Positions 1 to 64,000 of a stretch of DNA of 64,000 nt are shown piece by piece (within the stretch, counting starts at the first letter, position 1; each line of letters starts with the position of its first letter). The DNA is from Pseudomonas marginalis. GTDB lineage: Bacteria > Pseudomonadota > Gammaproteobacteria > Pseudomonadales > Pseudomonadaceae. Location: contig NZ_JALJWV010000001.1 in NCBI RefSeq assembly GCF_024169655.1, positions 3,787,001 to 3,851,000 of the forward strand. Direction: 5' to 3'. The notes below the pieces were generated by a model, which worked only from the letters and a program-made list of their open reading frames with translations, ran no database searches and had not been told where the DNA came from. The position numbers were made by a program, and so were the translations under genes.

Positions 1-43
1 AGACTGCCGGGGTTTGCAATCCTGCTCCCTCGGAGGTTCACGC

Positions 44-3000
44 ATGCTCGGGCTGGTAAAGACCGCACTGCACAAGCCGTACACGTTTATCGTGTTGGCC
101 ATATTCATCTGCATCATCGGGCCGATGGCGGCCCTGCGAACCCCCACCGATGTGTTCCCCGATATCGGCATCCCTGTCGTCGCCGTGGTCTGGCAGTACA
201 ACGGCCTGTCGCCGGACGCCATGGCCGGGCGGGTGATCTACACCTATGAACGCTCCCTGAGCACCACCGTCAACGACATCGAACACATCGAATCGCAATC
301 CCTGCCGGGCATGGGCATCGTCAAGATTTTCTTCCAGCCCGGCGTCGACATCCGCACGGCCAACGCGCAAGTGACGGCGGTGTCACAAACCGTGCTCAAG
401 CAAATGCCCCCCGGCATCACCCCGCCGCTGATCCTCAACTACAGCGCGTCGACCGTGCCGATCCTGCAAATGGCGTTCTCCAGCCCGACCCTGTCCGAAG
501 CCAAGATCCGCGACCTGGTGCAGAACAATATCCGCCTGCCCCTCAGCGCCCTGCCCGGCCTGGCCATGCCCACGCCGATGGGCGGCAAGCAGCGCCAGAT
601 CACCCTCGACCTCGACCCGCAGGCGCTGGCCGCCAAAGGCTTGTCGGCCCAGGACGTGGGCAATGCGCTGGCGTTGCAGAACCAGATCATCCCGGTCGGC
701 ACCGCCAAGCTCGGCCCCAACGAATACACGATCCTGCTCAACAACAGCCCCAAGGCCATCGATGAACTCAACGACCTGCCGATCAAGACCGTCGACGGCG
801 CCTTGATCACCATCGGCCAGGTGGCCCACGTGCGTGACGGTTCGCCGCCGCAGACCAACATCGTGCGCGTCGACGGGCACCGCGCAGTGCTGATGCCGGC
901 GCTGAAAAACGGCAGCATCTCCACCCTGTCGATCATCGACGGCATCCGCCAGATGCTGCCGCGCATCAACGAAACCCTGCCGCCGTCGCTGAAGACCTCG
1001 TTGCTGGGCGATGCGTCGGTGTTCGTCAAACAATCGGTGGGCAGCGTGGCCCAGGAAGGCATCATCGCCGCGCTGCTGACCAGCGCGATGATCCTGCTGT
1101 TCCTCGGCAGTTGGCGCTCGACGCTGATCATCGCCGTCTCGATTCCGCTGGCGGTGCTGGCGGCTATCGCGCTGCTGGCGGTCAGCGGGCAGACACTCAA
1201 CGTGATGACCCTCGGCGGGCTGGCGTTGGCGGTGGGGATTCTGGTGGACGACGCCACGGTGACCATCGAAAACATCAACTGGCACCTGGAACAGGGCAAG
1301 GCGGTGAAGACCGCGATCCTCGACGGCGCCGCGCAGATCGTCGGCCCGGCGTTCGTCTCGCTGCTGTGCATCTGCATCGTGTTCGTGCCGATGTTCTTGC
1401 TGCAAGGCATCGCTGGGTACCTGTTCCGGCCGATGGCCCTGGCGGTGATCTTTGCCATGGCCAGCTCGTTCATCCTCTCGCGCACCCTGGTGCCGACATT
1501 GGCGATGTACCTGCTCAAGCCGCACACGCCGGAACCGGGCACCGGCCACCACCCGGAAGATGCATTCATCAACCATCACGAAGGCGAGCAGCACACCAAG
1601 CCACGCAACGCCGTGCTGCAGTCGGTGCTGAATTTCCAGCAGGGTTTCGAGCGGCACTTCTCGAATATCCGCGACACCTACCATGGCCTGCTGACGTTGG
1701 CCCTGGGCAATCGCAAGCGCTTCATCGTCGGCTTTTTGGCCTGCGTGCTCGCCTCGTTCCTGCTGCTGCCCAGCCTGGGCCAGGACTTCTTCCCGGCCAC
1801 CGACGCCGGCGCGCTGGCGCTGCATGTGCGGTTGCCGCTGGGTACGCGGATCGAGGAAAGCGCTGCGGCGTTCGACCGGATCGAGGCGCGGATACGCGAA
1901 GTGATCCCGGCCGACGAACTCGACACCATCGTCGACAACATCGGCATTCCGCTGAGCGGCATCGACATGGCCTACAGCAGCAGCGGCACCATCGGCCCGC
2001 AGGACGGCGATATCCAGGTCAGCCTGAAACAGCACCACGCGCCCACCGCCGACTACGTGAAAAAACTGCGTGAGGCGCTGCCGCAAAGTTTCCCTGGCAG
2101 CCACTTTGCGTTCCTGCCGGCGGACATCAGCAGCCAGATCCTCAACTTCGGCGCGCCGGCGCCACTGGACGTGAAAATCTCCGGGCGCAGCGATGCAGAA
2201 AACCGTGCTTACGCCGTGGAACTCGAACGCCGCCTGCAACACGTACCGGGCATTGCCGACCTGCGCATCCAGCAGTCCACCGGCTACCCGTCGCTGCAAG
2301 TGAATGTCGACCGCCTGCGCGCCAACGGCCTGGGCATCACCGAGCGCGATGTGACCAACAGCATGGTCGCGTCCCTCGCGGGCAGCTCGCAAACGGCGCC
2401 GACCTTCTGGCTCAACCCGGCCAACGGCGTGTCCTATTCCATCGTCGCCGCCACCCCGCAATACCGCCTCGACAGCTTGCCGGCGCTGGAAGCGCTGCCC
2501 GTGACCGGTGCCGATGGCCAGTCGCAAATCCTCGGCGGCGTGGCCAGCATCTCCCGCGTGCAAAGCCCGGCGGTGGTGACCCACTACAACATCGAACCGA
2601 CCCTGGACCTGTATGCCAACGTGCAAGGCCGCGACCTCGGCGGCGTCGCGCGTGACGTGCAAAAGGTGCTGGACGATACCGCGTCCATGCGCCCCAAAGG
2701 CGCGACGATCAGCCTGCACGGGCAGATCGATGCACTGCATGAAGCCTTCAGCGGTTTGAGCGTCGGCCTGCTCGGTGCGGTGGTGCTGATCTACCTGCTG
2801 ATCGTGGTCAACTTCCAGTCGTGGGTCGACCCGTTCGTGATCATCACCGCGTTGCCGGCGGCGCTGGCGGGGATCGTGTGGATGCTGTTCCTCAGCGGCA
2901 CGTCGTTGTCGGTGCCCGCGTTGACCGGCGCCATCCTGTGCATGGGCGTGGCCACGGCCAACTCGATCCTGGTGGTGAGCTTCTGCCGCGAACGCCTGGC

Positions 3001-3265
3001 CGAACATGGCGATGCGCTCAAGGCCGCGCTGGAAGCCGGTTACACACGCTTCCGTCCGGTGTGCATGACCGCCCTGGCGATGATCATCGGCATGCTGCCG
3101 CTGGCCTTGTCCGAGGAGCAGAACGCGCCGCTGGGCCGCGCCGTAATCGGTGGTTTGATCCTCGCCACCGTCGCCACCCTGTTATTTGTTCCCGTGGTCT
3201 TCAGCCTGGTCCACGGTCGTCAGCCTACTCGCGCAACTGTTGGAGAAACGCCCCATGTCGTCTGA
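44..3265 (+). CDS. RND efflux pump inner-membrane subunit
   Basis: Inner-membrane proton/substrate antiporter of the RND superfamily (HAE-like), 1,073 residues, the usual length. A first transmembrane helix (about residues 13-35) is followed by the typical TPTDVFPDIGIPVV stretch and a large periplasmic loop. The TM4 motif GILVDDATVTIEN near residue 398 carries the paired Asp used in proton relay, and the second half repeats the fold. A His-rich stretch (about residues 495-525) lies in the central cytoplasmic loop. The ATG at 44 is preceded by GGAGG; an in-frame ATG 10 codons earlier lacks one. It overlaps the adaptor gene by 11 bp, so the operon is pump-adaptor-channel rather than the commoner adaptor-pump-channel. 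Substrate cannot be read from sequence. Confidence 0.93.
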   Translation: MLGLVKTALHKPYTFIVLAIFICIIGPMAALRTPTDVFPDIGIPVVAVVWQYNGLSPDAMAGRVIYTYERSLSTTVNDIEHIESQSLPGMGIVKIFFQPGVDIRTANAQVTAVSQTVLKQMPPGITPPLILNYSASTVPILQMAFSSPTLSEAKIRDLVQNNIRLPLSALPGLAMPTPMGGKQRQITLDLDPQALAAKGLSAQDVGNALALQNQIIPVGTAKLGPNEYTILLNNSPKAIDELNDLPIKTVDGALITIGQVAHVRDGSPPQTNIVRVDGHRAVLMPALKNGSISTLSIIDGIRQMLPRINETLPPSLKTSLLGDASVFVKQSVGSVAQEGIIAALLTSAMILLFLGSWRSTLIIAVSIPLAVLAAIALLAVSGQTLNVMTLGGLALAVGILVDDATVTIENINWHLEQGKAVKTAILDGAAQIVGPAFVSLLCICIVFVPMFLLQGIAGYLFRPMALAVIFAMASSFILSRTLVPTLAMYLLKPHTPEPGTGHHPEDAFINHHEGEQHTKPRNAVLQSVLNFQQGFERHFSNIRDTYHGLLTLALGNRKRFIVGFLACVLASFLLLPSLGQDFFPATDAGALALHVRLPLGTRIEESAAAFDRIEARIREVIPADELDTIVDNIGIPLSGIDMAYSSSGTIGPQDGDIQVSLKQHHAPTADYVKKLREALPQSFPGSHFAFLPADISSQILNFGAPAPLDVKISGRSDAENRAYAVELERRLQHVPGIADLRIQQSTGYPSLQVNVDRLRANGLGITERDVTNSMVASLAGSSQTAPTFWLNPANGVSYSIVAATPQYRLDSLPALEALPVTGADGQSQILGGVASISRVQSPAVVTHYNIEPTLDLYANVQGRDLGGVARDVQKVLDDTASMRPKGATISLHGQIDALHEAFSGLSVGLLGAVVLIYLLIVVNFQSWVDPFVIITALPAALAGIVWMLFLSGTSLSVPALTGAILCMGVATANSILVVSFCRERLAEHGDALKAALEAGYTRFRPVCMTALAMIIGMLPLALSEEQNAPLGRAVIGGLILATVATLLFVPVVFSLVHGRQPTRATVGETPHVV

Positions 3266-4424
3266 TCACAAACCCTCGCGCAAGCGTCTGATGCTCATGG
3301 GTGTCGGCGGCCTGACCCTGGCCGCCCTGCTGGTCGCCAACGGCCTGTACGCCCGCACAATGCACGAACGATCCGTCACGGCCTGGACCGAAACCGCCGC
3401 CGTGCCGCAGGTGATGGTGTTTGAGCCGCAACAGAATGTGGCCGGCGACACCCTGCGCCTGCCCGCCCACCTTGAAGCCTGGAGCAAAGCGCCGATCCAT
3501 GCGCGGGTCAGCGGCTACTTGAAGGACTGGAAAGTCGACATCGGCAGCCAGGTCAAAGCCGGGCAAATCCTCGCCGAAATCGACAGCCCCGATCTCGATC
3601 AACAACTGGCGCAAACCCATGCGCGCCTGGTGCAGCAACAGGCCAATGCGCGACTGGCCGCCACCACCGCGACGCGTTGGCAAAACCTGCTGGCCAGCCA
3701 TTCAGTGTCGCGCCAGGAGGCCGATGAAAAAACCTCCAACGCCGCAGCGGCCAAAGCCAACGCCGAAGCGGCCGCCGCTGACTACGCACGGTTATCCGCG
3801 TTGGAAAGCTACAAGACCCTGCGCGCACCGTTCGCCGGCACCATCACCGCGCGCAACACCGACATCGGCCAGTTGATCAAGGCCGACACCGACAGCGACC
3901 CGGAGCTGTTCAGCATCGCCGACACCCACCAATTGCGCCTCTACGTACCGGTGCCGCAGAACTATGCGGCCGTCATCCACCCCGGGCTTGAAGCCGAGCT
4001 GACCGTTCCCGAGCACCCCGGCGAGCACTTCAAGGCGCACCTGATCGGCGACTCCACCGCCATCGACCGCCGCTCCGGCACCCTGCTCGCGCAGTTTGTC
4101 GCCGACAACCCCAACGGCGAGTTGCTGCCCGGCGATTACGCCGAAGCCACCCTGCCGATCCCGGCGGACACCCATGGCGTGAGCATCCCGGCCAGCGCGC
4201 TGATCTTCCGCGCCCAAGGCACCCAGGTCGCGGTGCTGGATGCGCAAAACCACGTGCACCTGCAGGCCATCCATATCGGCCTGGATCTGGGCGAACGCCT
4301 GGTGATCGACCAGGGCCTGAAACCCGCCGACCGCGTGGTCGACAACCCGCCCGACGCCCTGCGCGAAGGCGACCCCGTGCAACTGGCCGACGCCTCCGGA
4401 GGTGCCCATGCGCCCAAGGCTTAA
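3255..4424 (+). CDS. RND periplasmic adaptor (membrane fusion protein)
   Basis: Periplasmic adaptor, 389 residues, linking the upstream RND pump to the downstream outer-membrane channel. An N-terminal hydrophobic anchor (about residues 13-30) precedes a lipoyl-like half motif (PIHARVSGYLKDWKVDIGSQ, then VKAGQILAEI). An Ala/Gln-rich coiled-coil hairpin (about residues 115-180) leads to the second lipoyl half (TLRAPFAGTITARN) and a beta-barrel domain. The start at 3255 lies inside the end of the pump gene, indicating translational coupling. A longer in-frame start at 3186 would add 23 residues that merely read through the pump's 3' end, so it is rejected. Confidence 0.92.
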   Translation: MSSDHKPSRKRLMLMGVGGLTLAALLVANGLYARTMHERSVTAWTETAAVPQVMVFEPQQNVAGDTLRLPAHLEAWSKAPIHARVSGYLKDWKVDIGSQVKAGQILAEIDSPDLDQQLAQTHARLVQQQANARLAATTATRWQNLLASHSVSRQEADEKTSNAAAAKANAEAAAADYARLSALESYKTLRAPFAGTITARNTDIGQLIKADTDSDPELFSIADTHQLRLYVPVPQNYAAVIHPGLEAELTVPEHPGEHFKAHLIGDSTAIDRRSGTLLAQFVADNPNGELLPGDYAEATLPIPADTHGVSIPASALIFRAQGTQVAVLDAQNHVHLQAIHIGLDLGERLVIDQGLKPADRVVDNPPDALREGDPVQLADASGGAHAPKA

Positions 4425-5826
4425 ACCGCTCGTTGCCGTGATGCTGCTGGCTTTACAAGGTTGCTCGCTGACGCCGACCTACAACGTGCCGGCGATCAAA
4501 CTGCCGGCCAACTACCGCGAACAGACCAGCGACGGCCCCTGGCACAGTGCGCAGCCGTCCGACCAACTGGCGCCGCAGTGGTGGGCGCTCTACCACGAGC
4601 CGCGCCTGGATCAGTTGCAACAGCAACTGCTCAAGGCCAACCCGGACCTGGCGGCAGCGCTGGCGCACTTCGATGCGTCCCAGGCATATGCCAGCCAATT
4701 GCATGCCGGGCTGTTCCCGCAAATCACAGCCAGCGCACAGCCGTTGCGTCAGCGCCAATCGGACTCGCGACCGCTGCGCGGCACCACGCAGCCGTCGGTG
4801 TACAACAGCAACACTGCGGGGTTTTCGTTGAGCTACGATTTGGACCTGTGGGGCAAAATCCGCAACCAGGTGGCGGCGGGTGATGCGCAGGCGCAAGCGT
4901 CGGGCGACGATTTGGCGGTAGCGCGTTTGAGCTTGCAGCATCAGTTGGCGACCTTGTATGTGCAGCTCAATGGGCTGGATGCGCAAAGTCGGATTCTCAA
5001 CAACTCGCTGGAGGATTTCAGCCAGGCCCTGCAACTGACCCGCAGCCGCTACGAGGGCCAGATAGCGTCGGAACTGGACCTGACCCGCGCGCAAAACCAG
5101 CTCGCCCAAGCCAAGGCGCAACTGGATGAAGTGCGTGGGCAACGCAACCTCACCGAACATGCCATCGGTGAACTGGTCGGCGTGGCGGCCAGCGACTTCA
5201 CACTGCCGGCAAGCCAACAACTGATCGCCCTGCCGGGGATTCCGTCGCAACTGCCAAGCCACCTGCTGCAACGTCGCCCGGATATTGCGGCAGCGGAGCG
5301 CCGGGTGTTTGCGGCCAACGCGAATATCGGCGTGGCCAAGGCCGCGTGGTACCCGGATTTCAGTCTGACCGGGCTGATTGGCGGGCAGACCCAAGGCGTA
5401 GGGAATTTACTGTCGGCGGGCAATCGGTATTGGGCGCTGGGGCCGCTGATGAACTTGCCGATCTTCGATGGCGGTCGCTTGAGCGCCAACGAACGCCAGG
5501 CCAAAGCCGAGTTCGAACAAGCCTCGGCACAGTACCGCAGCCAGGTATTGAAGGCCGTGCGCGAGGTGGAAGACAACCTGGCGCAGCTAAGGGATTTGCA
5601 GCAGGAGGCGCAGGATGAACAAGCGGCGGCGGATGCGGCGCAGCACACGCAAGCGTTGGCGATGAACAGCTACCAGGCCGGCGCGGTGAGTTATCTGGAT
5701 GTGGTGACCGCGCAGACAGCGGCGTTGCAGGCGCAAATGACCTTGCAGACGGTGCAGACACGGCAGTTGCAGGCGAGTGTGGGGCTGGTCACCGCGCTGG
5801 GCGGCGGCTGGCAACCTGGCGCCTGA
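4408..5826 (+). CDS. outer-membrane efflux channel lipoprotein (OprM/NodT type)
   Basis: Outer-membrane factor of the tripartite pump, 472 residues. The N-terminus is a lipoprotein signal with lipobox LQGC followed by SLTPTYNVP, as in OprM-like proteins. Two homologous outer-membrane-efflux repeats follow, with the family motif LLQRRPDIAAAERRVFAANA near residue 290. ATG 4408 has CGGAGG six bases upstream; an in-frame GTG at 4402 overlaps that Shine-Dalgarno and is rejected. It overlaps the adaptor gene by 17 bp, completing a three-gene operon. Confidence 0.93.
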   Translation: MRPRLKPLVAVMLLALQGCSLTPTYNVPAIKLPANYREQTSDGPWHSAQPSDQLAPQWWALYHEPRLDQLQQQLLKANPDLAAALAHFDASQAYASQLHAGLFPQITASAQPLRQRQSDSRPLRGTTQPSVYNSNTAGFSLSYDLDLWGKIRNQVAAGDAQAQASGDDLAVARLSLQHQLATLYVQLNGLDAQSRILNNSLEDFSQALQLTRSRYEGQIASELDLTRAQNQLAQAKAQLDEVRGQRNLTEHAIGELVGVAASDFTLPASQQLIALPGIPSQLPSHLLQRRPDIAAAERRVFAANANIGVAKAAWYPDFSLTGLIGGQTQGVGNLLSAGNRYWALGPLMNLPIFDGGRLSANERQAKAEFEQASAQYRSQVLKAVREVEDNLAQLRDLQQEAQDEQAAADAAQHTQALAMNSYQAGAVSYLDVVTAQTAALQAQMTLQTVQTRQLQASVGLVTALGGGWQPGA

Positions 5827-5838
5827 CGCTTTTTTTGT

Positions 5839-5870
5839 GCAAACCAGCTCAAAGGTGGGAGCTGGTTTGC
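5839..5870. terminator. 12-bp perfect hairpin after the efflux operon
   Basis: GCAAACCAGCTC at 5839-5850 is perfectly complementary to 5859-5870, with an 8-base loop, just 3' of the efflux channel gene. The T-run (5830-5836) precedes rather than follows the stem on the + strand, so this may be a structure at the end of two convergent units rather than a classic intrinsic terminator. Confidence 0.4.
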
Positions 5871-5920
5871 CTTTGATGAGGCTGGATCAGCCAAACATCA
5901 CCGACTGATCCAGCACACAT

Positions 5921-6373
5921 TCAGTCTTCTGGCCGACTGTTGAGAAACACGGTCACTGCCGTGTAATCACTGTCATTGGCGTGTCGGTACGCGGTATTGC
6001 TGTGATAGTCAGAGACAGCCCCCGATACTGAAACAGTAATGCTACGACCTTGAACATTTACTTTCGCCGATGCGTCTCGCGTAACAAGAAACGGGCCGGC
6101 ACTTTCCAACGCAGACAAAATTTCACTGTCTGCTGCCAGGTTTCGATAAACGTAGTAACGGTAACTGAATGGAACCGTTGCTCCACCACGATCATCCTTG
6201 ACACCGTAGATGGAAGCGTCATTGCTGATCGGTACTCGGAGTACAACCTCTGTCAACTGCGGACGGCCCGGCGCAAGAAGCCAATTACCACAGATATACA
6301 CCAAGCAAACCGCCAGCAAGATCGTAGTAACCGTCGAATAAAGCGACTTTCTAGTAGTTCCTGAACCTGGCAT
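5921..6373 (-). CDS. small membrane-anchored protein, candidate immunity partner of the toxin-44 gene
   Basis: 150 residues; I do not recognise the family. A single hydrophobic segment (about residues 16-33, TILLAVCLVYICGNWLL) follows a short Arg/Lys-containing N-terminus. The rest is a soluble, Ser/Thr/Val-rich, probably beta-rich domain predicted to lie in the periplasm. ATG 6373 has AAGGAAGGAA just upstream and sits inside the 3' end of the toxin-44 gene (23-bp overlap), so the two are translationally coupled. Toxin followed by an overlapping small gene is the classic arrangement for immunity proteins, but that role is inferred. Base composition is clearly more AT-rich than the neighbours, suggesting transfer. 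Confidence 0.7.
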   Translation of the reverse strand: MPGSGTTRKSLYSTVTTILLAVCLVYICGNWLLAPGRPQLTEVVLRVPISNDASIYGVKDDRGGATVPFSYRYYVYRNLAADSEILSALESAGPFLVTRDASAKVNVQGRSITVSVSGAVSDYHSNTAYRHANDSDYTAVTVFLNSRPED

Positions 6374-6734
6374 ATCTGATTCCTTCCTTGATCCAATATT
6401 GGTCGACTGGATCATCACCAAACGGCGCATTCCCCCACCAATGTCCAAACTCGGGCTTGTCAGAACCGGCACTATTCTGAGCAAAACCCGCAGCGCGTAA
6501 CAACACCTCTTCGCTGAAGCCCGCAGCAATCCCTACAGCGCCATAGTGGAAGTTTCCAAAGGCTTCATATTCTTTTGATAACTGCTTGTAGTCCCAAGGA
6601 CCACGATTGCGGACCTGAGTATAAAACCAAGAGTACATAAACGCTGAACCGGCTTTCAGTGCATTCTTTTTGTGAACAGCTGTGGCCATATTCATGTCAA
6701 GCGAGACACCGGGTGGCGGTATTGGGTTTGCCAT
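6351..6734 (-). CDS. free-standing polymorphic toxin type 44 domain protein
   Basis: 127 residues, resembling the bacterial toxin 44 (Ntox44) family found at the C-termini of Rhs and other polymorphic toxins. Recognisable blocks are FYTQVRNRGPWDYKQL, FGNFHYGAVGIAAGFSEE, LLRAAGFAQ and a C-terminal GDDPVDQYWIKEGIRYA. Here the domain stands alone behind a short Pro-rich leader (MANPIPPPGVSLD), with no Rhs, PAAR or signal sequence. ATG 6734 is preceded by AGAGGAAG; an in-frame start six codons earlier lies upstream of that Shine-Dalgarno. Either a small secreted effector or a remnant of a larger toxin locus. The biochemical activity of the family is not claimed here. Confidence 0.72.
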   Translation of the reverse strand: MANPIPPPGVSLDMNMATAVHKKNALKAGSAFMYSWFYTQVRNRGPWDYKQLSKEYEAFGNFHYGAVGIAAGFSEEVLLRAAGFAQNSAGSDKPEFGHWWGNAPFGDDPVDQYWIKEGIRYARFRNY

Positions 6735-7119
6735 TGAATGCTTCCTCTGCATCAGATTTTTACCCGACGAAACCTAACACTGGAGGTGCTGACTATTGTG
6801 CATTGCACGAAGTAAAAGAAACTTCGTACATCGGAGCAGGACATGCCTTGCATGCCACTACCAGAGCAAGTTTTTTCCTACAACCCTTTAGTGAGGTTCG
6901 GCCGCAATAGCGCCGGCGTCAGTTCCGGCCTCATCGGGGCAAGCCCCCTCCCACACTGATCCGGTGCCAGACACACAATGTATGAACACCGCAGAGCCCA
7001 TGTGGGAGGGGGCTTGCCCCCGATAGCGTGCGTACAGACACATCCTGCCAAAAGCCTGCCCTTCAACCCGCTGCTCCCCCATCTAGCCTCTCAAAACACA
7101 CCCAGAAAGAGGCCAAGGA
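6735..7119. other. intergenic region with REPIN and toxin promoter
   Basis: 385 bases between the divergent toxin-44 gene and the RAYT gene. It holds an AT-rich stretch that must carry the toxin promoter, including an inverted repeat ACGAAGT (6807-6813) / ACTTCGT (6821-6827), and a REPIN at 6932-7026. I see no further gene. Confidence 0.6.
6932..7026. repeat. REPIN upstream of the RAYT
   Basis: Inverted pair of REP palindromes: GGGGCAAGCCCC near 6936 and GGGGGCTTGCCCCC near 7009-7022, separated by about 50 bp. The left half has lost one G of the stem. It lies 94 bp 5' of the RAYT gene, the arrangement expected for its mobiliser. Confidence 0.9.
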
Positions 7120-7578
7120 ATGCCTGACCTACCCGCTTCACACCGCCTGCATATCGGCCGATTCAGCGAACCCAACCGTATCTACCTCATCACCACCAAC
7201 ACCGACGAACGCGTCCCGATATTCAAGAATTTCCATCTCGGTCGCTTGGTGGTCTGGCAGTTTCGGTTAGCTCAGTACCAAGGGCTGGCGCACTCCCTGG
7301 CATGGGTGATCATGCCGGACCATTTCCATTGGCTGCTCGAACTGAAAAAAGGCTCGCTGGCTGACCTGATGCGCCAGGTGAAGTCCAAAAGCACGCGGAG
7401 CGTCAACGGTGCGAGTGGACGCAAGGGGCGGCTTTGGCAGGAAAGCTTCCATGACCGCGCACTGCGCAAGGAAGACGACCTGGTGAAAATGGCCCGGTAT
7501 GTGGTGGCCAATCCATTGCGAGCGGGATTGGTTAGCCGGATTGGCGACTACCCGTTGTGGGATGCCATTTGGGTATAG
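7120..7578 (+). CDS. rayT: REP-associated tyrosine transposase (RAYT)
   Basis: 152-residue member of the Y1/HUH (IS200/IS605-like) transposase family domesticated to mobilise REP/REPIN sequences. The HUH metal-binding motif is visible as MPDHFHWLLE (about residues 65-74), and the catalytic Tyr as MARYVVANPLRAG (about residues 123-135). The family N-terminal pattern YLITTNTDERVPIF is also present. It lacks insertion-sequence ends and is bracketed by REPINs at 6932-7026 and 7590-7680, as described for RAYT loci in SBW25-type pseudomonads. It cuts single-stranded DNA at REP hairpins in characterised relatives. Full length, so presumably active. Confidence 0.93.
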   Translation: MPDLPASHRLHIGRFSEPNRIYLITTNTDERVPIFKNFHLGRLVVWQFRLAQYQGLAHSLAWVIMPDHFHWLLELKKGSLADLMRQVKSKSTRSVNGASGRKGRLWQESFHDRALRKEDDLVKMARYVVANPLRAGLVSRIGDYPLWDAIWV

Positions 7579-7589
7579 ACGCAGTTCAA

Positions 7590-7680
7590 CTGTGGGAGGG
7601 GGCTTGCTCCCGATGGCGGTGGGTCAGTTACAGATGAGCTGGCTGACCCACTGCTATCGGGGGCAAGCCCCCTCCCACAG
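7590..7680. repeat. REPIN downstream of the RAYT
   Basis: Perfect inverted ends CTGTGGGAGG...CCTCCCACAG; the left palindrome carries one substitution (CTTGCTCCC), the right is canonical. It sits between the RAYT and amidohydrolase 3' ends, so both convergent genes end in it. Confidence 0.9.
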
Positions 7681-7693
7681 TTTTTAGCGCATT

Positions 7694-8977
7694 TCAGGCA
7701 GCCAACTTACCGCTGGCGATGGCGGCCGAGGCTGCCACCATTGCCCGCAACAACACCGCACACCCCGCCGCCAGGTCATCCGGTGCGGCGTTTTCGATTT
7801 CGTTGTGGCTGATGCCACCTTCGCACGGCACGAAGATCATCCCCGCCGGGCCGAGTTCGGCGACGAAGATCGCGTCGTGCCCTGCCCCGCTGACGATGTC
7901 CATGTTCGACAACCCCAACCCATTCGCGGCATCGCGCACAGCGTCCACACAGCCTTTGTCGAAATACAGCGGCGGGAAGTCGGCGGTGGGTTCCATTTCA
8001 AAACTCAATCCATGCTTGGCGCAGGTCTCGTCGATCACCTGGCGCACCTGGGCAATCATCGAATCCAATCGCGCCGGTTCCAGGTGACGGAAGTCCAGGG
8101 TCATGCGCACTTCACCCGGGATGACATTGCGTGAGCCCGGATAAGCCTGCAAGCAACCGACAGTGCCACACGCATGCGGCTGATGCCCCAACGCCGCCGC
8201 ATTCACCGCCGCGACCACTGCGGCCGCGCCGACCAGGGCGTCCTTGCGCAGGTGCATCGGCGTCGGCCCCGCGTGGGCTTCAACGCCGCGCAGTGTCAAG
8301 TCGAACCACTTTTGCCCGAGGGCACCGAGCACCACGCCGATGGTTTTTTTCTCGTCCTCCAGAATCGGCCCCTGCTCGATATGCGCTTCGAAGTAAGCGC
8401 CGACTTTATGCCCACTCTCCGCCCGCGTCCCCGCGTAGCCAATCGCATTCAGCGCGTCGCCTACGCTGACGCCCTCCGCATCGACCTTGGCGAGGGTATC
8501 GGCGAGGCTGAATTTCTCGGCAAACACCCCCGAGCCCATCATGCACGGCGGGAAGCGCGAACCCTCTTCGTTGGTCCACACCACCACTTCCAGCGGCGCC
8601 TCGGTTTGCACCTTGAGGTCGTTGAGGGTGCGCAGCACTTCCACACCGGCCAACACGCCGAAGCAGCCATCGAACTTGCCGCCGGTGGGCTGGGTGTCGA
8701 TATGGCTGCCGGTCATCACCGGCGGCAGGTCGGGATTGCGCCCCGGCCGGCGGGCGAAAATGTTGCCGATACCGTCGACGGTCACGCTGCACCCGGCCTC
8801 TTCGCACCATTGCACGAAGAGGTCGCGGGCCTGGCGGTCGAGGTCGGTGAGAGCCAGGCGGCAGACGCCGCCCTTGGCGGTGGCGCCGAGTTTGGCCAGG
8901 TCCATCAGCGACTGCCACAAACGGTCGCGGTTGATGTGCTGATGGGTCGATTGCAGAACGTCCAGAGCAGCGTTCAT
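7694..8977 (-). CDS. pydC: N-carbamoyl-beta-alanine amidohydrolase (beta-ureidopropionase, M20 family)
   Basis: 427-residue zinc hydrolase of the M20/hydantoinase-carbamoylase family, third step of reductive pyrimidine breakdown: N-carbamoyl-beta-alanine to beta-alanine, CO2 and NH3. Metal-ligand motifs are visible: GSHIDTQPTGGKFDG, TNEEGSRFPP, the helix AHIEQGPILE, and a late GAGHDA. GAGGAGAT precedes the ATG at 8977. It is cotranscribed in orientation with the NCS1 permease and lies opposite hydA-pydX-pydA. Sequence alone does not exclude allantoate or L-carbamoylase activity; the neighbours make the pyrimidine role likely. Confidence 0.85.
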   Translation of the reverse strand: MNAALDVLQSTHQHINRDRLWQSLMDLAKLGATAKGGVCRLALTDLDRQARDLFVQWCEEAGCSVTVDGIGNIFARRPGRNPDLPPVMTGSHIDTQPTGGKFDGCFGVLAGVEVLRTLNDLKVQTEAPLEVVVWTNEEGSRFPPCMMGSGVFAEKFSLADTLAKVDAEGVSVGDALNAIGYAGTRAESGHKVGAYFEAHIEQGPILEDEKKTIGVVLGALGQKWFDLTLRGVEAHAGPTPMHLRKDALVGAAAVVAAVNAAALGHQPHACGTVGCLQAYPGSRNVIPGEVRMTLDFRHLEPARLDSMIAQVRQVIDETCAKHGLSFEMEPTADFPPLYFDKGCVDAVRDAANGLGLSNMDIVSGAGHDAIFVAELGPAGMIFVPCEGGISHNEIENAAPDDLAAGCAVLLRAMVAASAAIASGKLAA

Positions 8978-9027
8978 GGGGATCTCCTCAGGCTACATTT
9001 TTATGAATGGAATGCATTCCACTTCCG

Positions 9028-10515
9028 TTACAGCGGGGATTTGACCGGCACCGGACTCAGACCACGCTTGGCATTCAGGCCGTAATACAACACGCCGCCC
9101 AACGCCGAACCGGTAAACCAGCCATAGCTGTAGAACCAGCTGAACGCATCGCTGCCCAACGACAACAACGTCAGCACCACCGGCACGCCAAGCGCAAGAA
9201 AGCCTTTCCAGTTCCACGCCGGATACACGTCGTCACGGTACAAACCGGCCAGGTCCAATTGCTGTTTGCGCGTGATGAAATAGTCCACCACCATGATCCC
9301 GGCGATCGGTCCCAGCAGGCTTGAATAGCCGAGCAACCAGTTGGAATACACAGTCTCCAGGCTCACGTCGGAAACGATCAGCCCGAGCTTTTTCAGCAGC
9401 TCGTGCCCCATCAACACCAACCCCACCAACCCGGTCAGAATCACCGCCGTGGTGCGGTTGATCAGCTTGGGCGCGATGTTCTGGAAGTCGTTGGTGGGCG
9501 ACACGATGTTCGCCGCAGTATTGGTGGACAAGGTGGCGACGATAATCAACGCCATGGCCACGGCGACCCACACCGGGCTTTGGATATGCCCGATCAGCGT
9601 CACCGGGTCGGACACGCTGACGCCCACCAGTTTCACCGACGCCGCAGTCATGATCACGCCGAGGGCGGCGAACAGGAACATGGTCAACGGCAGGCCGAAA
9701 ATCTGCCCGAGGATCTGGTCCTTCTGGCTCTTGGCGTAGCGGCTGAAGTCGGGAATATTCAGCGACAAGGTGGCCCAGAAGCCCACCATCGCGGTCAGGC
9801 CAGCCATGAAGTAACCGGTCAGGCTCGCCCCTTCGGGGCGTTTGGGCGGGATCGCCATCAGTTCGCTGAGGGACACGTTCGGCATCGCCCACACCAGCAG
9901 GCCAATGCCCACCGCCACCAGCAGCGGTGCCGACAGGGTTTCCAGGCGCTTGATCGACTCGGCGCCACGCAGCACCACCCACAGGTTCAGGGTCCAGAAG
10001 ATCATGAAGCCGATCACTTCACCGGTGCCGCCCAAGGCCTTCCAGCCCTCGAAAATCGAGCCCAGGAACAGGTGAATCGCCAACCCGCCGAACATCGTCT
10101 GGATACCGAACCAGCCGCACGCCACCAGCGCCCGGATCAGACACGGCACGTTGGAGCCAAGAATGCCGAACGAAGAACGCAGCAACACCGGGAACGGGAT
10201 GCCGTATTTGGTGCCGGGGAAGGCGTTGAGGGTCAGCGGGATCAACACCACGATATTGGCCAGGAGGATCGCCATCAGCGCCTCGCCCACCGACAAACCG
10301 AAGTACGCGGTGAGCACCCCGCCCAACGTGTAGGTGGGCACGCAGATCGACATACCGACCCACAGCGCGGTGATGTGCCACTTGTTCCAGGTACGTTCAT
10401 GCACCTTGGTCGGTGCCATGTCGTGGTTGTAGCGAGGGCTGTCGAGGACGTCGGGGCCGGCGTCGAGTTCGTACAGGCCGTTGCGTTCAATAACTTGCGA
10501 TCTGTTCTGTTGCAT
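9028..10515 (-). CDS. NCS1-family nucleobase permease
   Basis: 495-residue polytopic inner-membrane protein of the nucleobase:cation symporter-1 family. About twelve hydrophobic segments are visible, and the family patterns WNKWHITALWVG, then GVLTAYFGLSVGEAL and LRSSFGILGSNVP lie in the first third. In this setting it probably imports uracil, thymine or dihydropyrimidines to feed the catabolic enzymes. It lies 50 bp upstream of the amidohydrolase gene on the same strand, so the two likely form one unit. GGAG lies upstream of the ATG at 10515. Confidence 0.88.
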   Translation of the reverse strand: MQQNRSQVIERNGLYELDAGPDVLDSPRYNHDMAPTKVHERTWNKWHITALWVGMSICVPTYTLGGVLTAYFGLSVGEALMAILLANIVVLIPLTLNAFPGTKYGIPFPVLLRSSFGILGSNVPCLIRALVACGWFGIQTMFGGLAIHLFLGSIFEGWKALGGTGEVIGFMIFWTLNLWVVLRGAESIKRLETLSAPLLVAVGIGLLVWAMPNVSLSELMAIPPKRPEGASLTGYFMAGLTAMVGFWATLSLNIPDFSRYAKSQKDQILGQIFGLPLTMFLFAALGVIMTAASVKLVGVSVSDPVTLIGHIQSPVWVAVAMALIIVATLSTNTAANIVSPTNDFQNIAPKLINRTTAVILTGLVGLVLMGHELLKKLGLIVSDVSLETVYSNWLLGYSSLLGPIAGIMVVDYFITRKQQLDLAGLYRDDVYPAWNWKGFLALGVPVVLTLLSLGSDAFSWFYSYGWFTGSALGGVLYYGLNAKRGLSPVPVKSPL

Positions 10516-12558
<2,043 letters not shown>

Positions 12559-12564
12559 GAGCGC

Positions 12565-12647
12565 TATCGGGGGCAAGCCCCCTCCCACAGTGATCGCATT
12601 GTGTCTGAAAGCATGCGGTCAATTGTGGGAGGGGGCTTGCCCCCGAT
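12565..12647. repeat. REPIN between hydA and pydX
   Basis: Inverted pair GGGGGCAAGCCCCC / GGGGGCTTGCCCCC inside the 156-bp gap between dihydropyrimidinase and the dehydrogenase subunit. It may modulate read-through or RNA stability within the operon. Confidence 0.9.
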
Positions 12648-12714
12648 AAAGCCAGTCCAGACAACAAAAATGCCCGCCAGAGGCAATCCGAAAAAACACC
12701 GTGAGGCCCACACC

Positions 12715-14082
12715 GTGATCCAGACCCTGACCCACCTCCCCCATCCCCATGAAGACGGCGCCACCCTCGCCAGCCATTTCACCGACCTGGCGCCGCCCCT
12801 CAACGCCCGCCAGGCGCAATTGGAAGCCTCGCGCTGCCTGTATTGCTACGACGCGCCGTGCGTGAACGCGTGCCCCAGCGAAATCGACATCCCGTCGTTC
12901 ATCCGCAACCTCCACACCGACAACGTGCAAGGCGCCGCGCAGAAGATTCTCTCGGCCAACATCCTCGGCGGCAGCTGCGCCCGGGTCTGCCCCACCGAGA
13001 TCCTGTGCCAGCAAGCCTGCGTGCGTAACCACGGCGAAGAATGCGCCCCGGTGCTGATCGGCCTGTTGCAACGCTACGCCATCGACAACGCGCACTTCAG
13101 CGAACACCCGTTCCAGCGCGCCGCCGCCACCGGCAAGCGCATCGCGGTGGTCGGCGCCGGGCCGGCCGGCCTGGCCTGTGCCCATCGCGCCGCCTTGCAC
13201 GGCCACGATGTGGTGATCTTCGAAGCCCGGGAAAAAGCCGGTGGCCTGAATGAATACGGGATCGCCAAGTACAAGCTGGTGGATGATTTCGCGCAGCAGG
13301 AGCTGGATTTCCTCCTGCAGATCGGCGGTATCGAAATCCGCCACGGCCAGCGCCTGGGCGACAACCTGACCTTGAGCGAACTGCACCAGCACTTCGATGC
13401 GGTATTCCTCGGCCTCGGCCTGGCCGCCAGCAAGCAACTCGGCCTGCCCCACGAGGACGCCCCCGGCCTGCTCGCCGCCACCGATTACATCCGCGAACTG
13501 CGCCAGGCCGACGACCTGAGCCAACTGCCGCTGGCCGACCGCTGCATCGTGCTCGGTGCCGGCAACACCGCCATCGACATGGCCGTGCAAATGGCCCGCC
13601 TCGGCGCCCGCGACGTCAACCTGGTGTACCGCCGGGGCCTGGCGGACATGGGCGCCACCGGCCATGAGCAGGACATCGCCAAGGCCAATCAGGTACGCCT
13701 GCTGACCTGGGCCCAGCCCGAAGAAGTGCTGCTGGACGAGCAAGGCCACGTGCGCGGCATGCGTTTCGCCCGCACGCACCTGGACAACGGGCGCCTGCAA
13801 CCCACCGGCGAAACCTTCGAACTGGCCGCCGATGCGATCTTCAAAGCCATCGGCCAAAGTTTCGACAACGCCGCACTGCACGACCCGCTGGCCCAGCAAC
13901 TGCAGCGAGTCGGCGAACGCATCTTCGTCGACGAACAACTGCGCACCAGCATCCCCGGCGTGTATGCAGGCGGCGACTGCGTCAGCCTCGGCCAGGACCT
14001 CACCGTGCAGGCGGTGCAACACGGCAAGCTGGCGGCAGAAGCCATGCACGCCCAACTCATGCTCAACGTGGAGGCTGCGTAA
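12715..14082 (+). CDS. pydX: dihydropyrimidine dehydrogenase, NAD(P)/FAD/Fe-S subunit
   Basis: 455-residue flavin and iron-sulfur electron-transfer subunit (PydX/PreT, glutamate-synthase-small-chain fold) that passes electrons from NAD(P)H to the PydA subunit. Two cysteine clusters open the protein: CLYCYDAPCVNACPSEIDIP, then CARVCPTEILCQQACV. A FAD-type GAGPAGLACAHRAA follows, with a second dinucleotide fold VLGAGNTAIDMA. I choose the GTG at 12715 (MIQTLTHLPHP..., GTGAGG upstream). The open frame extends back to 12601, but those codons are REPIN sequence; an ATG at 12670 is the other option. The stop overlaps the pydA ATG. Confidence 0.85.
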   Translation: MIQTLTHLPHPHEDGATLASHFTDLAPPLNARQAQLEASRCLYCYDAPCVNACPSEIDIPSFIRNLHTDNVQGAAQKILSANILGGSCARVCPTEILCQQACVRNHGEECAPVLIGLLQRYAIDNAHFSEHPFQRAAATGKRIAVVGAGPAGLACAHRAALHGHDVVIFEAREKAGGLNEYGIAKYKLVDDFAQQELDFLLQIGGIEIRHGQRLGDNLTLSELHQHFDAVFLGLGLAASKQLGLPHEDAPGLLAATDYIRELRQADDLSQLPLADRCIVLGAGNTAIDMAVQMARLGARDVNLVYRRGLADMGATGHEQDIAKANQVRLLTWAQPEEVLLDEQGHVRGMRFARTHLDNGRLQPTGETFELAADAIFKAIGQSFDNAALHDPLAQQLQRVGERIFVDEQLRTSIPGVYAGGDCVSLGQDLTVQAVQHGKLAAEAMHAQLMLNVEAA

Positions 14083-15356
14083 TGGCCGATCTCTCGATTG
14101 TCTTCGCCGGTATCAAAGCCCCCAACCCGTTCTGGCTGGCCTCCGCGCCGCCCACCGACAAGGCCTACAACGTGGTCCGCGCGTTTGAAGCGGGCTGGGG
14201 CGGCGTGGTCTGGAAAACCCTCGGCGAAGACCCGGCGGCGGTCAACGTGTCGTCGCGTTACTCGGCGCACTATGGCGCTAACCGCGAAGTGCTGGGCATC
14301 AACAATATCGAGCTGATCACCGACCGCTCCCTGGAGATCAACCTGCGCGAAATCACCCAGGTCAAAAAGGACTGGCCGGACCGCGCGCTGATCGTGTCGC
14401 TGATGGTGCCGTGCGTCGAAGCCTCCTGGAAAAACATCCTGCCCCTGGTGGAAGCCACTGGGTGCGACGGCATCGAGCTGAACTTCGGCTGCCCCCATGG
14501 CATGCCGGAACGCGGCATGGGCGCGGCGGTGGGCCAGGTGCCGGAGTATGTGGAACAGGTGACGCGCTGGTGCAAGACGTACTGCTCGCTACCGGTGATC
14601 GTCAAGCTCACGCCGAACATCACCGACATTCGAGTGGCGGCGCGTGCGGCGTATCGCGGCGGTGCGGATGCGGTGTCGCTGATCAACACCATCAACTCCA
14701 TCACCAGCGTGGATCTGGAGCGCATGGTCGCCCTGCCGACGGTCGGCACCCAGAGCACCCACGGCGGTTACTGCGGTTCAGCGGTCAAGCCGATCGCGCT
14801 GAACATGGTCGCTGAAATCGCCCGCGACCCGCAGACCCACGGCCTGCCGATCTGCGGCATTGGCGGCATCGGCAACTGGCGCGATGCGGCGGAATTCGTC
14901 GCCCTCGGCTGCGGCGCCGTGCAGGTGTGTACGGCGGCGATGCTGCATGGCTTTCGCATCGTCGAAGAAATGAAGGACGGCCTGTCGCGCTGGATGGACA
15001 GTCAGGGCTACACCAGCCTGCAGGATTTTTCCGGGCGCGCAGTGGGCAATACTACGGACTGGAAGTACCTGGATATCAACTACCAGGTGATCGCCAAGAT
15101 CGATCAGGCCGCCTGCATCGGCTGCGGGCGTTGCCATATTGCCTGTGAGGATACGTCGCACCAGGCCATCGCCAGTTTGAAACAGGCGGACGGCACGCAT
15201 AAGTACGAGGTGATCGATGATGAGTGCGTGGGCTGCAACCTGTGCCAAATCACCTGCCCGGTGGCCGATTGCATCGAGATGGTACCGGTGGACACCGGCA
15301 AGCCGTTCTTGAACTGGACCCAGGATCCGCGTAATCCGTACCGGGAAGCGGTGTAG
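14082..15356 (+). CDS. pydA: dihydropyrimidine dehydrogenase catalytic subunit
   Basis: 424-residue FMN-containing subunit (PydA/PreA) reducing uracil and thymine to their dihydro forms. It has a dihydroorotate-dehydrogenase-like barrel with NFGCPHGMPERGMG around residue 140 and the GICGIGG-type phosphate loop (ICGIGGIGNW). The C-terminal domain carries two 4Fe-4S motifs, CIGCGRCHIAC and CVGCNLCQITC. TAATG overlap with pydX indicates coupled translation. A REPIN and a four-copy tandem repeat follow immediately. Confidence 0.94.
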   Translation: MADLSIVFAGIKAPNPFWLASAPPTDKAYNVVRAFEAGWGGVVWKTLGEDPAAVNVSSRYSAHYGANREVLGINNIELITDRSLEINLREITQVKKDWPDRALIVSLMVPCVEASWKNILPLVEATGCDGIELNFGCPHGMPERGMGAAVGQVPEYVEQVTRWCKTYCSLPVIVKLTPNITDIRVAARAAYRGGADAVSLINTINSITSVDLERMVALPTVGTQSTHGGYCGSAVKPIALNMVAEIARDPQTHGLPICGIGGIGNWRDAAEFVALGCGAVQVCTAAMLHGFRIVEEMKDGLSRWMDSQGYTSLQDFSGRAVGNTTDWKYLDINYQVIAKIDQAACIGCGRCHIACEDTSHQAIASLKQADGTHKYEVIDDECVGCNLCQITCPVADCIEMVPVDTGKPFLNWTQDPRNPYREAV

Positions 15357-15775
15357 TCCTGTAGAGCGCTATCGGGGGCAAGCCCCCTCCCACAGTTGAC
15401 CGCATTCTTTCAGACAAAATGCAGTTCATTGTGGGAGGGGGCTTGCCCCCGATGAGGCCCTCAGCCTCACCACAAAACTCAAGACTCAAACAGTTGACCG
15501 CATTCTTTCAGACAAAACGCAGTCAATGTGGGAAGGGGCTTGCCCCCGATGAGGCCCTCAGCCTCACCACAAAACTCAAGGCTCCAACAGTTGACCGCAT
15601 TCCTTCAGACAAAATGCAGTCAATGTGGGAGGGGGCTTGCCCCCGATGAGGCCCTCAGCCTCACCACAAAACTCAAGACTCAAACAGTTGACCGCATTCT
15701 TTCAGACAAAATGCAGTCAATTGGGAGGGGGCTTGCCCCCGATGAGGCCCTCAGTCTCACCACAAGGCTCAAGAC
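15357..15775. other. repeat-filled gap between convergent pydA and the TetR gene
   Basis: 419 bp with no gene: a REPIN at 15370-15453 continues into a tandem array with 97-98 bp units. Short open frames here are repeat translations and are not annotated. Confidence 0.8.
15370..15453. repeat. REPIN 3' of pydA
   Basis: Inverted REP pair 14 bp after the pydA stop. Its right half is also the first REP of the tandem array. Confidence 0.88.
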
Positions 15776-15785
15776 TCAAGGCTCC
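15393..15785. repeat. four tandem copies of a 97-98 bp unit carrying one REP each
   Basis: The string CAGTTGACCGCATTC recurs at 15393, 15491, 15588 and 15685 (steps 98, 97, 97). Each unit holds one GGGGCTTGCCCC palindrome in the same orientation followed by GATGAGGCCCTCAG. Copies differ by single substitutions and small gaps (for example GGGAAGGGG in copy 2, a lost base in copy 4). The array ends about at the stop of the convergent TetR gene. Confidence 0.93.
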
Positions 15786-16396
15786 AACCCAATCCCCCGC
15801 AAAATCACACTGGTCACCGTCTGAATCGCCCTCTCGAACTGCATATCCGACAACGGCTGGTGATCGTTCAGAATCTTCACCTGATGATCAAAGTCGGCGT
15901 AGTGCTGGGTCGAGGCCCAGATCATATACAACAGGCTCGCCGGCTCGACCGGCAGGATGCGTTTGTCTTCCACCCATTGGCGAATCTTCGCTTCCTTCAT
16001 CTTGGCCCAGTCGTACAGGCTTTCATCCAGCGCCTCACCGAGCGTCGGCGCGCCGTGCATGATTTCGTTGGCCCAGACCTTCGACCCATACGGCCGCGTG
16101 CGCGAGCGTTGCATCTTGGCGCGGATGTAGCTGCTGAGCACCACCCGTGGGTCATCGAAGGTTTCGAAGCTCAGGGCGTCCTGCTTCCACACTTCCAGCA
16201 GGTCGAACAGCACCGCGCTGTACAGCTCGCTCTTGGTGGTGAAGTAGTAATGCAGGTTGGAACGCGGCAATTGCACTTCTTCGGCAATATCGGCCATGGC
16301 GGTGCTGCCATAACCCTTCTCGGCGAAGATCTTCTCCGCGGCCAGCAGGATTTTTTCGACGTTGACTCGACGGATTCCGATCTTGTGATTGCCCAT
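15776..16396 (-). CDS. TetR-family regulator, probable pyrimidine-catabolism repressor
   Basis: 206 residues. An N-terminal helix-turn-helix (about residues 12-58: EKILLAAEKIFAEKGYGSTA, then LPRSNLHYYFTTKSEL) is followed by a C-terminal ligand domain resembling the RutR/YcdC subgroup (YIRAKMQRSRTRPYGSKVWA). RutR senses uracil in E. coli, and this gene is convergent with the uracil-reducing operon, so pyrimidine sensing is a reasonable inference. ATG 16396 has AGGGAGC upstream; 47 earlier in-frame codons are rejected as non-coding leader. It is divergent from copC. Confidence 0.82.
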   Translation of the reverse strand: MGNHKIGIRRVNVEKILLAAEKIFAEKGYGSTAMADIAEEVQLPRSNLHYYFTTKSELYSAVLFDLLEVWKQDALSFETFDDPRVVLSSYIRAKMQRSRTRPYGSKVWANEIMHGAPTLGEALDESLYDWAKMKEAKIRQWVEDKRILPVEPASLLYMIWASTQHYADFDHQVKILNDHQPLSDMQFERAIQTVTSVILRGIGLEP

Positions 16397-16511
16397 AAGG
16401 GCTCCCTGACAAAGACATAACGGAAAGACTACCACCCGCTCTAGATCGGGGCGACAGGAGGAGCCGAAACTTCGTACACTGCCCGTCCTATCCTTTGATT
16501 GGTATTGCTCA

Positions 16512-16877
16512 ATGTTGATCAAGAAAACCCTGACCACCGTCGCCCTGCTGGCCTCGCTGCTGGGCGCCTCGGCGGCGTTTGCCCATGCTCACCTCAAGAG
16601 CGCGACGCCTGCGGCAGACAGCAGCGTCGCCGCACCGAACGATGTGCGCCTGACCTTCAGCGAAGGCGTGGAGGCGACCTTTTCCAAGGTTTCCCTGAGC
16701 AAGGACGGCACCGAAATCGCAATCAAGGGTCTGGCAACGCCGGATGCCGACAAGAAAACCCTGGTGGTGACGCCCGCCGCGCCCCTCGCAGCCGGCACCT
16801 ACAAAGTGGTGTGGAACGCGGTCTCGGTCGACACCCACAAGAGCAATGGCGAATACAGCTTCAAGGTCGGCCAATAA
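16512..16877 (+). CDS. copC: CopC-domain periplasmic copper-binding protein
   Basis: 121 residues: signal peptide (residues 1-24, ending AAFA) followed by mature HAHLKSATPAADS. The N-terminal His is the expected Cu(II) ligand, and the later VSVDTHKSNGEYSF supplies another His. The length fits single-domain CopC/YobA proteins. It lies 3 bp from the copD gene. The ribosome site is weak. No copper-box regulator is next to it. Confidence 0.9.
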   Translation: MLIKKTLTTVALLASLLGASAAFAHAHLKSATPAADSSVAAPNDVRLTFSEGVEATFSKVSLSKDGTEIAIKGLATPDADKKTLVVTPAAPLAAGTYKVVWNAVSVDTHKSNGEYSFKVGQ

Positions 16878-16880
16878 CCT

Positions 16881-17738
16881 ATGGCGACGCTGCTGGTGCT
16901 GTGCCGTTTCCTGCATTTCATCGTCGTCTTGTTGATGTTCGGGGCCTGTGTATTCAGGCCCTGGCTGATGGGCCATTCACCGCAGCCGGCGCTGGACCGG
17001 CAATTGCTGCGTATCAGCCGAGTACTGGCCTGGCTCGGGCTCGGCTCCGGCGTGGCCTGGTTGCTGCTGATCACGGTCAGCATGGCTGGCAGTTGGGACG
17101 CCGCATTGCAACCGGCCACGGTGCAGTTGGTACTGGGCAAGACCTTTTTTGGCCAAGTGTGGCTCTGGCATCTGCTGCTCAACCTGTTGCTGCTGATCGC
17201 CTTGGTCAAACCCTGGCCAGCGTTGCGCCTGCCCTTGCTCAGCCTGCTGCTGGCAACCCTCGCACCGGTCGGTCACGGCGCCATGCTCAACGGGCTCAGC
17301 GGGCAGTTGCTGATCCTCAATCAGGTCGTACACCTGGCGTGCGTGGGCGCCTGGCTTGGCGGTTTGCTGTTGCTGGTGTTGATCCTGCGCCAACCGCAAC
17401 GTCAGGGGCTGGAGCCGATTTTGCGGCGTTTCAGCGGCGTGGGTTATGGCCTGGTCGCCGGCTTGCTGGTCACCGGCTTGATCAACGTGCGTGTATTGAC
17501 CGGGCAACTGTGGCCCACCCCGCTGTTCAACGGTTTCGCCCTGATTCTGCTGATCAAGGCGATGCTGGTGCTGGGCATGCTGGCCCTGGCGCTGCTGAAC
17601 CGCTTGCGTATCGAGCGCTGCGAACAGCGAGTGGAGACCTTGAAGGCCAGCGTGATGGCTGAATGGTTACTAGGTATTTCAGCGGTAGCCGCCGTCTCTC
17701 TCCTCGGCACCCTGCCCCCAATGGCCATGGCCGGTTGA
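16881..17738 (+). CDS. copD: CopD-family copper import membrane protein
   Basis: 285-residue, about eight-helix inner-membrane protein of the CopD family, paired with CopC; the pair is thought to move copper from periplasm to cytoplasm. Conserved His-bearing helices are visible (FLHFIVVLLMFGA at the start; GHGAMLNGLSG and NQVVHLACVGAWLGGL mid-protein). It ends before the OprD control region. Confidence 0.88.
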   Translation: MATLLVLCRFLHFIVVLLMFGACVFRPWLMGHSPQPALDRQLLRISRVLAWLGLGSGVAWLLLITVSMAGSWDAALQPATVQLVLGKTFFGQVWLWHLLLNLLLLIALVKPWPALRLPLLSLLLATLAPVGHGAMLNGLSGQLLILNQVVHLACVGAWLGGLLLLVLILRQPQRQGLEPILRRFSGVGYGLVAGLLVTGLINVRVLTGQLWPTPLFNGFALILLIKAMLVLGMLALALLNRLRIERCEQRVETLKASVMAEWLLGISAVAAVSLLGTLPPMAMAG

Positions 17739-17790
17739 ATCCATAGTCAGCTTCCCCACTGGACCACAACCACTTCTGCTCAGTGAAGCC

Positions 17791-17871
17791 TAGTCATCGT
17801 ATAACTTCTGATTGACAAGCCACAAAAACCCCGCAAATATCGCCCCAATGTTGTACGACGACGTATGACAA
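17791..17871. promoter_or_regulatory. candidate GntR/FCD-type operators upstream of oprD
   Basis: Two similar sites: TAGTCATCGTATAAC at 17791-17805, and 17851-17871, which begins TTGTACGACG and ends ATGACAA. The latter's reverse complement shares GTCATACG with a site before the uronate dehydrogenase gene at 19318-19332. An A/C-rich stretch (17869-17890), resembling Hfq/Crc catabolite-repression targets, follows just before the start codon. Confidence 0.45.
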
Positions 17872-17905
17872 ATAATAAAAACAACAAACCCAAGGGAGCG
17901 TCACT

Positions 17906-19168
17906 GTGCGTCCATCCGCCCGCAATTCCTCCTCGCGTCTCGGCCTTATCGGCCTCGGCAGCCTGGCTTTCACCCTGCCCCTCACCGCCCAGGCCGAAGG
18001 GTTTGTCGACGACGCCAAGGCCACGCTCAACTTACGCAACGCCTACTTCAACCGCAATTTCACCAACCCGTCCAACCCCCAGGCCAAGGCCCAAGAGTGG
18101 ACGCAGAACTTCATCCTCGACGCCAAATCCGGCTACACCCGCGGCACCGTGGGCTTCGGGATTGATGTGCTGGGCCTGTACTCGCAAAAGCTCGACGGCG
18201 GCAAAGGTACCGCCGGCACCCAGTTGCTGCCGGTTCACAACGACGGTCGCCCCGCCGACAACTTCGGGCGTCTGGGCGTGGCGCTGAAAACCAAGCTGTC
18301 GAACACCGAATTGAAAGTCGGCGAATGGATGCCCGTGCTGCCGATCCTGCGCTCCGACGATGGCCGTTCCCTGCCGCAAACCTTCCAGGGCGGCCAGGTC
18401 ACCTCCAATGAAATCGCCGGCCTGACCCTCTACGGCGGGCAGTTTCGCGGTAACAGCCCGCGCAACGACGCGAGCATGGAAGACATGTTCATGAACGGCA
18501 AAGCCGCCTTCACCTCAGACCGCTTCAACTTCGGCGGCGGCGAATACACCTTCAACGACAAGCGCACCCAGGTCGGGCTGTGGTACGCCGAACTGACCGA
18601 CATCTACCAACAGCAGTACCTCAACCTGACCCACAGCCAGCCGCTGGGCGACTGGACCCTGGGCGCCAACCTCGGTTTCTTCAACGGCAAGGAAGACGGC
18701 AGCGCCCTGGCCGGCGACCTCGACAACAAAACCGCGTTCGCCCTGCTCTCGGCTAAATACGGCGCTAACACCTTCTACGTCGGCCTGCAGAAACTCAGCG
18801 GCGACAGCGCATGGATGCGGGTCAACGGCACCAGTGGCGGCACCCTGGCCAACGACAGCTACAACGCCAGCTACGACAACGCCAAGGAAAAATCCTGGCA
18901 ACTGCGCCATGACTTCAACTTCGTGGTGCTCGGCGTTCCGGGGCTGACCCTGATGAACCGCTACATCAGCGGCAGTAACGTCCACACCGGCACGATCACC
19001 GATGGCAAGGAATGGGGCCGCGAATCGGAACTGGCCTACACGGTGCAGAGCGGTGTCTTGAAGAACCTCAACGTGCGCTGGCGCAATTCGACCATGCGCC
19101 GGGACTTCAGCAATAACGAATTCGATGAGAACCGGGTCTTCGTCAGCTACCCGATTTCACTGCTTTAA
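17906..19168 (+). CDS. OprD-family outer-membrane porin
   Basis: 420-residue substrate-specific porin of the OprD/OpdH family. It has a signal peptide (residues 1-32, cut after LTAQA), then EGFVDDAKATLNLRNAYFNR, a typical OprD opening. Alternating beta strands, the GGEYTFNDKRTQVGLWYA stretch, and a C-terminal RVFVSYPISLL follow. GTG start at 17906 with AGGGAGC eight bases upstream. It heads the uronate region and shares operator-like sequence with udh, so hexuronates or aldarates are likely substrates. Confidence 0.9.
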   Translation: MRPSARNSSSRLGLIGLGSLAFTLPLTAQAEGFVDDAKATLNLRNAYFNRNFTNPSNPQAKAQEWTQNFILDAKSGYTRGTVGFGIDVLGLYSQKLDGGKGTAGTQLLPVHNDGRPADNFGRLGVALKTKLSNTELKVGEWMPVLPILRSDDGRSLPQTFQGGQVTSNEIAGLTLYGGQFRGNSPRNDASMEDMFMNGKAAFTSDRFNFGGGEYTFNDKRTQVGLWYAELTDIYQQQYLNLTHSQPLGDWTLGANLGFFNGKEDGSALAGDLDNKTAFALLSAKYGANTFYVGLQKLSGDSAWMRVNGTSGGTLANDSYNASYDNAKEKSWQLRHDFNFVVLGVPGLTLMNRYISGSNVHTGTITDGKEWGRESELAYTVQSGVLKNLNVRWRNSTMRRDFSNNEFDENRVFVSYPISLL

Positions 19169-19193
19169 AGAGCTAAAACCCGGGCACATCCAT

Positions 19194-19282
19194 TGTGGGA
19201 CGGGGCTTGCTCCCGATGACGGTGTATCAGGCAATGTCTCTGTGACTGACCCACAGCCATCGGGGGCAAGCCCCCTCCCACA
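19194..19282. repeat. REPIN between oprD and udh
   Basis: Inverted REP pair; left palindrome degenerate (GGGGCTTGCTCCC), right canonical. It lies between the porin stop and the udh promoter. Confidence 0.88.
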
Positions 19283-19317
19283 TTGACAAGCGGGGACTCT
19301 CTAACAATACTTCGGCA

Positions 19318-19332
19318 TAGTCATACGACAAC
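19318..19332. promoter_or_regulatory. candidate operator of the uronate operon
   Basis: TAGTCATACGACAAC lies 24 bp before the udh start codon. Its core GTCATACGAC is an imperfect palindrome matching the sites upstream of oprD. An A/C-rich string (CTACAACAAAAAC) follows, a possible Hfq/Crc target. Confidence 0.42.
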
Positions 19333-19355
19333 CTACAACAAAAACTGGAATCCAG

Positions 19356-20171
19356 ATGACCACCACTACCCCAGCGCCCTTCAACCGCCTCCTCCTCACC
19401 GGTGCCGCCGGCGGCCTCGGCAAAGTCCTGCGCGAACGCCTGCGCCCGTATGCCCAGGTGCTGCGCCTGTCGGATATCGCCGACATGGCCGCCGCCGGAG
19501 CCGATGAAGAAGTGCAACCCTGCGACCTGTCCGACAAACAAGCGGTCCACCACCTGGTCGAAGGCGTCGACGCCATCCTGCATTTCGGCGGCGTTTCGGT
19601 AGAGCGCTCGTTCGAAGAAGTCCTCGGCGCCAATATCTGCGGGGTATTCCATATTTACGAAGCCGCACGCCGTCATGGCGTCAAACGCGTGATCTTCGCC
19701 AGCTCCAACCATGTGATCGGCTTCTACCCACAGGGCGAGCAACTCGATGCCCACTCGCCGCGTCGCCCGGACAGCTATTACGGGCTGTCCAAGTCCTACG
19801 GCGAAGACATGGCCAGTTTCTACTTCGACCGCTACGGCATCGAGACCGTGAGCATCCGCATCGGCTCGTCGTTCGCCGAACCGCAGAACCGTCGGATGAT
19901 GCACACCTGGCTGAGCTTCGACGACCTGACCCAACTGCTCGAACGCGCGCTGTACACGCCGAACGTCGGCCACACCGTGGTCTACGGCATGTCGGCCAAC
20001 CTCGATACCTGGTGGGACAACCGCTACGCCGCGCACCTGGGCTTTACCCCAAAAGACAGCTCCGAAGGGTTCCGCGCCCAGGTCGAGGCCCAGCCGCCGC
20101 TCGCCGCCGATGACCCGGCCAAGGTCTACCAGGGCGGCGCCTTTTGCGCAGCGGGACCATTCGGTGACTGA
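19356..20171 (+). CDS. udh: uronate dehydrogenase
   Basis: 271-residue short-chain/extended dehydrogenase oxidising D-glucuronate or D-galacturonate with NAD+ to the aldarolactone. The Rossmann motif TGAAGGLGKVLRERL (about residues 12-26), FASSNHVIGFY, catalytic YYGLSK and the GASANxxTWWDN-like region near residue 210 match characterised Pseudomonas and Agrobacterium Udh closely. It leads a rightward operon with lactonase, TRAP transporter and epimerase. Confidence 0.93.
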   Translation: MTTTTPAPFNRLLLTGAAGGLGKVLRERLRPYAQVLRLSDIADMAAAGADEEVQPCDLSDKQAVHHLVEGVDAILHFGGVSVERSFEEVLGANICGVFHIYEAARRHGVKRVIFASSNHVIGFYPQGEQLDAHSPRRPDSYYGLSKSYGEDMASFYFDRYGIETVSIRIGSSFAEPQNRRMMHTWLSFDDLTQLLERALYTPNVGHTVVYGMSANLDTWWDNRYAAHLGFTPKDSSEGFRAQVEAQPPLAADDPAKVYQGGAFCAAGPFGD

Positions 20172-20201
20172 CGCCACACTCACCCAAGGGAATGAGTTGC
20201 C

Positions 20202-21077
20202 ATGACTGCTGAGTTGATTGTCGACGCCCGCAATGCCGTGGGCGAATGCCCGGTGTGGGTGCCCGAAGAAAACGCCCTGTACTGGGTGGACATCCCCAAC
20301 GGCGGGTTGCAACGCTGGAGCGCCGCCACCGGTCATAGCGACGCGTGGAAAGCCCCGCAGATGCTCGCCTGCATTGCCCGCACCGGTGCAGGCAACTGGG
20401 TCGCAGGAATGCAAAGCGGCTTTTTCCAACTCACCGCACACAACGACGGCAGCCTCGACACCACACCCCTGGCCGAGGTCGCGCACCCGCGCGCGGGCAT
20501 GCGCCTGAACGATGGGCGCTGTGATCGCCAGGGCCGTTTCTGGGCCGGCAGCATGGTCATGGATATGGGCGCGAATGCCGCCGCAGGCATCCTCTACCGT
20601 TACGCTTCGGGCGCCGCGCCCCATGCGCAGTTAGAGGGTTTTATCACCCTCAACGGCCTGGCCTTCAGCCCTGATGGCCGCACGCTGTATGTCTCGGACT
20701 CGCACCCATTGGTGCAACAGATCTGGGCCTTCGATTACGACACCGAAACCGGTACGCCGAGCAACCGCCGCGTGTTTGTCGACATGCAGCAACACCCAGG
20801 CCGCCCTGACGGCGCCGCCGTGGATGTCGACGGTTGCTACTGGATCTGCGCCAACGACGCCGGCCTGATCCACCGTTTCACCCCCGACGGGCGCCTGGAC
20901 CGCTCCCTGAGCGTGCCGGTGAAAAAGCCCAGCATGTGCGCCTTCGGCGGCAGTCGCCTGGACACTTTATTCGTCACCTCGATCCGTGATGACCCGAGTG
21001 AGCAGTCGCTGTCCGGCGGCGTGTTCGCCCTCAACCCTGGCGTCCAAGGACTGCCCGAACCGCACTTCACCCTCTAG
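20202..21077 (+). CDS. SMP-30/gluconolactonase-family lactonase
   Basis: 291-residue six-bladed beta-propeller lactonase. Family motifs: GECPVWVPEENALYWVDI at the start (metal-binding Glu), RLNDGRCDRQGRFWAGSM mid-protein, TLNGLAFSPDGRTLYVSDS and RPDGAAVDVDGCYW. It follows udh by 30 bp, so it presumably hydrolyses the galactaro- or glucarolactone made by Udh. Exact ring preference cannot be read from sequence. Confidence 0.87.
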   Translation: MTAELIVDARNAVGECPVWVPEENALYWVDIPNGGLQRWSAATGHSDAWKAPQMLACIARTGAGNWVAGMQSGFFQLTAHNDGSLDTTPLAEVAHPRAGMRLNDGRCDRQGRFWAGSMVMDMGANAAAGILYRYASGAAPHAQLEGFITLNGLAFSPDGRTLYVSDSHPLVQQIWAFDYDTETGTPSNRRVFVDMQQHPGRPDGAAVDVDGCYWICANDAGLIHRFTPDGRLDRSLSVPVKKPSMCAFGGSRLDTLFVTSIRDDPSEQSLSGGVFALNPGVQGLPEPHFTL

Positions 21078-21128
21078 CTGCATCGCTGTGCCTTGAATAC
21101 AACAATAACAAGACAGGAGTGACCGCCC

Positions 21129-22091
21129 ATGGACTTCAAACGCACCTTGCTCGCCGCCGCAGTCTTCACCCTCAGCAGCGCCGCCCACGCGCTGGAAATC
21201 AAATTCGCCGACGTCCACCCCGCCGGCTACCCCACCGTCGTGGCCGAAGAGAACATGGGCAAGGCCCTCACTAAAGCAAGCAACGGCGAACTGACCTTCA
21301 AGTACTTCCCCGGCGGAGTCCTGGGTTCGGAAAAAGAAGTCGTCGAACAGGCCCAGGTCGGCGCGGTCCAGATGACCCGGGTCAGCCTCGGCATCGTCGG
21401 CCCGGTGGTACCGGACGTGAACGTGTTCAACCTGCCGTTCGTATTCCGCGACCAGGCGCATATGCGCAAAGTCATCGACGGCGAGATAGGCGATGAAATC
21501 CTCGCCAAGATCACCGACTCCGAATTCGGCCTGGTCGCCCTGGCCTGGATGGACGGCGGCACGCGCAACCTCTACAGCAAAAAGCCGGTACGCAAAATCG
21601 AAGACCTCAAGGGTATGAAAATTCGCGTGCAAGGTAATCCCCTGTTCATCGACGCATTTAATGCGATGGGCGCCAACGGTATCGCCATGGATACCGGCGA
21701 AATTTTCAGTGCCTTGCAGACAGGCGTGATCGATGGCGCCGAAAACAACCCACCGACCCTGCTGGAACACAACCACTTCCAAAACGCCAAGTACTACACC
21801 CTCACCGAGCACCTGATCCTGCCCGAACCGATCGTGATGTCGAAAATCACTTGGAACAAACTCACCCCTGCGCAACAGGTCATGGTGAAGAACGCCGCCA
21901 AGGCCGCCCAGGCCGATGAGCGCGTGCTGTGGGATAAAAAAACCGCCAGCAGCGAGGAAAAACTCAAAGCCGCCGGCGTGGAGTTCATCAGCGTCGACAA
22001 AAAGCCCTTCTACGACGCCACCGCAGCGGTTCGCGCCAAGTACGGCGCGCCTTTCGCCGACATCATCGCGCGCATCGACGCCGTTCAATAA
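21129..22091 (+). CDS. TRAP transporter substrate-binding protein (DctP type)
   Basis: 320-residue periplasmic solute-binding protein of a TRAP system. Signal peptide (residues 1-21, ending AHA), then LEIKFADVHPAGYPTV. The carboxylate-binding Arg region KGMKIRVQGNPLFIDAFNAM is visible near residue 160. By context the ligand is a hexuronate. An ACAATAACAAG stretch 17-28 bases upstream resembles a catabolite-repression control (Hfq/Crc) site. Confidence 0.9.
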   Translation: MDFKRTLLAAAVFTLSSAAHALEIKFADVHPAGYPTVVAEENMGKALTKASNGELTFKYFPGGVLGSEKEVVEQAQVGAVQMTRVSLGIVGPVVPDVNVFNLPFVFRDQAHMRKVIDGEIGDEILAKITDSEFGLVALAWMDGGTRNLYSKKPVRKIEDLKGMKIRVQGNPLFIDAFNAMGANGIAMDTGEIFSALQTGVIDGAENNPPTLLEHNHFQNAKYYTLTEHLILPEPIVMSKITWNKLTPAQQVMVKNAAKAAQADERVLWDKKTASSEEKLKAAGVEFISVDKKPFYDATAAVRAKYGAPFADIIARIDAVQ

Positions 22092-22157
22092 CCTGCCCTG
22101 CCTCTCGCATAAGGCCCGGCGCGGTCGGCATTGCCGCGCCCAGTCACGGTGAACGCC

Positions 22158-22685
22158 ATGAAGAATCGACTGCTGCGCATCAACGACCGTATCTACATGA
22201 CCTGCATCTGGGTCGCCGGCCTCTCGGTCCTAGGGGTCGCGCTGATCATCCCCTGGGGCATCTTCGCCCGCTACATCCTCGGCACCGGCTCCAGTTGGCC
22301 GGAGCCCACCGCCATCCTGCTGATGCTGGTCTTCACCTTTATCGGCGCCGCCGCCAGCTACCGCGCCGGGGCGCATATGTCGGTGGCGATGGTCACCGAC
22401 CGCCTGCCTGCGCGCCAACGCCAGATCGTCGGCATCCTCTCGCAATTGCTCATGGGCACCATCTGCCTGTTCATGACCATTTGGGGCAGCAAGCTGTGCC
22501 TGTCCACCTGGAACCAGTTCATGAGCGCCATTCCCACCCTGCGCGTGGGCATCACCTACATGCCGATCCCGATTGGCGGGTTGCTGACCCTGATCTTCGT
22601 GGTGGAAAAACTCCTGCTCGGTGACCAGAGCAACCGACGGGTCGTGCGCTTCGACCTGGTTGAAGAAAGCGAAGGGGCTGCCTGA
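22158..22685 (+). CDS. TRAP transporter small permease (DctQ type)
   Basis: 175-residue four-helix membrane subunit of the TRAP permease, between the binding protein and the large permease. It has DctQ-like features: WGIFARYILGTGSSWPEP and a hydrophilic C-terminus. ATG 22158 is preferred; an earlier in-frame start at 22131 would overlap a stretch with no ribosome site. Confidence 0.88.
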   Translation: MKNRLLRINDRIYMTCIWVAGLSVLGVALIIPWGIFARYILGTGSSWPEPTAILLMLVFTFIGAAASYRAGAHMSVAMVTDRLPARQRQIVGILSQLLMGTICLFMTIWGSKLCLSTWNQFMSAIPTLRVGITYMPIPIGGLLTLIFVVEKLLLGDQSNRRVVRFDLVEESEGAA

Positions 22686-22686
22686 T

Positions 22687-23967
22687 ATGGACGCATTGAT
22701 TCTGTTGGGCAGCTTTATCGGCTTGATCCTGATCGGCATGCCGGTGGCTTATGCCCTGGGCCTGTCGGCGTTGATCGGCGCGTGGTGGATCGACATTCCG
22801 TACCAGGCCCTGATGATTCAAATCGCCGGCGGGGTGAACAAGTTTTCGCTGATGGCGATTCCGTTCTTCGTGCTGGCCGGCGCGATCATGGCGGAGGGCG
22901 GCATGTCGCGGCGGCTGGTGGCGTTTGCCGGGGTGTTGGTGGGTTTTGTGCGCGGCGGCTTGTCGCTGGTGAACATCATGGCCTCGACGTTTTTCGGCGC
23001 GATCTCCGGCTCGTCGGTGGCCGACACCGCCTCGGTCGGTTCGGTGCTGATCCCGGAAATGGAACGCCGTGGCTACCCCCGCGAGTTCGCCACGGCGGTG
23101 ACCATCAGCGGTTCGGTGCAAGCACTGTTGACCCCGCCCAGCCACAACTCGGTGCTCTACTCCCTGGCGGCGGGCGGCACGGTGTCGATCGCCTCGCTGT
23201 TCATGGCCGGCGTGGTCCCGGGCCTGCTGATGAGCGCGTGCCTGATGGTGCTGTGCCTGATCTTCGCGAAGAAGCGCGACTACCCCAAAGGGGAAGTCAT
23301 CCCGCTCAAGCAAGCGCTGAAAATCTGCGCCGACGCGCTGTGGGGCCTGATGGCCATGGTGATCATCCTCGGCGGCATTCTCTCCGGCATCTTCACCGCC
23401 ACCGAGTCCGCCGCGATCGCCGTGCTGTGGGCGTTCTTCGTGACCATGTTCATCTACCGCGACTACCAATGGAACGAGCTGCCCAAGCTGATGCACCGCA
23501 CGGTGCGCACCATTTCCATCGTGATGATCCTGATCGCCTTCGCGGCCAGCTTCGGCTACATCATGACCCTGATGCAGATCCCGGCGAAGATCACCACGCT
23601 GTTCCTGACCCTGTCGGACAACCGCTACGTGATCCTGATGTGCATCAACGCCATGCTGCTGTTGCTCGGCACGGTGATGGACATGGCGCCGCTGATTCTG
23701 ATCCTCACGCCGATCCTGCTGCCGGTGGTCCTCGGCATCGGCGTCGACCCGGTACACTTCGGCATGATCATGCTGGTCAACCTTGGCATCGGCCTGATCA
23801 CCCCGCCGGTCGGCGCGGTGCTGTTCGTGGGGGCGGCGGTGGGCAAGGTGAGTATCGAGAACACCGTGAAGGCGCTGCTGCCGTTTTATGGCGTGCTGTT
23901 TTTGGTGCTGATCGCGGTGACTTACATTCCGGCCTTGTCGCTGTGGTTGCCAGGGCTGGTGCTGTGA
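22687..23967 (+). CDS. TRAP transporter large permease (DctM type)
   Basis: 426-residue, about twelve-helix TRAP ion-coupled permease. DctM patterns include MAIPFFVLAGAIMAEGG, FFGAISGSSVADTASVGSVL, and VLGIGVDPVHFGMI near the C-terminus. The ATG lies one base after the small-subunit stop, and its own stop overlaps the epimerase ATG (GTGATG), so the operon continues tightly. Confidence 0.92.
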   Translation: MDALILLGSFIGLILIGMPVAYALGLSALIGAWWIDIPYQALMIQIAGGVNKFSLMAIPFFVLAGAIMAEGGMSRRLVAFAGVLVGFVRGGLSLVNIMASTFFGAISGSSVADTASVGSVLIPEMERRGYPREFATAVTISGSVQALLTPPSHNSVLYSLAAGGTVSIASLFMAGVVPGLLMSACLMVLCLIFAKKRDYPKGEVIPLKQALKICADALWGLMAMVIILGGILSGIFTATESAAIAVLWAFFVTMFIYRDYQWNELPKLMHRTVRTISIVMILIAFAASFGYIMTLMQIPAKITTLFLTLSDNRYVILMCINAMLLLLGTVMDMAPLILILTPILLPVVLGIGVDPVHFGMIMLVNLGIGLITPPVGAVLFVGAAVGKVSIENTVKALLPFYGVLFLVLIAVTYIPALSLWLPGLVL

Positions 23968-24875
23968 TGCTGATTGAACTGCAAGACCACCTGACCCACC
24001 TCACCCTCGCCCCGGCCGTGGGCGGCAGCATCGTCAACTGGCGCGTGCGCGCCAGCGGCCAGCCCCTGCTGCGGGCTAGCGATCAAGCGGCGCTGGACGC
24101 CGGCCTGCCCGGCAAACTGGCCTGCTATCCCCTCGCGCCGTGGTCCAATCGCATCGCCAACGGCGGTTTCGACACGCCCGCCGGCTGGCTGGCACTCACG
24201 CCCAACAGCCTCACCGATCCGCTGCCGATTCACGGGTCGGCCTGGCAACAGGCGTGGCGCGTGGTCAGCCGGTCGGCGGATGAAGTGCTGCTTGCGTTGG
24301 AATGCGCGACGCCGTTCGCCTATCGCGCCGAGCAGCGGTTTCGGTTGAGCAACGGCGTATTGAGTATCGAGCTGAGCGTGACGCATCTGGCCGCAACAGC
24401 GGCGTGGCACGGTTTGGGCTTGCATCCTTACTTCCCGCGCCGGGCGGGCACGCGGTTGCAGGCCAAGGCTGGGCAGGTGTGGATGAGTGATGCGTCCAAG
24501 CTGCCGACGGCGCTGACCCCCGTACACGCCGATTGGGATTTCCAACAGCTCAAGGGGTTGCCCCAAGCGTTGGTCGACAACGGTTTTTGCCAATGGGACG
24601 GGCATTGCCGGATCGAACAGCCGGAGCTGGGTTATGCCCTGGAATGCCAGGCCACCGGCGCCGATTACTTCTTGCTGTACTGCCCGCCGGGGCTGGGGTT
24701 CTTCTGCATCGAGCCGGTGAGCCATCCGGTGAATGCCCATCACTTGCCGGGCAGGCCGGGCCTGAAACTGCTGGAACACAACCAGTCAACCCAACTCAAT
24801 TTCACCCTGAAATACATTCCAACTGTGGGAGGGGGCTTGCCCCCGATGGCAGTGTGTCAGCCACTACATGCATGA
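23967..24875 (+). CDS. aldose 1-epimerase family protein with REP-encoded C-terminus
   Basis: 302-residue galactose-mutarotase-like protein. Visible are PLAPWSNRIANGGFD with PIHGSAWQQ (substrate His), AWHGLGLHPYFPR and FFCIEPVSHPVNAHHL, the typical order of catalytic His and Glu. By context it equilibrates uronate anomers so that Udh receives the right one. The last seventeen residues (TVGGGLPPMAVCQPLHA) are translated from the REPIN that begins at 24824, so the ancestral stop has been lost or displaced. Confidence 0.88.
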   Translation: MLIELQDHLTHLTLAPAVGGSIVNWRVRASGQPLLRASDQAALDAGLPGKLACYPLAPWSNRIANGGFDTPAGWLALTPNSLTDPLPIHGSAWQQAWRVVSRSADEVLLALECATPFAYRAEQRFRLSNGVLSIELSVTHLAATAAWHGLGLHPYFPRRAGTRLQAKAGQVWMSDASKLPTALTPVHADWDFQQLKGLPQALVDNGFCQWDGHCRIEQPELGYALECQATGADYFLLYCPPGLGFFCIEPVSHPVNAHHLPGRPGLKLLEHNQSTQLNFTLKYIPTVGGGLPPMAVCQPLHA

Positions 24876-24912
24876 CTGACCCACCGCTATCGGGGGCAAG
24901 CCCCCTCCCACA
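24824..24912. repeat. REPIN fused to the epimerase 3' end
   Basis: Canonical inverted REP pair. Its left half supplies the final codons and the stop of the epimerase frame. Confidence 0.9.
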
Positions 24913-24961
24913 TTTTTAACCCGGTTCGGCTTCCAGGATCAGGTCGGCTATAAGGCAGCCT

Positions 24962-25290
24962 CGCTTTGGCTTTGGCTTTTGCTTTGGCTTTGGCTTTGGC
25001 TTTGGCTTTTGATCTTAGGCGCCCCGTAAAACCACGCTGGCCGAACGCAGGCTTGAATCCGTGGGCAACCCGGCAGGACGCCGGGTTAGCCGTCCTGGGC
25101 CATGGATGGCCCATGACGGCGGCCCACGGATTCAAGCCGGAGTGAGGGCATGCCGAGCCTAGGCGAGGCACCGAGTGGTGGGGCAAGAGCCCTTTGGTTA
25201 CTTTGGGGCTTTTCCAAAGTGACCCGCCGTAAGGGCGGAACCCATAGCAGCCGTGACCGCAACAATGGATATGTACTCAACCCAACCCAA
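24962..25290 (-). repeat. structured long repeat, copy A, with GGCTTT microsatellite
   Basis: About 330 bp homologous, in inverted orientation, to 28310-28674. From left: a hexanucleotide tract of GGCTTT-like units (24962-25010), a conserved block (GATCTTAGGCGCCCCGTAAA), then a three-way-junction fold. The outer stem pairs 25050-25066 with 25122-25138 (17 of 17). Inner hairpins are 25067-25074/25080-25087, and 25089-25094/25115-25120 extended by 25096-25103/25106-25113. A conserved tail follows (GGGCAAGAGCCCTTTGGTTA and beyond). Confidence 0.9.
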
Positions 25291-25314
25291 AAAGCTGGTC
25301 AGCCCAGAGACCGC

Positions 25315-25339
25315 CATCGGGGGCAAGCCCCCTCCCACA
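25315..25339. repeat. solitary REP
   Basis: Single GGGGGCAAGCCCCC palindrome 18 bp from the end of the HlyD gene; no inverted partner nearby, so a singlet or half-REPIN. Confidence 0.82.
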
Positions 25340-25356
25340 TTTTGATCGGCATGGTG

Positions 25357-26508
25357 TCAGGGTGGGGAGTTTTTCAGGCGGCCGGCGGTGTCGATACTCA
25401 CCACCACCGACAACCCCGGCCGCAAGTGCTCGCTCTGCTCCTGGTCGGGATCAACGGTGATCCGCACCGGCAAACGCTGGGCGATCTTGACGAAGTTACC
25501 GGTGGCGTTATCCGCCTGCAACAGGCTGAACTCCGAGCCGGTCGCCGGGGAAATATACTGCACCGTGCCGCGAAACTTGCGGTGGTCGAGCGCATCGACG
25601 GTGAACGTTACCGGCTGGCCAACCTGCACATGGGCCATCTGGGTTTCTTTCATGTTGGCAATCACCCACAGCTGCTTGGGCACCAGCGCCATCAACTGCG
25701 CGCCGGAGTTGACGTAAGCGCCAAGGCGCACGCCAATCTGCCCCAACTGGCCGTCACGCGGCGCAGTGATGCGGGTGTTGGACACGTCGATCCGCGCCAG
25801 CTCCACCGCTGCTTCGGCACTCGCCACGGCGGCTTCCAGTGAACCGCGATTGACGATCACCGTCTGCAGGTCCTGACGCGCGATTTCCAGGCTGGCCTGG
25901 GCCTGCGCCACGGCGGCGAGAGTCTGGGCATTGGCGGCGCGGGTCACGTCCAGTTCGCGCCTGGACACTGAACCGTCGCTGATCAGTTCTTCGTTGCGGC
26001 GCAGGTCGGCAGTGCTTTTGCGCGCCTGGGCCTGGCTGTCCACCAGCGCGGCCTGGCGCAGTTTGATAGTGGCTTCGGCGCTGTTGCGTTGCTGCACCAC
26101 ATTCGCCAGCGCGGCCTTTTGCACCGCCAGTTGCGCCAGGGCCTGATCCAGGCGCTGCTTGTAGATGCGGTCATCCAGGCGCACCAGCAGGTCGCCGGCC
26201 TTGACGTACTGGAAGTCCTGCACCGGCACTTCGAACACATAGCCGCTGAGCTGCGGGCCAATGATCGTGACCTGGCCGCGCACCAGGGCGTTCTCGGTGG
26301 TTTCCACCGCGCTGCTGAACGGCGGCAATTGCCAGGCATACAGCACGATCAACACGCCGACGAGGGCAATCGCGGCAAAGCCCAGGGACGAGAGAATGCG
26401 CACCCCCAGGGAGCGCGGTTCGGTGACCGTGGCACCCGGTGGCGTGGCGCCTTCAGGGGTGGCGGCGATGGCGTTGGTAGTGGTCGTGGTGGTGGTCGGT
26501 TCGGTCAT
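25357..26508 (-). CDS. HlyD/EmrA-family periplasmic adaptor
   Basis: 383-residue membrane fusion protein of an EmrAB-type multidrug exporter. A short Thr-rich cytoplasmic tail (EPTTTTTTTNAIA) precedes one transmembrane helix (about residues 42-64). Lipoyl halves (VTIIGPQLSGYVFEVPVQDF; TAPRDGQLGQIGVRLG) flank a long helical hairpin. The ATG at 26508 overlaps the permease stop as ATGA, fixing this start; a GTG 19 codons earlier is less likely. No outer-membrane channel gene is adjacent, so it must borrow one. Confidence 0.9.
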   Translation of the reverse strand: MTEPTTTTTTTNAIAATPEGATPPGATVTEPRSLGVRILSSLGFAAIALVGVLIVLYAWQLPPFSSAVETTENALVRGQVTIIGPQLSGYVFEVPVQDFQYVKAGDLLVRLDDRIYKQRLDQALAQLAVQKAALANVVQQRNSAEATIKLRQAALVDSQAQARKSTADLRRNEELISDGSVSRRELDVTRAANAQTLAAVAQAQASLEIARQDLQTVIVNRGSLEAAVASAEAAVELARIDVSNTRITAPRDGQLGQIGVRLGAYVNSGAQLMALVPKQLWVIANMKETQMAHVQVGQPVTFTVDALDHRKFRGTVQYISPATGSEFSLLQADNATGNFVKIAQRLPVRITVDPDQEQSEHLRPGLSVVVSIDTAGRLKNSPP

Positions 26509-28148
26509 GAAGAAGCGCCGCTGGGTTGAACGGGAGTGGCCGCTTTGGTGGTGCTTAACAGCCACAGACTGCGGGTAAAGATCCAGAGCATGGTCAGGAT
26601 CGCGACGATCGCGATCAGCATGAACACATCGTTGTAGGCCATCACATTTGCCTCACGGGTCGCCGCCGTGGCAAGGCTGCGAATGCCCATGAGGTTACGC
26701 AAGTCCGGGTCGGCGACGATACCGCCATAGGCCGAACCGCCGCTCTGCACCCGCGCGGCGACACGCGGGTCGAGCAGGGTCAGGTGCTCGACGATCATGC
26801 TCGAATGAAACTTCTCGCGCACAACCTGGAACGTCCCGAGCAACGCCGCGCCAATCAGGCCGCCGAGGTTCTGGCAAATGCCGAACATCACCGAAAAACT
26901 CACCAGGTTGCGCGGGTTGGTCAACACGTTCTTGGTGCCCAGCACCATGGTCGGCCCGAGAAAAAACGTGCCGCCAAAGCCTAGCAGGAACTGGCTGATG
27001 TACAGATTCTGCGGGCGGGTCAGGTTGCTGGAGAAACTGTCCATCACCGACCCGGTGGCCATCAGTGCCAGGGAAATGACCAGCGGCATCAGCAAGTGCG
27101 CCGGGTTGATCGTCAACGCACTGACCACCAGCCCGGCCACCGCGCCCGCCAACATCACCACGTACAGCGTGTGCATTTGCTGGTAGCTCATGTTCAACAT
27201 CTGCATGAAGCCCACCGCGCCGGTGGACTGCTCCGACAGCACCATGCGAATCAGGATCACCGCCAGCGCCAGGCGAATCATGGTGCCGCTGCCCAGCCAA
27301 CGGGTCATCAGCAACGGGTTGGCGCGATTATGCTCAATCGCCAGGCCGGTCATGATCAGCACCAGCGAACAGGCCGACGCCACACCGATCCACGGCGCTT
27401 CGAGCCACCAGTCGATCCGCCCGAGGGAAAGCACTGCGCAGAGCAGCGCCACCCCGCTGGCGAGGATGGCGAAGGTGAGAAAGTCGAGTTTTTCAAAGGT
27501 CTTGAAGCGGTCGCCAGGTGGCAACTTGAGCAGGAACACGCAGCCCAGGCAGATCAGCGCCATGCCCAGCTCAAACAGGTACAGGCCACGCCATTCGGCG
27601 ATTTGCAGCAAATCTTCGGAAAACAGCCGCGCCAGCGGCAACGCCAACTGCGCGGTGCCCAGGCCCAGCACCAAGGCTTTCAAGCGCCACTTGGCCGGGA
27701 ACGCCTGGATCATGTAATACAACCCCAGGGAACTGAGCGCCGCGCCGACCATCCCGTGAGCGGCGCGCACGGCGATGGCGGAGTTGAGGTCGTTGACGAA
27801 CAAGTGGCCGAAGGTCACCAGCGCATACAGCACCAGGAACACCTCGGTAAACGCACGCAGGCCGAATTGCTGGCGGAACTTCACCAGGAGCAGGTTCATG
27901 CAGACGTTGGTCATGACATAAGCGGCGGGCAGCCAGGCCATTTCCGCCGTGGTCGCGCCGAGGACGCCTTGCAGGTATTGCAGGTTGGCGATCACCAACG
28001 AGTTGCCGAGGCCGCCGGTGATTGCGACCAGGACGCCGACCAATGCATACAGCCAGCGTTTGTGGGTGGGGTGTAGCGGCGTCGACGGCGAACCCGGCAG
28101 GGCCGGACGCTCGTGGGGCTGCCAGGTGCGGGGGGTGTAGTTGTCCAT
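26505..28148 (-). CDS. MFS multidrug exporter, EmrB/DHA2 type
   Basis: 547-residue, about fourteen-helix drug:H+ antiporter. It shares an operon with the HlyD adaptor just downstream (4-bp overlap). The N-terminal cytoplasmic tail is Pro-rich; TM segments run from about residue 34. AHGMVGAALSSLGLYY and the late helix DVFMLIAIVAILTMLW are visible. Length and pairing are those of EmrB, but the motif-C Pro/Gly pattern is not sharp, so it may belong to a side branch. Flanked on both sides by inverted copies of a structured repeat. Confidence 0.87.
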   Translation of the reverse strand: MDNYTPRTWQPHERPALPGSPSTPLHPTHKRWLYALVGVLVAITGGLGNSLVIANLQYLQGVLGATTAEMAWLPAAYVMTNVCMNLLLVKFRQQFGLRAFTEVFLVLYALVTFGHLFVNDLNSAIAVRAAHGMVGAALSSLGLYYMIQAFPAKWRLKALVLGLGTAQLALPLARLFSEDLLQIAEWRGLYLFELGMALICLGCVFLLKLPPGDRFKTFEKLDFLTFAILASGVALLCAVLSLGRIDWWLEAPWIGVASACSLVLIMTGLAIEHNRANPLLMTRWLGSGTMIRLALAVILIRMVLSEQSTGAVGFMQMLNMSYQQMHTLYVVMLAGAVAGLVVSALTINPAHLLMPLVISLALMATGSVMDSFSSNLTRPQNLYISQFLLGFGGTFFLGPTMVLGTKNVLTNPRNLVSFSVMFGICQNLGGLIGAALLGTFQVVREKFHSSMIVEHLTLLDPRVAARVQSGGSAYGGIVADPDLRNLMGIRSLATAATREANVMAYNDVFMLIAIVAILTMLWIFTRSLWLLSTTKAATPVQPSGASS

Positions 28149-28184
28149 TCAGTGACCTTGATGAGCCGACACGCAAGGTCGGTG

Positions 28185-28203
28185 ACTCCATTACTCAGGG
28201 AGT
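28185..28203. promoter_or_regulatory. dyad upstream of emrB
   Basis: ACTCC (28185-28189) and GGAGT (28199-28203) form an inverted repeat 37 bp before the emrB start codon. Spacing and position resemble MerR-type operators of drug pumps. No regulator gene is adjacent. Confidence 0.25.
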
Positions 28204-28309
28204 AGTAAACCTGAGAGGAGTTCATCTTGCCATGTTGAGGGTGCAATTGATTTCTGGAGCGGGCGTGGTCAAGTGTGGGGGTTGGCGGTGATGGCGGGCT
28301 CTGGGCCGG

Positions 28310-28674
28310 TTGGGTTGGGTTGGGTTGAGTACATATCCGTTGCTGCGGTCACGGCCGCTTATGGTTCCGCTCTTACAGCGGGTCACTTTGGAAAAGCCCC
28401 AAAGTAACCAAAGGGCTCTTGCCCCACCACTCGGCACCTCGCCTAGGCTCGGTGTGCCCGAACGCAGGCATTACTCCGCGGGCCGCCGTCACGGGCCATC
28501 CATGGCCCGGGACGGCTAAACCGGCATCCCTGCCGGTTTACCCGCTGCGTAATACCTGCGTTCGGCCAGCGTGGTTTTACGGGGCGCCTAAGATCAAGAT
28601 CAAGATCAAAAGCAAGAGCAAGAGCAAGAGCAAGAGCAAGAGCAAGAGCAAGAGCAAGAGCAAGAGCAAGAGCA
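28310..28674 (+). repeat. structured long repeat, copy B, with AAGAGC microsatellite
   Basis: Inverted homologue of 24962-25290. The three-way fold is preserved with different sequence. Outer stem: 28459-28468 with 28555-28564, 28470-28474 with 28549-28553, and 28478-28482 with 28541-28545. Two inner hairpins match those of copy A with compensatory changes. The right end is a hexanucleotide tract: three AAGATC-like units, then about ten AAGAGC units ending at 28674. AAGAGC replaces the AAAGCC (GGCTTT) of copy A. Confidence 0.9.
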
Positions 28675-28720
28675 ACGGCGTTTTCAAGGGGGCAAGGGGG
28701 TCTATCTGATCTATGGATAT

Positions 28721-28819
28721 CCAAATGTGGGAGGGGGCTTGCCCCCGATAGTGGTGGATCAGTCATGCATGTAGTGACTGACACACTGCCATCGGGGGCA
28801 AGCCCCCTCCCACATTTGG
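28721..28819. repeat. REPIN 3' of the DASS permease
   Basis: Symmetric inverted pair with extended ends CCAAATGTGGG / CCCACATTTGG, lying between the microsatellite and the permease gene's 3' end. Confidence 0.9.
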
Positions 28820-28904
28820 ATCTCCTTTGTACATTGGATCTCCTTTGTATTGGCGACCCCATGTGTATTGGAGACCCCATGTATGTTGAAAACCACGCGC
28901 CATA

Positions 28905-30383
28905 TCAGATCCAGCCAAGCCAACTCCAGTACGTCGCCGCAAACACCAACATCAACCCATAACCAATCAACGTCACCAAAACCCCCACCTTGGCAAACTG
29001 CCGCGCCGTAAACGTCCCGGTCCCCAGGCACACCATGTTCTGCGGCGCATTGATCGGCAGAATAAACCCGTAGCTCACCACAAACCCCAGCAGCATGGTC
29101 ATCCCCAACCGGTTGAATTCCCCCGGCAAGGTCTGCAACACCGCAATCAGGATCGGCAACAACGCCGAGGTCAACGCCGTCGCACTGGCAAACCCCAAGT
29201 GGATCAAGATCAAAAACGCCCCGAGGATCGCAAACACGCCCAGCGGCCCGACCTGGTCCAGCCCGGTGTGTGCCACCACCTGCGAGCCCAGCCATTGCCC
29301 GGCCTGGGTAGTCAGTAACGCCGTACCGAGGCTGATACCGACACCGAACACAATCACCGTGCCCCACGGAATCCGCGACTGCACATCCTTCCAGGTCATC
29401 ACGCCAATCCCCGGCAACAGCAGGAACACCAGCCCGGCGTAGGTGGTCGAGGTGGTGTCGAAATTGTGCAGGCGCCCTTCGGTAGCCCATGCCAACAGCA
29501 ACAGCAGCGATACGGTGAGCAAGCGTTTTTGCGGGCCGGTCATTGGGCCGATGTCCACCAGCGACTGGGCCACGGCTTCTTTGCCGCCGGGGATGCTGTC
29601 GCTTTCCGGCGGCAGCAGTTTGATCACCAGAAACAGCAACACCGCCGACATGATCAGCGCCCACGGCGCGCCGGCGATCAGCCAGTCGATCCACGACACG
29701 CGCTGGCCGAGCATCTTGTCCATAAACCCGACGGTCAGCAGGTTCTGCGCAGCGGCGGTCTGGATGCCGACGTTCCAGATGCTGGTGCCCTGGGCCACCA
29801 CGATCATCAGGCCGGCGGCGATGTTCGAGCGCTTGTCGACGCCAAACGCCGCCACCACGCCCATCATGATCGGCACCACACAGGCACTGCGCGCGGTGGC
29901 GCTGGGCACCACGAGGCTCAGGAGGATGGTCACCGCGATTGCCCCCAGCAGAATGCCACGGGTGCTGGTGCCGACCCGGGTCAGGGTGACCAGGGCGATG
30001 CGCCGGTCCAGGCCGGTATGGGTCATCGCGGCGGCGATGAACAACGCGCCCGCCACCAGGGCCAGCGCCGGGTTGGAGAAGCCGGTCAGGGCCATGCTGA
30101 TGGCCGGGCTGGAGCCGATCAGGTGCGTCGGGTCTTGCAGCGACGGCGCGGTGCCGAGCAAGAACGCCATGAGCGAGGTGATCATGATCGCGCTGGCTTC
30201 ATAAGACACCGCCTCGGTAATCCACACCACCACGGCAAACGCGAGGATCGCCAGCATGCGATGCCCAGCGACCGGCAAGTCAGCGGGCAGCGGTAACAGC
30301 AGCACCCCGACCATCACCAGCACAGCGGCGACCAGGCCCAAGGGCAACTTGAAGGATGCAGCGGTTGTTGCGGGGGCGCTCAT
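28905..30383 (-). CDS. DASS/SLC13-family anion permease
   Basis: 492-residue, about twelve-helix sodium- or proton-coupled carboxylate/anion transporter. SLC13-type features are visible: AFAVVVWITEAVSYEASAIM, SALLPILIAVLQTLP and, near the C-terminus, LPINAPQNMVCLGTGTF. ATG 30383 has GGAG upstream; the frame extends eight codons further without a better site. Substrate (dicarboxylate, citrate or sulfate) is not readable. It lies beside the alcohol-oxidation regulon but has its own promoter region, so the link is open. Confidence 0.85.
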   Translation of the reverse strand: MSAPATTAASFKLPLGLVAAVLVMVGVLLLPLPADLPVAGHRMLAILAFAVVVWITEAVSYEASAIMITSLMAFLLGTAPSLQDPTHLIGSSPAISMALTGFSNPALALVAGALFIAAAMTHTGLDRRIALVTLTRVGTSTRGILLGAIAVTILLSLVVPSATARSACVVPIMMGVVAAFGVDKRSNIAAGLMIVVAQGTSIWNVGIQTAAAQNLLTVGFMDKMLGQRVSWIDWLIAGAPWALIMSAVLLFLVIKLLPPESDSIPGGKEAVAQSLVDIGPMTGPQKRLLTVSLLLLLAWATEGRLHNFDTTSTTYAGLVFLLLPGIGVMTWKDVQSRIPWGTVIVFGVGISLGTALLTTQAGQWLGSQVVAHTGLDQVGPLGVFAILGAFLILIHLGFASATALTSALLPILIAVLQTLPGEFNRLGMTMLLGFVVSYGFILPINAPQNMVCLGTGTFTARQFAKVGVLVTLIGYGLMLVFAATYWSWLGWI

Positions 30384-30464
30384 GGGGGGGGCTCCGTCGG
30401 CCATCAAGTCAGGCTGGGAGCATGGCGCAAAATGTCGCAGGCGGTGTTGACAGGTATCAAACTT

Positions 30465-31835
30465 CTAGGCCAACAACTGACTCAACACGGCCCGTAACTT
30501 CCCGGGCTTGACCGGTTTGTTCAACAGCGGTGCGTCCAGCCGCCGCAGGATGCGCCGGCACTGGTCGGTGCGGTCGGCGCTGATGATCACGGCGGGAATC
30601 GACTGGGCGAAATGCTCGCGCAGGTACTTGACCACCTCACAGCCCACCACGCCGTGGTCCAGGTGGTAGTCCGCCAGGATCAACTCCGGCGCCCTGCCCT
30701 GCAACGCGAGCAACGCACCGGCCTGGTCGGTGGCTGTGACCACCTCGCAGCCCCACTGCCCGAGCAGCGCGCTCATGCTTTCGAGGATGCTGACCTCGTT
30801 ATCCAGCACCAGCAAACGCCGCCCCGGCAGCGGGTTGCCGGTGGTCGGTTGCGCGGGCAGTTGGCTGATGGCTAACGGCATTTCTTCGCTGATGGGCACT
30901 TCGATGCTGAACATCGACCCGCGTCCCGGCCACGAGCGCACCGCCACCGGGTAACCGAGGATCTCAGCGATACGTTCGACAATCGCCAGCCCCAGGCCCA
31001 CGCCCTTGCGGTCCGAGGCGCGGCCGACATCCAGTTGGTTGAATTCGAGGAAGATCGCATCGAGCCGGTCGGCCGGGATGCCGCGCCCGGTGTCCCACAC
31101 TTCCAGACGCAGGCGATCGCCTCGGCGGCGGGCGCCGAGCAGGATGCAACCGTCGTCGGTGTAGCGGCAGGCGTTGCTGAGGAAGTTGCGCAGAATCCGC
31201 GTCACCAGCCGCAGGTCGGTCCGGATCGCGTAATGGCCGGTGTGTGAGCGCAAATTCAGTCCGGCGGCCAGGGCGACGGACTGGAATTCGGAGACCAGCG
31301 GCGCAAACAGCTCGTCCAGGCGATACAGCGCCACGTCCGGCTTGACCGCCGCCTGGTCCAGCCGCGAGATATCGAGCAAGTCGGTGAGCAAATCCTCGGC
31401 CCCTTCCAGGGCCTGGTGCGTGCGCTCCACCAGCACCTGTTCGACGCTGGGCAATGGCCGTTCGCGCAGGGTGGCGATCAGCAGCCGTGCCGCGTTGAGC
31501 GGCTGCAACAAGTCATGGCTGGCGGCGGCGAGGTACTTGTCCTTGCTGCGGTTGGCGGCCTCGGCGGCGTCGCGGGCGTCGCGCAGTTCCTGTTCGACCT
31601 GTTCGCGCTGGGCGATCTGCTGTTGCAGGTTGCGGTTGGCTTCGAGCAGTTCATCGGTGCGCGCCGCCACCCGCAACTCCAGCTCGTCGTTAAGGCGAAT
31701 GTAGCGGTTGCGCTCGGCCTCCAGCTCATGGAGGCGGGCCGTGAGTTCCGGGTAGTGGCTTTTTCGCGCCGACTGGTCGCCCAACCCCAGCAGCCCAGCG
31801 AGGGCGCGCTGCTGGTCGTCAGAGAGCTTCGCCAT
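30465..31835 (-). CDS. ercS: hybrid sensor histidine kinase (ErcS-like)
   Basis: 456-residue cytoplasmic hybrid kinase without membrane segments. A coiled coil (about residues 30-95) is followed by the phosphoacceptor SHDLLQPLNAARLL (His107). The ATPase domain shows FLSNACRYTDDG, WDTGRGIPADRL and GVGLGLAIVERIA, and a C-terminal receiver has Asp in LILADYHLD. It overlaps the Fe-alcohol dehydrogenase gene by 17 bp, as ercS/ercA (PA1992/PA1991) do in P. aeruginosa, where they help control ethanol oxidation. GAGG lies upstream of ATG 31835. Confidence 0.82.
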   Translation of the reverse strand: MAKLSDDQQRALAGLLGLGDQSARKSHYPELTARLHELEAERNRYIRLNDELELRVAARTDELLEANRNLQQQIAQREQVEQELRDARDAAEAANRSKDKYLAAASHDLLQPLNAARLLIATLRERPLPSVEQVLVERTHQALEGAEDLLTDLLDISRLDQAAVKPDVALYRLDELFAPLVSEFQSVALAAGLNLRSHTGHYAIRTDLRLVTRILRNFLSNACRYTDDGCILLGARRRGDRLRLEVWDTGRGIPADRLDAIFLEFNQLDVGRASDRKGVGLGLAIVERIAEILGYPVAVRSWPGRGSMFSIEVPISEEMPLAISQLPAQPTTGNPLPGRRLLVLDNEVSILESMSALLGQWGCEVVTATDQAGALLALQGRAPELILADYHLDHGVVGCEVVKYLREHFAQSIPAVIISADRTDQCRRILRRLDAPLLNKPVKPGKLRAVLSQLLA

Positions 31836-32982
31836 AGACGACCTCGACATCACGCTGGCTCGATTCGCGAGGGTTGGTGAGGATGCACGGGTCGTGCATG
31901 GCGTGCTGGGACAGGAACGGAATGTCCGCCACCCGCACGCCGTGCAGGCCGAGGGTTTCGTGGAAGCCGATGGCATGCTTCAGCGCGATCAGATGCTCGA
32001 CCAGCCGCCCGCGGATCTGCGGATGAGTCAGGCCGCGGCAGTCGATGCCGAACGTCTCGGCAATCACCTTGAAGCGCTCCGGCGCCGAGTTGTAGTTGAA
32101 CGCCACCACATGCTCCACCAGCACCGCGTTGCACAGGCCGTGAGGCAGGTCGAGGAAGCCGCCGAGGCTGTGGGACATGGCATGCACTGCGCCGAGGATC
32201 GCATTGGAGAACGCCAGCCCGGCCTGCATGCTGCCGAGCATGATTTTCTCGCGCAGGGCGATGTCCGTCGGGTTGGCGATCATCTGCACCAGGTTGCCAT
32301 TGATCAGCCGCATGGCTTCCAGCGCGTGGGGGTCGGTCAGCGGGCCGTGGCCGGTGGAAACGAACGCCTCGATCGCATGCACCAGCGCATCGATGCCGGT
32401 ACAGGCGGACAGGAACGGGTCCATGCTGGCGGTGGTTTCCGGGTCGATCAGCGACACATCCGGCACCACCGCCTTGCTGACGATGGAGAACTTCATGCGC
32501 TCTTGCTGGTTGGAAATGATCACGAACTGCGAGACATCCGCCGAGGTGCCGGCGGTGGTGGGGATCAGGATCAACGGCGGGCTGGGCACGCGAATGGTGT
32601 CCACGCCTTCGAATTCGAGGATGTTGCGCCCATGGGCGACCACAATACCGATGGCCTTGCCGCAATCCATCGGGCTACCGCCGCCGATGGCCACGATCAC
32701 GTCGCAATGGTTGTCGCGGTACACCTCGGCGCCGAGCATGACTTCTTCGACACGGGGGTTGGGCGAGACGCTGCTGTACAGGCAGTAATCGATACCGAGG
32801 GCCTGCAGGCTGGCTTCCACATCGGCGACCCAGCCGGCGGCGATCACACCGGGGTCGCTGACCACCAGCACTTTGCGCGCACCAAAGGTCTTGGCGTAAT
32901 TACCGACGTTGTGCCGGCAACCGGCACCAAAGATGATTTCAGGCGAGACGAATTTACGTAGGAGGCTCAGATTTGGGCTCAT
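31819..32982 (-). CDS. ercA: iron-containing alcohol dehydrogenase (ErcA-like)
   Basis: 387-residue NAD-dependent group III (Fe) alcohol dehydrogenase. GGGSPMDCGKAIGI is the nucleotide-binding loop, and AMSHSLGGFLDLPHGLCNAV followed by LVEHVVAFN carries metal-binding His residues. In P. aeruginosa the homologue has a regulatory role in ethanol oxidation beyond catalysis. ATG 32982 is chosen over a GTG 14 codons upstream on family length. It forms a two-gene unit with the kinase and lies downstream of pqqA. Confidence 0.87.
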   Translation of the reverse strand: MSPNLSLLRKFVSPEIIFGAGCRHNVGNYAKTFGARKVLVVSDPGVIAAGWVADVEASLQALGIDYCLYSSVSPNPRVEEVMLGAEVYRDNHCDVIVAIGGGSPMDCGKAIGIVVAHGRNILEFEGVDTIRVPSPPLILIPTTAGTSADVSQFVIISNQQERMKFSIVSKAVVPDVSLIDPETTASMDPFLSACTGIDALVHAIEAFVSTGHGPLTDPHALEAMRLINGNLVQMIANPTDIALREKIMLGSMQAGLAFSNAILGAVHAMSHSLGGFLDLPHGLCNAVLVEHVVAFNYNSAPERFKVIAETFGIDCRGLTHPQIRGRLVEHLIALKHAIGFHETLGLHGVRVADIPFLSQHAMHDPCILTNPRESSQRDVEVVYGEAL

Positions 32983-33078
32983 TGGTAAGCCTGTTTTTAT
33001 TATTTTTGGGAAGATGCACTCCACACTAACCCATCCGCGCGCGAATGCAATCAGACCAAAGAGTCATTCCCCAAACGA

Positions 33079-33105
33079 CCCCGGCCAGCGCAGGGCTGGC
33101 CGGGG
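33079..33105 (-). terminator. hairpin after pqqA
   Basis: Perfect 11-bp stem CCCCGGCCAGC (33079-33089) with 33095-33105, 5-base loop, 5 bp past the pqqA stop. Weak T-richness follows on the minus strand, so it may be a partial terminator or 3' stabiliser separating pqqA from ercA. Confidence 0.6.
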
Positions 33106-33110
33106 GTGAA

Positions 33111-33182
33111 TCAGCGGCTGGCGAAGTACATGGTCACTTCAAAGCCGATACGCAGGTCGGTAAACGCGGGTTTAGTCCACAT
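33111..33182 (-). CDS. pqqA: PQQ precursor peptide PqqA (orphan copy)
   Basis: 23-residue peptide [23 protein letters not shown]. Glu15 and Tyr19 in GFEVTMY are the two residues cross-linked by PqqE to build pyrroloquinoline quinone. AGAGGATCGCCCC precedes the ATG. pqqBCDE do not follow; instead come a strong hairpin and ercA. It lies between acetaldehyde dehydrogenase and ercA, the position where pqqA-E sit in P. aeruginosa, so it is probably an extra precursor gene coupled to alcohol-oxidation demand. A CCGGAA-GA-TTCCGG palindrome lies in its leader. Confidence 0.95.
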
Positions 33183-33202
33183 GGGGCGATCCTCTTGTTG
33201 TG

Positions 33203-33216
33203 CCGGAAGATTCCGG
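33203..33216 (-). promoter_or_regulatory. CCGGAA-GA-TTCCGG palindrome in the pqqA leader
   Basis: Perfect 14-bp palindrome 20 bp before the pqqA ATG, resembling the 17-bp palindromes before pedH and pedE. It could be a regulator site or an RNA hairpin just 5' of the A/C-rich and Shine-Dalgarno segment. Confidence 0.5.
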
Positions 33217-33276
33217 TAATGGCATTAATGCATGGGGGGATGGGGGTGCGAATGCTACTTTCGAACGAGCCTGGAG

Positions 33277-33293
33277 CATGCCTTGGTAGCGGG
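33277..33293 (-). promoter_or_regulatory. RCTACYWWRG element, pqqA promoter
   Basis: Minus-strand CCCGCTACCAAGGCATG, about 108 bp before the pqqA start codon; one of six such elements in the alcohol regulon. Confidence 0.55.
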
Positions 33294-33310
33294 TGTACGC
33301 CGAGCAAAAC

Positions 33311-33399
33311 TGTGGGAGGGGGCTTGCCCCCGATAGTGGTGGGTCAGTGACATAAATCTTGACTGACCCACTGCAATCGGGGGCAAGCCCCCTCCCACA
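33311..33399. repeat. REPIN, tandem unit 1
   Basis: Canonical inverted REP pair; spacer GGTGGGTCAGTGACATAAAT shared with the next two REPINs, showing common descent by duplication. Confidence 0.9.
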
Positions 33400-33422
33400 C
33401 TGGATTGCATTTCAAGTCGGGG

Positions 33423-33503
33423 TTAGAAGAAGCCCAGTGGCTTGATGTGGTAGCTCACCAGCAGGTTCTTGGTCTGTTGGTAGTGATCCAACATCAGCTT
33501 GTT
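33423..33503 (-). pseudogene. exaC 3'-end fragment, copy 1
   Basis: Minus-strand reading gives [20 protein letters not shown] then KPLGFF-stop, against [20 protein letters not shown] then NPLGFF in intact exaC. About 26 codons only, without upstream enzyme sequence, so a duplication remnant rather than a gene. Confidence 0.85.
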
Positions 33504-33554
33504 GCATGGGGGAAGTCTTCTTGTTGTACCTGAAGGGGTGTACGCCGATCAAAA

Positions 33555-33643
33555 TGTGGGAGGGGGCTTGCCCCCGATAGCAGTGGGTCAGTGACATAAA
33601 TCTTGACTGACCCACTGCTATCGGGGGCAAGCCCCCTCCCACA
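33555..33643. repeat. REPIN, tandem unit 2
   Basis: Inverted REP pair nearly identical to those at 33311 and 33800. Confidence 0.9.
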
Positions 33644-33666
33644 TTGGATTGCATTTCAAGTCGAGG

Positions 33667-33747
33667 TTAGAAGAAGCCCAACGGGTTGATGTCGTAGCTC
33701 ACCAGCAGGTTCTTGGTCTGCGGGTAGTGATCCAACATCAGCTTGTT
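33667..33747 (-). pseudogene. exaC 3'-end fragment, copy 2
   Basis: Reads [20 protein letters not shown] then NPLGFF-stop. It keeps the real C-terminal eleven residues but shares the NKLML variant with copy 1, so the fragments duplicated after diverging from exaC at the left boundary. Confidence 0.85.
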
Positions 33748-33799
33748 GCATGGGGAAAGTCTTCTTGTTGTGCCTGAAGGGGGGTACGCCGATCAAAAC

Positions 33800-33888
33800 T
33801 GTGGGAGGGGGCTTGCCCCCGATAGTGGTGGGTCAGTGACATAAATCTTCACTGACCCACTGCAATCGGGGGCAAGCCCCCTCCCACA
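33800..33888. repeat. REPIN, tandem unit 3 (exaC 3' flank)
   Basis: Inverted REP pair 23 bp past the intact exaC stop; probably the parental arrangement from which the tandem units arose. Confidence 0.9.
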
Positions 33889-33911
33889 TTGGATTGCATT
33901 TCAAGTCGGGG

Positions 33912-35432
33912 TTAGAAGAAGCCCAACGGGTTGATGTCGTAGCTCACCAGCAGGTTCTTGGTCTGTTGGTAGTGATCGAGCATCATCTTGTGGTTCTCAC
34001 GCCCCACACCCGATTTCTTGTAGCCGCCAAACGCGGCGTGCGCTGGGTACAGGTGGTAGCAGTTGGTCCACACGCGACCGGCCTTGATCGCCCGGCCCAT
34101 GCGGTACGCACGGTTAATGTCGCGGGTCCACAGCCCGGCACCCAGGCCGAATTCGCTGTCGTTGGCAATGGCCAGGGCTTCGGCTTCGTCCTTGAAGGTG
34201 GTGATACCCACCACCGGGCCGAAGATTTCTTCCTGGAACACGCGCATTTTGTTATGACCCTTGAGCAGGGTCGGCTGGATGTAGTAACCGCTGGACAGGT
34301 CACCCTCCAAACGCTCGGCCGCGCCGCCAGTGAGCAGCTCGGCGCCCTCTTCCTGGGCGATTTTGAGGTAGGACAGGATCTTGTCGTATTGCTGCTCGGA
34401 CGCCTGGGCGCCGACCATGGTTTCGGTGTCCAGCGGGTTGCCACGCTTGATCTTGGCGATCTTTTTCATCACCACTTTCATGAAGTCGTCGTAGATCGAC
34501 TCCTGCACCAGCGCACGCGATGGGCAGGTACACACTTCGCCCTGGTTGAAGAACGCCAGTACCAGGCCTTCGGCGGCTTTTTCGATGAACTGTGGCTCGG
34601 CGTTCATGATGTCTTCGAAGAAGATGTTCGGCGACTTGCCGCCCAGTTCCACGGTCGACGGAATGATGTTCTCGGCCGCGCAATGCATGATATGCGCACC
34701 GATTGGCGTGGAGCCGGTAAAGGCGATCTTGGCGATGCGCTTGCTGGTGGCCAGCGCCTCACCGGCTTCACGGCCAAAGCCCTGCACGATGTTCAGCACG
34801 CCCGGTGGCAGCAGGTCATTGATCAGTTCGGCAAATACCATGATCGACAGCGGCGTCTGCTCGGCCGGCTTGAGCACGATGCAGTTACCGGCGGCCAGGG
34901 CCGGGGCAAGTTTCCAGGCGGCCATCAGCAGCGGGAAGTTCCACGGGATGATCTGCCCGACCACGCCCAACGGCTCGTGGAAGTGGTAAGCGGCGGTGTG
35001 TTCGTTGATTTCAGCGGCGCCGCCTTCCTGCGCGCGGATGCAACCGGCGAAGTAACGGAAGTGGTCGGCGGCCAACGGTACGTCGGCGTTGAGGGTTTCG
35101 CGCACGGCTTTGCCGTTGTCCCAGCTTTCGGTGACGGCCAGGACTTCGAGGTTCTGTTCGATACGGTCGGCGATTTTCAGCAGCACCAGGGCGCGATCCT
35201 GGACCGAAGTCTTGCCCCAGGCGTCGGCGGCGGCGTGGGCGGCGTCGAGGGCCTTGTCGATGTCGGCCGCGTTGGAACGCGGGAATTCGGCGATGACTTC
35301 ACCAGTCACTGGCGAAGTGTTGGTGAAGTATTCACCGCTGACTGGCGCGACGAATTCGCCGCCGATGAAGTTACCGTAGCGTGGCTTGAAGCTGACGATG
35401 GCGCCAGGGGTGCCAGGTTGTGCGTAGATCAT
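33912..35432 (-). CDS. exaC: NAD-dependent acetaldehyde dehydrogenase (ExaC/PedI)
   Basis: 506-residue aldehyde dehydrogenase that oxidises acetaldehyde and other aldehydes from the periplasmic PQQ enzymes to acids. [16 protein letters not shown]-type motif ([16 protein letters not shown]), catalytic Cys in [16 protein letters not shown], and the NAD site [17 protein letters not shown] are present. AGAGG precedes ATG 35432. Synteny with P. aeruginosa exaC and P. putida pedI supports the role. Its 3' end has been copied twice downstream. Confidence 0.93.
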
Positions 35433-35500
35433 GTTGAAGCCTCTGTCTGGGTCCGGGCCTGTCGGTCAACAGGCGATGACCCGATAGTAAAGAGGCCCCG

Positions 35501-35526
35501 CTGCCGGGCGAATGCGCCGTTGGCAG
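35501..35526. terminator. hairpin between pedH and exaC
   Basis: CTGCC-g-GGCG-AATG-CGCC-gtt-GGCAG: two stacked stems 28 bp after the pedH stop and about 70 bp before exaC. Followed on the minus strand by a modest CTCTTTACT. Candidate terminator of pedH or leader structure of exaC. Confidence 0.45.
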
Positions 35527-35553
35527 GGGGATTCTTGTCATTTGGTCGTAGAT

Positions 35554-37329
35554 TCAGCGTTTGCCGACCAGGTCTTTGGGCAGTTTGAAGGTCCAGAGCA
35601 TGCCGCCCTGGTTGAAGTCCTTGATGCGCTTGGCCACTTCACCGCCCCACAACGGCACCGCGCCGCCCCAGCCGGAGAGCACCGAGACGTACTGTTCGCC
35701 GTCCATTTCCCAGGTCACAGGCGAGCCGAGTACGCCAGAACCGGTCTGGAATTCCCAGACCTTCTCGCCGGTCTTGGCGTTGAAGGCCTGCAGGAAGCCT
35801 TCCGGCGTACCGGTGAACACCAGGTTGCCCTTGGTGGTCAGGACCCCGCCCCACAGCGGCGCGAAGTTCTTGTGGCGCCAGACTTCCTTGCCGGAGACCG
35901 GGTCGATGGCGCGCAGCACGCCGATATAGTCTTCGTTCAGCGGCTTGATGGTGAAGCCCGCACCGAGGAACGCCGCACCTTTTTTGTAGGTGATGCCTTC
36001 GTTCCACATGTCCATGCCCCATTCGTTGGACGGCACGTAGAACAACCCGGTGTCGCGGTTATAGGCCATCGGCATCCAGTTTTTCGCGCCGAGGAACGCC
36101 GGCGCAACGAACACCGAGGTACCCTTGGCTTCGCTGCCTGGCGCACCGGGGCGGCTGGCGTCGTTGTAGATCGGCCGGCCATTTTTATCCAGGCCGGTGG
36201 CCCAGGTGATTTTGTCGACAAACGGGAAGCCACGGATGAACTTGCCGTTGGTGCGGTCGAGCACGTAGAAGAAGCCGTTACGGTCGGCGGTGGCCGCCGC
36301 TTTGATCTCTTTGCCGCCTTCGGTGTAGTTGAAGGAGACCAGTTCGTTCACGCCGTCGTAGTCCCAGCCGTCATGGGGCGTGGTCTGGAAGTGCCACTTG
36401 ATGGTGCCGTCATCCGGGTTCAATGCCAGACGCGAGGACGAGTAGAGGTTGTCGCCAGGGCGCAGGTGCGAGTTCCACGGTGCCGGGTTGCCGGTGCCGA
36501 ACAGCAGCAGGTTGGTTTCCGGGTCGTAGTAGCCGCCGAGCCACGGCGCCGCGCCGCCGGTTTTCCACAAGTCGCCAGGCCAGGTCTTGCCCGCCTCGCC
36601 ACCGGAAATGCCGTTTTCCACGGCCTTACCGTCCTTGTAGACGTAACCCATGTGACCTTCGACAGTCGGACGGGTCCACAGCAGGTCACCGTTTTTCGGG
36701 TCGTAGGCTTCGATCTTGCCCACCACGCCGAATTCGCCACCGGCCACACCGGTAATCAGCTTGCCGTTGATCACCAGGGGCGCGGCGCTGATCGAGTAGC
36801 CTTCTTTGTGGTCGGCGACTTTTTTGCTCCACACTACTTTGCCGGTGTCTTTGTTCAGGGCCACCAGCTTGGCGTCGAGGGTGCCGAAGAACACCAGGTC
36901 GCCGTACAGCGCCACGCCCCGGTTGATCACGTCACAGCACGGGCGGATGTCATCGGGCAGACGCGCATCGTACTGCCAGAGCTTCTTGCCGGTGCGCGCG
37001 TCCACCGCGAACACCCGCGAGTAGGACCCGGTGAGGTACATCACCCCGTCCTTGATCATCGGCTGCGCCTGCTGGCCGCGCTGCTTCTCGCCGCCAAAGG
37101 AGAACGCCCAGACCGGGCGCAGGTCCTTGACGTTGTCCACGTTCAGGGTATCGAGCGGGCTGTAGCGCTGGCCCTGCACGCCCAGGCCGTTGGTGACGAT
37201 CTGCCCGGGGTTTTTCGGGTCCTGGAGGATGTCCTGGTCGCTCACGGCGGCCATGGCCTGGCCGGATAACAGAATGGCACCGAGCAACACACTCAAGGCG
37301 AAGGGTTGGCGGCGTGCGGGTTGGGTCAT
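35554..37329 (-). CDS. pedH: PQQ alcohol dehydrogenase, lanthanide type (PedH-like)
   Basis: 591-residue periplasmic quinoprotein alcohol dehydrogenase, eight-bladed propeller, signal peptide 1-28 (ending AMA). Adjacent Cys131-Cys132 (RPCCDV) form the characteristic vicinal disulfide. The active site reads [10 protein letters not shown]: catalytic Asp323 with a second Asp at 325, the extra ligand diagnostic of lanthanide-dependent XoxF/PedH enzymes. It oxidises ethanol, 2-phenylethanol and aldehydes in P. putida, feeding cytochrome c550. AGAGG precedes the ATG. The promoter has both shared elements described at 37360-37376 and 37436-37455. Confidence 0.93.
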
Positions 37330-37359
37330 GACGGCTACCTCTGCGGTTTTTTGTTATAC

Positions 37360-37376
37360 CCGGGAAATTTTCCCGG
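37360..37376. promoter_or_regulatory. CCGGGAA-N3-TTCCCGG palindrome before pedH
   Basis: CCGGGAAATTTTCCCGG, 31 bp before the pedH start codon. The same 7-3-7 design occurs before pedE at 40680-40696. Candidate binding site for the PedR2-like regulator, or a leader hairpin. Confidence 0.55.
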
Positions 37377-37435
37377 TCTGGTACAGATTCTTGGGCGCAG
37401 GGGCGGTTGTCACAATTGACCGCAGTATCGAGATT

Positions 37436-37455
37436 GCTAGTTCCTTAGTAGCGGG
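37436..37455 (-). promoter_or_regulatory. RCTACYWWRG element, pedH promoter
   Basis: Minus strand CCCGCTACTAAGGAACTAGC, about 123 bp before the pedH start codon. Same orientation relative to the gene as the elements of pqqA and pedF. Confidence 0.55.
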
Positions 37456-37464
37456 TCGGGCCTG

Positions 37465-38397
37465 TCAGCGGGCGGAATCGACGCGCTGCATCTGCTCGCG
37501 CTCGTAACGCGGGTACAGGTGGCTGACGCTGCGGATCAGTTCATAGCGGCTCAGGTTGATCGCGGCGAAGCGCTCGGGAATGGGGCTGCGGATCATCTCG
37601 GCCATGTCGGTGCCCTGGGCGGCGCCGTCGCGCAGCAGTTGGTCGAGCCAGGTGAGGTAGTCGCGCATCTGCGCGAACGGCTGCGCATCGTTGGCCACCG
37701 GGCCATGGCCGGGCACGACCAGGGTCCAGGGCAATGCCTGCAGGGTGTCGATGTCCGCCAGCCACGCCGCCAGCCCGGGGCTGTTGGGGGTGGTGAGGGC
37801 ACGTTGGTAGAACACCAGGTCGCCGGCAAACAGCACACCGGTGCTCTGGTCGAGGATGGCCAGGTCGGCGTCAGTGTGACCGGTCAGCGCGAGCAGGCGC
37901 AGGTCGTGGCGGCCAAAGCTGAGCACGCCGGGTTCGAGCACTTGCGTGGGCAATTGCACTTCAGTGCCGCGCATCCAGTCGCCGACCATGCGGTAGAGGT
38001 TTTCCGCCATGCCATTGCCCTGCTCATGCAGCAGGCGCGTGGTGCCGGCCAGGGCGCCGATGGGCACGTCCTTGAAGGCCTGGTTGCCCAGCGCATGGTC
38101 GGGGTGGTGGTGGGTCAGCAGCACCTGGATCACCGGCTTGGCGGTGACGCTGGCGATGGCCTTGCGCAGGGCTTCGCCGTAGCGCCGCGACGGCCCGGTG
38201 TCGATCACCACCACGCCAGCCTCGGTGACGATGAACGCGGTATTGACGATATTGCCGCCGTTGTCCTTGGCAAAATTGTCGGTACTGCCTTCCAGCAGCC
38301 AGGTGTCGTCGGCGATCAGCCGTGGCTTGAGGGCGTAGTCGAGGTCTGCCACGGCGGGCAGGCTCAGGCTCAGGCACAACAATAGAATCCAGCGCAT
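37465..38397 (-). CDS. quinoprotein-relay-associated zinc metallo-hydrolase
   Basis: 310-residue metallo-beta-lactamase-fold protein with signal peptide (residues 1-18, ending AVA). The zinc motif LTHHHPDHALGN (HHxxDH) and later His/Asp ligands (GHTDADLAI, VPGHGPVAND) are intact. It resembles SoxH-related hydrolases that accompany PQQ dehydrogenases and SoxYZ-like carriers; substrate unknown. AAGGAGCG precedes the ATG at 38397. Sixteen bases separate it from the SoxYZ-like gene. Confidence 0.83.
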   Translation of the reverse strand: MRWILLLCLSLSLPAVADLDYALKPRLIADDTWLLEGSTDNFAKDNGGNIVNTAFIVTEAGVVVIDTGPSRRYGEALRKAIASVTAKPVIQVLLTHHHPDHALGNQAFKDVPIGALAGTTRLLHEQGNGMAENLYRMVGDWMRGTEVQLPTQVLEPGVLSFGRHDLRLLALTGHTDADLAILDQSTGVLFAGDLVFYQRALTTPNSPGLAAWLADIDTLQALPWTLVVPGHGPVANDAQPFAQMRDYLTWLDQLLRDGAAQGTDMAEMIRSPIPERFAAINLSRYELIRSVSHLYPRYEREQMQRVDSAR

Positions 38398-38413
38398 GCC
38401 GCGCTCCTTCTGG

Positions 38414-39175
38414 TCAGGGAATGGCTGCGTCGAATTCATTGCCGCTGTTGTCACGCAGCACCAGGCGCGTCGGCCCGGGTGCGTCGATGTCAAAGGCCAG
38501 GTTGGGGTTTTCGCTGACCGCCGGGAACAGCTCCAGCTCGGCCAGCACCTGACCGTCCCGGCCACGCAGTTGCGCGTGGTTGAGATAGAACTCGGGGATG
38601 CCGCTGACCATGCCGTTATCCATCGGGTGCGCCACCTGCACGCGCACCCGGCTGAATTCACCGCGTGGATAACGCCCGCCGAGGACTTCGCCGATATGCT
38701 CTTCCCAACCCGGCTGGGTGCGGACCACGCTGGGCGCGGTGCAACCGCCGCCGGCCGCGTCGATCAGGGTCGAGCCGACGTGCCACAGCCCGTCATCGGT
38801 GAGCACCGCCGCACGCAGGGGCGTGGCCTGTTCGATGCGGATACGGATCGACAGCCAGGGCAGTACCCCGGCCTTGGGCTGAAAATCGACAATCTTCGGC
38901 AACGGGTTGAGCTCGGCCCAGGCGAGGATCTTCACCACATGGCCCTTGAATGCCCGCGCATCGATTTCCAGTGGCACCTGCCGCGCATCTTCGGCGAACG
39001 GCGGCGCCAAGAGCTTGACCCGCTCGTCGAACACGAACGGCGCATCGGCCAGCAACTGCTTGTGGTAGAACGCCCACATCACCGACGGCACCGGGTCCGG
39101 GCCCGGTTCGACCGCCGCAGCGTGGGCCGCCAACGGCAACCAGCAGGCCAACATGCAGTTCAGTCGCCAGTTCAT
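38414..39175 (-). CDS. SoxYZ-like carrier protein of the quinoprotein relay
   Basis: 253-residue exported protein (signal 1-20, ending AHA). The N-terminal half resembles SoxY (FKGHVVKILAWAELNPLPKI), with Cys in DAAGGGCTAPS where SoxY carries its cargo thiol. The C-terminal half resembles SoxZ (HPMDNGMVSGIPEFYLNHAQ). This fused SoxYZ-like family accompanies PQQ dehydrogenase clusters; its cargo is not known. Same operon direction as the hydrolase and binding protein. Confidence 0.8.
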   Translation of the reverse strand: MNWRLNCMLACWLPLAAHAAAVEPGPDPVPSVMWAFYHKQLLADAPFVFDERVKLLAPPFAEDARQVPLEIDARAFKGHVVKILAWAELNPLPKIVDFQPKAGVLPWLSIRIRIEQATPLRAAVLTDDGLWHVGSTLIDAAGGGCTAPSVVRTQPGWEEHIGEVLGGRYPRGEFSRVRVQVAHPMDNGMVSGIPEFYLNHAQLRGRDGQVLAELELFPAVSENPNLAFDIDAPGPTRLVLRDNSGNEFDAAIP

Positions 39176-39184
39176 CGCCTGCTC

Positions 39185-40060
39185 CTATTGGTACATTTCG
39201 GGCACTTCGTACTGCAGGCCGTAATGGCTGTAGATGGTTTGCACTGAGCCGTCGCGGATCAAGCCTTCCAGCGCTTCTTCCACCGCGTAGGCCAACTGGC
39301 GATTGCTTTCGTGTACCGCCATGCCGATCTCCCAGCGCTGCCGGCCCATGCTCGGGTAAGCGTTTTGCGCCAGGGCCAGTTGCGGGTCGTGCGCCTCATG
39401 CACCTGCCAGTCGATCTCGCCGCGCATCGCCATCACCGCGTCGACTTCACCGGCCTTCATCGCCGCAAACGCCTGGGGTACACCGGGGTAGTGATGGGTC
39501 TGGCGGGCGAGCATGCCGTTGAACACCGAGGTCAGGTAGAACGACGGCACGCTGTCGACTTCGACGCCGATCGGGTGTTCCTCGAACACCGCCACGCTGG
39601 CGACCTTGTCCAGGCGCCGGCGGTCGTAGGCCACCTGCCATTGTTCGTTCTGGTACGGCCCGAACATCACCACATGGCCGTTTTCCAGTTCGCCCTGATC
39701 GTTACGCCTTTGCGCGTAATCGTGGTCGTAGGGTGCGCGCATCATCAGGTCGGCCAGTTGCTGGTTATGCAACTGGCTGCCGCGCCAGATGTAGTCGCGC
39801 AGGTCGTCGTCGAGTTTTTCCCCGGCCGGCGCCCAGATCAATTTGAGCTGCACCCCCAGCGCTTTGGCCAGGGCCTGGGCCAGCTCCACGTCAACCCCGC
39901 GCGCGGTGGCACCGTCTTCGAAACTGTAGGGGGCAAAGTCTTTGTACACCGCCACTTTCAGCTCACCGGCGGCGATCATCTGGTCATAGCTGCGCACCTG
40001 CGCCTGTGCCGTCTGGCAACACAGCAGGGCCAGGCCGAGCACATAAGCGAACAGGCGCAT
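39185..40060 (-). CDS. pedG: quinoprotein-associated periplasmic binding protein (PedG-like)
   Basis: 291-residue family-3 periplasmic solute-binding protein with signal peptide (residues 1-20, cut after AQA). Openings like [18 protein letters not shown] and [20 protein letters not shown] match amino-acid-type binding proteins, and MoxJ-like partners of quinoprotein dehydrogenases. It sits directly after the cytochrome gene (3 bp gap). The ligand or docking role is unproven. MoxJ in methylotrophs is an accessory of the dehydrogenase, a plausible model. Confidence 0.82.
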
Positions 40061-40063
40061 GGC

Positions 40064-40525
40064 TTACTCCTCGACGTGAACGCTGTCCAGGTAGGTGCGT
40101 ACCGCCCACAAGGCTTCCTGGCTCAGGTAATCGGCCATTTTCGGCATATACACCCGGCCGTCGCGCACCGCGCCGTGACGCACGCGCTGCACAAACCACT
40201 CATCACCGGCCTCGCCCACATCCAGCATGCGCAAGTCGGGGGCGATGCCGCCGGACTTGGCTTCCAGGCCGTGGCAGGCGGCGCAGTTCTGATTGTAGGC
40301 GGACGAACCGATTTCCAAGGCCCGGTCGTGTTCAGGCGAGGTGCGATAGGGGTTCACCGCCGCCCAGCCGTCCTCGTCAACCGGCACACCGGCGTCCTTG
40401 ATCGAGGTCAGGCCTTTGGTTTCCACTGCTTGCGGGACCACGTTGCCGTGGGCCCAGGCTGGACCTGCACCGATCACACCGGCCAACAGCCCGGCGACGA
40501 GCAAGGCATTGAGTTTTGTTGTCAT
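40064..40525 (-). CDS. pedF: cytochrome c550 electron acceptor (ExaB/PedF)
   Basis: 153-residue periplasmic c-type cytochrome: signal peptide (residues 1-25, ending AWA), single haem motif CAACH, and distal Met in [10 protein letters not shown]. It accepts electrons from the PQQ dehydrogenases, as exaB does for exaA. ATG 40525 is preferred to a start nine codons earlier. Divergent from pedE; the 255-bp gap contains two shared regulatory elements. Confidence 0.92.
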
Positions 40526-40631
40526 TATTTTTGCCCTCAGGATTGCACGCAAAACCTCACTGCAGAGGTTATGGCAACCATCTTAGAAACCCTGGGGCAT
40601 GGGCCGTATGCTGCTTTGGTGGCCGGCTTAT

Positions 40632-40649
40632 CCTCCCTTGGTAGTAGGG
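40632..40649 (-). promoter_or_regulatory. RCTACYWWRG element, pedF/pedE intergenic region
   Basis: Minus strand CCCTACTACCAAGGGAGG, about 120 bp before the pedF start codon and in the same orientation as at pqqA and pedH. Confidence 0.55.
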
Positions 40650-40678
40650 CTTGTGGGGCACGCCTAAAACAGCGGCGC

Positions 40679-40697
40679 GCCGGGAAGTCTTCCCGGC
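40679..40697. promoter_or_regulatory. GCCGGGAAG-T-CTTCCCGGC palindrome before pedE
   Basis: Perfect 19-bp palindrome 84 bp before the pedE start codon; contains the CCGGGAA-N3-TTCCCGG design seen at pedH. Confidence 0.55.
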
Positions 40698-40780
40698 AAC
40701 AGCGGGACTTTTTCCGTATCCGCCCAGCACCCTGGCGCTCCACCCTGTGCAGGCCAAAACCTCCACTGGGAACTGCAACC

Positions 40781-42688
40781 ATGATAATAAGATCGCTACC
40801 CGCCCGTTCGCCGCTGAGCCTTGCCGTGCAGGCTTTCCTGCTGGTCGGCAGCCTGTCCTTGAGTGCGGCCAGCTTCGCCGCCGCCAACCCTGCCGCGCCG
40901 TCCACCGCAAAGGCGACGCGCAACGTCACCTGGGAAGACATCGCCAACGACCACCTGACCACCAAGGACGTGCTGCAATACGGCATGGGCACCAACGCCC
41001 AGCGCTGGAGCCCGTTGGCCCAGGTCAACGACAAGAACGTGTTCAAGCTCACCCCGGCCTGGTCCTACTCGTTCGGCGATGAGAAGCAGCGCGGCCAGGA
41101 ATCCCAGGCCATCGTCAACGATGGCGTGGTCTACGTCACCGGCTCCTACTCCCGCGTGTTCGCCCTCGACGCGAAGACCGGCAAGCGCCTGTGGACCTAC
41201 AACCATCGCCTACCCGAGAACATCCGCCCGTGCTGTGACGTGGTCAACCGCGGCGCGGCGATCTTCGGCGACAAGATCTACTTCGGCACCCTCGACGCGC
41301 GCCTGATCGCCCTCGACAAGAACACCGGTAAAGTGGTGTGGAACAAGAAGTTCGGCGACCACGCCGCCGGTTACACCATGACCGGCGCCCCGGTGCTGAT
41401 CAAAGACAAGGTCAGCGGCAAGGTGCTGCTGATCCACGGCAGCTCCGGCGATGAGTTCGGCGTGGTCGGCCAGTTGTATGCGCGCGATCCGGACACCGGC
41501 GAAGAAGTGTGGATGCGCCCGTTCGTCGAAGGCCACATGGGCCGCCTGAACGGCAAGGACAGCACCCCGACCGGCGACGTGAAAGCCCCGTCGTGGCCGG
41601 ATGACCCGACCACCGAAACCGGCAAAGTCGAAGCCTGGAGCCACGGCGGCGGTGCGCCTTGGCAGAGCGCGAGCTTCGATGCCGAGACCAACACCATCAT
41701 CGTCGGCGCCGGCAACCCCGGCCCGTGGAACACCTGGGCGCGCACCTCCAAGGACGGCAACCCGCACGACTTCGACAGCCTCTACACCTCGGGCCAGGTC
41801 GGTGTCGACCCGAGCACCGGCGAAGTGAAATGGTTCTACCAGCACACCCCGAACGATGCCTGGGACTTCTCCGGCAACAACGAGCTGGTGCTGTTCGACT
41901 ACAAGGACAAAGACGGCAAAGTGGTCAAGGCCACCGGCCACGCCGACCGCAACGGTTTCTTCTACGTGGTCGACCGCAACAACGGCAAGCTGCAGAACGC
42001 CTTCCCGTTCGTCGACAACATCACCTGGGCCAGCCATATCGACCTGAAAACCGGGCGTCCGGTGGAAAACCCAGGCCAGCGTCCGGCCAAGCCGTTGCCG
42101 GGTGAAACCAAGGGCAAGTCGGTGGAAGTCTCGCCGCCGTTCCTCGGTGGCAAGAACTGGAACCCCATGGCCTACAGCCAGGACACCGGCCTGTTCTACA
42201 TCCCGGGCAACCAGTGGAAAGAGGAATACTGGACCGAAGAGGTCAACTACAAGAAAGGCTCGGCGTACCTGGGCATGGGTTTCCGCATCAAGCGCATGTA
42301 TGACGACCACGTCGGCACCCTGCGCGCGATGAACCCGACCACCGGCAAGGTGGTGTGGGAGCACAAGGAAGCCCTGCCGCTGTGGGCCGGCGTGCTGGCG
42401 ACCAAGGGCAACCTGGTGTTCACCGGCACCGGCGACGGTTTCTTCAAGGCCTTCGACGCGAAAACCGGCAAGGAGCTGTGGAAATTCCAGACCGGCAGCG
42501 GCATCGTCTCGCCGCCGATCACCTGGGAACAGGATGGCGAACAGTACATCGGCGTCACCGTCGGCTATGGCGGCGCGGTGCCGTTGTGGGGCGGCGACAT
42601 GGCCGAGCTGACCAAGCCGGTGGCACAGGGTGGGTCGTTCTGGGTGTTCAAGATCCCGAGTTGGGATAACAAGACCGCGCAGAAGTAA
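40781..42688 (+). CDS. pedE: PQQ alcohol dehydrogenase, calcium type (ExaA/PedE)
   Basis: 635-residue periplasmic quinoprotein ethanol dehydrogenase with signal peptide (residues 1-34). Vicinal Cys151-Cys152 (RPCCDV) and the active-site string WDFSGNNEL are visible: catalytic Asp362 with Ser364 where lanthanide enzymes have Asp, so a calcium enzyme. Repeated propeller Trp motifs (for example [14 protein letters not shown]) are present. It pairs with the lanthanide paralogue at 35554-37329. The frame is open far upstream (to 39311), but ATG 40781 begins the signal peptide; the ribosome site is weak. Confidence 0.94.
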
Positions 42689-42694
42689 CCCTTT

Positions 42695-42732
42695 GCGGGG
42701 AGCGTCAAGCCACGCGCCCCCGCTTTCCTTCC
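42695..42732 (+). terminator. hairpin after pedE
   Basis: GCGGGG (42695-42700) pairs with CCCCGC (42718-42723); inner GCGT/ACGC extends it. TTTCCTTCCTT follows. A terminator or attenuator between pedE and the pentapeptide gene. Confidence 0.5.
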
Positions 42733-42746
42733 TTAGAGGCCTAGCC

Positions 42747-43394
42747 ATGAAATACCTGCCCCTCTTGCTCCTGCTCTCCCTGCCCGTGGCCCACGCCGAC
42801 GACGGCGACGACGCCCCGCTGGTCATCAACGGTTGCACCATCGCCGAACACAGCCAATGCCCCGGCGCCAACCTCAAGGGCGCTAACCTGAGCAACCAGA
42901 ACCTCGCCAAAATGAACCTGGCCGGCGCCGACCTGCGCGATGCGGACTTGCGCCACGCCAACCTCGACCTGGCCAACCTGGAAAAAGCCCAACTGCAAGG
43001 CGCCAACCTGACCCGCGCCAGCCTGCAACAAAGCAACCTGCGCCTGGCCGATTTCACCGGCGCCACGCTGATGGCGATCCAGGGGTGGGGCTTGTTTGCG
43101 CAAGGCGCGCAGTTTGAAAACGCCAACCTGAGCGCGGCCTACCTGCAATTCGCCCGGCTGTCCGGGGCAAAAATGCACAAGGCCAACCTGCGTGCGGCGG
43201 ATCTGGAAATGACCTGGCTGAGCAAGGCCGACCTGCAAGGGGCGGACCTGAGCGATGCTAATTTGCAAGAGGCCAAGTTCGGTGAGAGCAACCTGGAAAG
43301 CGCGATCCTCACGGGCGCGCGGCAGCATTATGCGAATTTCCAGGATGCCAATATGGAAGGCTGCAAAGACTGCCCTACCACCTGGAATCGTTAG
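42747..43394 (+). CDS. exported pentapeptide-repeat protein
   Basis: 215 residues: signal peptide (1-17, ending AHA), a Cys-containing lead (VINGCTIAEHSQCPG), then about twenty pentapeptide repeats of the A(N/D)L(x)x type forming a right-handed beta-helix. A central interruption (LMAIQGWGLFAQGAQ) breaks the helix. Its position after pedE matches PA1981 in P. aeruginosa and PP_2673 in P. putida. Function unknown; conservation at this spot suggests a periplasmic accessory of the calcium enzyme. AGAGG lies upstream of the ATG. Confidence 0.88.
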   Translation: MKYLPLLLLLSLPVAHADDGDDAPLVINGCTIAEHSQCPGANLKGANLSNQNLAKMNLAGADLRDADLRHANLDLANLEKAQLQGANLTRASLQQSNLRLADFTGATLMAIQGWGLFAQGAQFENANLSAAYLQFARLSGAKMHKANLRAADLEMTWLSKADLQGADLSDANLQEAKFGESNLESAILTGARQHYANFQDANMEGCKDCPTTWNR

Positions 43395-43410
43395 ACCACC
43401 ACCATTCAAA

Positions 43411-43500
43411 TGTGGGAGGGGGCTTGCCCCCGATAGCAGTGTGTCAGCCAATACATGCATGACTGATCCACCACTATCGGGGGCAAGCCCCCTCCCACAT
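43411..43500. repeat. REPIN between pentapeptide gene and pedR2
   Basis: Canonical inverted pair between convergent genes; symmetric flanks TTCAAATGTGGG / CCCACATTTGAA. Confidence 0.9.
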
Positions 43501-43529
43501 TTGAATGCTGTGGAACAGAGAGGAATTTG

Positions 43530-44156
43530 TCAGCCCGCCACGCGCACCACGCCCATGTCGATGCCCAGGTGCACCAGTTCGGCATGGGAACTCACCTGCA
43601 ACTTGCTCTTGAGCAAGGTCAGGTGGTTGGACACGGTCTTGCTGCTGATATTCAGTTGCTCGGCAATGGTCCGTGTGGGCGTGCCCCTGGCCAACATCAG
43701 GAAAATTTCCAGCTCACGCGGCGTCATGCCCTGCAAGCGTTGATCGCTTGGCGTGTAGGCCAGCTCGGTGGCCAGGGCCTGCTCGATATAGGCGTGGCCG
43801 TCGAGGATGCGCCGCACCGCTTCGATCAACACCTCGGGCGCCGAGCTTTTGGTCAGGTAGCCCGCCGCGCCAGCCTCCAGGGCTTGGCGCACCAGCGGCA
43901 GTTCGTCGTGCATGCTGAAGAACAACACGCGCAAGTGCGGCAGGCGCTGGCGCAGGCGGCGCGTGGTTTCCAGGCCGCTGATGCCGGGCAGGCCGAAGTC
44001 CATGATCACCAGGTGCGGCACCGCTTCCTGGACCCGGCTCAGCGCCTCTTCGCCGCTGGCCGCCTCGCGTACTTCAATGGCCGGCAACAGCGCACGCAAC
44101 AGGCTGGCATAGCCCTGGCGCACCACCGCATGGTCATCCACCAACAGAATATTCAT
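43530..44156 (-). CDS. pedR2: LuxR-type response regulator (PedR2/EraR-like)
   Basis: 208-residue NarL/FixJ-type response regulator. The receiver has acidic pair Asp7-Asp8, phosphoacceptor Asp53 (LVIMDFGLPG) and Lys in GYLTKSS. The C-terminal LuxR helix-turn-helix is TPRELEIFLMLARG, then TIAEQLNISSKTVSNHLTLL. ATG overlaps the kinase stop by one base, with GGAGG upstream. In P. putida the homologous PedS2/PedR2 pair switches transcription between pedE and pedH in response to lanthanides; in P. aeruginosa EraR (ExaE) is needed for exaAB. Confidence 0.88.
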   Translation of the reverse strand: MNILLVDDHAVVRQGYASLLRALLPAIEVREAASGEEALSRVQEAVPHLVIMDFGLPGISGLETTRRLRQRLPHLRVLFFSMHDELPLVRQALEAGAAGYLTKSSAPEVLIEAVRRILDGHAYIEQALATELAYTPSDQRLQGMTPRELEIFLMLARGTPTRTIAEQLNISSKTVSNHLTLLKSKLQVSSHAELVHLGIDMGVVRVAG

Positions 44157-45415
44157 CAGGCCTCCAATGGCATGTTCAACGCCAGCGCCCAACCGGCGCC
44201 GGGGTGGCTGAGGATTTTCAGTTCGCCGCCCAGGCAGCGCGCGCGTTCGTACATCGAATACAGACCGACGCCGGGACGCTGCGGCGTTTGCGCACCGCGC
44301 CCGTTATCGCGCACCCACAGGCGCAGACGCGAACCGCGATGTTGCAGGCGTACACGCACCTGGCTGGCGTCGGCATGCCGCACGATGTTGGTCAGGGCTT
44401 CCTGCAGCAGACGATAGAGATGAGTCTTGCTCGCCCCGGACAACGCCGGCAGGTCCGCACTGACCCGCAGCCGGCAATCGATGCCATGGCTGGCCTGCCA
44501 CTGCGTCACCAGCATCGCGAACGCCTCGGCCACCGGCAGGTGTTGCAGGGCCACCGGGTACAGGTCGTGGACCAGCGCACGAAAGCCTTGCTGCAGGTGG
44601 TCGCAGTGATCTTCCAGTTGCCCCACCGTGCGCGCCAGTAACTGCGGTTGGTCGGTGACCAGACGCAACAGGCAGGCCTGGGCGCGAATACCGGCCAGGT
44701 ATTGGCCGAGGTCATCGTGCAGGGTCTGGGCCAGGTGGTTGCGCTCCTGCTCTTGCACCGCCATCAGGGTTTGGGTCAGTTGGGTGTTGTCGGTGTGTGC
44801 CTGCTCCAAGGCATCGGTCATGCGATTGAAATGCAGCGCCAGTTGCCGCGCTTCCGGCGAACCGGCGCTGCGCAGGCGCACATTGAGCTGGCCGGCGCAG
44901 ACCTGTTGCAGTGCGCGCAACAGTTCGTCGAGTACGCCCATGCCACGGCGCACCGCCCAGCGGATGGTCAACAGGCTCAGTGCCAGCGCCAGGGCGCACA
45001 GGCCCAACAGTTGTTGCAGGGAGTCCCAGACTTCGTCGATCTCATCACGCGGGTCGACCACGATCGACACGCGCCGCCCGTCCGGCAAGTCCATCACCTC
45101 GGCGCTGCGCCGTGCCTCGGCGAACAACAGGCGCCCGAGCCAGGCGTCCAGGCCGTCCACCTCCGGGGTTGGCAAGGTCGCGTCGGCGGCCAGCCAATGC
45201 ACGCGCACATGCCGCAGGCTGGCGGTGAGATGCGGTTGCAGGCTGGCCGGGTCGCGCTCGGCGGTTGCGCTGAGGTAATGCACCACCGCTTCGGCCGATT
45301 GCAGCTCACGCTCCACATCCGTCAGGGCCTGATGCAGCAACAGCGCGGTGCAGGCGCAGGTGACCAAGGCGAAGAAACCGCACACCCATAGGTTGATGCG
45401 CCACAGTGCCGACAT
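44156..45415 (-). CDS. pedS2: membrane sensor histidine kinase (PedS2/EraS-like)
   Basis: 419 residues. TM1 (about 10-28) and TM2 (about 138-157) bracket a periplasmic sensor domain of about 110 residues rich in acidic residues (DPRDEIDEVWDS), the probable lanthanide-sensing region by analogy with P. putida PedS2. HAMP, HisKA_3 (NHLAQTLHDDLGQYLAG, phospho-His in LHDDL) and an ATPase domain (LLQEALTNIVRHADASQV; VRDNGRG) follow. I start at ATG 45415: earlier in-frame codons overlap a small gene whose stop lies 2 bp before this ATG. Confidence 0.87.
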   Translation of the reverse strand: MSALWRINLWVCGFFALVTCACTALLLHQALTDVERELQSAEAVVHYLSATAERDPASLQPHLTASLRHVRVHWLAADATLPTPEVDGLDAWLGRLLFAEARRSAEVMDLPDGRRVSIVVDPRDEIDEVWDSLQQLLGLCALALALSLLTIRWAVRRGMGVLDELLRALQQVCAGQLNVRLRSAGSPEARQLALHFNRMTDALEQAHTDNTQLTQTLMAVQEQERNHLAQTLHDDLGQYLAGIRAQACLLRLVTDQPQLLARTVGQLEDHCDHLQQGFRALVHDLYPVALQHLPVAEAFAMLVTQWQASHGIDCRLRVSADLPALSGASKTHLYRLLQEALTNIVRHADASQVRVRLQHRGSRLRLWVRDNGRGAQTPQRPGVGLYSMYERARCLGGELKILSHPGAGWALALNMPLEA

Positions 45416-45417
45416 AC

Positions 45418-45534
45418 CTAGTGCGCCACGCTGGCGGGCACGCTCAACGCCGGGCGTGGTGCGTGCAGCTTGTCGACGCCGATCAGGCTCACGATCAGCA
45501 GGAACGGCAAAAGCAGCGCCTTGAGGATTTGCAT
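45418..45534 (-). CDS. 38-residue membrane peptide gene preceding pedS2
   Basis: MQILKALLLPFLLIVSLIGV, then DKLHAPRPALSVPASVAH and stop. One hydrophobic segment (residues 4-20) has a Lys5 N-terminal charge, followed by a Pro/Ala-rich tail predicted to face the periplasm. GGGAG lies ten bases before the ATG, and TAG is separated from the pedS2 ATG by only GT, so translation is probably coupled. Too short for routine gene callers. Possible sensor-associated peptide, or a leader whose translation opens the pedS2 start. Not recognised from any family. Confidence 0.6.
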   Translation of the reverse strand: MQILKALLLPFLLIVSLIGVDKLHAPRPALSVPASVAH

Positions 45535-45601
45535 GATCGTTCATCTCCCGGATGGACACGGTGGGGGTAACCCATGCTAAGACCCCACCCCCTGCGCGGG
45601 G

Positions 45602-45619
45602 CTACTACCTTGGTACTGG
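45602..45619 (+). promoter_or_regulatory. RCTACYWWRG element upstream of the ABC operon
   Basis: CTACTACCTTGGTACTGG, with ACTACC starting 91 bp before the chosen start codon at 45695; nearly identical to the site at 49405. Confidence 0.6.
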
Positions 45620-45694
45620 CTCAGCGGTACTTTCTGCATATTTGCAGCGGCCTCAAGGGTTCCTATGCTGGCGCAACCTGACATGGAGTGCCTT

Positions 45695-46879
45695 ATGCGC
45701 CAGCTCGCCCCCTACGCCGTGCTCTACCTGCTGGCGATTGCGTGCGCCGCCGGGGTGGCCACCGCCAGCCAGGCCGCCGAGGCGCCGTTGGCGGTGCAGA
45801 TCGGCTACCTGGGCTATCGACCTGATCCGGGCCCGCTGCTGTCGAATGTGATTCCCGAGCCCGCCGATGCCGGGCAGCGTGGCGCGGAGCTGGCGATCAT
45901 CGACAGCAACAGCACCGGCGCCTTTCTCAACCAACGCTACAGCCTGGCCACCGCCACGGTGGACAGCCCCGACGCCCTGCTCGCCGCCGCCCAGGCCCAG
46001 CACGCCCAAGGCCTGCGCCTGTTCGTGGTCAACGCCCCGGCCGCCAGCCTGCGCCAACTCAGCGCGGCCTTGCCCGACAGCCTGCTGTTCAACGCCGGCA
46101 GCCCCGATGACAGCCTGCGCAGCACCGATTGCCTGGGCAACGTGCTGCATACGCTGCCCAGCCGGGCCATGCTCGCCGATGCCCTGGCGCAATTTCTGGT
46201 GGTGCGCAAATGGCAGAAGGCGTTGCTGATCGTCGGCCCCACCGAGGATGACCAGGCCTACGCCGCCGCCCTGCGCCGCGCCGCCAAGCGCTTCGGGGTG
46301 AAACTGGTGGCGGAGAAAGCCTGGCGCTTCGATAACGACCAACGCCGCAGCGCCCAGGCGGACATGCCGCTGTTCACCCAGACCGCCGAATACGACGTGG
46401 TACTGGTGGCGGACGAGCGCGGTGACTTCGGCGAGTACGTGCCCTACCAGACCTGGTACCCGCGCCCCGTCGCCGGCACCCAGGGCCTGACGCCCACCGG
46501 CTGGCACAAGACCGTCGAGACCTACGGCGCCGCGCAATTGCAAAAACGCTTCGAGGCCCTGGCCGGGCGCTGGATGAACGACCGCGATTTCGCCGCCTGG
46601 ATGGCCGTGCGCAGCGTCGCCAGTGCGGTGAGCAAGCTGCGCCAGGTCGATCCCATGACCATCCGCCAACTGGAAATCAGCGAGCAACTGCCGCTGGACG
46701 GCTTCAAGGGCCGCAAGCTCAGCTACCGCCCGTGGAACGGCGAACTGCGCCAACCGATCCCCATCGTGCAACCGCGTGCCCTGGTCAGCACTTCGCCCCA
46801 GGACGGTTTCCTGCACCCCTTCAACGAAATGGACAGCCTGGGCTACGACAAGCCCGAGGTGACCTGCCGCTTCCCCTGA
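45695..46879 (+). CDS. PQQ-alcohol-system ABC transporter binding protein
   Basis: 394-residue periplasmic protein of the Leu/Ile/Val-binding type found only beside PQQ alcohol systems. Signal peptide (about residues 1-27, ending SQA), then EAPLAVQIGYLGYRPDPGP. ATG 45695 has GGAG six bases upstream and begins the signal peptide; starts at 45665 and 45683 are less likely. First of five rightward genes. In P. putida the corresponding ped genes are thought to help export or handle toxic alcohols or aldehydes. Ligand not known. Confidence 0.82.
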   Translation: MRQLAPYAVLYLLAIACAAGVATASQAAEAPLAVQIGYLGYRPDPGPLLSNVIPEPADAGQRGAELAIIDSNSTGAFLNQRYSLATATVDSPDALLAAAQAQHAQGLRLFVVNAPAASLRQLSAALPDSLLFNAGSPDDSLRSTDCLGNVLHTLPSRAMLADALAQFLVVRKWQKALLIVGPTEDDQAYAAALRRAAKRFGVKLVAEKAWRFDNDQRRSAQADMPLFTQTAEYDVVLVADERGDFGEYVPYQTWYPRPVAGTQGLTPTGWHKTVETYGAAQLQKRFEALAGRWMNDRDFAAWMAVRSVASAVSKLRQVDPMTIRQLEISEQLPLDGFKGRKLSYRPWNGELRQPIPIVQPRALVSTSPQDGFLHPFNEMDSLGYDKPEVTCRFP

Positions 46880-46907
46880 TCGCTCACACAATAATAAGGA
46901 ATCCGCC

Positions 46908-47867
46908 ATGCGCCGCACCCTGCTCTCATGCGCCCTGCTGCTTGCCGCCGGGCACGCCGTGGCCAGCACCGCCTGGGTCTCCAACGAGAAAGACAACACA
47001 CTGAGCCTGATCGACATGCAGACCCTGCAAGTCACCGACACGCTCAAGGTCGGTCAGCGCCCACGCGGCCTGCTGCTGTCCCATGACAGCAAGCTGCTGT
47101 ACATCTGCGCCAGCGATTCGGACCGCGTGCAGGTGATGGACGTGGCCACGCGCAAGATCATCAAGGAACTGCCCTCCGGCAAAGACCCCGAGCAGTTCGC
47201 CCTGCACCCCAACGACCGCTGGCTGTATGTGTCCAACGAAGACGACGCACTGGTCACGGTGATCGACACCGAGACCTCCAAAGTACTTGGCCAGATCAGC
47301 GTCGGCGTCGAGCCCGAAGGCATGGCCGTCAGCCCGGACGGCAAGTGGGCGGTGAACACCAGCGAAACCACGAACATGCTGCACTGGATCGACACCAGCA
47401 CCCAGACCCTGGCCGACAGCACCCTGGTGGATCAGCGCCCGCGCTTCGTCGAGTTCAACCACGATGGCTCGCAACTGTGGGCCTCGGCAGAGATCGGCGG
47501 CACCGTGACCATTCTCGATGTGGCCAGCCGCGCGATCCTCAAGACCCTGACCTTCAAGATCAAGGGCGTCCACCCGGACAAGGTGCAGCCGGTGGGGATC
47601 AAGCTCAGTTCCGACGGCAAGTACGCCTTTGTCGCCCTGGGCCCGGCCAACCATGTGGCGGTGATCGACGCCAAGACCTTCGAGATCCTCGACTACCTGC
47701 TGGTGGGCCGCCGCGTGTGGCAGATGGCATTTACCCCGGACGAAAAACAGTTGCTGGCCACCAATGGCGTCAGCGGCGATGTGTCGGTGATCGATGTGGA
47801 CAGCCTCAAGGTGCTCAAGTCGGTGAAGGTCGGGCGTTATCCGTGGGGCGTGGTGGTCACGCCATGA
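46908..47867 (+). CDS. PQQ-catabolism-associated beta-propeller protein
   Basis: 319-residue exported YVTN-type propeller: signal peptide (1-19, ending AVA) then about seven repeats of the style LSLIDMQTLQVTDTLKVGQR and VAVIDAKTFEILDYLLVGRR. Such propellers accompany the PQQ-linked ABC transporter, perhaps as a periplasmic scaffold or sensor; no catalytic residues are evident. AAGGAA precedes the ATG, and its stop overlaps the ATPase gene as ATGA. Confidence 0.85.
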   Translation: MRRTLLSCALLLAAGHAVASTAWVSNEKDNTLSLIDMQTLQVTDTLKVGQRPRGLLLSHDSKLLYICASDSDRVQVMDVATRKIIKELPSGKDPEQFALHPNDRWLYVSNEDDALVTVIDTETSKVLGQISVGVEPEGMAVSPDGKWAVNTSETTNMLHWIDTSTQTLADSTLVDQRPRFVEFNHDGSQLWASAEIGGTVTILDVASRAILKTLTFKIKGVHPDKVQPVGIKLSSDGKYAFVALGPANHVAVIDAKTFEILDYLLVGRRVWQMAFTPDEKQLLATNGVSGDVSVIDVDSLKVLKSVKVGRYPWGVVVTP

Positions 47868-48604
47868 ACGCCCTGGAGGTGCGCGACCTGAGCTTCGCCT
47901 ATGGCGCGCGCCAGGCCTTGCACGAGGTGAGTTTCAGCCTGGCACCGGGGTGCTTTGCCGCGTTGCTGGGGCCAAACGGTGCCGGCAAGTCGACCTTGAT
48001 CGCCCTGCTCACGCGCTTGTACGACCTGCAAAGCGGCGACATCCGCGTGGGCGGCCATTCCCTGCGCGACGCACCGCGCGCAGCCCTCACGCAACTGGGG
48101 GTGGTATTCCAGCAAAGCACCCTGGACCTGGACTTGAGCGTCGAACAGAACCTGCGTTATCACGCCGCGCTGCACGGCTTGTCACGGCGCCAGACCGACG
48201 TGCGCGTCGCCGCCGAGCTGGCGCGCCAGGCCCTCACCGAACGGCGCCGCGAAAAAGTCCGCGAGCTCAACGGCGGGCACCGACGCCGCGTGGAAATCGC
48301 CCGGGCGTTGCTGCATGAACCGCGCTTGCTGCTGTTGGACGAAGCCAGCGTCGGCCTCGACCCCGCCAGCCGCCTGGCGCTGAACCAGCACGTGCGCAGC
48401 CTGTGTCTTGAACAAGGCATTACGGTGCTGTGGACCACCCATCTGCTCGATGAAGTGCAACCCGACGATGCGTTGATGATCCTGCACCAGGGCCGCTTGG
48501 TGGCCAGCGGGCAAGTCGATGCGCTGATCCTGGAACAGGGCGGCGACCTCGGCAGCGTGTTCGCGCGCCTGACCCGCGCCACTTCGACGGGAGCCCCGGC
48601 ATGA
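47864..48604 (+). CDS. pedB: ABC transporter ATP-binding protein (PedB-like)
   Basis: 246-residue ATPase. Walker A is GPNGAGKST (about residues 36-44), the Q-loop VVFQQSTLDLDLSV, and Walker B LLLLDEASVGLDP, with the switch His in WTTHLLDE. The signature region reads LNGGHRRRVEIARALL, where the usual LSGGQ is LNGGH. It belongs to the ABC-2 (drug/polymer export) class, so it should drive export with the next gene. ATGA overlaps on both sides. Confidence 0.9.
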   Translation: MNALEVRDLSFAYGARQALHEVSFSLAPGCFAALLGPNGAGKSTLIALLTRLYDLQSGDIRVGGHSLRDAPRAALTQLGVVFQQSTLDLDLSVEQNLRYHAALHGLSRRQTDVRVAAELARQALTERRREKVRELNGGHRRRVEIARALLHEPRLLLLDEASVGLDPASRLALNQHVRSLCLEQGITVLWTTHLLDEVQPDDALMILHQGRLVASGQVDALILEQGGDLGSVFARLTRATSTGAPA

Positions 48605-49392
48605 ATGCTTACTGGCAATGCTTGCGCGGCATCGTGCTGCGCGAGTGGCTGCGCTTTGTGTTGCAGCGCACGCGGTTTCTCAGCGCCCTGGTGCGCCCGC
48701 TGTTGTGGCTACTGGTGTTCGCCGCCGGGTTCCGCGCCGCACTGGGTATCTCGGTGATCGAGCCCTACGACACCTACATTCCCTACGAGGTCTACATCAT
48801 CCCGGGGCTGGCCTGCATGATCCTGCTGTTCAACGGCATGCAGGGTTCGCTGTCGATGGTCTACGACCGCGAGATGGGCAGCATGCGCGTGCTGCTGACC
48901 AGCCCGCTGCCGCGCACGTTTTTGCTGTGCAGCAAGTTGCTCGCCACCGCGCTGATTTCGCTGTTGCAGGTGTACGGGTTCCTGGCGATCGCCTGGGTCT
49001 ACGGCGTGCAACCGCCAGCCATGGGGCTGTTGATCGCCCTGCCGGCGTTGCTGCTGGTGGCCTTGATGTTGAGCGCCCTGGGCCTGCTGCTGTCGAACGC
49101 GATTCGCCAACTGGAGAACTTTGCCGGGGTGATGAATTTCGTGATCTTCCCGCTGTTTTTCATGTCGTCGGCGCTGTACCCGTTGTGGAAGATGCGCGAC
49201 TCCAGCGAGTGGCTGTATTGGCTGTGCGCAATCAACCCCTTCACCCACGCCGTGGAACTGGTGCGCTTTGCCCTGTATGAACGCTTCGCCGGCCTGGCCC
49301 TCGCGGTTTGCCTGGGTTTGACCGCGCTGTTCGCACTGTTGGCGGTGCTCACCTTCAACCCACAGCATGCGGCGTTGCGCAAAAAAGGCTGA
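48601..49392 (+). CDS. pedC: ABC-2 type permease (PedC-like)
   Basis: 263-residue, six-helix ABC-2 permease. The re-entrant region YEVYIIPGLACMILLFNGMQ and the following YDREMGSMRVLLTSPLPR are typical. It pairs with the ATPase by 4-bp overlap. Homologous to the permease of the PQQ-dependent alcohol oxidation system. The export direction follows from the family; the substrate is unknown. Confidence 0.9.
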   Translation: MNAYWQCLRGIVLREWLRFVLQRTRFLSALVRPLLWLLVFAAGFRAALGISVIEPYDTYIPYEVYIIPGLACMILLFNGMQGSLSMVYDREMGSMRVLLTSPLPRTFLLCSKLLATALISLLQVYGFLAIAWVYGVQPPAMGLLIALPALLLVALMLSALGLLLSNAIRQLENFAGVMNFVIFPLFFMSSALYPLWKMRDSSEWLYWLCAINPFTHAVELVRFALYERFAGLALAVCLGLTALFALLAVLTFNPQHAALRKKG

Positions 49393-49404
49393 AGGCGGCA
49401 AAAA

Positions 49405-49422
49405 CTACTACTTTAGTACTGG
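49405..49422 (+). promoter_or_regulatory. RCTACYWWRG element before the CxxxCW gene
   Basis: CTACTACTTTAGTACTGG with ACTACT starting 94 bp before the start codon at 49501. Matches 45602-45619 at 15 or 16 of 18 positions. It implies a separate promoter for the CxxxCW-pedR1 pair. Confidence 0.6.
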
Positions 49423-49500
49423 TTTTCATGTCTATCGTCGCATTCCCAAGGGCTCGGGACTCACGTGTAATGGGCGCATAACGATAAGGATCGCCCTGCC

Positions 49501-50040
49501 ATGCTGCCTGCCCGACTGCCCTTGTTGGCACTCCTGTGCCTGTTTGCCGCCAACGTACAGGCCGATACGCCACTGTTTTCCGCCGACGGCTATCGCATCA
49601 GCCTGTACCGCAGCCCCACGCCCGATCACGTGCAGGGCGCGACGATCATCGACACCCCTGCCCTGCAAGCCCTGCTGACCCAGACCCCGGCCCCGGTGCT
49701 GATCGACGTGTACCGCCGCCAATGGCTGCAAGGCCGCTTCATCGAAGACCAGCCCCACGCCAACCTACCCGGCAGCCGTTGGCTGGCCAACACCGGCGAC
49801 GGCGATCTCACACCGGAGTGGCAAAGTTATTTCGTGCGCCATGTGTACGCCTACAGCGGCGGCAACCTCGCGCGACCGTTGGTCTTCTACTGCCGCTCCG
49901 ATTGCTGGCTGAGTTGGAACGCGGTAAAACGTGCCGCCAACCTGGGCTATACCTCTGTGTATTGGTATCGCGACGGTCTGGATGCCTGGGAAGCGGCGAA
50001 ACTGCCGGTGTCGGTCGCCCAACCCGAGCCATTTGAATAA
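49501..50040 (+). CDS. PQQ-catabolism-associated rhodanese-like protein with C-x3-C-W
   Basis: 179-residue exported protein (signal 1-19, ending VQA). A rhodanese-like fold is suggested by ATIIDTPALQALL, PVLIDVYRRQW and LVFYCRSDCWLSWNAVKRA. The two cysteines in CRSDCW mark the family known as the PQQ 'CXXCW motif' proteins; here the spacing is C-x3-C-W. Possibly a thiol redox or sulfur-handling partner of the SoxYZ-like carrier and hydrolase, which is inference. AAGGAT lies upstream of the ATG. Confidence 0.82.
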   Translation: MLPARLPLLALLCLFAANVQADTPLFSADGYRISLYRSPTPDHVQGATIIDTPALQALLTQTPAPVLIDVYRRQWLQGRFIEDQPHANLPGSRWLANTGDGDLTPEWQSYFVRHVYAYSGGNLARPLVFYCRSDCWLSWNAVKRAANLGYTSVYWYRDGLDAWEAAKLPVSVAQPEPFE

Positions 50041-50064
50041 CCACAATAAGAAAGGTGAACGGCC

Positions 50065-50730
50065 ATGTACAAAATCCTGATTGCCGATGATCACCCACTG
50101 TTTCGCGAAGCGATGCATAACGTCATCAGCGACGGTTTCCCCGGCAGCGAAGTGATGGAGACCGCCGACCTGGACAGCGCCCTGGCGTTGACCCAGGAAC
50201 ACGACGACCTCGACCTGATCCTGCTCGACCTGAACATGCCCGGCATGCACGGCCTCAATGGCCTGATCAACCTGCGCAACGAATCGCCGACCATTCCGGT
50301 GGTGATCGTGTCCGCCGAGCAGGATAAACAGATCGTGCTGCAGGCCATCACTTATGGCGCCGTCGGTTTTATCACCAAGTCGTCGCCGCGCCTGCAAATG
50401 ACCGAGGCGATCCAGCAGATTCTCAACGGCAATGTGTACCTGCCGCCGGACATCATCCGCACCCAGAAACCCGGCACCCACCGGCGCCTGAACGAAAACC
50501 CGGGCTTCGCCCCGGAATTGCTGCAGGCGTTGACCCGCAAGCAGTTGCTGGTGTTGGAGCGGATGACCAAGGGCGAGTCGAACAAGCAGATTGCCTACAC
50601 TCTGGAGATCGCTGAAACCACGGTGAAGGCCCATGTGTCGGCGATTTTGCGTAAGTTGAATGTGCATAATCGGGTGCAGGCGATTCTCAGTGCCGGGGAT
50701 ATTGATTTTGGTTCTTACCTGCGCCGCTGA
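50065..50730 (+). CDS. pedR1: LuxR-type response regulator (PedR1/ErbR/AgmR-like)
   Basis: 221-residue NarL-type response regulator: acidic pair Asp8-Asp9, phospho-Asp55 in [10 protein letters not shown], Lys in GFITKSS, and LuxR HTH with [20 protein letters not shown] then [13 protein letters not shown]. Homologues (AgmR, ErbR in P. aeruginosa; PedR1 in P. putida) activate quinoprotein ethanol-oxidation genes. AAGGTGA precedes the ATG. Convergent with the hybrid kinase at 50894-52858, its probable partner. Confidence 0.9.
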
Positions 50731-50755
50731 TCTTCCAGAAACAACATAGAACCCT

Positions 50756-50844
50756 TGTGGGAGGGGGCTTGCCCCCGATAGCGGTGGATCAGTTATAGGT
50801 GCAGTGACTGACAGTCAGCTATCGGGGGCAAGCCCCCTCCCACA
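50756..50844. repeat. REPIN between pedR1 and pedS1
   Basis: Canonical inverted pair in the 163-bp gap between the convergent regulator and kinase genes. Confidence 0.9.
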
Positions 50845-50893
50845 TTGGATCTCCATTTGATCTCTGGATCGCTGTTTGAGGAGCGTTCGGTGG

Positions 50894-52858
50894 TCACTTG
50901 CCTAAGAGGTGGCTCATCGCGGTCTTGAGCTTCATCGGCCGCACCGGCTTGTGCATCAAGGTGTGTCCCAGCTCGCGGATCTGCAGTTTCAGCTCGTTGC
51001 TGTAGTTGGCAGTGATCATCATGGCCGGGATCGGGCTGGCGCGCCGGGCGTTGATGCGGGCTACGGCGTCGACGCCGTTCTGCTCATCGTCGAGGTGGTA
51101 ATCGGCGATCAGCAGGTCGGCCTCGGCGTGGTAGTTGTCGACCTGCCGCGCCAGGTCTTGTTCCGACAACGCGGTGACCACCCGGCAGCCCCACCCTTCC
51201 AGCAAGGTGCGCATTCCCGCGCAGATCGCCGCGTCGTTATCGAGCACCCACACGCGTGCGCCTTGCAGGCGTTCCAGCATCGGTTCGCTCATGCACGGCT
51301 GCGGCAGCGATTTGGGCGCGGTGGCGCTCAAGGGCACGTCCACCGCGAACATCGAGCCCTTGCCCGGCCACGATTTGACGGTGATGCGATGGCCGAGGAT
51401 GCCGGCGATTTTTTCCACGATGGCCAGGCCCAGGCCCAGCCCGCGATCCTGGTCGCGCCGCTGCACATCGCCGCGTTTGAACTCCTGGAAAATTTCCTCC
51501 AGGCGATCTTCGGCAATGCCCATGCCGCTGTCCCAGACCTGGATCGACAAGCGTTGATGCTGGCGTCGACAGCCCAGCACCACGCGCCCCGAATAGGTGT
51601 AGCGAATGGCATTGCTCAGCAGGTTGCGCAGAATCCGCGCAAGCAACTGGATATCGCTGCGCACCAGCGCCGAGCAGCCGATGAAGTGCAACTCCAGGCC
51701 TTCGCTGCGCGCCAGTTGGGTGAACTCGACGGCCAGGTTGTCGAGCAGTTCGCTGAGGGCGAACGGGGCGATATCGGCTTTGATCACCCCGGCATCCAGC
51801 TTGGAAATATCGACCAGGGTGCCCAACAGGTTTTCCACGTCTTCCAGCGAGTTGCTCACGTTGCGTACCAGGGTTTCATTGGCCTGGGGTTCGCGGCGTT
51901 CGAGCAAGGCGCCAGTGAACAGCCGCGCGGCGTTCAGCGGTTGCAGCAGGTCATGGCTGACGGCAGCGAGGAATTTGGTTTTCGACAGGTTGGCCTGCTC
52001 GGCTTCGAGTTTGGCTTCGCGCAGGCGCGATTCCACGCGGCGGCGTTCGTCGATTTCGCGCAGCAACTGGTCGTTCAGCGAAGTCAGCTCCGAGGTGCGC
52101 TGAGCGACGCGCAGTTCCAGGTTTTGATAGGCCTGGTGCAAGGCCTCGGCGGTGCGCCGGCGCTCGGTGATGTCGCGGATCAGCACAAAGATCCCCACCA
52201 CTTCGCCACTGGCCAGGCGGTTGGGCACGTAGGAGCGCAGCATGTAGCGCTCCTGGTTGTTGATGTTGGTTTCGGCGAATTCGAAGGTCACGCTCTCCCC
52301 CGCCAGCGCCTGCGCGACGTAGGCATCCAGGCGCTGACAGTGTTCTTCGCTGTGGACTTCGCGCAGGCTCTGGCCGAGCATCATGCCCCGCGGCCAGCAG
52401 TACCATTCTTCATAGACCTTGTTGGTGAATTCATACACCAGGTCGGCATTGAGGTAGCCGATCAGGGCCGGCACATGGTCGGTGATCAGGCGAATCCAGC
52501 GCTCGCTCTCCTGGGCCTTTTGCGCCGCAGCCTGTTCACGGCGCAGGGTCTCGGCGCGCAGCCGGGCGTTGATCAGCAAGTGGTTGCTGGCGCGCAGTTC
52601 GGCCATCGCCTGGTTCAGCGCGTCGGTGCGCTCGCGCACTTGTTCGGCCAGCACCACCGAGTGCTGGAACGTGGTGTAGGGGTCGTTGCCCTGGGTCACC
52701 CCGGACTCGATACGCTCGATCAGCGCCGCGTTGATCCGTGTCAGTTTGTGATTGTCCAGGCGCAGCCGCGCCAGCTCGGCCAACAGTTCATTGCGATCCA
52801 GGGGCGCGTCCTCGGGCAATGGCGACGCCGGTGAAGGTCTGGTTGATGTGCATGCCAT
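50894..52858 (-). CDS. pedS1: PAS-containing hybrid histidine kinase (PedS1/ErcS'-like)
   Basis: 654-residue cytoplasmic kinase. N-terminal helical region (1-130), PAS domain (ITDHVPALIGYLNADLVYEF onward, about residues 138-250) and coiled coil precede the phosphoacceptor AAVSHDLLQPLNAARLF. The ATPase domain shows LLSNAIRYTYSG, WDSGMGIAEDRL and GLGLGLAIVEKIA, and a C-terminal receiver has Asp in LLIADYHLDD. It is closely related to the kinase at 30465-31835. ATG 52858 (CGGAGAA upstream) lies 71 bp inside the FIST gene, an unusually long overlap. Confidence 0.87.
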   Translation of the reverse strand: MACTSTRPSPASPLPEDAPLDRNELLAELARLRLDNHKLTRINAALIERIESGVTQGNDPYTTFQHSVVLAEQVRERTDALNQAMAELRASNHLLINARLRAETLRREQAAAQKAQESERWIRLITDHVPALIGYLNADLVYEFTNKVYEEWYCWPRGMMLGQSLREVHSEEHCQRLDAYVAQALAGESVTFEFAETNINNQERYMLRSYVPNRLASGEVVGIFVLIRDITERRRTAEALHQAYQNLELRVAQRTSELTSLNDQLLREIDERRRVESRLREAKLEAEQANLSKTKFLAAVSHDLLQPLNAARLFTGALLERREPQANETLVRNVSNSLEDVENLLGTLVDISKLDAGVIKADIAPFALSELLDNLAVEFTQLARSEGLELHFIGCSALVRSDIQLLARILRNLLSNAIRYTYSGRVVLGCRRQHQRLSIQVWDSGMGIAEDRLEEIFQEFKRGDVQRRDQDRGLGLGLAIVEKIAGILGHRITVKSWPGKGSMFAVDVPLSATAPKSLPQPCMSEPMLERLQGARVWVLDNDAAICAGMRTLLEGWGCRVVTALSEQDLARQVDNYHAEADLLIADYHLDDEQNGVDAVARINARRASPIPAMMITANYSNELKLQIRELGHTLMHKPVRPMKLKTAMSHLLGK

Positions 52859-53945
52859 TGAACTGTTCTCCGTAGGTGTTGAACCCCATCACCCGCTGGT
52901 CGCGCAAGTAGCTCCCGATCTGCTCGAGGGTGCCGCTGTCTTCCAGCTCCAGGCGGCGCAGGAAGCAGTCGCAGCCAATGGTCAACAGCAGCTCGCCGAG
53001 GCGCGATTGCAGGCCGTCGAACAGAGTTTGCAGGTTCGGCAGGATCGGTCCGGGTTTCATCACCGTGAGGACGATGCCGTTTTCCACGGCGCAGTAGAAA
53101 CTCAGGCTCAGGTCGTCGTGCACCTGCTGAATCGCCCTGACGTAATACTGGTCGTGGATACGCACCGCCAGCGGGTGCGCGGCGAAGACGCGGTGGTCGA
53201 GGTCGGCCACGGCCACGCCGATATGCCGCGCATACTCCTCGGCGGCGGGTTCGGCGTTGAGCTCGAATACCCGCCGCGACGGGCTGTCGGCGCCGGTCAC
53301 CACGAGTTTTTCCGCGCGCGGCAGAATGTGGTGGGTGGTGAACACTTCGAAGTCCAGCCAGGTATTGACCAGCACCACCACGGCCGCGCCGCTGTGGAAC
53401 ACGCCGTTGAAATACACGTGAGTGTGCGTGAGGTAATTGTCGTCGCCGGCCGACCCGCCGAAATGCGGGATATCGCCGAGCGCCGCGCTGAGGGCCGCGA
53501 GCACCATTTCTTCACGGCTGGACAGGCCGTCGAGCAAGGTCAGGGCGAAGGTATTGCCCTTGATCGGCGCCAGGGTGTTGCTGCGACAGCCGCCCACCAG
53601 GCGTTCGACCATGTGCTGGGCGTCGATCAGGCTGAAGTGTTCGACCTGGTCGATCAGTTCGGTGGCAATCGAAAAATGCGCGTGATTGAAGCCCATCGCC
53701 GTCACGCAATTGCGCCCGTAGCCTTGGGGTGTGATCTCGCCGGCGCTGGTACAACCGACGAGTCGCACATTGCCGAAACAACGTTGCAGGGCTTGGCCGA
53801 GCGCCTGCAGGTCGTAGGAGGCCGAGCAGAAAAACAGCACGAAGCCCAGGTACGGATGCAGCAGTTGCTCGGCCAATTCTTCGGCGGCCTGCTCGGCATC
53901 GGTGGCCAGGGACATGGCACTGACTACGCCTTCATGGTTGTGCAT
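52788..53945 (-). CDS. FIST-domain sensory protein
   Basis: 385 residues with FIST N (about 25-230: LGFVLFFCSASYDLQALGQA, VGCTSAGEITPQGYGRN) and FIST C domains (IGCDCFLRRLELED near the end). FIST domains bind small ligands and sit beside or within signalling proteins. Cotranscribed and overlapping with the PAS kinase, as PA1975/PA1976, so it likely supplies a sensory input to it. ATG 53945 with GGAGAG upstream; start 53969 is an alternative. Confidence 0.85.
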   Translation of the reverse strand: MHNHEGVVSAMSLATDAEQAAEELAEQLLHPYLGFVLFFCSASYDLQALGQALQRCFGNVRLVGCTSAGEITPQGYGRNCVTAMGFNHAHFSIATELIDQVEHFSLIDAQHMVERLVGGCRSNTLAPIKGNTFALTLLDGLSSREEMVLAALSAALGDIPHFGGSAGDDNYLTHTHVYFNGVFHSGAAVVVLVNTWLDFEVFTTHHILPRAEKLVVTGADSPSRRVFELNAEPAAEEYARHIGVAVADLDHRVFAAHPLAVRIHDQYYVRAIQQVHDDLSLSFYCAVENGIVLTVMKPGPILPNLQTLFDGLQSRLGELLLTIGCDCFLRRLELEDSGTLEQIGSYLRDQRVMGFNTYGEQFNGMHINQTFTGVAIARGRAPGSQ

Positions 53946-54001
53946 CGTCGACTCTCCGCTCTGAGGCATGAGTGTACGAAGGCTGGGGGGGCGGAACCTA
54001 T

Positions 54002-54017
54002 GCTACTTGGGTACTGG
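54002..54017. promoter_or_regulatory. RCTACYWWRG element upstream of the FIST gene
   Basis: Plus strand GCTACTTGGGTACTGG; the site is near-palindromic (minus strand CCAGTACCCAAGTAGC), 57 bp before the FIST start codon. Confidence 0.5.
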
Positions 54018-54064
54018 GTGGGGGGATGCGATGGGATTAGACGCTCAGGGTGCAGGTGATCAAA

Positions 54065-54152
54065 TGTGGGAGGGGGCTTGCCCCCGATGGCGGTGGATCA
54101 GTCACTGATGATGTGGCTGAAACACCGCTATCGGGGGCAGCCCCCTCCCACA
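54065..54152. repeat. REPIN between FIST and porin genes
   Basis: Inverted pair; the right palindrome has lost one base (GGGGGCAGCCCCC). Confidence 0.88.
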
Positions 54153-54175
54153 TTTTGACCGCATATTCCAAATGA

Positions 54176-55351
54176 CTACCAGGTGAGTACGGCACCGACG
54201 GCGAAGGTGTCGGTGTCTTCATTTTGGGCGCTGGTGTCATGCCCCTTGATCTGGAACTGGTTGTATTCGGCGACCAGCTTCAGGTTGTCGTTCACGTCAT
54301 GAAACAGCGCAATGCCGCGGGTTTCATAATCCGCGCCGCTGCCTACCACGCCGTTGCCGTCGTCCTTGGTCTTGCCATACGACAGCGCCAGGCGGTTCTT
54401 GCCCAGCTTGTAGGAGCCCTGCATCAGGTAGCCGTTGCTGTCGACATTGCGCAGGGTCGCTTCGCCGGCATTGTTGGTGAAAAACGGGTTGATGCCCTTG
54501 GCCTGGAAGCCCGAGCCGGTCAGGGACAGGCCGCCCATTTTCGCCTGCACGCCGTAGCCCACGCCTTTGGAGGTGACGCTGTCGACGTTGGAATCGGTGT
54601 TGTCCGAGGTCTGGTAGCTGCCGTTGAGCCAGCTGTAGATCTTCGCCCCGCCCAGGTCGAACTGGTAGGTGATCTCGCTCTCGGTGCGCGGGTTTTCCTG
54701 GTAGGCCTTGCCTTGGGGGCTGCTGTCGTTGGTGTCGACCGGGTCGAGGATGCCGACGGCAATACGCAGGCCGTCCATCACCGGGGTGCGGTAGGTGATC
54801 TGCGAAGTCGGGAACGGGTACGGGTAGCCGCTGCCGATATTGCCGAACGAAACCCCGCCGCCATCGACCAGGCCGAGGCTGTCGCTGACCTGGCCGTAGC
54901 CCGCCAGCAATTCATCGAGCAGGATATTGGAACGGGCGAACAGGCCGAAGTCCTTGCCGATCAGCACTTCGCCCCACTCCGGGTTGGCCACCGTGCCGTA
55001 GAACTGGCGCACATCGATGGCGGTGTCGGTGCCGTTGGTTTCGCTGTCGTTGATGGTCACCCAGAACGAGGCACGGGCGCCGAGCTTGAGGTCGTCGACC
55101 TGCTTGCTCATGTTGAAGCCCAGGTAGTTGGGCAAAAAGCCCATCTTCACCCGGGCCTGGCGGCGGTCGTATTGGTCACCGGCGCGGTCTACGTTGCTAT
55201 TGACGTAGAAGGCGTTGATGTAGCCATCGGTGGAGAAGGTGGTTTCGTCTTTGTCGTACAGCATGATTTCGGCGTTGGCGAACGGGCTCAGGCCCAGGCC
55301 GACGAGAAAGGCAGGCAACAGACGCAGGGGGAGATTCTTATTGTTATGCAT
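54176..55351 (-). CDS. outer-membrane porin
   Basis: 391-residue general-porin-like beta barrel: signal peptide (about residues 1-27, ending ANA) then EIMLYDKDETTFSTDGYINA. Amphipathic strands follow, and a terminal aromatic in FAVGAVLTW, the outer-membrane insertion signal. ATG 55351 has GCGGAGCG upstream; 40 earlier in-frame codons are rejected because the signal peptide begins here. AACAATAAGAA just inside the coding start resembles a catabolite-repression target. Last gene at the edge of the alcohol regulon; may admit its substrates. Confidence 0.85.
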   Translation of the reverse strand: MHNNKNLPLRLLPAFLVGLGLSPFANAEIMLYDKDETTFSTDGYINAFYVNSNVDRAGDQYDRRQARVKMGFLPNYLGFNMSKQVDDLKLGARASFWVTINDSETNGTDTAIDVRQFYGTVANPEWGEVLIGKDFGLFARSNILLDELLAGYGQVSDSLGLVDGGGVSFGNIGSGYPYPFPTSQITYRTPVMDGLRIAVGILDPVDTNDSSPQGKAYQENPRTESEITYQFDLGGAKIYSWLNGSYQTSDNTDSNVDSVTSKGVGYGVQAKMGGLSLTGSGFQAKGINPFFTNNAGEATLRNVDSNGYLMQGSYKLGKNRLALSYGKTKDDGNGVVGSGADYETRGIALFHDVNDNLKLVAEYNQFQIKGHDTSAQNEDTDTFAVGAVLTW

Positions 55352-55610
55352 GGTGCGCTCCGCAACGGGGACGTGATGTCGGAGGCGATTATCGAAAGCT
55401 GCCAGGCCACGGCCTACGCTGCCTTGGCGCTGGTTTGCGGGTGCTTTGGGTGGGCCACGGGTGCCCGGCAAGTTCGGTGTAAGACGGGCCCGGTTACAGG
55501 CCCGGCACTTAGGGTGTAAGACCGGGCGTGAACCAGTTGCCGAGGACGTTGCGCCGAATCAGCGCGGCGTGCGCGCCAAACGGAACGCACACCTGCGGGG
55601 CCAGCTTGAT

Positions 55611-57236
55611 TCAGTTGATGACGAACTGGGAGACGATCTGCTTGAGGTCCATCGCCAGCTTCGACAGTTCGTGGCTGGCAATGGACGTTTGCCCGGCGGC
55701 CGACGAACTCTGGATCGACAGGTCGCGAATGCTGATCAGGTTCTGGTCGACGGAGCGCGCCACATGCGCCTGTTCTTCGGAGGCCGTCGCGATCAACAGG
55801 TTGCGGTCGTTGATGTCGGCAATCGCTTCGGTGATCTGGATGATGGCCTCGCCCGCTTCGTGGGCGATTTTCAGGGAGTCCACCGCTTCGCTGCGGTTCA
55901 TGGACATCGACGACACCGCCTCGTTGGAACAGACCTGGATCTTCGCGATCATCTGCTCGATTTCCTGGGTCGAGGTCTGGGTCCGGTGGGCCAGCGCCCG
56001 CACTTCATCGGCCACGACCGCAAACCCTCGGCCTTGCTCGCCGGCCCGTGCCGCTTCGATGGCGGCGTTCAGCGCCAGCAGGTTGGTCTGTTCGGCAATC
56101 GAGCGGATCACTTCCACCACCCGTGCGATGTCCTGGGCCTGCTTGGCCAGGCCTTCGACTTCCATACCGGTCTGCTGCACGGTGGCGCTGAGTTTTTCAA
56201 TCGACGCGATGGTCTGGGTGACACGCTCCTGGCCGATTTTGGCCGAGCGCTGGGAGTCCTGGGTCGACTGGGAGGCCGAAACGGCATTGCGCGCGACTTC
56301 TTCCACCGCCGCCGTCATCTCATTGACCGCCGTGGCGGCCTGGTCGGTTTCCATGCTCTGGCGCTCGATACCGGCGCTGGACTCACGGGTGATCGAACTC
56401 ATCTCTTCGGCAGCCGAGGCCAACTGCCCGGACGCTTCGGAGATGTGCTGCAACGTGGTTTTGAGGTTCATCTGCATCGCGGCGGTGGATTGTTGCAGCG
56501 CCGTCAGCTCATCCTTGCCGTTGACGGCGATGGCCACGCGCAGATCACCGTCGGCGATCTTGGAGGTCGACACCAGCAACTCACGCACCGGGGTAATGAT
56601 ACTGCGGGTGAACAGGCTGGCGACCACCACGGTCAGCATCACTGAAATACCCATCAGCGCCCAAGTAAACAGGCGAGTCGCGTTGTATTCGCTGGAGGCT
56701 GCGCTCACCGCGTCCTGAGACCCACGCTCATTCAATACGATCAGGTCATTGATCAAGTCCTGCACCTTAAGCGCAATTGGGCTTAGATCATCACGCAGAT
56801 AAACCGCGATCTGCTCGAGAGGCGTCGTGCTGGAAAACGCCAGAAACGCGTCAACCTTCTGGCTGTACGCCCGAATGCCGCTCAGGACTTCGTCATATTT
56901 AGCCTGTTCTTCGGGACTCGACACCAAAGGCGCATAGCTCTCGGAAATCTTGGTCAGATTCAATCGGAGGCTTTGAATTTTATCCCGTGCGCCTTGATCC
57001 TGACGGGCCCAGTCCATGGCAAAACTGCGCAGTTCCAGGCGCAGCTTATAAAGAGCGGAGTCGATTCTCCCGGCCAGGCGAATACTCGGAAGCCAGTTCG
57101 TCTCGATGGCGACGGTTGAAGAATAGACAGAGTCGACTTTTACCAGCGTCATCCCCCCTTGTATTAACAGCAGAATGCAAACCACTCCGAAACAAAGGGT
57201 GGTACGTAGATTCAATTTCAGGGATCTCATGGCCAT
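55611..57236 (-). CDS. methyl-accepting chemotaxis receptor (four-helix-bundle sensor)
   Basis: 541-residue transmembrane chemoreceptor. TM1 (about 10-30) is followed by a four-helix-bundle periplasmic domain (31-190), TM2 (about 190-212), HAMP, and the cytoplasmic signalling hairpin. The tip consensus is intact: [20 protein letters not shown] then [28 protein letters not shown] precedes the ATG. The sensor half is more AT-rich than the conserved C-terminal half. The ligand is unknown; neighbours on both sides (alcohols, branched-chain amino acids) are only hints. Confidence 0.92.
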
Positions 57237-57638
57237 CTCGATTCACCTTTTGCCTGGACTTGTTAGTTAGGTGGCTTATAGCTACTAATTTGTTTAATAA
57301 AGCGTGAAAAATTCGTGAGTGTTCAAGAAAATTTTTATGAGACAAACAAAATAATTCGGACATTTAAATTACTTAGCTAAACAACAAAATTCATCCAGCC
57401 TTAAACCCCAGCGCGTTGGAGATCAATCGGGCTGGGCAGCGACATTTAGAGTGCGGAGCTGGATTAAAGTCGTAGAGCGCACGGCATATTGACTGCTGAC
57501 AATCCATGACTTGTCCGATCATATAAATGAGGAGCGTAGCAGACACAGTAGAGCGCTCAGACAAAACGTATATTGACAGGCGTCAATATAAAAAAGACGC
57601 GGACGGCAATGCAGACTATTGGCGCCGCGAACCTTGTC
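57237..57638. other. AT-rich gene-free region between the chemoreceptor and bkdR
   Basis: 402 bp holding the chemoreceptor promoter. I see no REP, ORF or convincing structured element here, in contrast to most gaps in this window. Confidence 0.6.
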
Positions 57639-58121
57639 TCAAACCATCAAGCCATCCGGCGGCAGCGGCAACGCGGTCTTATAGCGCACTTGTTTAAGAG
57701 CGAAGCTGGAGCGGATATTGGCAACGCCTGGCACTTTGGTCAGAAAGTCCATCATGAAACGTTCCAGCGACTGGATCGTCGGCACCAACACACGGATCAG
57801 GTAGTCCGGGTCGCCGGCCATCAAGTAGCATTCCATCACCTCGGGCCGATCGGAAATCGCCCCTTCGAATTGTTGCAGGGCCAGTTCGTTCTGTTTTTCC
57901 AGGCTGACGTGGATAAACACGTTGACGTGCAGCCCCAGCAGGTCGGCATCGAGCAAGGTTACCTGGTCGCGAATCAGGCCCAGTTCTTCCATCGCCTTGA
58001 CCCGGTTGAAGCACGGTGTGGGCGACAGGTTGACCGAGCGGGCGAGGTCGGCGTTGGTGATGCGCGCATTCTCCTGCAGGGCGTTGAGAATGCCGATATC
58101 GGTACGGTCCAGTTTGCGCAT
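57639..58121 (-). CDS. bkdR: Lrp/AsnC-type activator of the bkd operon
   Basis: 160-residue Lrp-family regulator: N-terminal HTH ([20 protein letters not shown], then [17 protein letters not shown]) and a C-terminal RAM ligand domain ([20 protein letters not shown]). It is divergent from bkdA1, as in P. putida, where BkdR activates the operon in response to branched-chain amino acids. Upstream on its own strand CATAAACACAATAAAC is an A/C-rich motif of the kind through which Hfq/Crc blocks bkdR translation. Confidence 0.95.
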
Positions 58122-59552
<1,431 letters not shown>

Positions 59553-59553
59553 C

Positions 59554-60612
59554 ATGAACGATCACAACAACAGCATCGAATTGGAAACCGCCATGACCAC
59601 CACCACCATGACCATGATCCAGGCCCTGCGCTCGGCCATGGACGTGATGCTTGAGCGTGACGACAACGTGGTGGTGTTCGGCCAGGACGTCGGCTATTTC
59701 GGCGGCGTATTCCGTTGCACCGAGGGTCTGCAGAACAAGTTCGGCAGCTCGCGGGTGTTTGACGCGCCGATCTCCGAAAGCGGCATCGTCGGCGTGGCGG
59801 TGGGCATGGGCGCCTACGGCCTGCGCCCGGTGGCGGAAATCCAGTTCGCCGACTACGTCTACCCGGCCAGCGACCAGATCATCTCCGAAGCGGCGCGCCT
59901 GCGGTATCGCTCGGCCGGCCAGTTCACCGCGCCGTTGACCCTGCGCATGCCTTGCGGCGGCGGCATCTACGGCGGCCAGACCCACAGCCAGAGTATCGAA
60001 GCGGTGTTCACCCAGGTCTGCGGCCTGCGCACGGTGATGCCGTCCAACCCCTATGACGCCAAGGGCCTGTTGATCGCCTCCATCGAAAACGATGACCCGG
60101 TGATCTTCCTTGAGCCCAAGCGCCTGTACAACGGCCCGTTCGACGGGCACCACGACCGCCCCGTAACGCCGTGGTCGAAACACCCGCAGGCACAAGTGCC
60201 GGACGGTTACTACACCGTGCCGCTGGATGTGGCCGCAATCGTGCGTCCGGGGTCGGCCGTCACCGTGCTGACCTATGGCACCACCGTGTACGTGTCGCAA
60301 GTCGCCGCCGAAGAAACCGGCATCGACGCCGAGGTCATCGACCTGCGCAGCCTGTGGCCGCTGGACCTGGAAACCATCGTCAAGTCGGTGAAAAAGACCG
60401 GCCGTTGCGTGGTGGTGCATGAAGCCACCCGCACCTGCGGCTTTGGCGCCGAACTAGTGGCGCTGGTGCAGGAACATTGCTTCCACCACCTGGAAGCGCC
60501 GATCGAACGCGTCACCGGTTGGGACACCCCCTACCCGCACGCGCAGGAATGGGCGTATTTCCCAGGGCCGTCCCGTGTGGGCGCGGCGTTGAAACGGGTC
60601 ATGGAGGTCTGA
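59554..60612 (+). CDS. bkdA2: branched-chain 2-oxo acid dehydrogenase E1 beta
   Basis: 352-residue E1 beta subunit forming the heterotetramer with BkdA1. FGQDVGYFGGVFRCTEGLQ, ADYVYPASDQI and RMPCGGGIYGGQTHSQS are family signatures. The N-terminal MNDHNNSIELETAMTTTTMT matches P. putida BkdA2, supporting this start over internal ATGs at residues 14, 19 and 21. Stop adjoins the E2 ATG (TGAATG). Confidence 0.97.
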   Translation: MNDHNNSIELETAMTTTTMTMIQALRSAMDVMLERDDNVVVFGQDVGYFGGVFRCTEGLQNKFGSSRVFDAPISESGIVGVAVGMGAYGLRPVAEIQFADYVYPASDQIISEAARLRYRSAGQFTAPLTLRMPCGGGIYGGQTHSQSIEAVFTQVCGLRTVMPSNPYDAKGLLIASIENDDPVIFLEPKRLYNGPFDGHHDRPVTPWSKHPQAQVPDGYYTVPLDVAAIVRPGSAVTVLTYGTTVYVSQVAAEETGIDAEVIDLRSLWPLDLETIVKSVKKTGRCVVVHEATRTCGFGAELVALVQEHCFHHLEAPIERVTGWDTPYPHAQEWAYFPGPSRVGAALKRVMEV

Positions 60613-61881
60613 ATGGGCACGCACGTTATCAAGATGCCGGACATTGGCGAAGGCATCGCAGAAGTTGAACTGTCGGTCTGGCATGTGAAGGTTGGCGACA
60701 TGGTCGTCGAAGACCAGGTGCTGGCGGATGTGATGACCGACAAGGCGATGGTGGATATTCCCTCGCCGGTCCACGGCAAGGTGATTGCCCTCGGCGGCGA
60801 GCCAGGTGAAGTCATGGCCGTCGGCAGTGTGCTGATCAGCATCGAAGTCGAAGGCGCGGGCAATACCAAGGACGTGCCGGTGGCGGCTGAACCGGCCAAG
60901 GCGGCGCCTGCGCCGATGCCTGCCAGCAAGCCGGCCCCGATGCTGGAAAGCCAGCCGGCGCTCAAACCGTCCGTCGCGCCCCAGGCTCCCGTGGCCCGCG
61001 ATGCCAACGAACGCCCGCTGGCCTCCCCCGCCGTGCGCCAGCATGCGCTGGATGCGGGGATCCAACTGCGCCTGGTGCAGGGCTCCGGTCCGGCGGGCCG
61101 GATTCTGCACGAAGATTTGGACGCTTACTTGCTCCAGCGTCCGGCGAAAAAAACTACGGCCGCCAACCCCTACGCCGAACGCAACGACGAAGAACAGATC
61201 CCGGTGATCGGCATGCGCCGCAAGATCGCCCAGCGCATGCAGGACGCCACCCGGCGCGCCGCGCATTTCAGCTATGTGGAAGAGATCGACGTCACCGCCC
61301 TCGACGAACTGCGCGTACACCTCAATGAAAAACACGGTGCGACACGCGGCAAGCTGACGCTGCTACCGTTCATCGTGCGCGCCATGGTCGTGGCGTTGCG
61401 CGATTTCCCACAGATCAATGCGCGTTACGACGACGAAGCCCAGGTCATCACCCGCCTCGGCGCGGTGCATGTGGGCGTCGCCACCCAGAGCGATGTGGGC
61501 CTGATGGTGCCGGTGGTGCGCCACGCCGAAGCCCGCAGCCTGTGGGGCAATGCCGAGGAAATCACGCGCCTGGCCAGCGCCGCGCGCAATGGCAAGGCCA
61601 GCCGCGACGAACTGTCGGGGTCGACCATTACCCTGACCAGCCTCGGCGCCTTGGGCGGCATCGTCAGCACCCCGGTGCTGAACCTGCCGGAAGTGGCCAT
61701 CGTCGGCGTCAACCGCATCGTCGAGCGGCCGATGGTGATCAAGGGCCAGATCGTGATCCGCAAGATGATGAACCTCTCCAGCTCGTTCGATCACCGCGTG
61801 GTCGACGGCATGGACGCGGCGCAATTCATCCAGGCCATTCGCGGCCTGCTCGAACAACCCGCCAGCCTGTTCCTGGAGTAA
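60613..61881 (+). CDS. bkdB: branched-chain 2-oxo acid dehydrogenase E2 (lipoamide acyltransferase)
   Basis: 422-residue dihydrolipoyl transacylase core. The lipoyl domain has Lys44 in [12 protein letters not shown]. An Ala/Pro-rich linker (about residues 88-130), E3/E1-binding domain ([20 protein letters not shown]) and catalytic domain follow, with HRVVDG near the end ([15 protein letters not shown]). GGTCATGGAGGTC supplies the ribosome site within bkdA2. Confidence 0.97.
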
Positions 61882-61885
61882 GGAC

Positions 61886-63265
61886 ATGACTCAGACATTG
61901 CACACCACCCTGCTGATCATCGGCGGCGGCCCTGGCGGTTATGTGGCCGCGATCCGCGCCGGTCAACTGGGTATCCCGACCGTCCTGGTGGAAGGCCAGG
62001 CACTGGGCGGCACCTGCCTGAATATCGGCTGCATCCCGTCCAAGGCCTTGATCCATGTGGCCGAACAGTTCCAGCAAAGCGTCCACCACAGCCAGGGTTC
62101 GCCCCTGGGGATAGAAGTGGATGTGCCGACCCTGGACATCCGCAAAAGCGTGGAATGGAAAGACGCCATCGTCGACCGCCTGACGACCGGGGTTGCCGCG
62201 CTGCTGAAGAAACACAAGGTGCAGGTCATCCACGGGTGGGCCAAGGTGGTGGACGGCAAGACCGTCGACGTCGGCGACCAGCGCATCCAGTGCGAACACC
62301 TGCTGCTGGCGACCGGTTCGAAAAGCGTCAACCTGCCGATGCTGCCGATTGGCGGGCCGATCATTTCGTCCACTGAAGCCCTGGCGCCGACCCGCGTGCC
62401 CAAGCGCCTGATTGTGGTGGGTGGCGGTTATATCGGCCTGGAACTGGGAATTGCCTATCGCAAGCTCGGCGCCCAGGTCAGCGTGGTCGAGGCGCAGGAA
62501 CGCATCCTGCCGGCCTATGACGCCGAACTGACCCAGCCGGTGGCTGATTCCCTCAAGCAATTGGGCGTGAAGCTGTACCTCAAGCACAGCGTCACCGGCT
62601 TTGAGCACAACCGCCTGCAAGTGCGCGACCCGAAGGGCGACACCGTGTCGTTGGAGACCGATCAGGTGCTGGTCGCCGTGGGTCGCACCCCCAACACCCA
62701 GGGCTGGAACCTCGAAGCGCTGAACCTGGACATGCACGGCGCGGCGGTCAAGATCGACCACCGCTGCCAGACCAGCATGCGCAATGTGTGGGCCATCGGC
62801 GACCTGAGCGGCGAGCCGATGCTCGCCCACCGGGCCATGGCCCAGGGCGAAATGGTCGCCGAACTGATCAGCGGTCAACACCGCGAATTCAACCCGGCGG
62901 CGATCCCGGCCGTGTGCTTTACCGACCCGGAGTTGGTGGTGGTCGGCCAGACGCCCGACGAGGCCAAGGCGGCGGGCCTGGACTGCATCGTGTCGAGCTT
63001 CCCATTTGCGGCCAATGGCCGGGCCATGACCCTGGAGTCGAAAACCGGCTTCGTGCGGGTGGTGGCGCGGCGTGACAATCATCTGATTGTCGGCTGGCAG
63101 GCGGTTGGCGTCGGTGTGTCCGAGCTGTCCACCGCCTTTGGGCTGAGCCTGGAAATGGGCGCACGCCTGGAAGACGTGGCGGGCACCATCCACGCCCACC
63201 CGACCCTCGGCGAAGCCGTCCAGGAAGCCGCCCTACGAGCCCTGGGCCACGCCCTCCACCTGTAA
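61886..63265 (+). CDS. lpdV: dihydrolipoyl dehydrogenase of the bkd complex (E3)
   Basis: 459-residue FAD disulfide oxidoreductase, E3 dedicated to the branched-chain complex. FAD motif [15 protein letters not shown], redox cysteines in [18 protein letters not shown] fold [12 protein letters not shown] and active-site His-Glu in [23 protein letters not shown] couples it to bkdB. Last gene of the operon; a long hairpin follows. Confidence 0.97.
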
Positions 63266-63275
63266 AAAACGCCCC

Positions 63276-63322
63276 GCGGGCTTTTGTGGGAGGGGGCAAG
63301 CTCCCTTCCCACAAAAGCCCGC
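63276..63322 (+). terminator. long hairpin after lpdV
   Basis: GCGGGCTTTTGTGGGA pairs with TCCCACAAAAGCCCGC across about 15 bases; the top contains a degenerate REP-like GGGGGCAAGCTCCC. No T-run directly after it. Terminator or 3' stabiliser of the bkd operon, possibly REP-derived. Confidence 0.65.
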
Positions 63323-63398
63323 TCCCACATGAAGCAAGAATGCAGTATTGTTGCGCCCATTCAGAAAAAAACCGACTTGACCAGAGATAGAGGGTGTC

Positions 63399-64000
63399 AT
63401 GGGTAACGAAAGCATCAATTGGGACAAGCTGGGTTTTGACTACATCAAGACCGACAAGCGGTTTATCCAGACCTGGAAAAACGGCGAGTGGCAAGCGGGC
63501 ACCCTGACCGAAGACAACGTGCTGCACATCAGCGAGGGCTCTACCGCCCTGCACTACGGCCAGCAATGCTTTGAAGGCCTCAAGGCCTACCGCTGCAAGG
63601 ACGGCTCGATCAACCTGTTCCGCCCGGACCAGAACGCCGCACGCATGCAGCGCAGCTGTGGCCGCCTGCTGATGCCGCAAGTGCCGACCGAAGCCTTCAT
63701 CGACGCCTGCAAGCAAGTGGTTCGCGCCAACGAGCGGTTCATCCCGCCGTATGGCAGCGGCGGCGCGCTGTACCTGCGCCCGTTCGTGATCGGCACCGGT
63801 GACAACATCGGCGTACGCACCGCGCCGGAGTTTATCTTCTCGGTGTTCGCAATCCCGGTCGGCGCCTACTTCAAGGGCGGCCTGGTGCCGCACAACTTCC
63901 AGATCTCCGGCTACGACCGCGCCGCACCACACGGCACCGGCGCCGCCAAGGTCGGTGGCAACTATGCCGCCAGTCTGCTGCCAGGTTCGGAAGCGAAAAA
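63399..64000 (+). CDS. ilvE: branched-chain amino acid aminotransferase, 5' part (cut by window end)
   Basis: First 200 residues of a PLP class IV aminotransferase interconverting Val/Leu/Ile and their keto acids. [42 protein letters not shown] and the approach to the PLP lysine ([14 protein letters not shown]) are typical, with the lysine itself still downstream. GAGGGTGTC precedes the ATG. Directly after the bkd operon, it would supply that complex's substrates. No stop codon before the window ends. Confidence 0.92.

Follow-up and report, generated by a model that had tools for sequence, protein, structure and literature searches.

TwoAYGGAY (Rfam RF01731) was described by Weinberg et al. 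in 2010 (PMC2864571) as probably an RNA and probably not cis-regulatory, and the table of that study places it in human gut, gamma-Proteobacteria and Clostridiales. A paper from 2014 (PMC4333381), speaking of Clostridia, proposed that it binds CsrA, whose preferred target, according to PMC7366521, is ANGGA presented in short hairpins. Uncharacterised intergenic repeats of Pseudomonas include R200 (320 bp) and R26 (352 bp) in PMC2718517; a further intergenic repeat, Ppu-1 (617 bp), is predicted to be structured (PMC2267715). Here we show that two repeats flanking an emrBA-like drug-export operon in the window, i.e., the whole stretch of 64,000 nucleotides of Pseudomonas marginalis DNA that was analysed, belong to an RNA-structure repeat that is catalogued but little understood and that spreads in Pseudomonas genomes.

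The two copies lie in inverted orientation at 24960-25290 and 28315-28646, and their homology, pointed out in an earlier note on this DNA, is borne out by arm pairs that are 79% and 88% complementary. Both exceed the RF01731 cut-off of 43 bits, with 51.8 bits for the left match (25043-25145, plus strand) and 55.1 bits for the right one (28452-28571, minus strand). The left structured arm (25021-25273, plus strand) has a type 1 stem and comprises the basal stem, a three-way junction, downstream hairpins and a GGATATG end, while the right arm (28332-28585, minus strand), inverted with respect to the left, has a type 2 stem. At the head of each arm lies a hexamer array, which on the left (24960-25015, plus strand) is pyrimidine-rich and of a length that differs among copies, and on the right (28590-28673, minus strand) reads GATCAA/GAGCAA on the plus strand. 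Each copy has a REPIN, made of two inverted REPs, on its head side (24818-24915 for the left copy, 28715-28825 for the right); on the tail side of the left copy there is a REP (25316-25343). The window therefore holds two half-units, both joined to REPs. Between them reside an emrA-like membrane-fusion gene of the HlyD family (25357-26565) and an emrB-like MFS transporter gene (26505-28148), both on the minus strand and outside the repeat; the span 24962-28674 given in the earlier note takes in this operon, which is foreign to the repeat. Open reading frames running across the repeats were rejected as genes, two of them having no Pfam match. The source genome contains 7 RF01731 family matches and, counted separately, 17 matches of which 7 are near-full copies. 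Near-copies of both arms occur together in one unit at another place in this genome, with 96.9% identity to the right and 93.7% to the left.

Each window copy folds into an outer stem, two inner hairpins and further hairpins, with folding z-scores of -6.3 (left) and -7.1 (right) and none of 200 shuffles equally stable. All the compensatory changes previously claimed for the two copies, a differing outer stem and pair swaps in the inner hairpins, are found in the sequence (CTTGAATCC..GGATTCAAG versus TATTACGCAG..GGAGTAAT, AACCCGGC/GCCGGGTT versus AAACCGGC/GCCGGTTT, and TGGGCCAT/ATGGCCCA versus CGGGCCAT/ATGGCCCG). Since near-copies of both arms sit in one unit elsewhere in the genome, the window copies alone amount to one allele difference, and it is the wider alignment of 35 non-redundant Pseudomonas arms that makes the covariation significant: two-sided changes occur in 31 of 75 pairs, as in none of 500 shuffles, and 217 covarying cells are observed versus 62 after shuffling. 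This alignment goes back to 131 arm hits, a number that counts many places twice; they yielded 64 distinct arms with both end motifs, a filter that leaves out arms with other cores. Selection for less than 93% identity gave the 35 arms; L103, which carries a deletion, was dropped and the left window arm added, the right one being represented by its 96.9% identical relative. Arm copies within and between genomes are only partly independent.

Selection acts on the arm's sense strand to maintain a fold that comprises a basal stem, a three-way junction and further hairpins. This strand folds better than its complement (consensus -111 versus -89 kcal/mol), its energy being the lower one in each of the 35 arms. 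That selection acts on a folded nucleic acid, as the earlier note had suggested, is thus strongly supported by the two-sided changes and the sense-strand folding preference; the outcome that the note had named as a refutation, a loss of significance when more sequences are aligned, did not occur. The TwoAYGGAY arms carry a conserved covarying structure on the stated strand, where G-U pairs outnumber A-C (54 versus 11 cells), with the caveat that folding of the complement also yields more G-U than A-C (53 versus 25).

Two hairpin loops of the arm fit the CsrA/RsmA site. Hairpin 2 presents the loop CANGGANG in 35 of 35 arms and hairpin 1 presents CA(N)GGANG in 34 of 35 if loop length is relaxed, the strict eight-letter site occurring in 17, a five-base loop in 17 more and GGA being absent in one. 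Both window copies carry AUGGAU in hairpin 2; in hairpin 1 the right copy has AGGGAU and the left a five-base AGGAC. The constancy of GGA together with a variable preceding base would fit an RNA bound by a protein. Among 16 arms from weakly matching loci, 11 lack the site, 3 carry a single one and 2 carry two; among 40 arms of the genome G181, 6 have no such site and one has a single one. Therefore the frame as a whole cannot have CsrA binding as its function, and a role as a CsrA sponge in general is weakened by these arms.

The arm pattern gave 329 matches in 11 genomes, 300 of which are listed (13 of 19 in G020, 25 of 48 in G112), with 81 matches in G181 and 7 in the source genome. Among the matches listed, arms with a close neighbour are head to head in 47 of 48 cases: 47 are in the order minus-plus, none plus-minus and one on the same strand, so that all 47 opposed pairs within 1.3 kb have their heads inward. 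Head-to-head arms also occur at some loci in other Gammaproteobacteria. Many of the named species that have arms fall in the P. fluorescens group, and P. orientalis is a species with numerous copies. This layout of neighbouring arms is new here; no description of head-to-head pairing of TwoAYGGAY was found in the accessible portions of the literature. Two RF01731 searches gave 211/298 and 24/369 at E 0.001, with 185 and 16 reaching the curated cut-off; the copy numbers they provide are lower bounds (best 9 or best 7 candidates per genome).

Single arms, defined by the absence of another pattern match within 1.3 kb (in G017 the pattern missed the partner of some singles), oppose the replication fork in 142 of 199 cases among the matches listed. 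Replichores were delimited by a dif-like match, present in all but one of the 10 genomes counted, and the origin was placed half a genome away; dnaA stands at the start of the record in G181, G188, G112, G134 and G074 and was not seen there in G000, G017, G019, G020 and G178. G019, which has no dif match, was split at half length, and subtracting its singles leaves 131 of 187; G138 was excluded from the strand count. The bias is absent in G000 (3/5) and G020 (5/11). Gene orientation is not supported as its cause: in a sample of 40 of the 81 G181 arms, stratified 20/20, the flanking genes are ++ in 11 cases and -- in 11.

REPs adjoin the arms, and the arms themselves are gained or lost at given sites. 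A REP core is present on the tail side of 39 of the 40 sampled G181 arms, whereas 1 of 160 control windows has one; of the 23 pair spacers examined, 21 contain it (two of these being one unit fetched twice). The left window copy forms a segment of 427 bp with a direct REP repeat of 28 bp at its two ends (24889-24916 and the tail-side REP), and a relative (L110) has only a REPIN at the same site. An autonomous element was considered on account of a transposase-like ORF (L085) and a small ORF (L080) in pair spacers, which we take to belong to IS110 and DUF6124, respectively; as 21 of 23 spacers hold REPs, both look like later insertions. PF01797 is not specific for RAYTs and is matched by 5 of 14 control genomes too.

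In relatives, the arm can lie inside an element of about 500 bp with inverted ends, and in one of them this element has transposed. A REP with TCATCGGG is uninterrupted in G135 (L351); in G201 (L352) TCATCGGG is present on both sides of a 503-bp arm-bearing element, and comparison with the empty site reveals an 8-bp target duplication. The anchor sequence is present in 17 of 30 loci, with an arm within 900 nt in two (L350 and L352) and absent in 15. Both inverted ends were found in 10 of 46 loci, corresponding to 8 distinct insertions, and the left end only in 21 further loci; repeats of 7-8 bp accompany 4 of the 8 insertions, one of which has an empty site. Because it is found only at some loci, the inverted-end element is a carrier and not the arm itself. 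In the window, the inverted ends of the G181/G201 element gave no matches. Terminal inverted repeats with a target-site duplication, as in a MITE, accordingly characterise the arm-bearing element of relatives and not the window copies.

The mirrored placement of the repeats around one operon had also suggested a composite mobile unit carrying emrBA as its cargo, a reading that we consider very improbable. The operon is widespread in the genus, as 85 of 149 Pseudomonas genomes match it, and at 20 of 30 loci fetched the 1.5 kb or so to each side of it gave no arm, although strongly diverged arms could be missed by a search that used the window's own arms. The presence of a repeat at the left and right flanks varies independently over the 30 loci; in L106 and L108, which have neither repeat, the operon keeps its neighbours, galM and an SLC13 gene. 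Moreover, the window layout, with tails inward over 3 kb, is the reverse of that of the 47 close opposed pairs, and the left copy was inserted separately between REP direct repeats. emrBA is an ordinary resident, not repeat cargo.

The best account, which we consider probable, is that each window repeat was acquired on its own and is a half-copy of a dispersed element of structured RNA with a TwoAYGGAY core. We infer that the copies arrived by REP-linked insertion or recombination, and they would have no transposase of their own. Transcription by read-through or from a promoter would give an arm RNA whose GGA loops may bind RsmA/CsrA-type proteins, as Rsm RNAs do. That such binding is the selected function of the version with the TwoAYGGAY core we consider somewhat less likely than not. 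The wide variation in copy number and position, as seen in selfish DNA, counts against our explanation. A purely selfish element, with a fold kept for spreading as single-stranded DNA or RNA and loops devoid of a host role, would account for this variability (81 versus 7 matches), for the fork bias that flanking genes do not explain, for the transposition of the arm-bearing element and for a frame retained while the core differs. We nevertheless hold it to be rather unlikely: covariation favours one strand, GGA is kept next to a variable base, the element with inverted ends is a carrier, and two genomes show no strand bias. Unlikely, too, is a transcript-end element, with units placed after gene ends as two-way terminators, RNA stabilisers or antisense barriers, whose G-poor, A/C-rich tail could load Rho. 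Divergent genes flank only 1 of 43 loci (18 convergent, 24 same-strand) according to rough gene calls, and the G181 sample of 40 arms gives the same picture (17 convergent, 1 divergent, 22 same-strand); arm tails are rich in C and A. However, purging of insertions upstream of genes predicts the same bias, the gene caller erred (emrA of the window escaped it), inspection by eye shows no T-run where the arms end, and relative to same-strand genes the sense arms are found in either orientation.

A wider reading, to which we give a little less than an even chance, is that TwoAYGGAY is one interchangeable core of a head-to-head paired structural family across Gammaproteobacteria. The frame (basal stem, downstream GGTTACTTT..AAAGTRA hairpin, tails outward) would persist while the apical domain is swapped in Pseudomonas, with copies riding on REP and inverted-repeat DNA in an orientation dictated by the replication fork. 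A motif catalogued as an RNA of obscure role makes up, in many places, one half of a paired element that disperses, which would explain why TwoAYGGAY lacks a fixed gene context. Its arms offer a direct test of whether mobile repeats add or remove RsmA/CsrA sites in genomes, and strand bias together with an exchangeable core provides a means of telling host function apart from selfish spread, an issue of long standing for REP-type repeats.

Compared with known systems, both window copies resemble RF01731 in scoring above its cut-off with a two-hairpin core, but the family matches cover 103-120 nt of one arm whereas the arm here is about 250 nt long, and arms often form head-to-head pairs tied to REPs, which do not figure in the accessible portions of PMC2864571. 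With RsmY (RF00195), a CsrA/RsmA-titrating sRNA, they share GGA in two hairpin loops and the Rfam clan label CL00106; unlike such sRNAs they are dispersed repeats rather than one regulated gene, and their binding is predicted. R200, R26 and Ppu-1 are likewise intergenic and of similar size, going by their published descriptions rather than their sequences. Like the REPIN/RAYT system as presented in PMC3116915, the arms are small intergenic DNA, and REPs adjoin them and lie in most pair spacers examined. However, a REPIN consists of two inverted REPs forming one hairpin, while the arms adjoin REPs without being REPs, and at about 250 nt each adopts an asymmetric, branched fold.

The two inverted repeats that flank the emrBA-like drug-export operon in the window (left copy, about 24960-25290; right copy, about 28315-28646) are members of an already known RNA family, TwoAYGGAY (Rfam RF01731), their cores scoring 51.8 and 55.1 bits, above the family cut-off of 43 bits. 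The P. marginalis genome holds seven matches to this family, while the longer arm, the structured unit of about 250 nt that makes up one copy, finds 17 DNA matches there, seven of them near-full copies. At an E value of 0.001, RF01731 occurs in 211 of the 298 Pseudomonas genomes surveyed, in 24 of 369 genomes sampled from the class (P. marginalis being counted in both surveys) and in none of 14 control genomes. Arm-core matches often lie close to contig ends, and draft assemblies are probably broken by the repeat. In the literature searched, no description was found of the arrangement of these repeats, which are often paired, REP-linked, gained and lost, and strand-biased in some genomes.

The two inverted copies and the base changes named in the earlier note are present in the window sequence, and the RNA fold of each copy is much more stable than those of its shuffles. 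The covariation taken there to imply a folded nucleic acid holds in a wider alignment of 35 arms, reduced from 64 distinct arms of P. marginalis and relatives that carry both end motifs (one was dropped and the window left arm added), since none of 500 shuffles reaches any of five measures. The consensus fold comprises 75 pairs, 31 of which show two-sided change; 98.5 % of cells are paired, versus 89.2 % in shuffles, two-sided cells number 217 versus 62, and sliding the partners by 1-3 columns leaves only 31-44 % of cells paired. Because outer stems of several different kinds occur among the aligned arms, the covariation reflects more than one allele. Folding favours the sense strand, both in the consensus (-111 versus -89 kcal/mol for the complement) and in each of the 35 individual arms. 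At Watson-Crick-majority pairs, G-U cells outnumber A-C cells by 54 to 11 (13 with one loop-closing pair added), weak evidence for the strand since RNAalifold is biased toward G-U and the complement, folded likewise, is also G-U-rich (53 versus 25).

What might such a structure bind? Hairpin 2 reads CANGGANG in all 35 arms; hairpin 1 does so in 17, has a five-base loop version in 17 more and lacks GGA in one. TwoAYGGAY and RsmY share one Rfam clan, and the RsmE consensus is longer than ANGGA. In the portions of the two papers drawn on here, ANGGA within short hairpins is the preferred CsrA target (PMC7366521), and TwoAYGGAY was put forward in 2014 as a CsrA binder (PMC4333381). Judged by these loops, the arms would be bound by RsmA. 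As a general function, CsrA/RsmA binding is weighed against by arms that have no site. Among 16 arms from 17 loci that matched weakly or came from genome G019, the 190 nt that precede the shared hairpin contain no predicted CsrA-type site in 11, one in three and two in two. The 11 arms with no site belong to five genomes (G007, G011, G015, G016 and G019), four without any RF01731 match and one, G015, with at least nine. The frame is kept in these arms; the GGA loops are thus a property of one core type. Loci L043, L045, L049, L064 and others carry a different multi-branch core without GGA loops, with the downstream hairpins unchanged.

The mirrored placement of the copies had also been read as a composite mobile unit, with emrBA as the cargo. 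This reading did not survive the flank survey: 85 of the 149 Pseudomonas genomes surveyed contain a match to the operon, and in 20 of the best 30 emrBA loci no arm is detected at either flank. Where the repeats are absent, as at L106 and L108, the operon keeps its neighbours, galM and an SLC13 gene. Among these 30, an arm lies at the emrB side only in six and at the emrA side only in two, one (L112) combines a full unit at one flank with a 40-bp piece at the opposite flank, and the window alone has substantial arms at both. The repeats are thus independent of emrBA.

In relatives, arms often stand head to head, with the GGATATG tails outermost and the hexamer arrays and usually REPs (short intergenic palindromes) central. 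Among the 300 listed of 329 matches to the downstream hairpin, from 11 genomes, neighbours within 1.3 kb are (-)(+) in 47 cases, (+)(-) in none and same-strand in one; the paired share among these matches varies, being 22 of 33 arms in G017 and 4 of 81 in G181. The P. marginalis genome has one such pair, at 3.55 Mb, whose arms match the right copy at 96.9 % and the left copy at 93.7 %; the two window copies are thus half-units whose tails point inward. The 19 loci fetched from outside Pseudomonas (L145-L163) comprise five head-to-head pairs (L145, L149, L153, L154, L162), one pair in reverse order (L160), two same-strand pairs (L159, L161) and 11 single copies in view, and the listed class-survey matches add a further three of the head-to-head kind, one from G468 and two from G579. 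Some pairs enclose or adjoin other features. In G010, one spacer contains a transposase-like ORF, presumably IS110-type (L085:2880-3908), and another a small ORF that we take to be DUF6124-like (L080:3139-3495). Two inverted TwoAYGGAY copies separated by 1.2 kb enclose an ORF that looks nuclease-like by eye (L154:1658-2611), and two outward-facing cobalamin riboswitches flank a different-core pair at L104:2202-3579, as also in L045.

REP cores accompany the arms closely, tail-side in 39 of 40 sampled G181 arms versus 1 of 160 control windows, and head-side in 25 of 40 versus 2 of 160. They also occur in 21 of the 23 pair spacers, where two entries are one unit fetched twice. The left copy itself is a 427-bp segment between 28-bp REP direct repeats, and L110 has a single REPIN (two inverted REPs) at its site. 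Some arms of G181 and G201 lie inside an element of about 500 bp whose inverted ends measure 18-20 bp. At 10 of 46 loci, representing eight distinct insertions, both ends were found; four of the eight have flanking repeats of 7-8 bp, and 21 other loci show the left end only. The clearest insertion case is L352 (G201), where a 503-bp element is flanked by two copies of TCATCGGG, while in L351 (G135) the REP is intact and reads GGCCTCATCGGGGGCAAG; this comparison shows that an arm-bearing element has transposed in relatives. The orthologous copy L350 (G181) has lost the left repeat. Since the G181/G201 inverted end is absent from the window, we only infer the route by which the window copies arrived.

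Among the listed matches, 142 of 199 single arms (no second match within 1.3 kb) oppose the replication fork (p = 1.5e-9 versus 0.5; 5.6e-4 versus 0.6). The bias is present in G181 (55/77), G188 (30/42) and G112 (18/25) and is not seen in G000 (3/5) or G020 (5/11). Gene orientation does not explain it in G181; the inverted-end carrier, rather than the arm, may account for part of it. Y1-type (RAYT-like) genes, RAYT denoting the REP-associated Y1 transposase, occur in all six genomes searched, the family not being RAYT-specific, and one of the two such domains in P. marginalis lies in the window (7297-7503, + strand; PF01797, 31.2 bits). For Y1 transposases, a link to the lagging-strand template is described in the part of PMC6006769 consulted.
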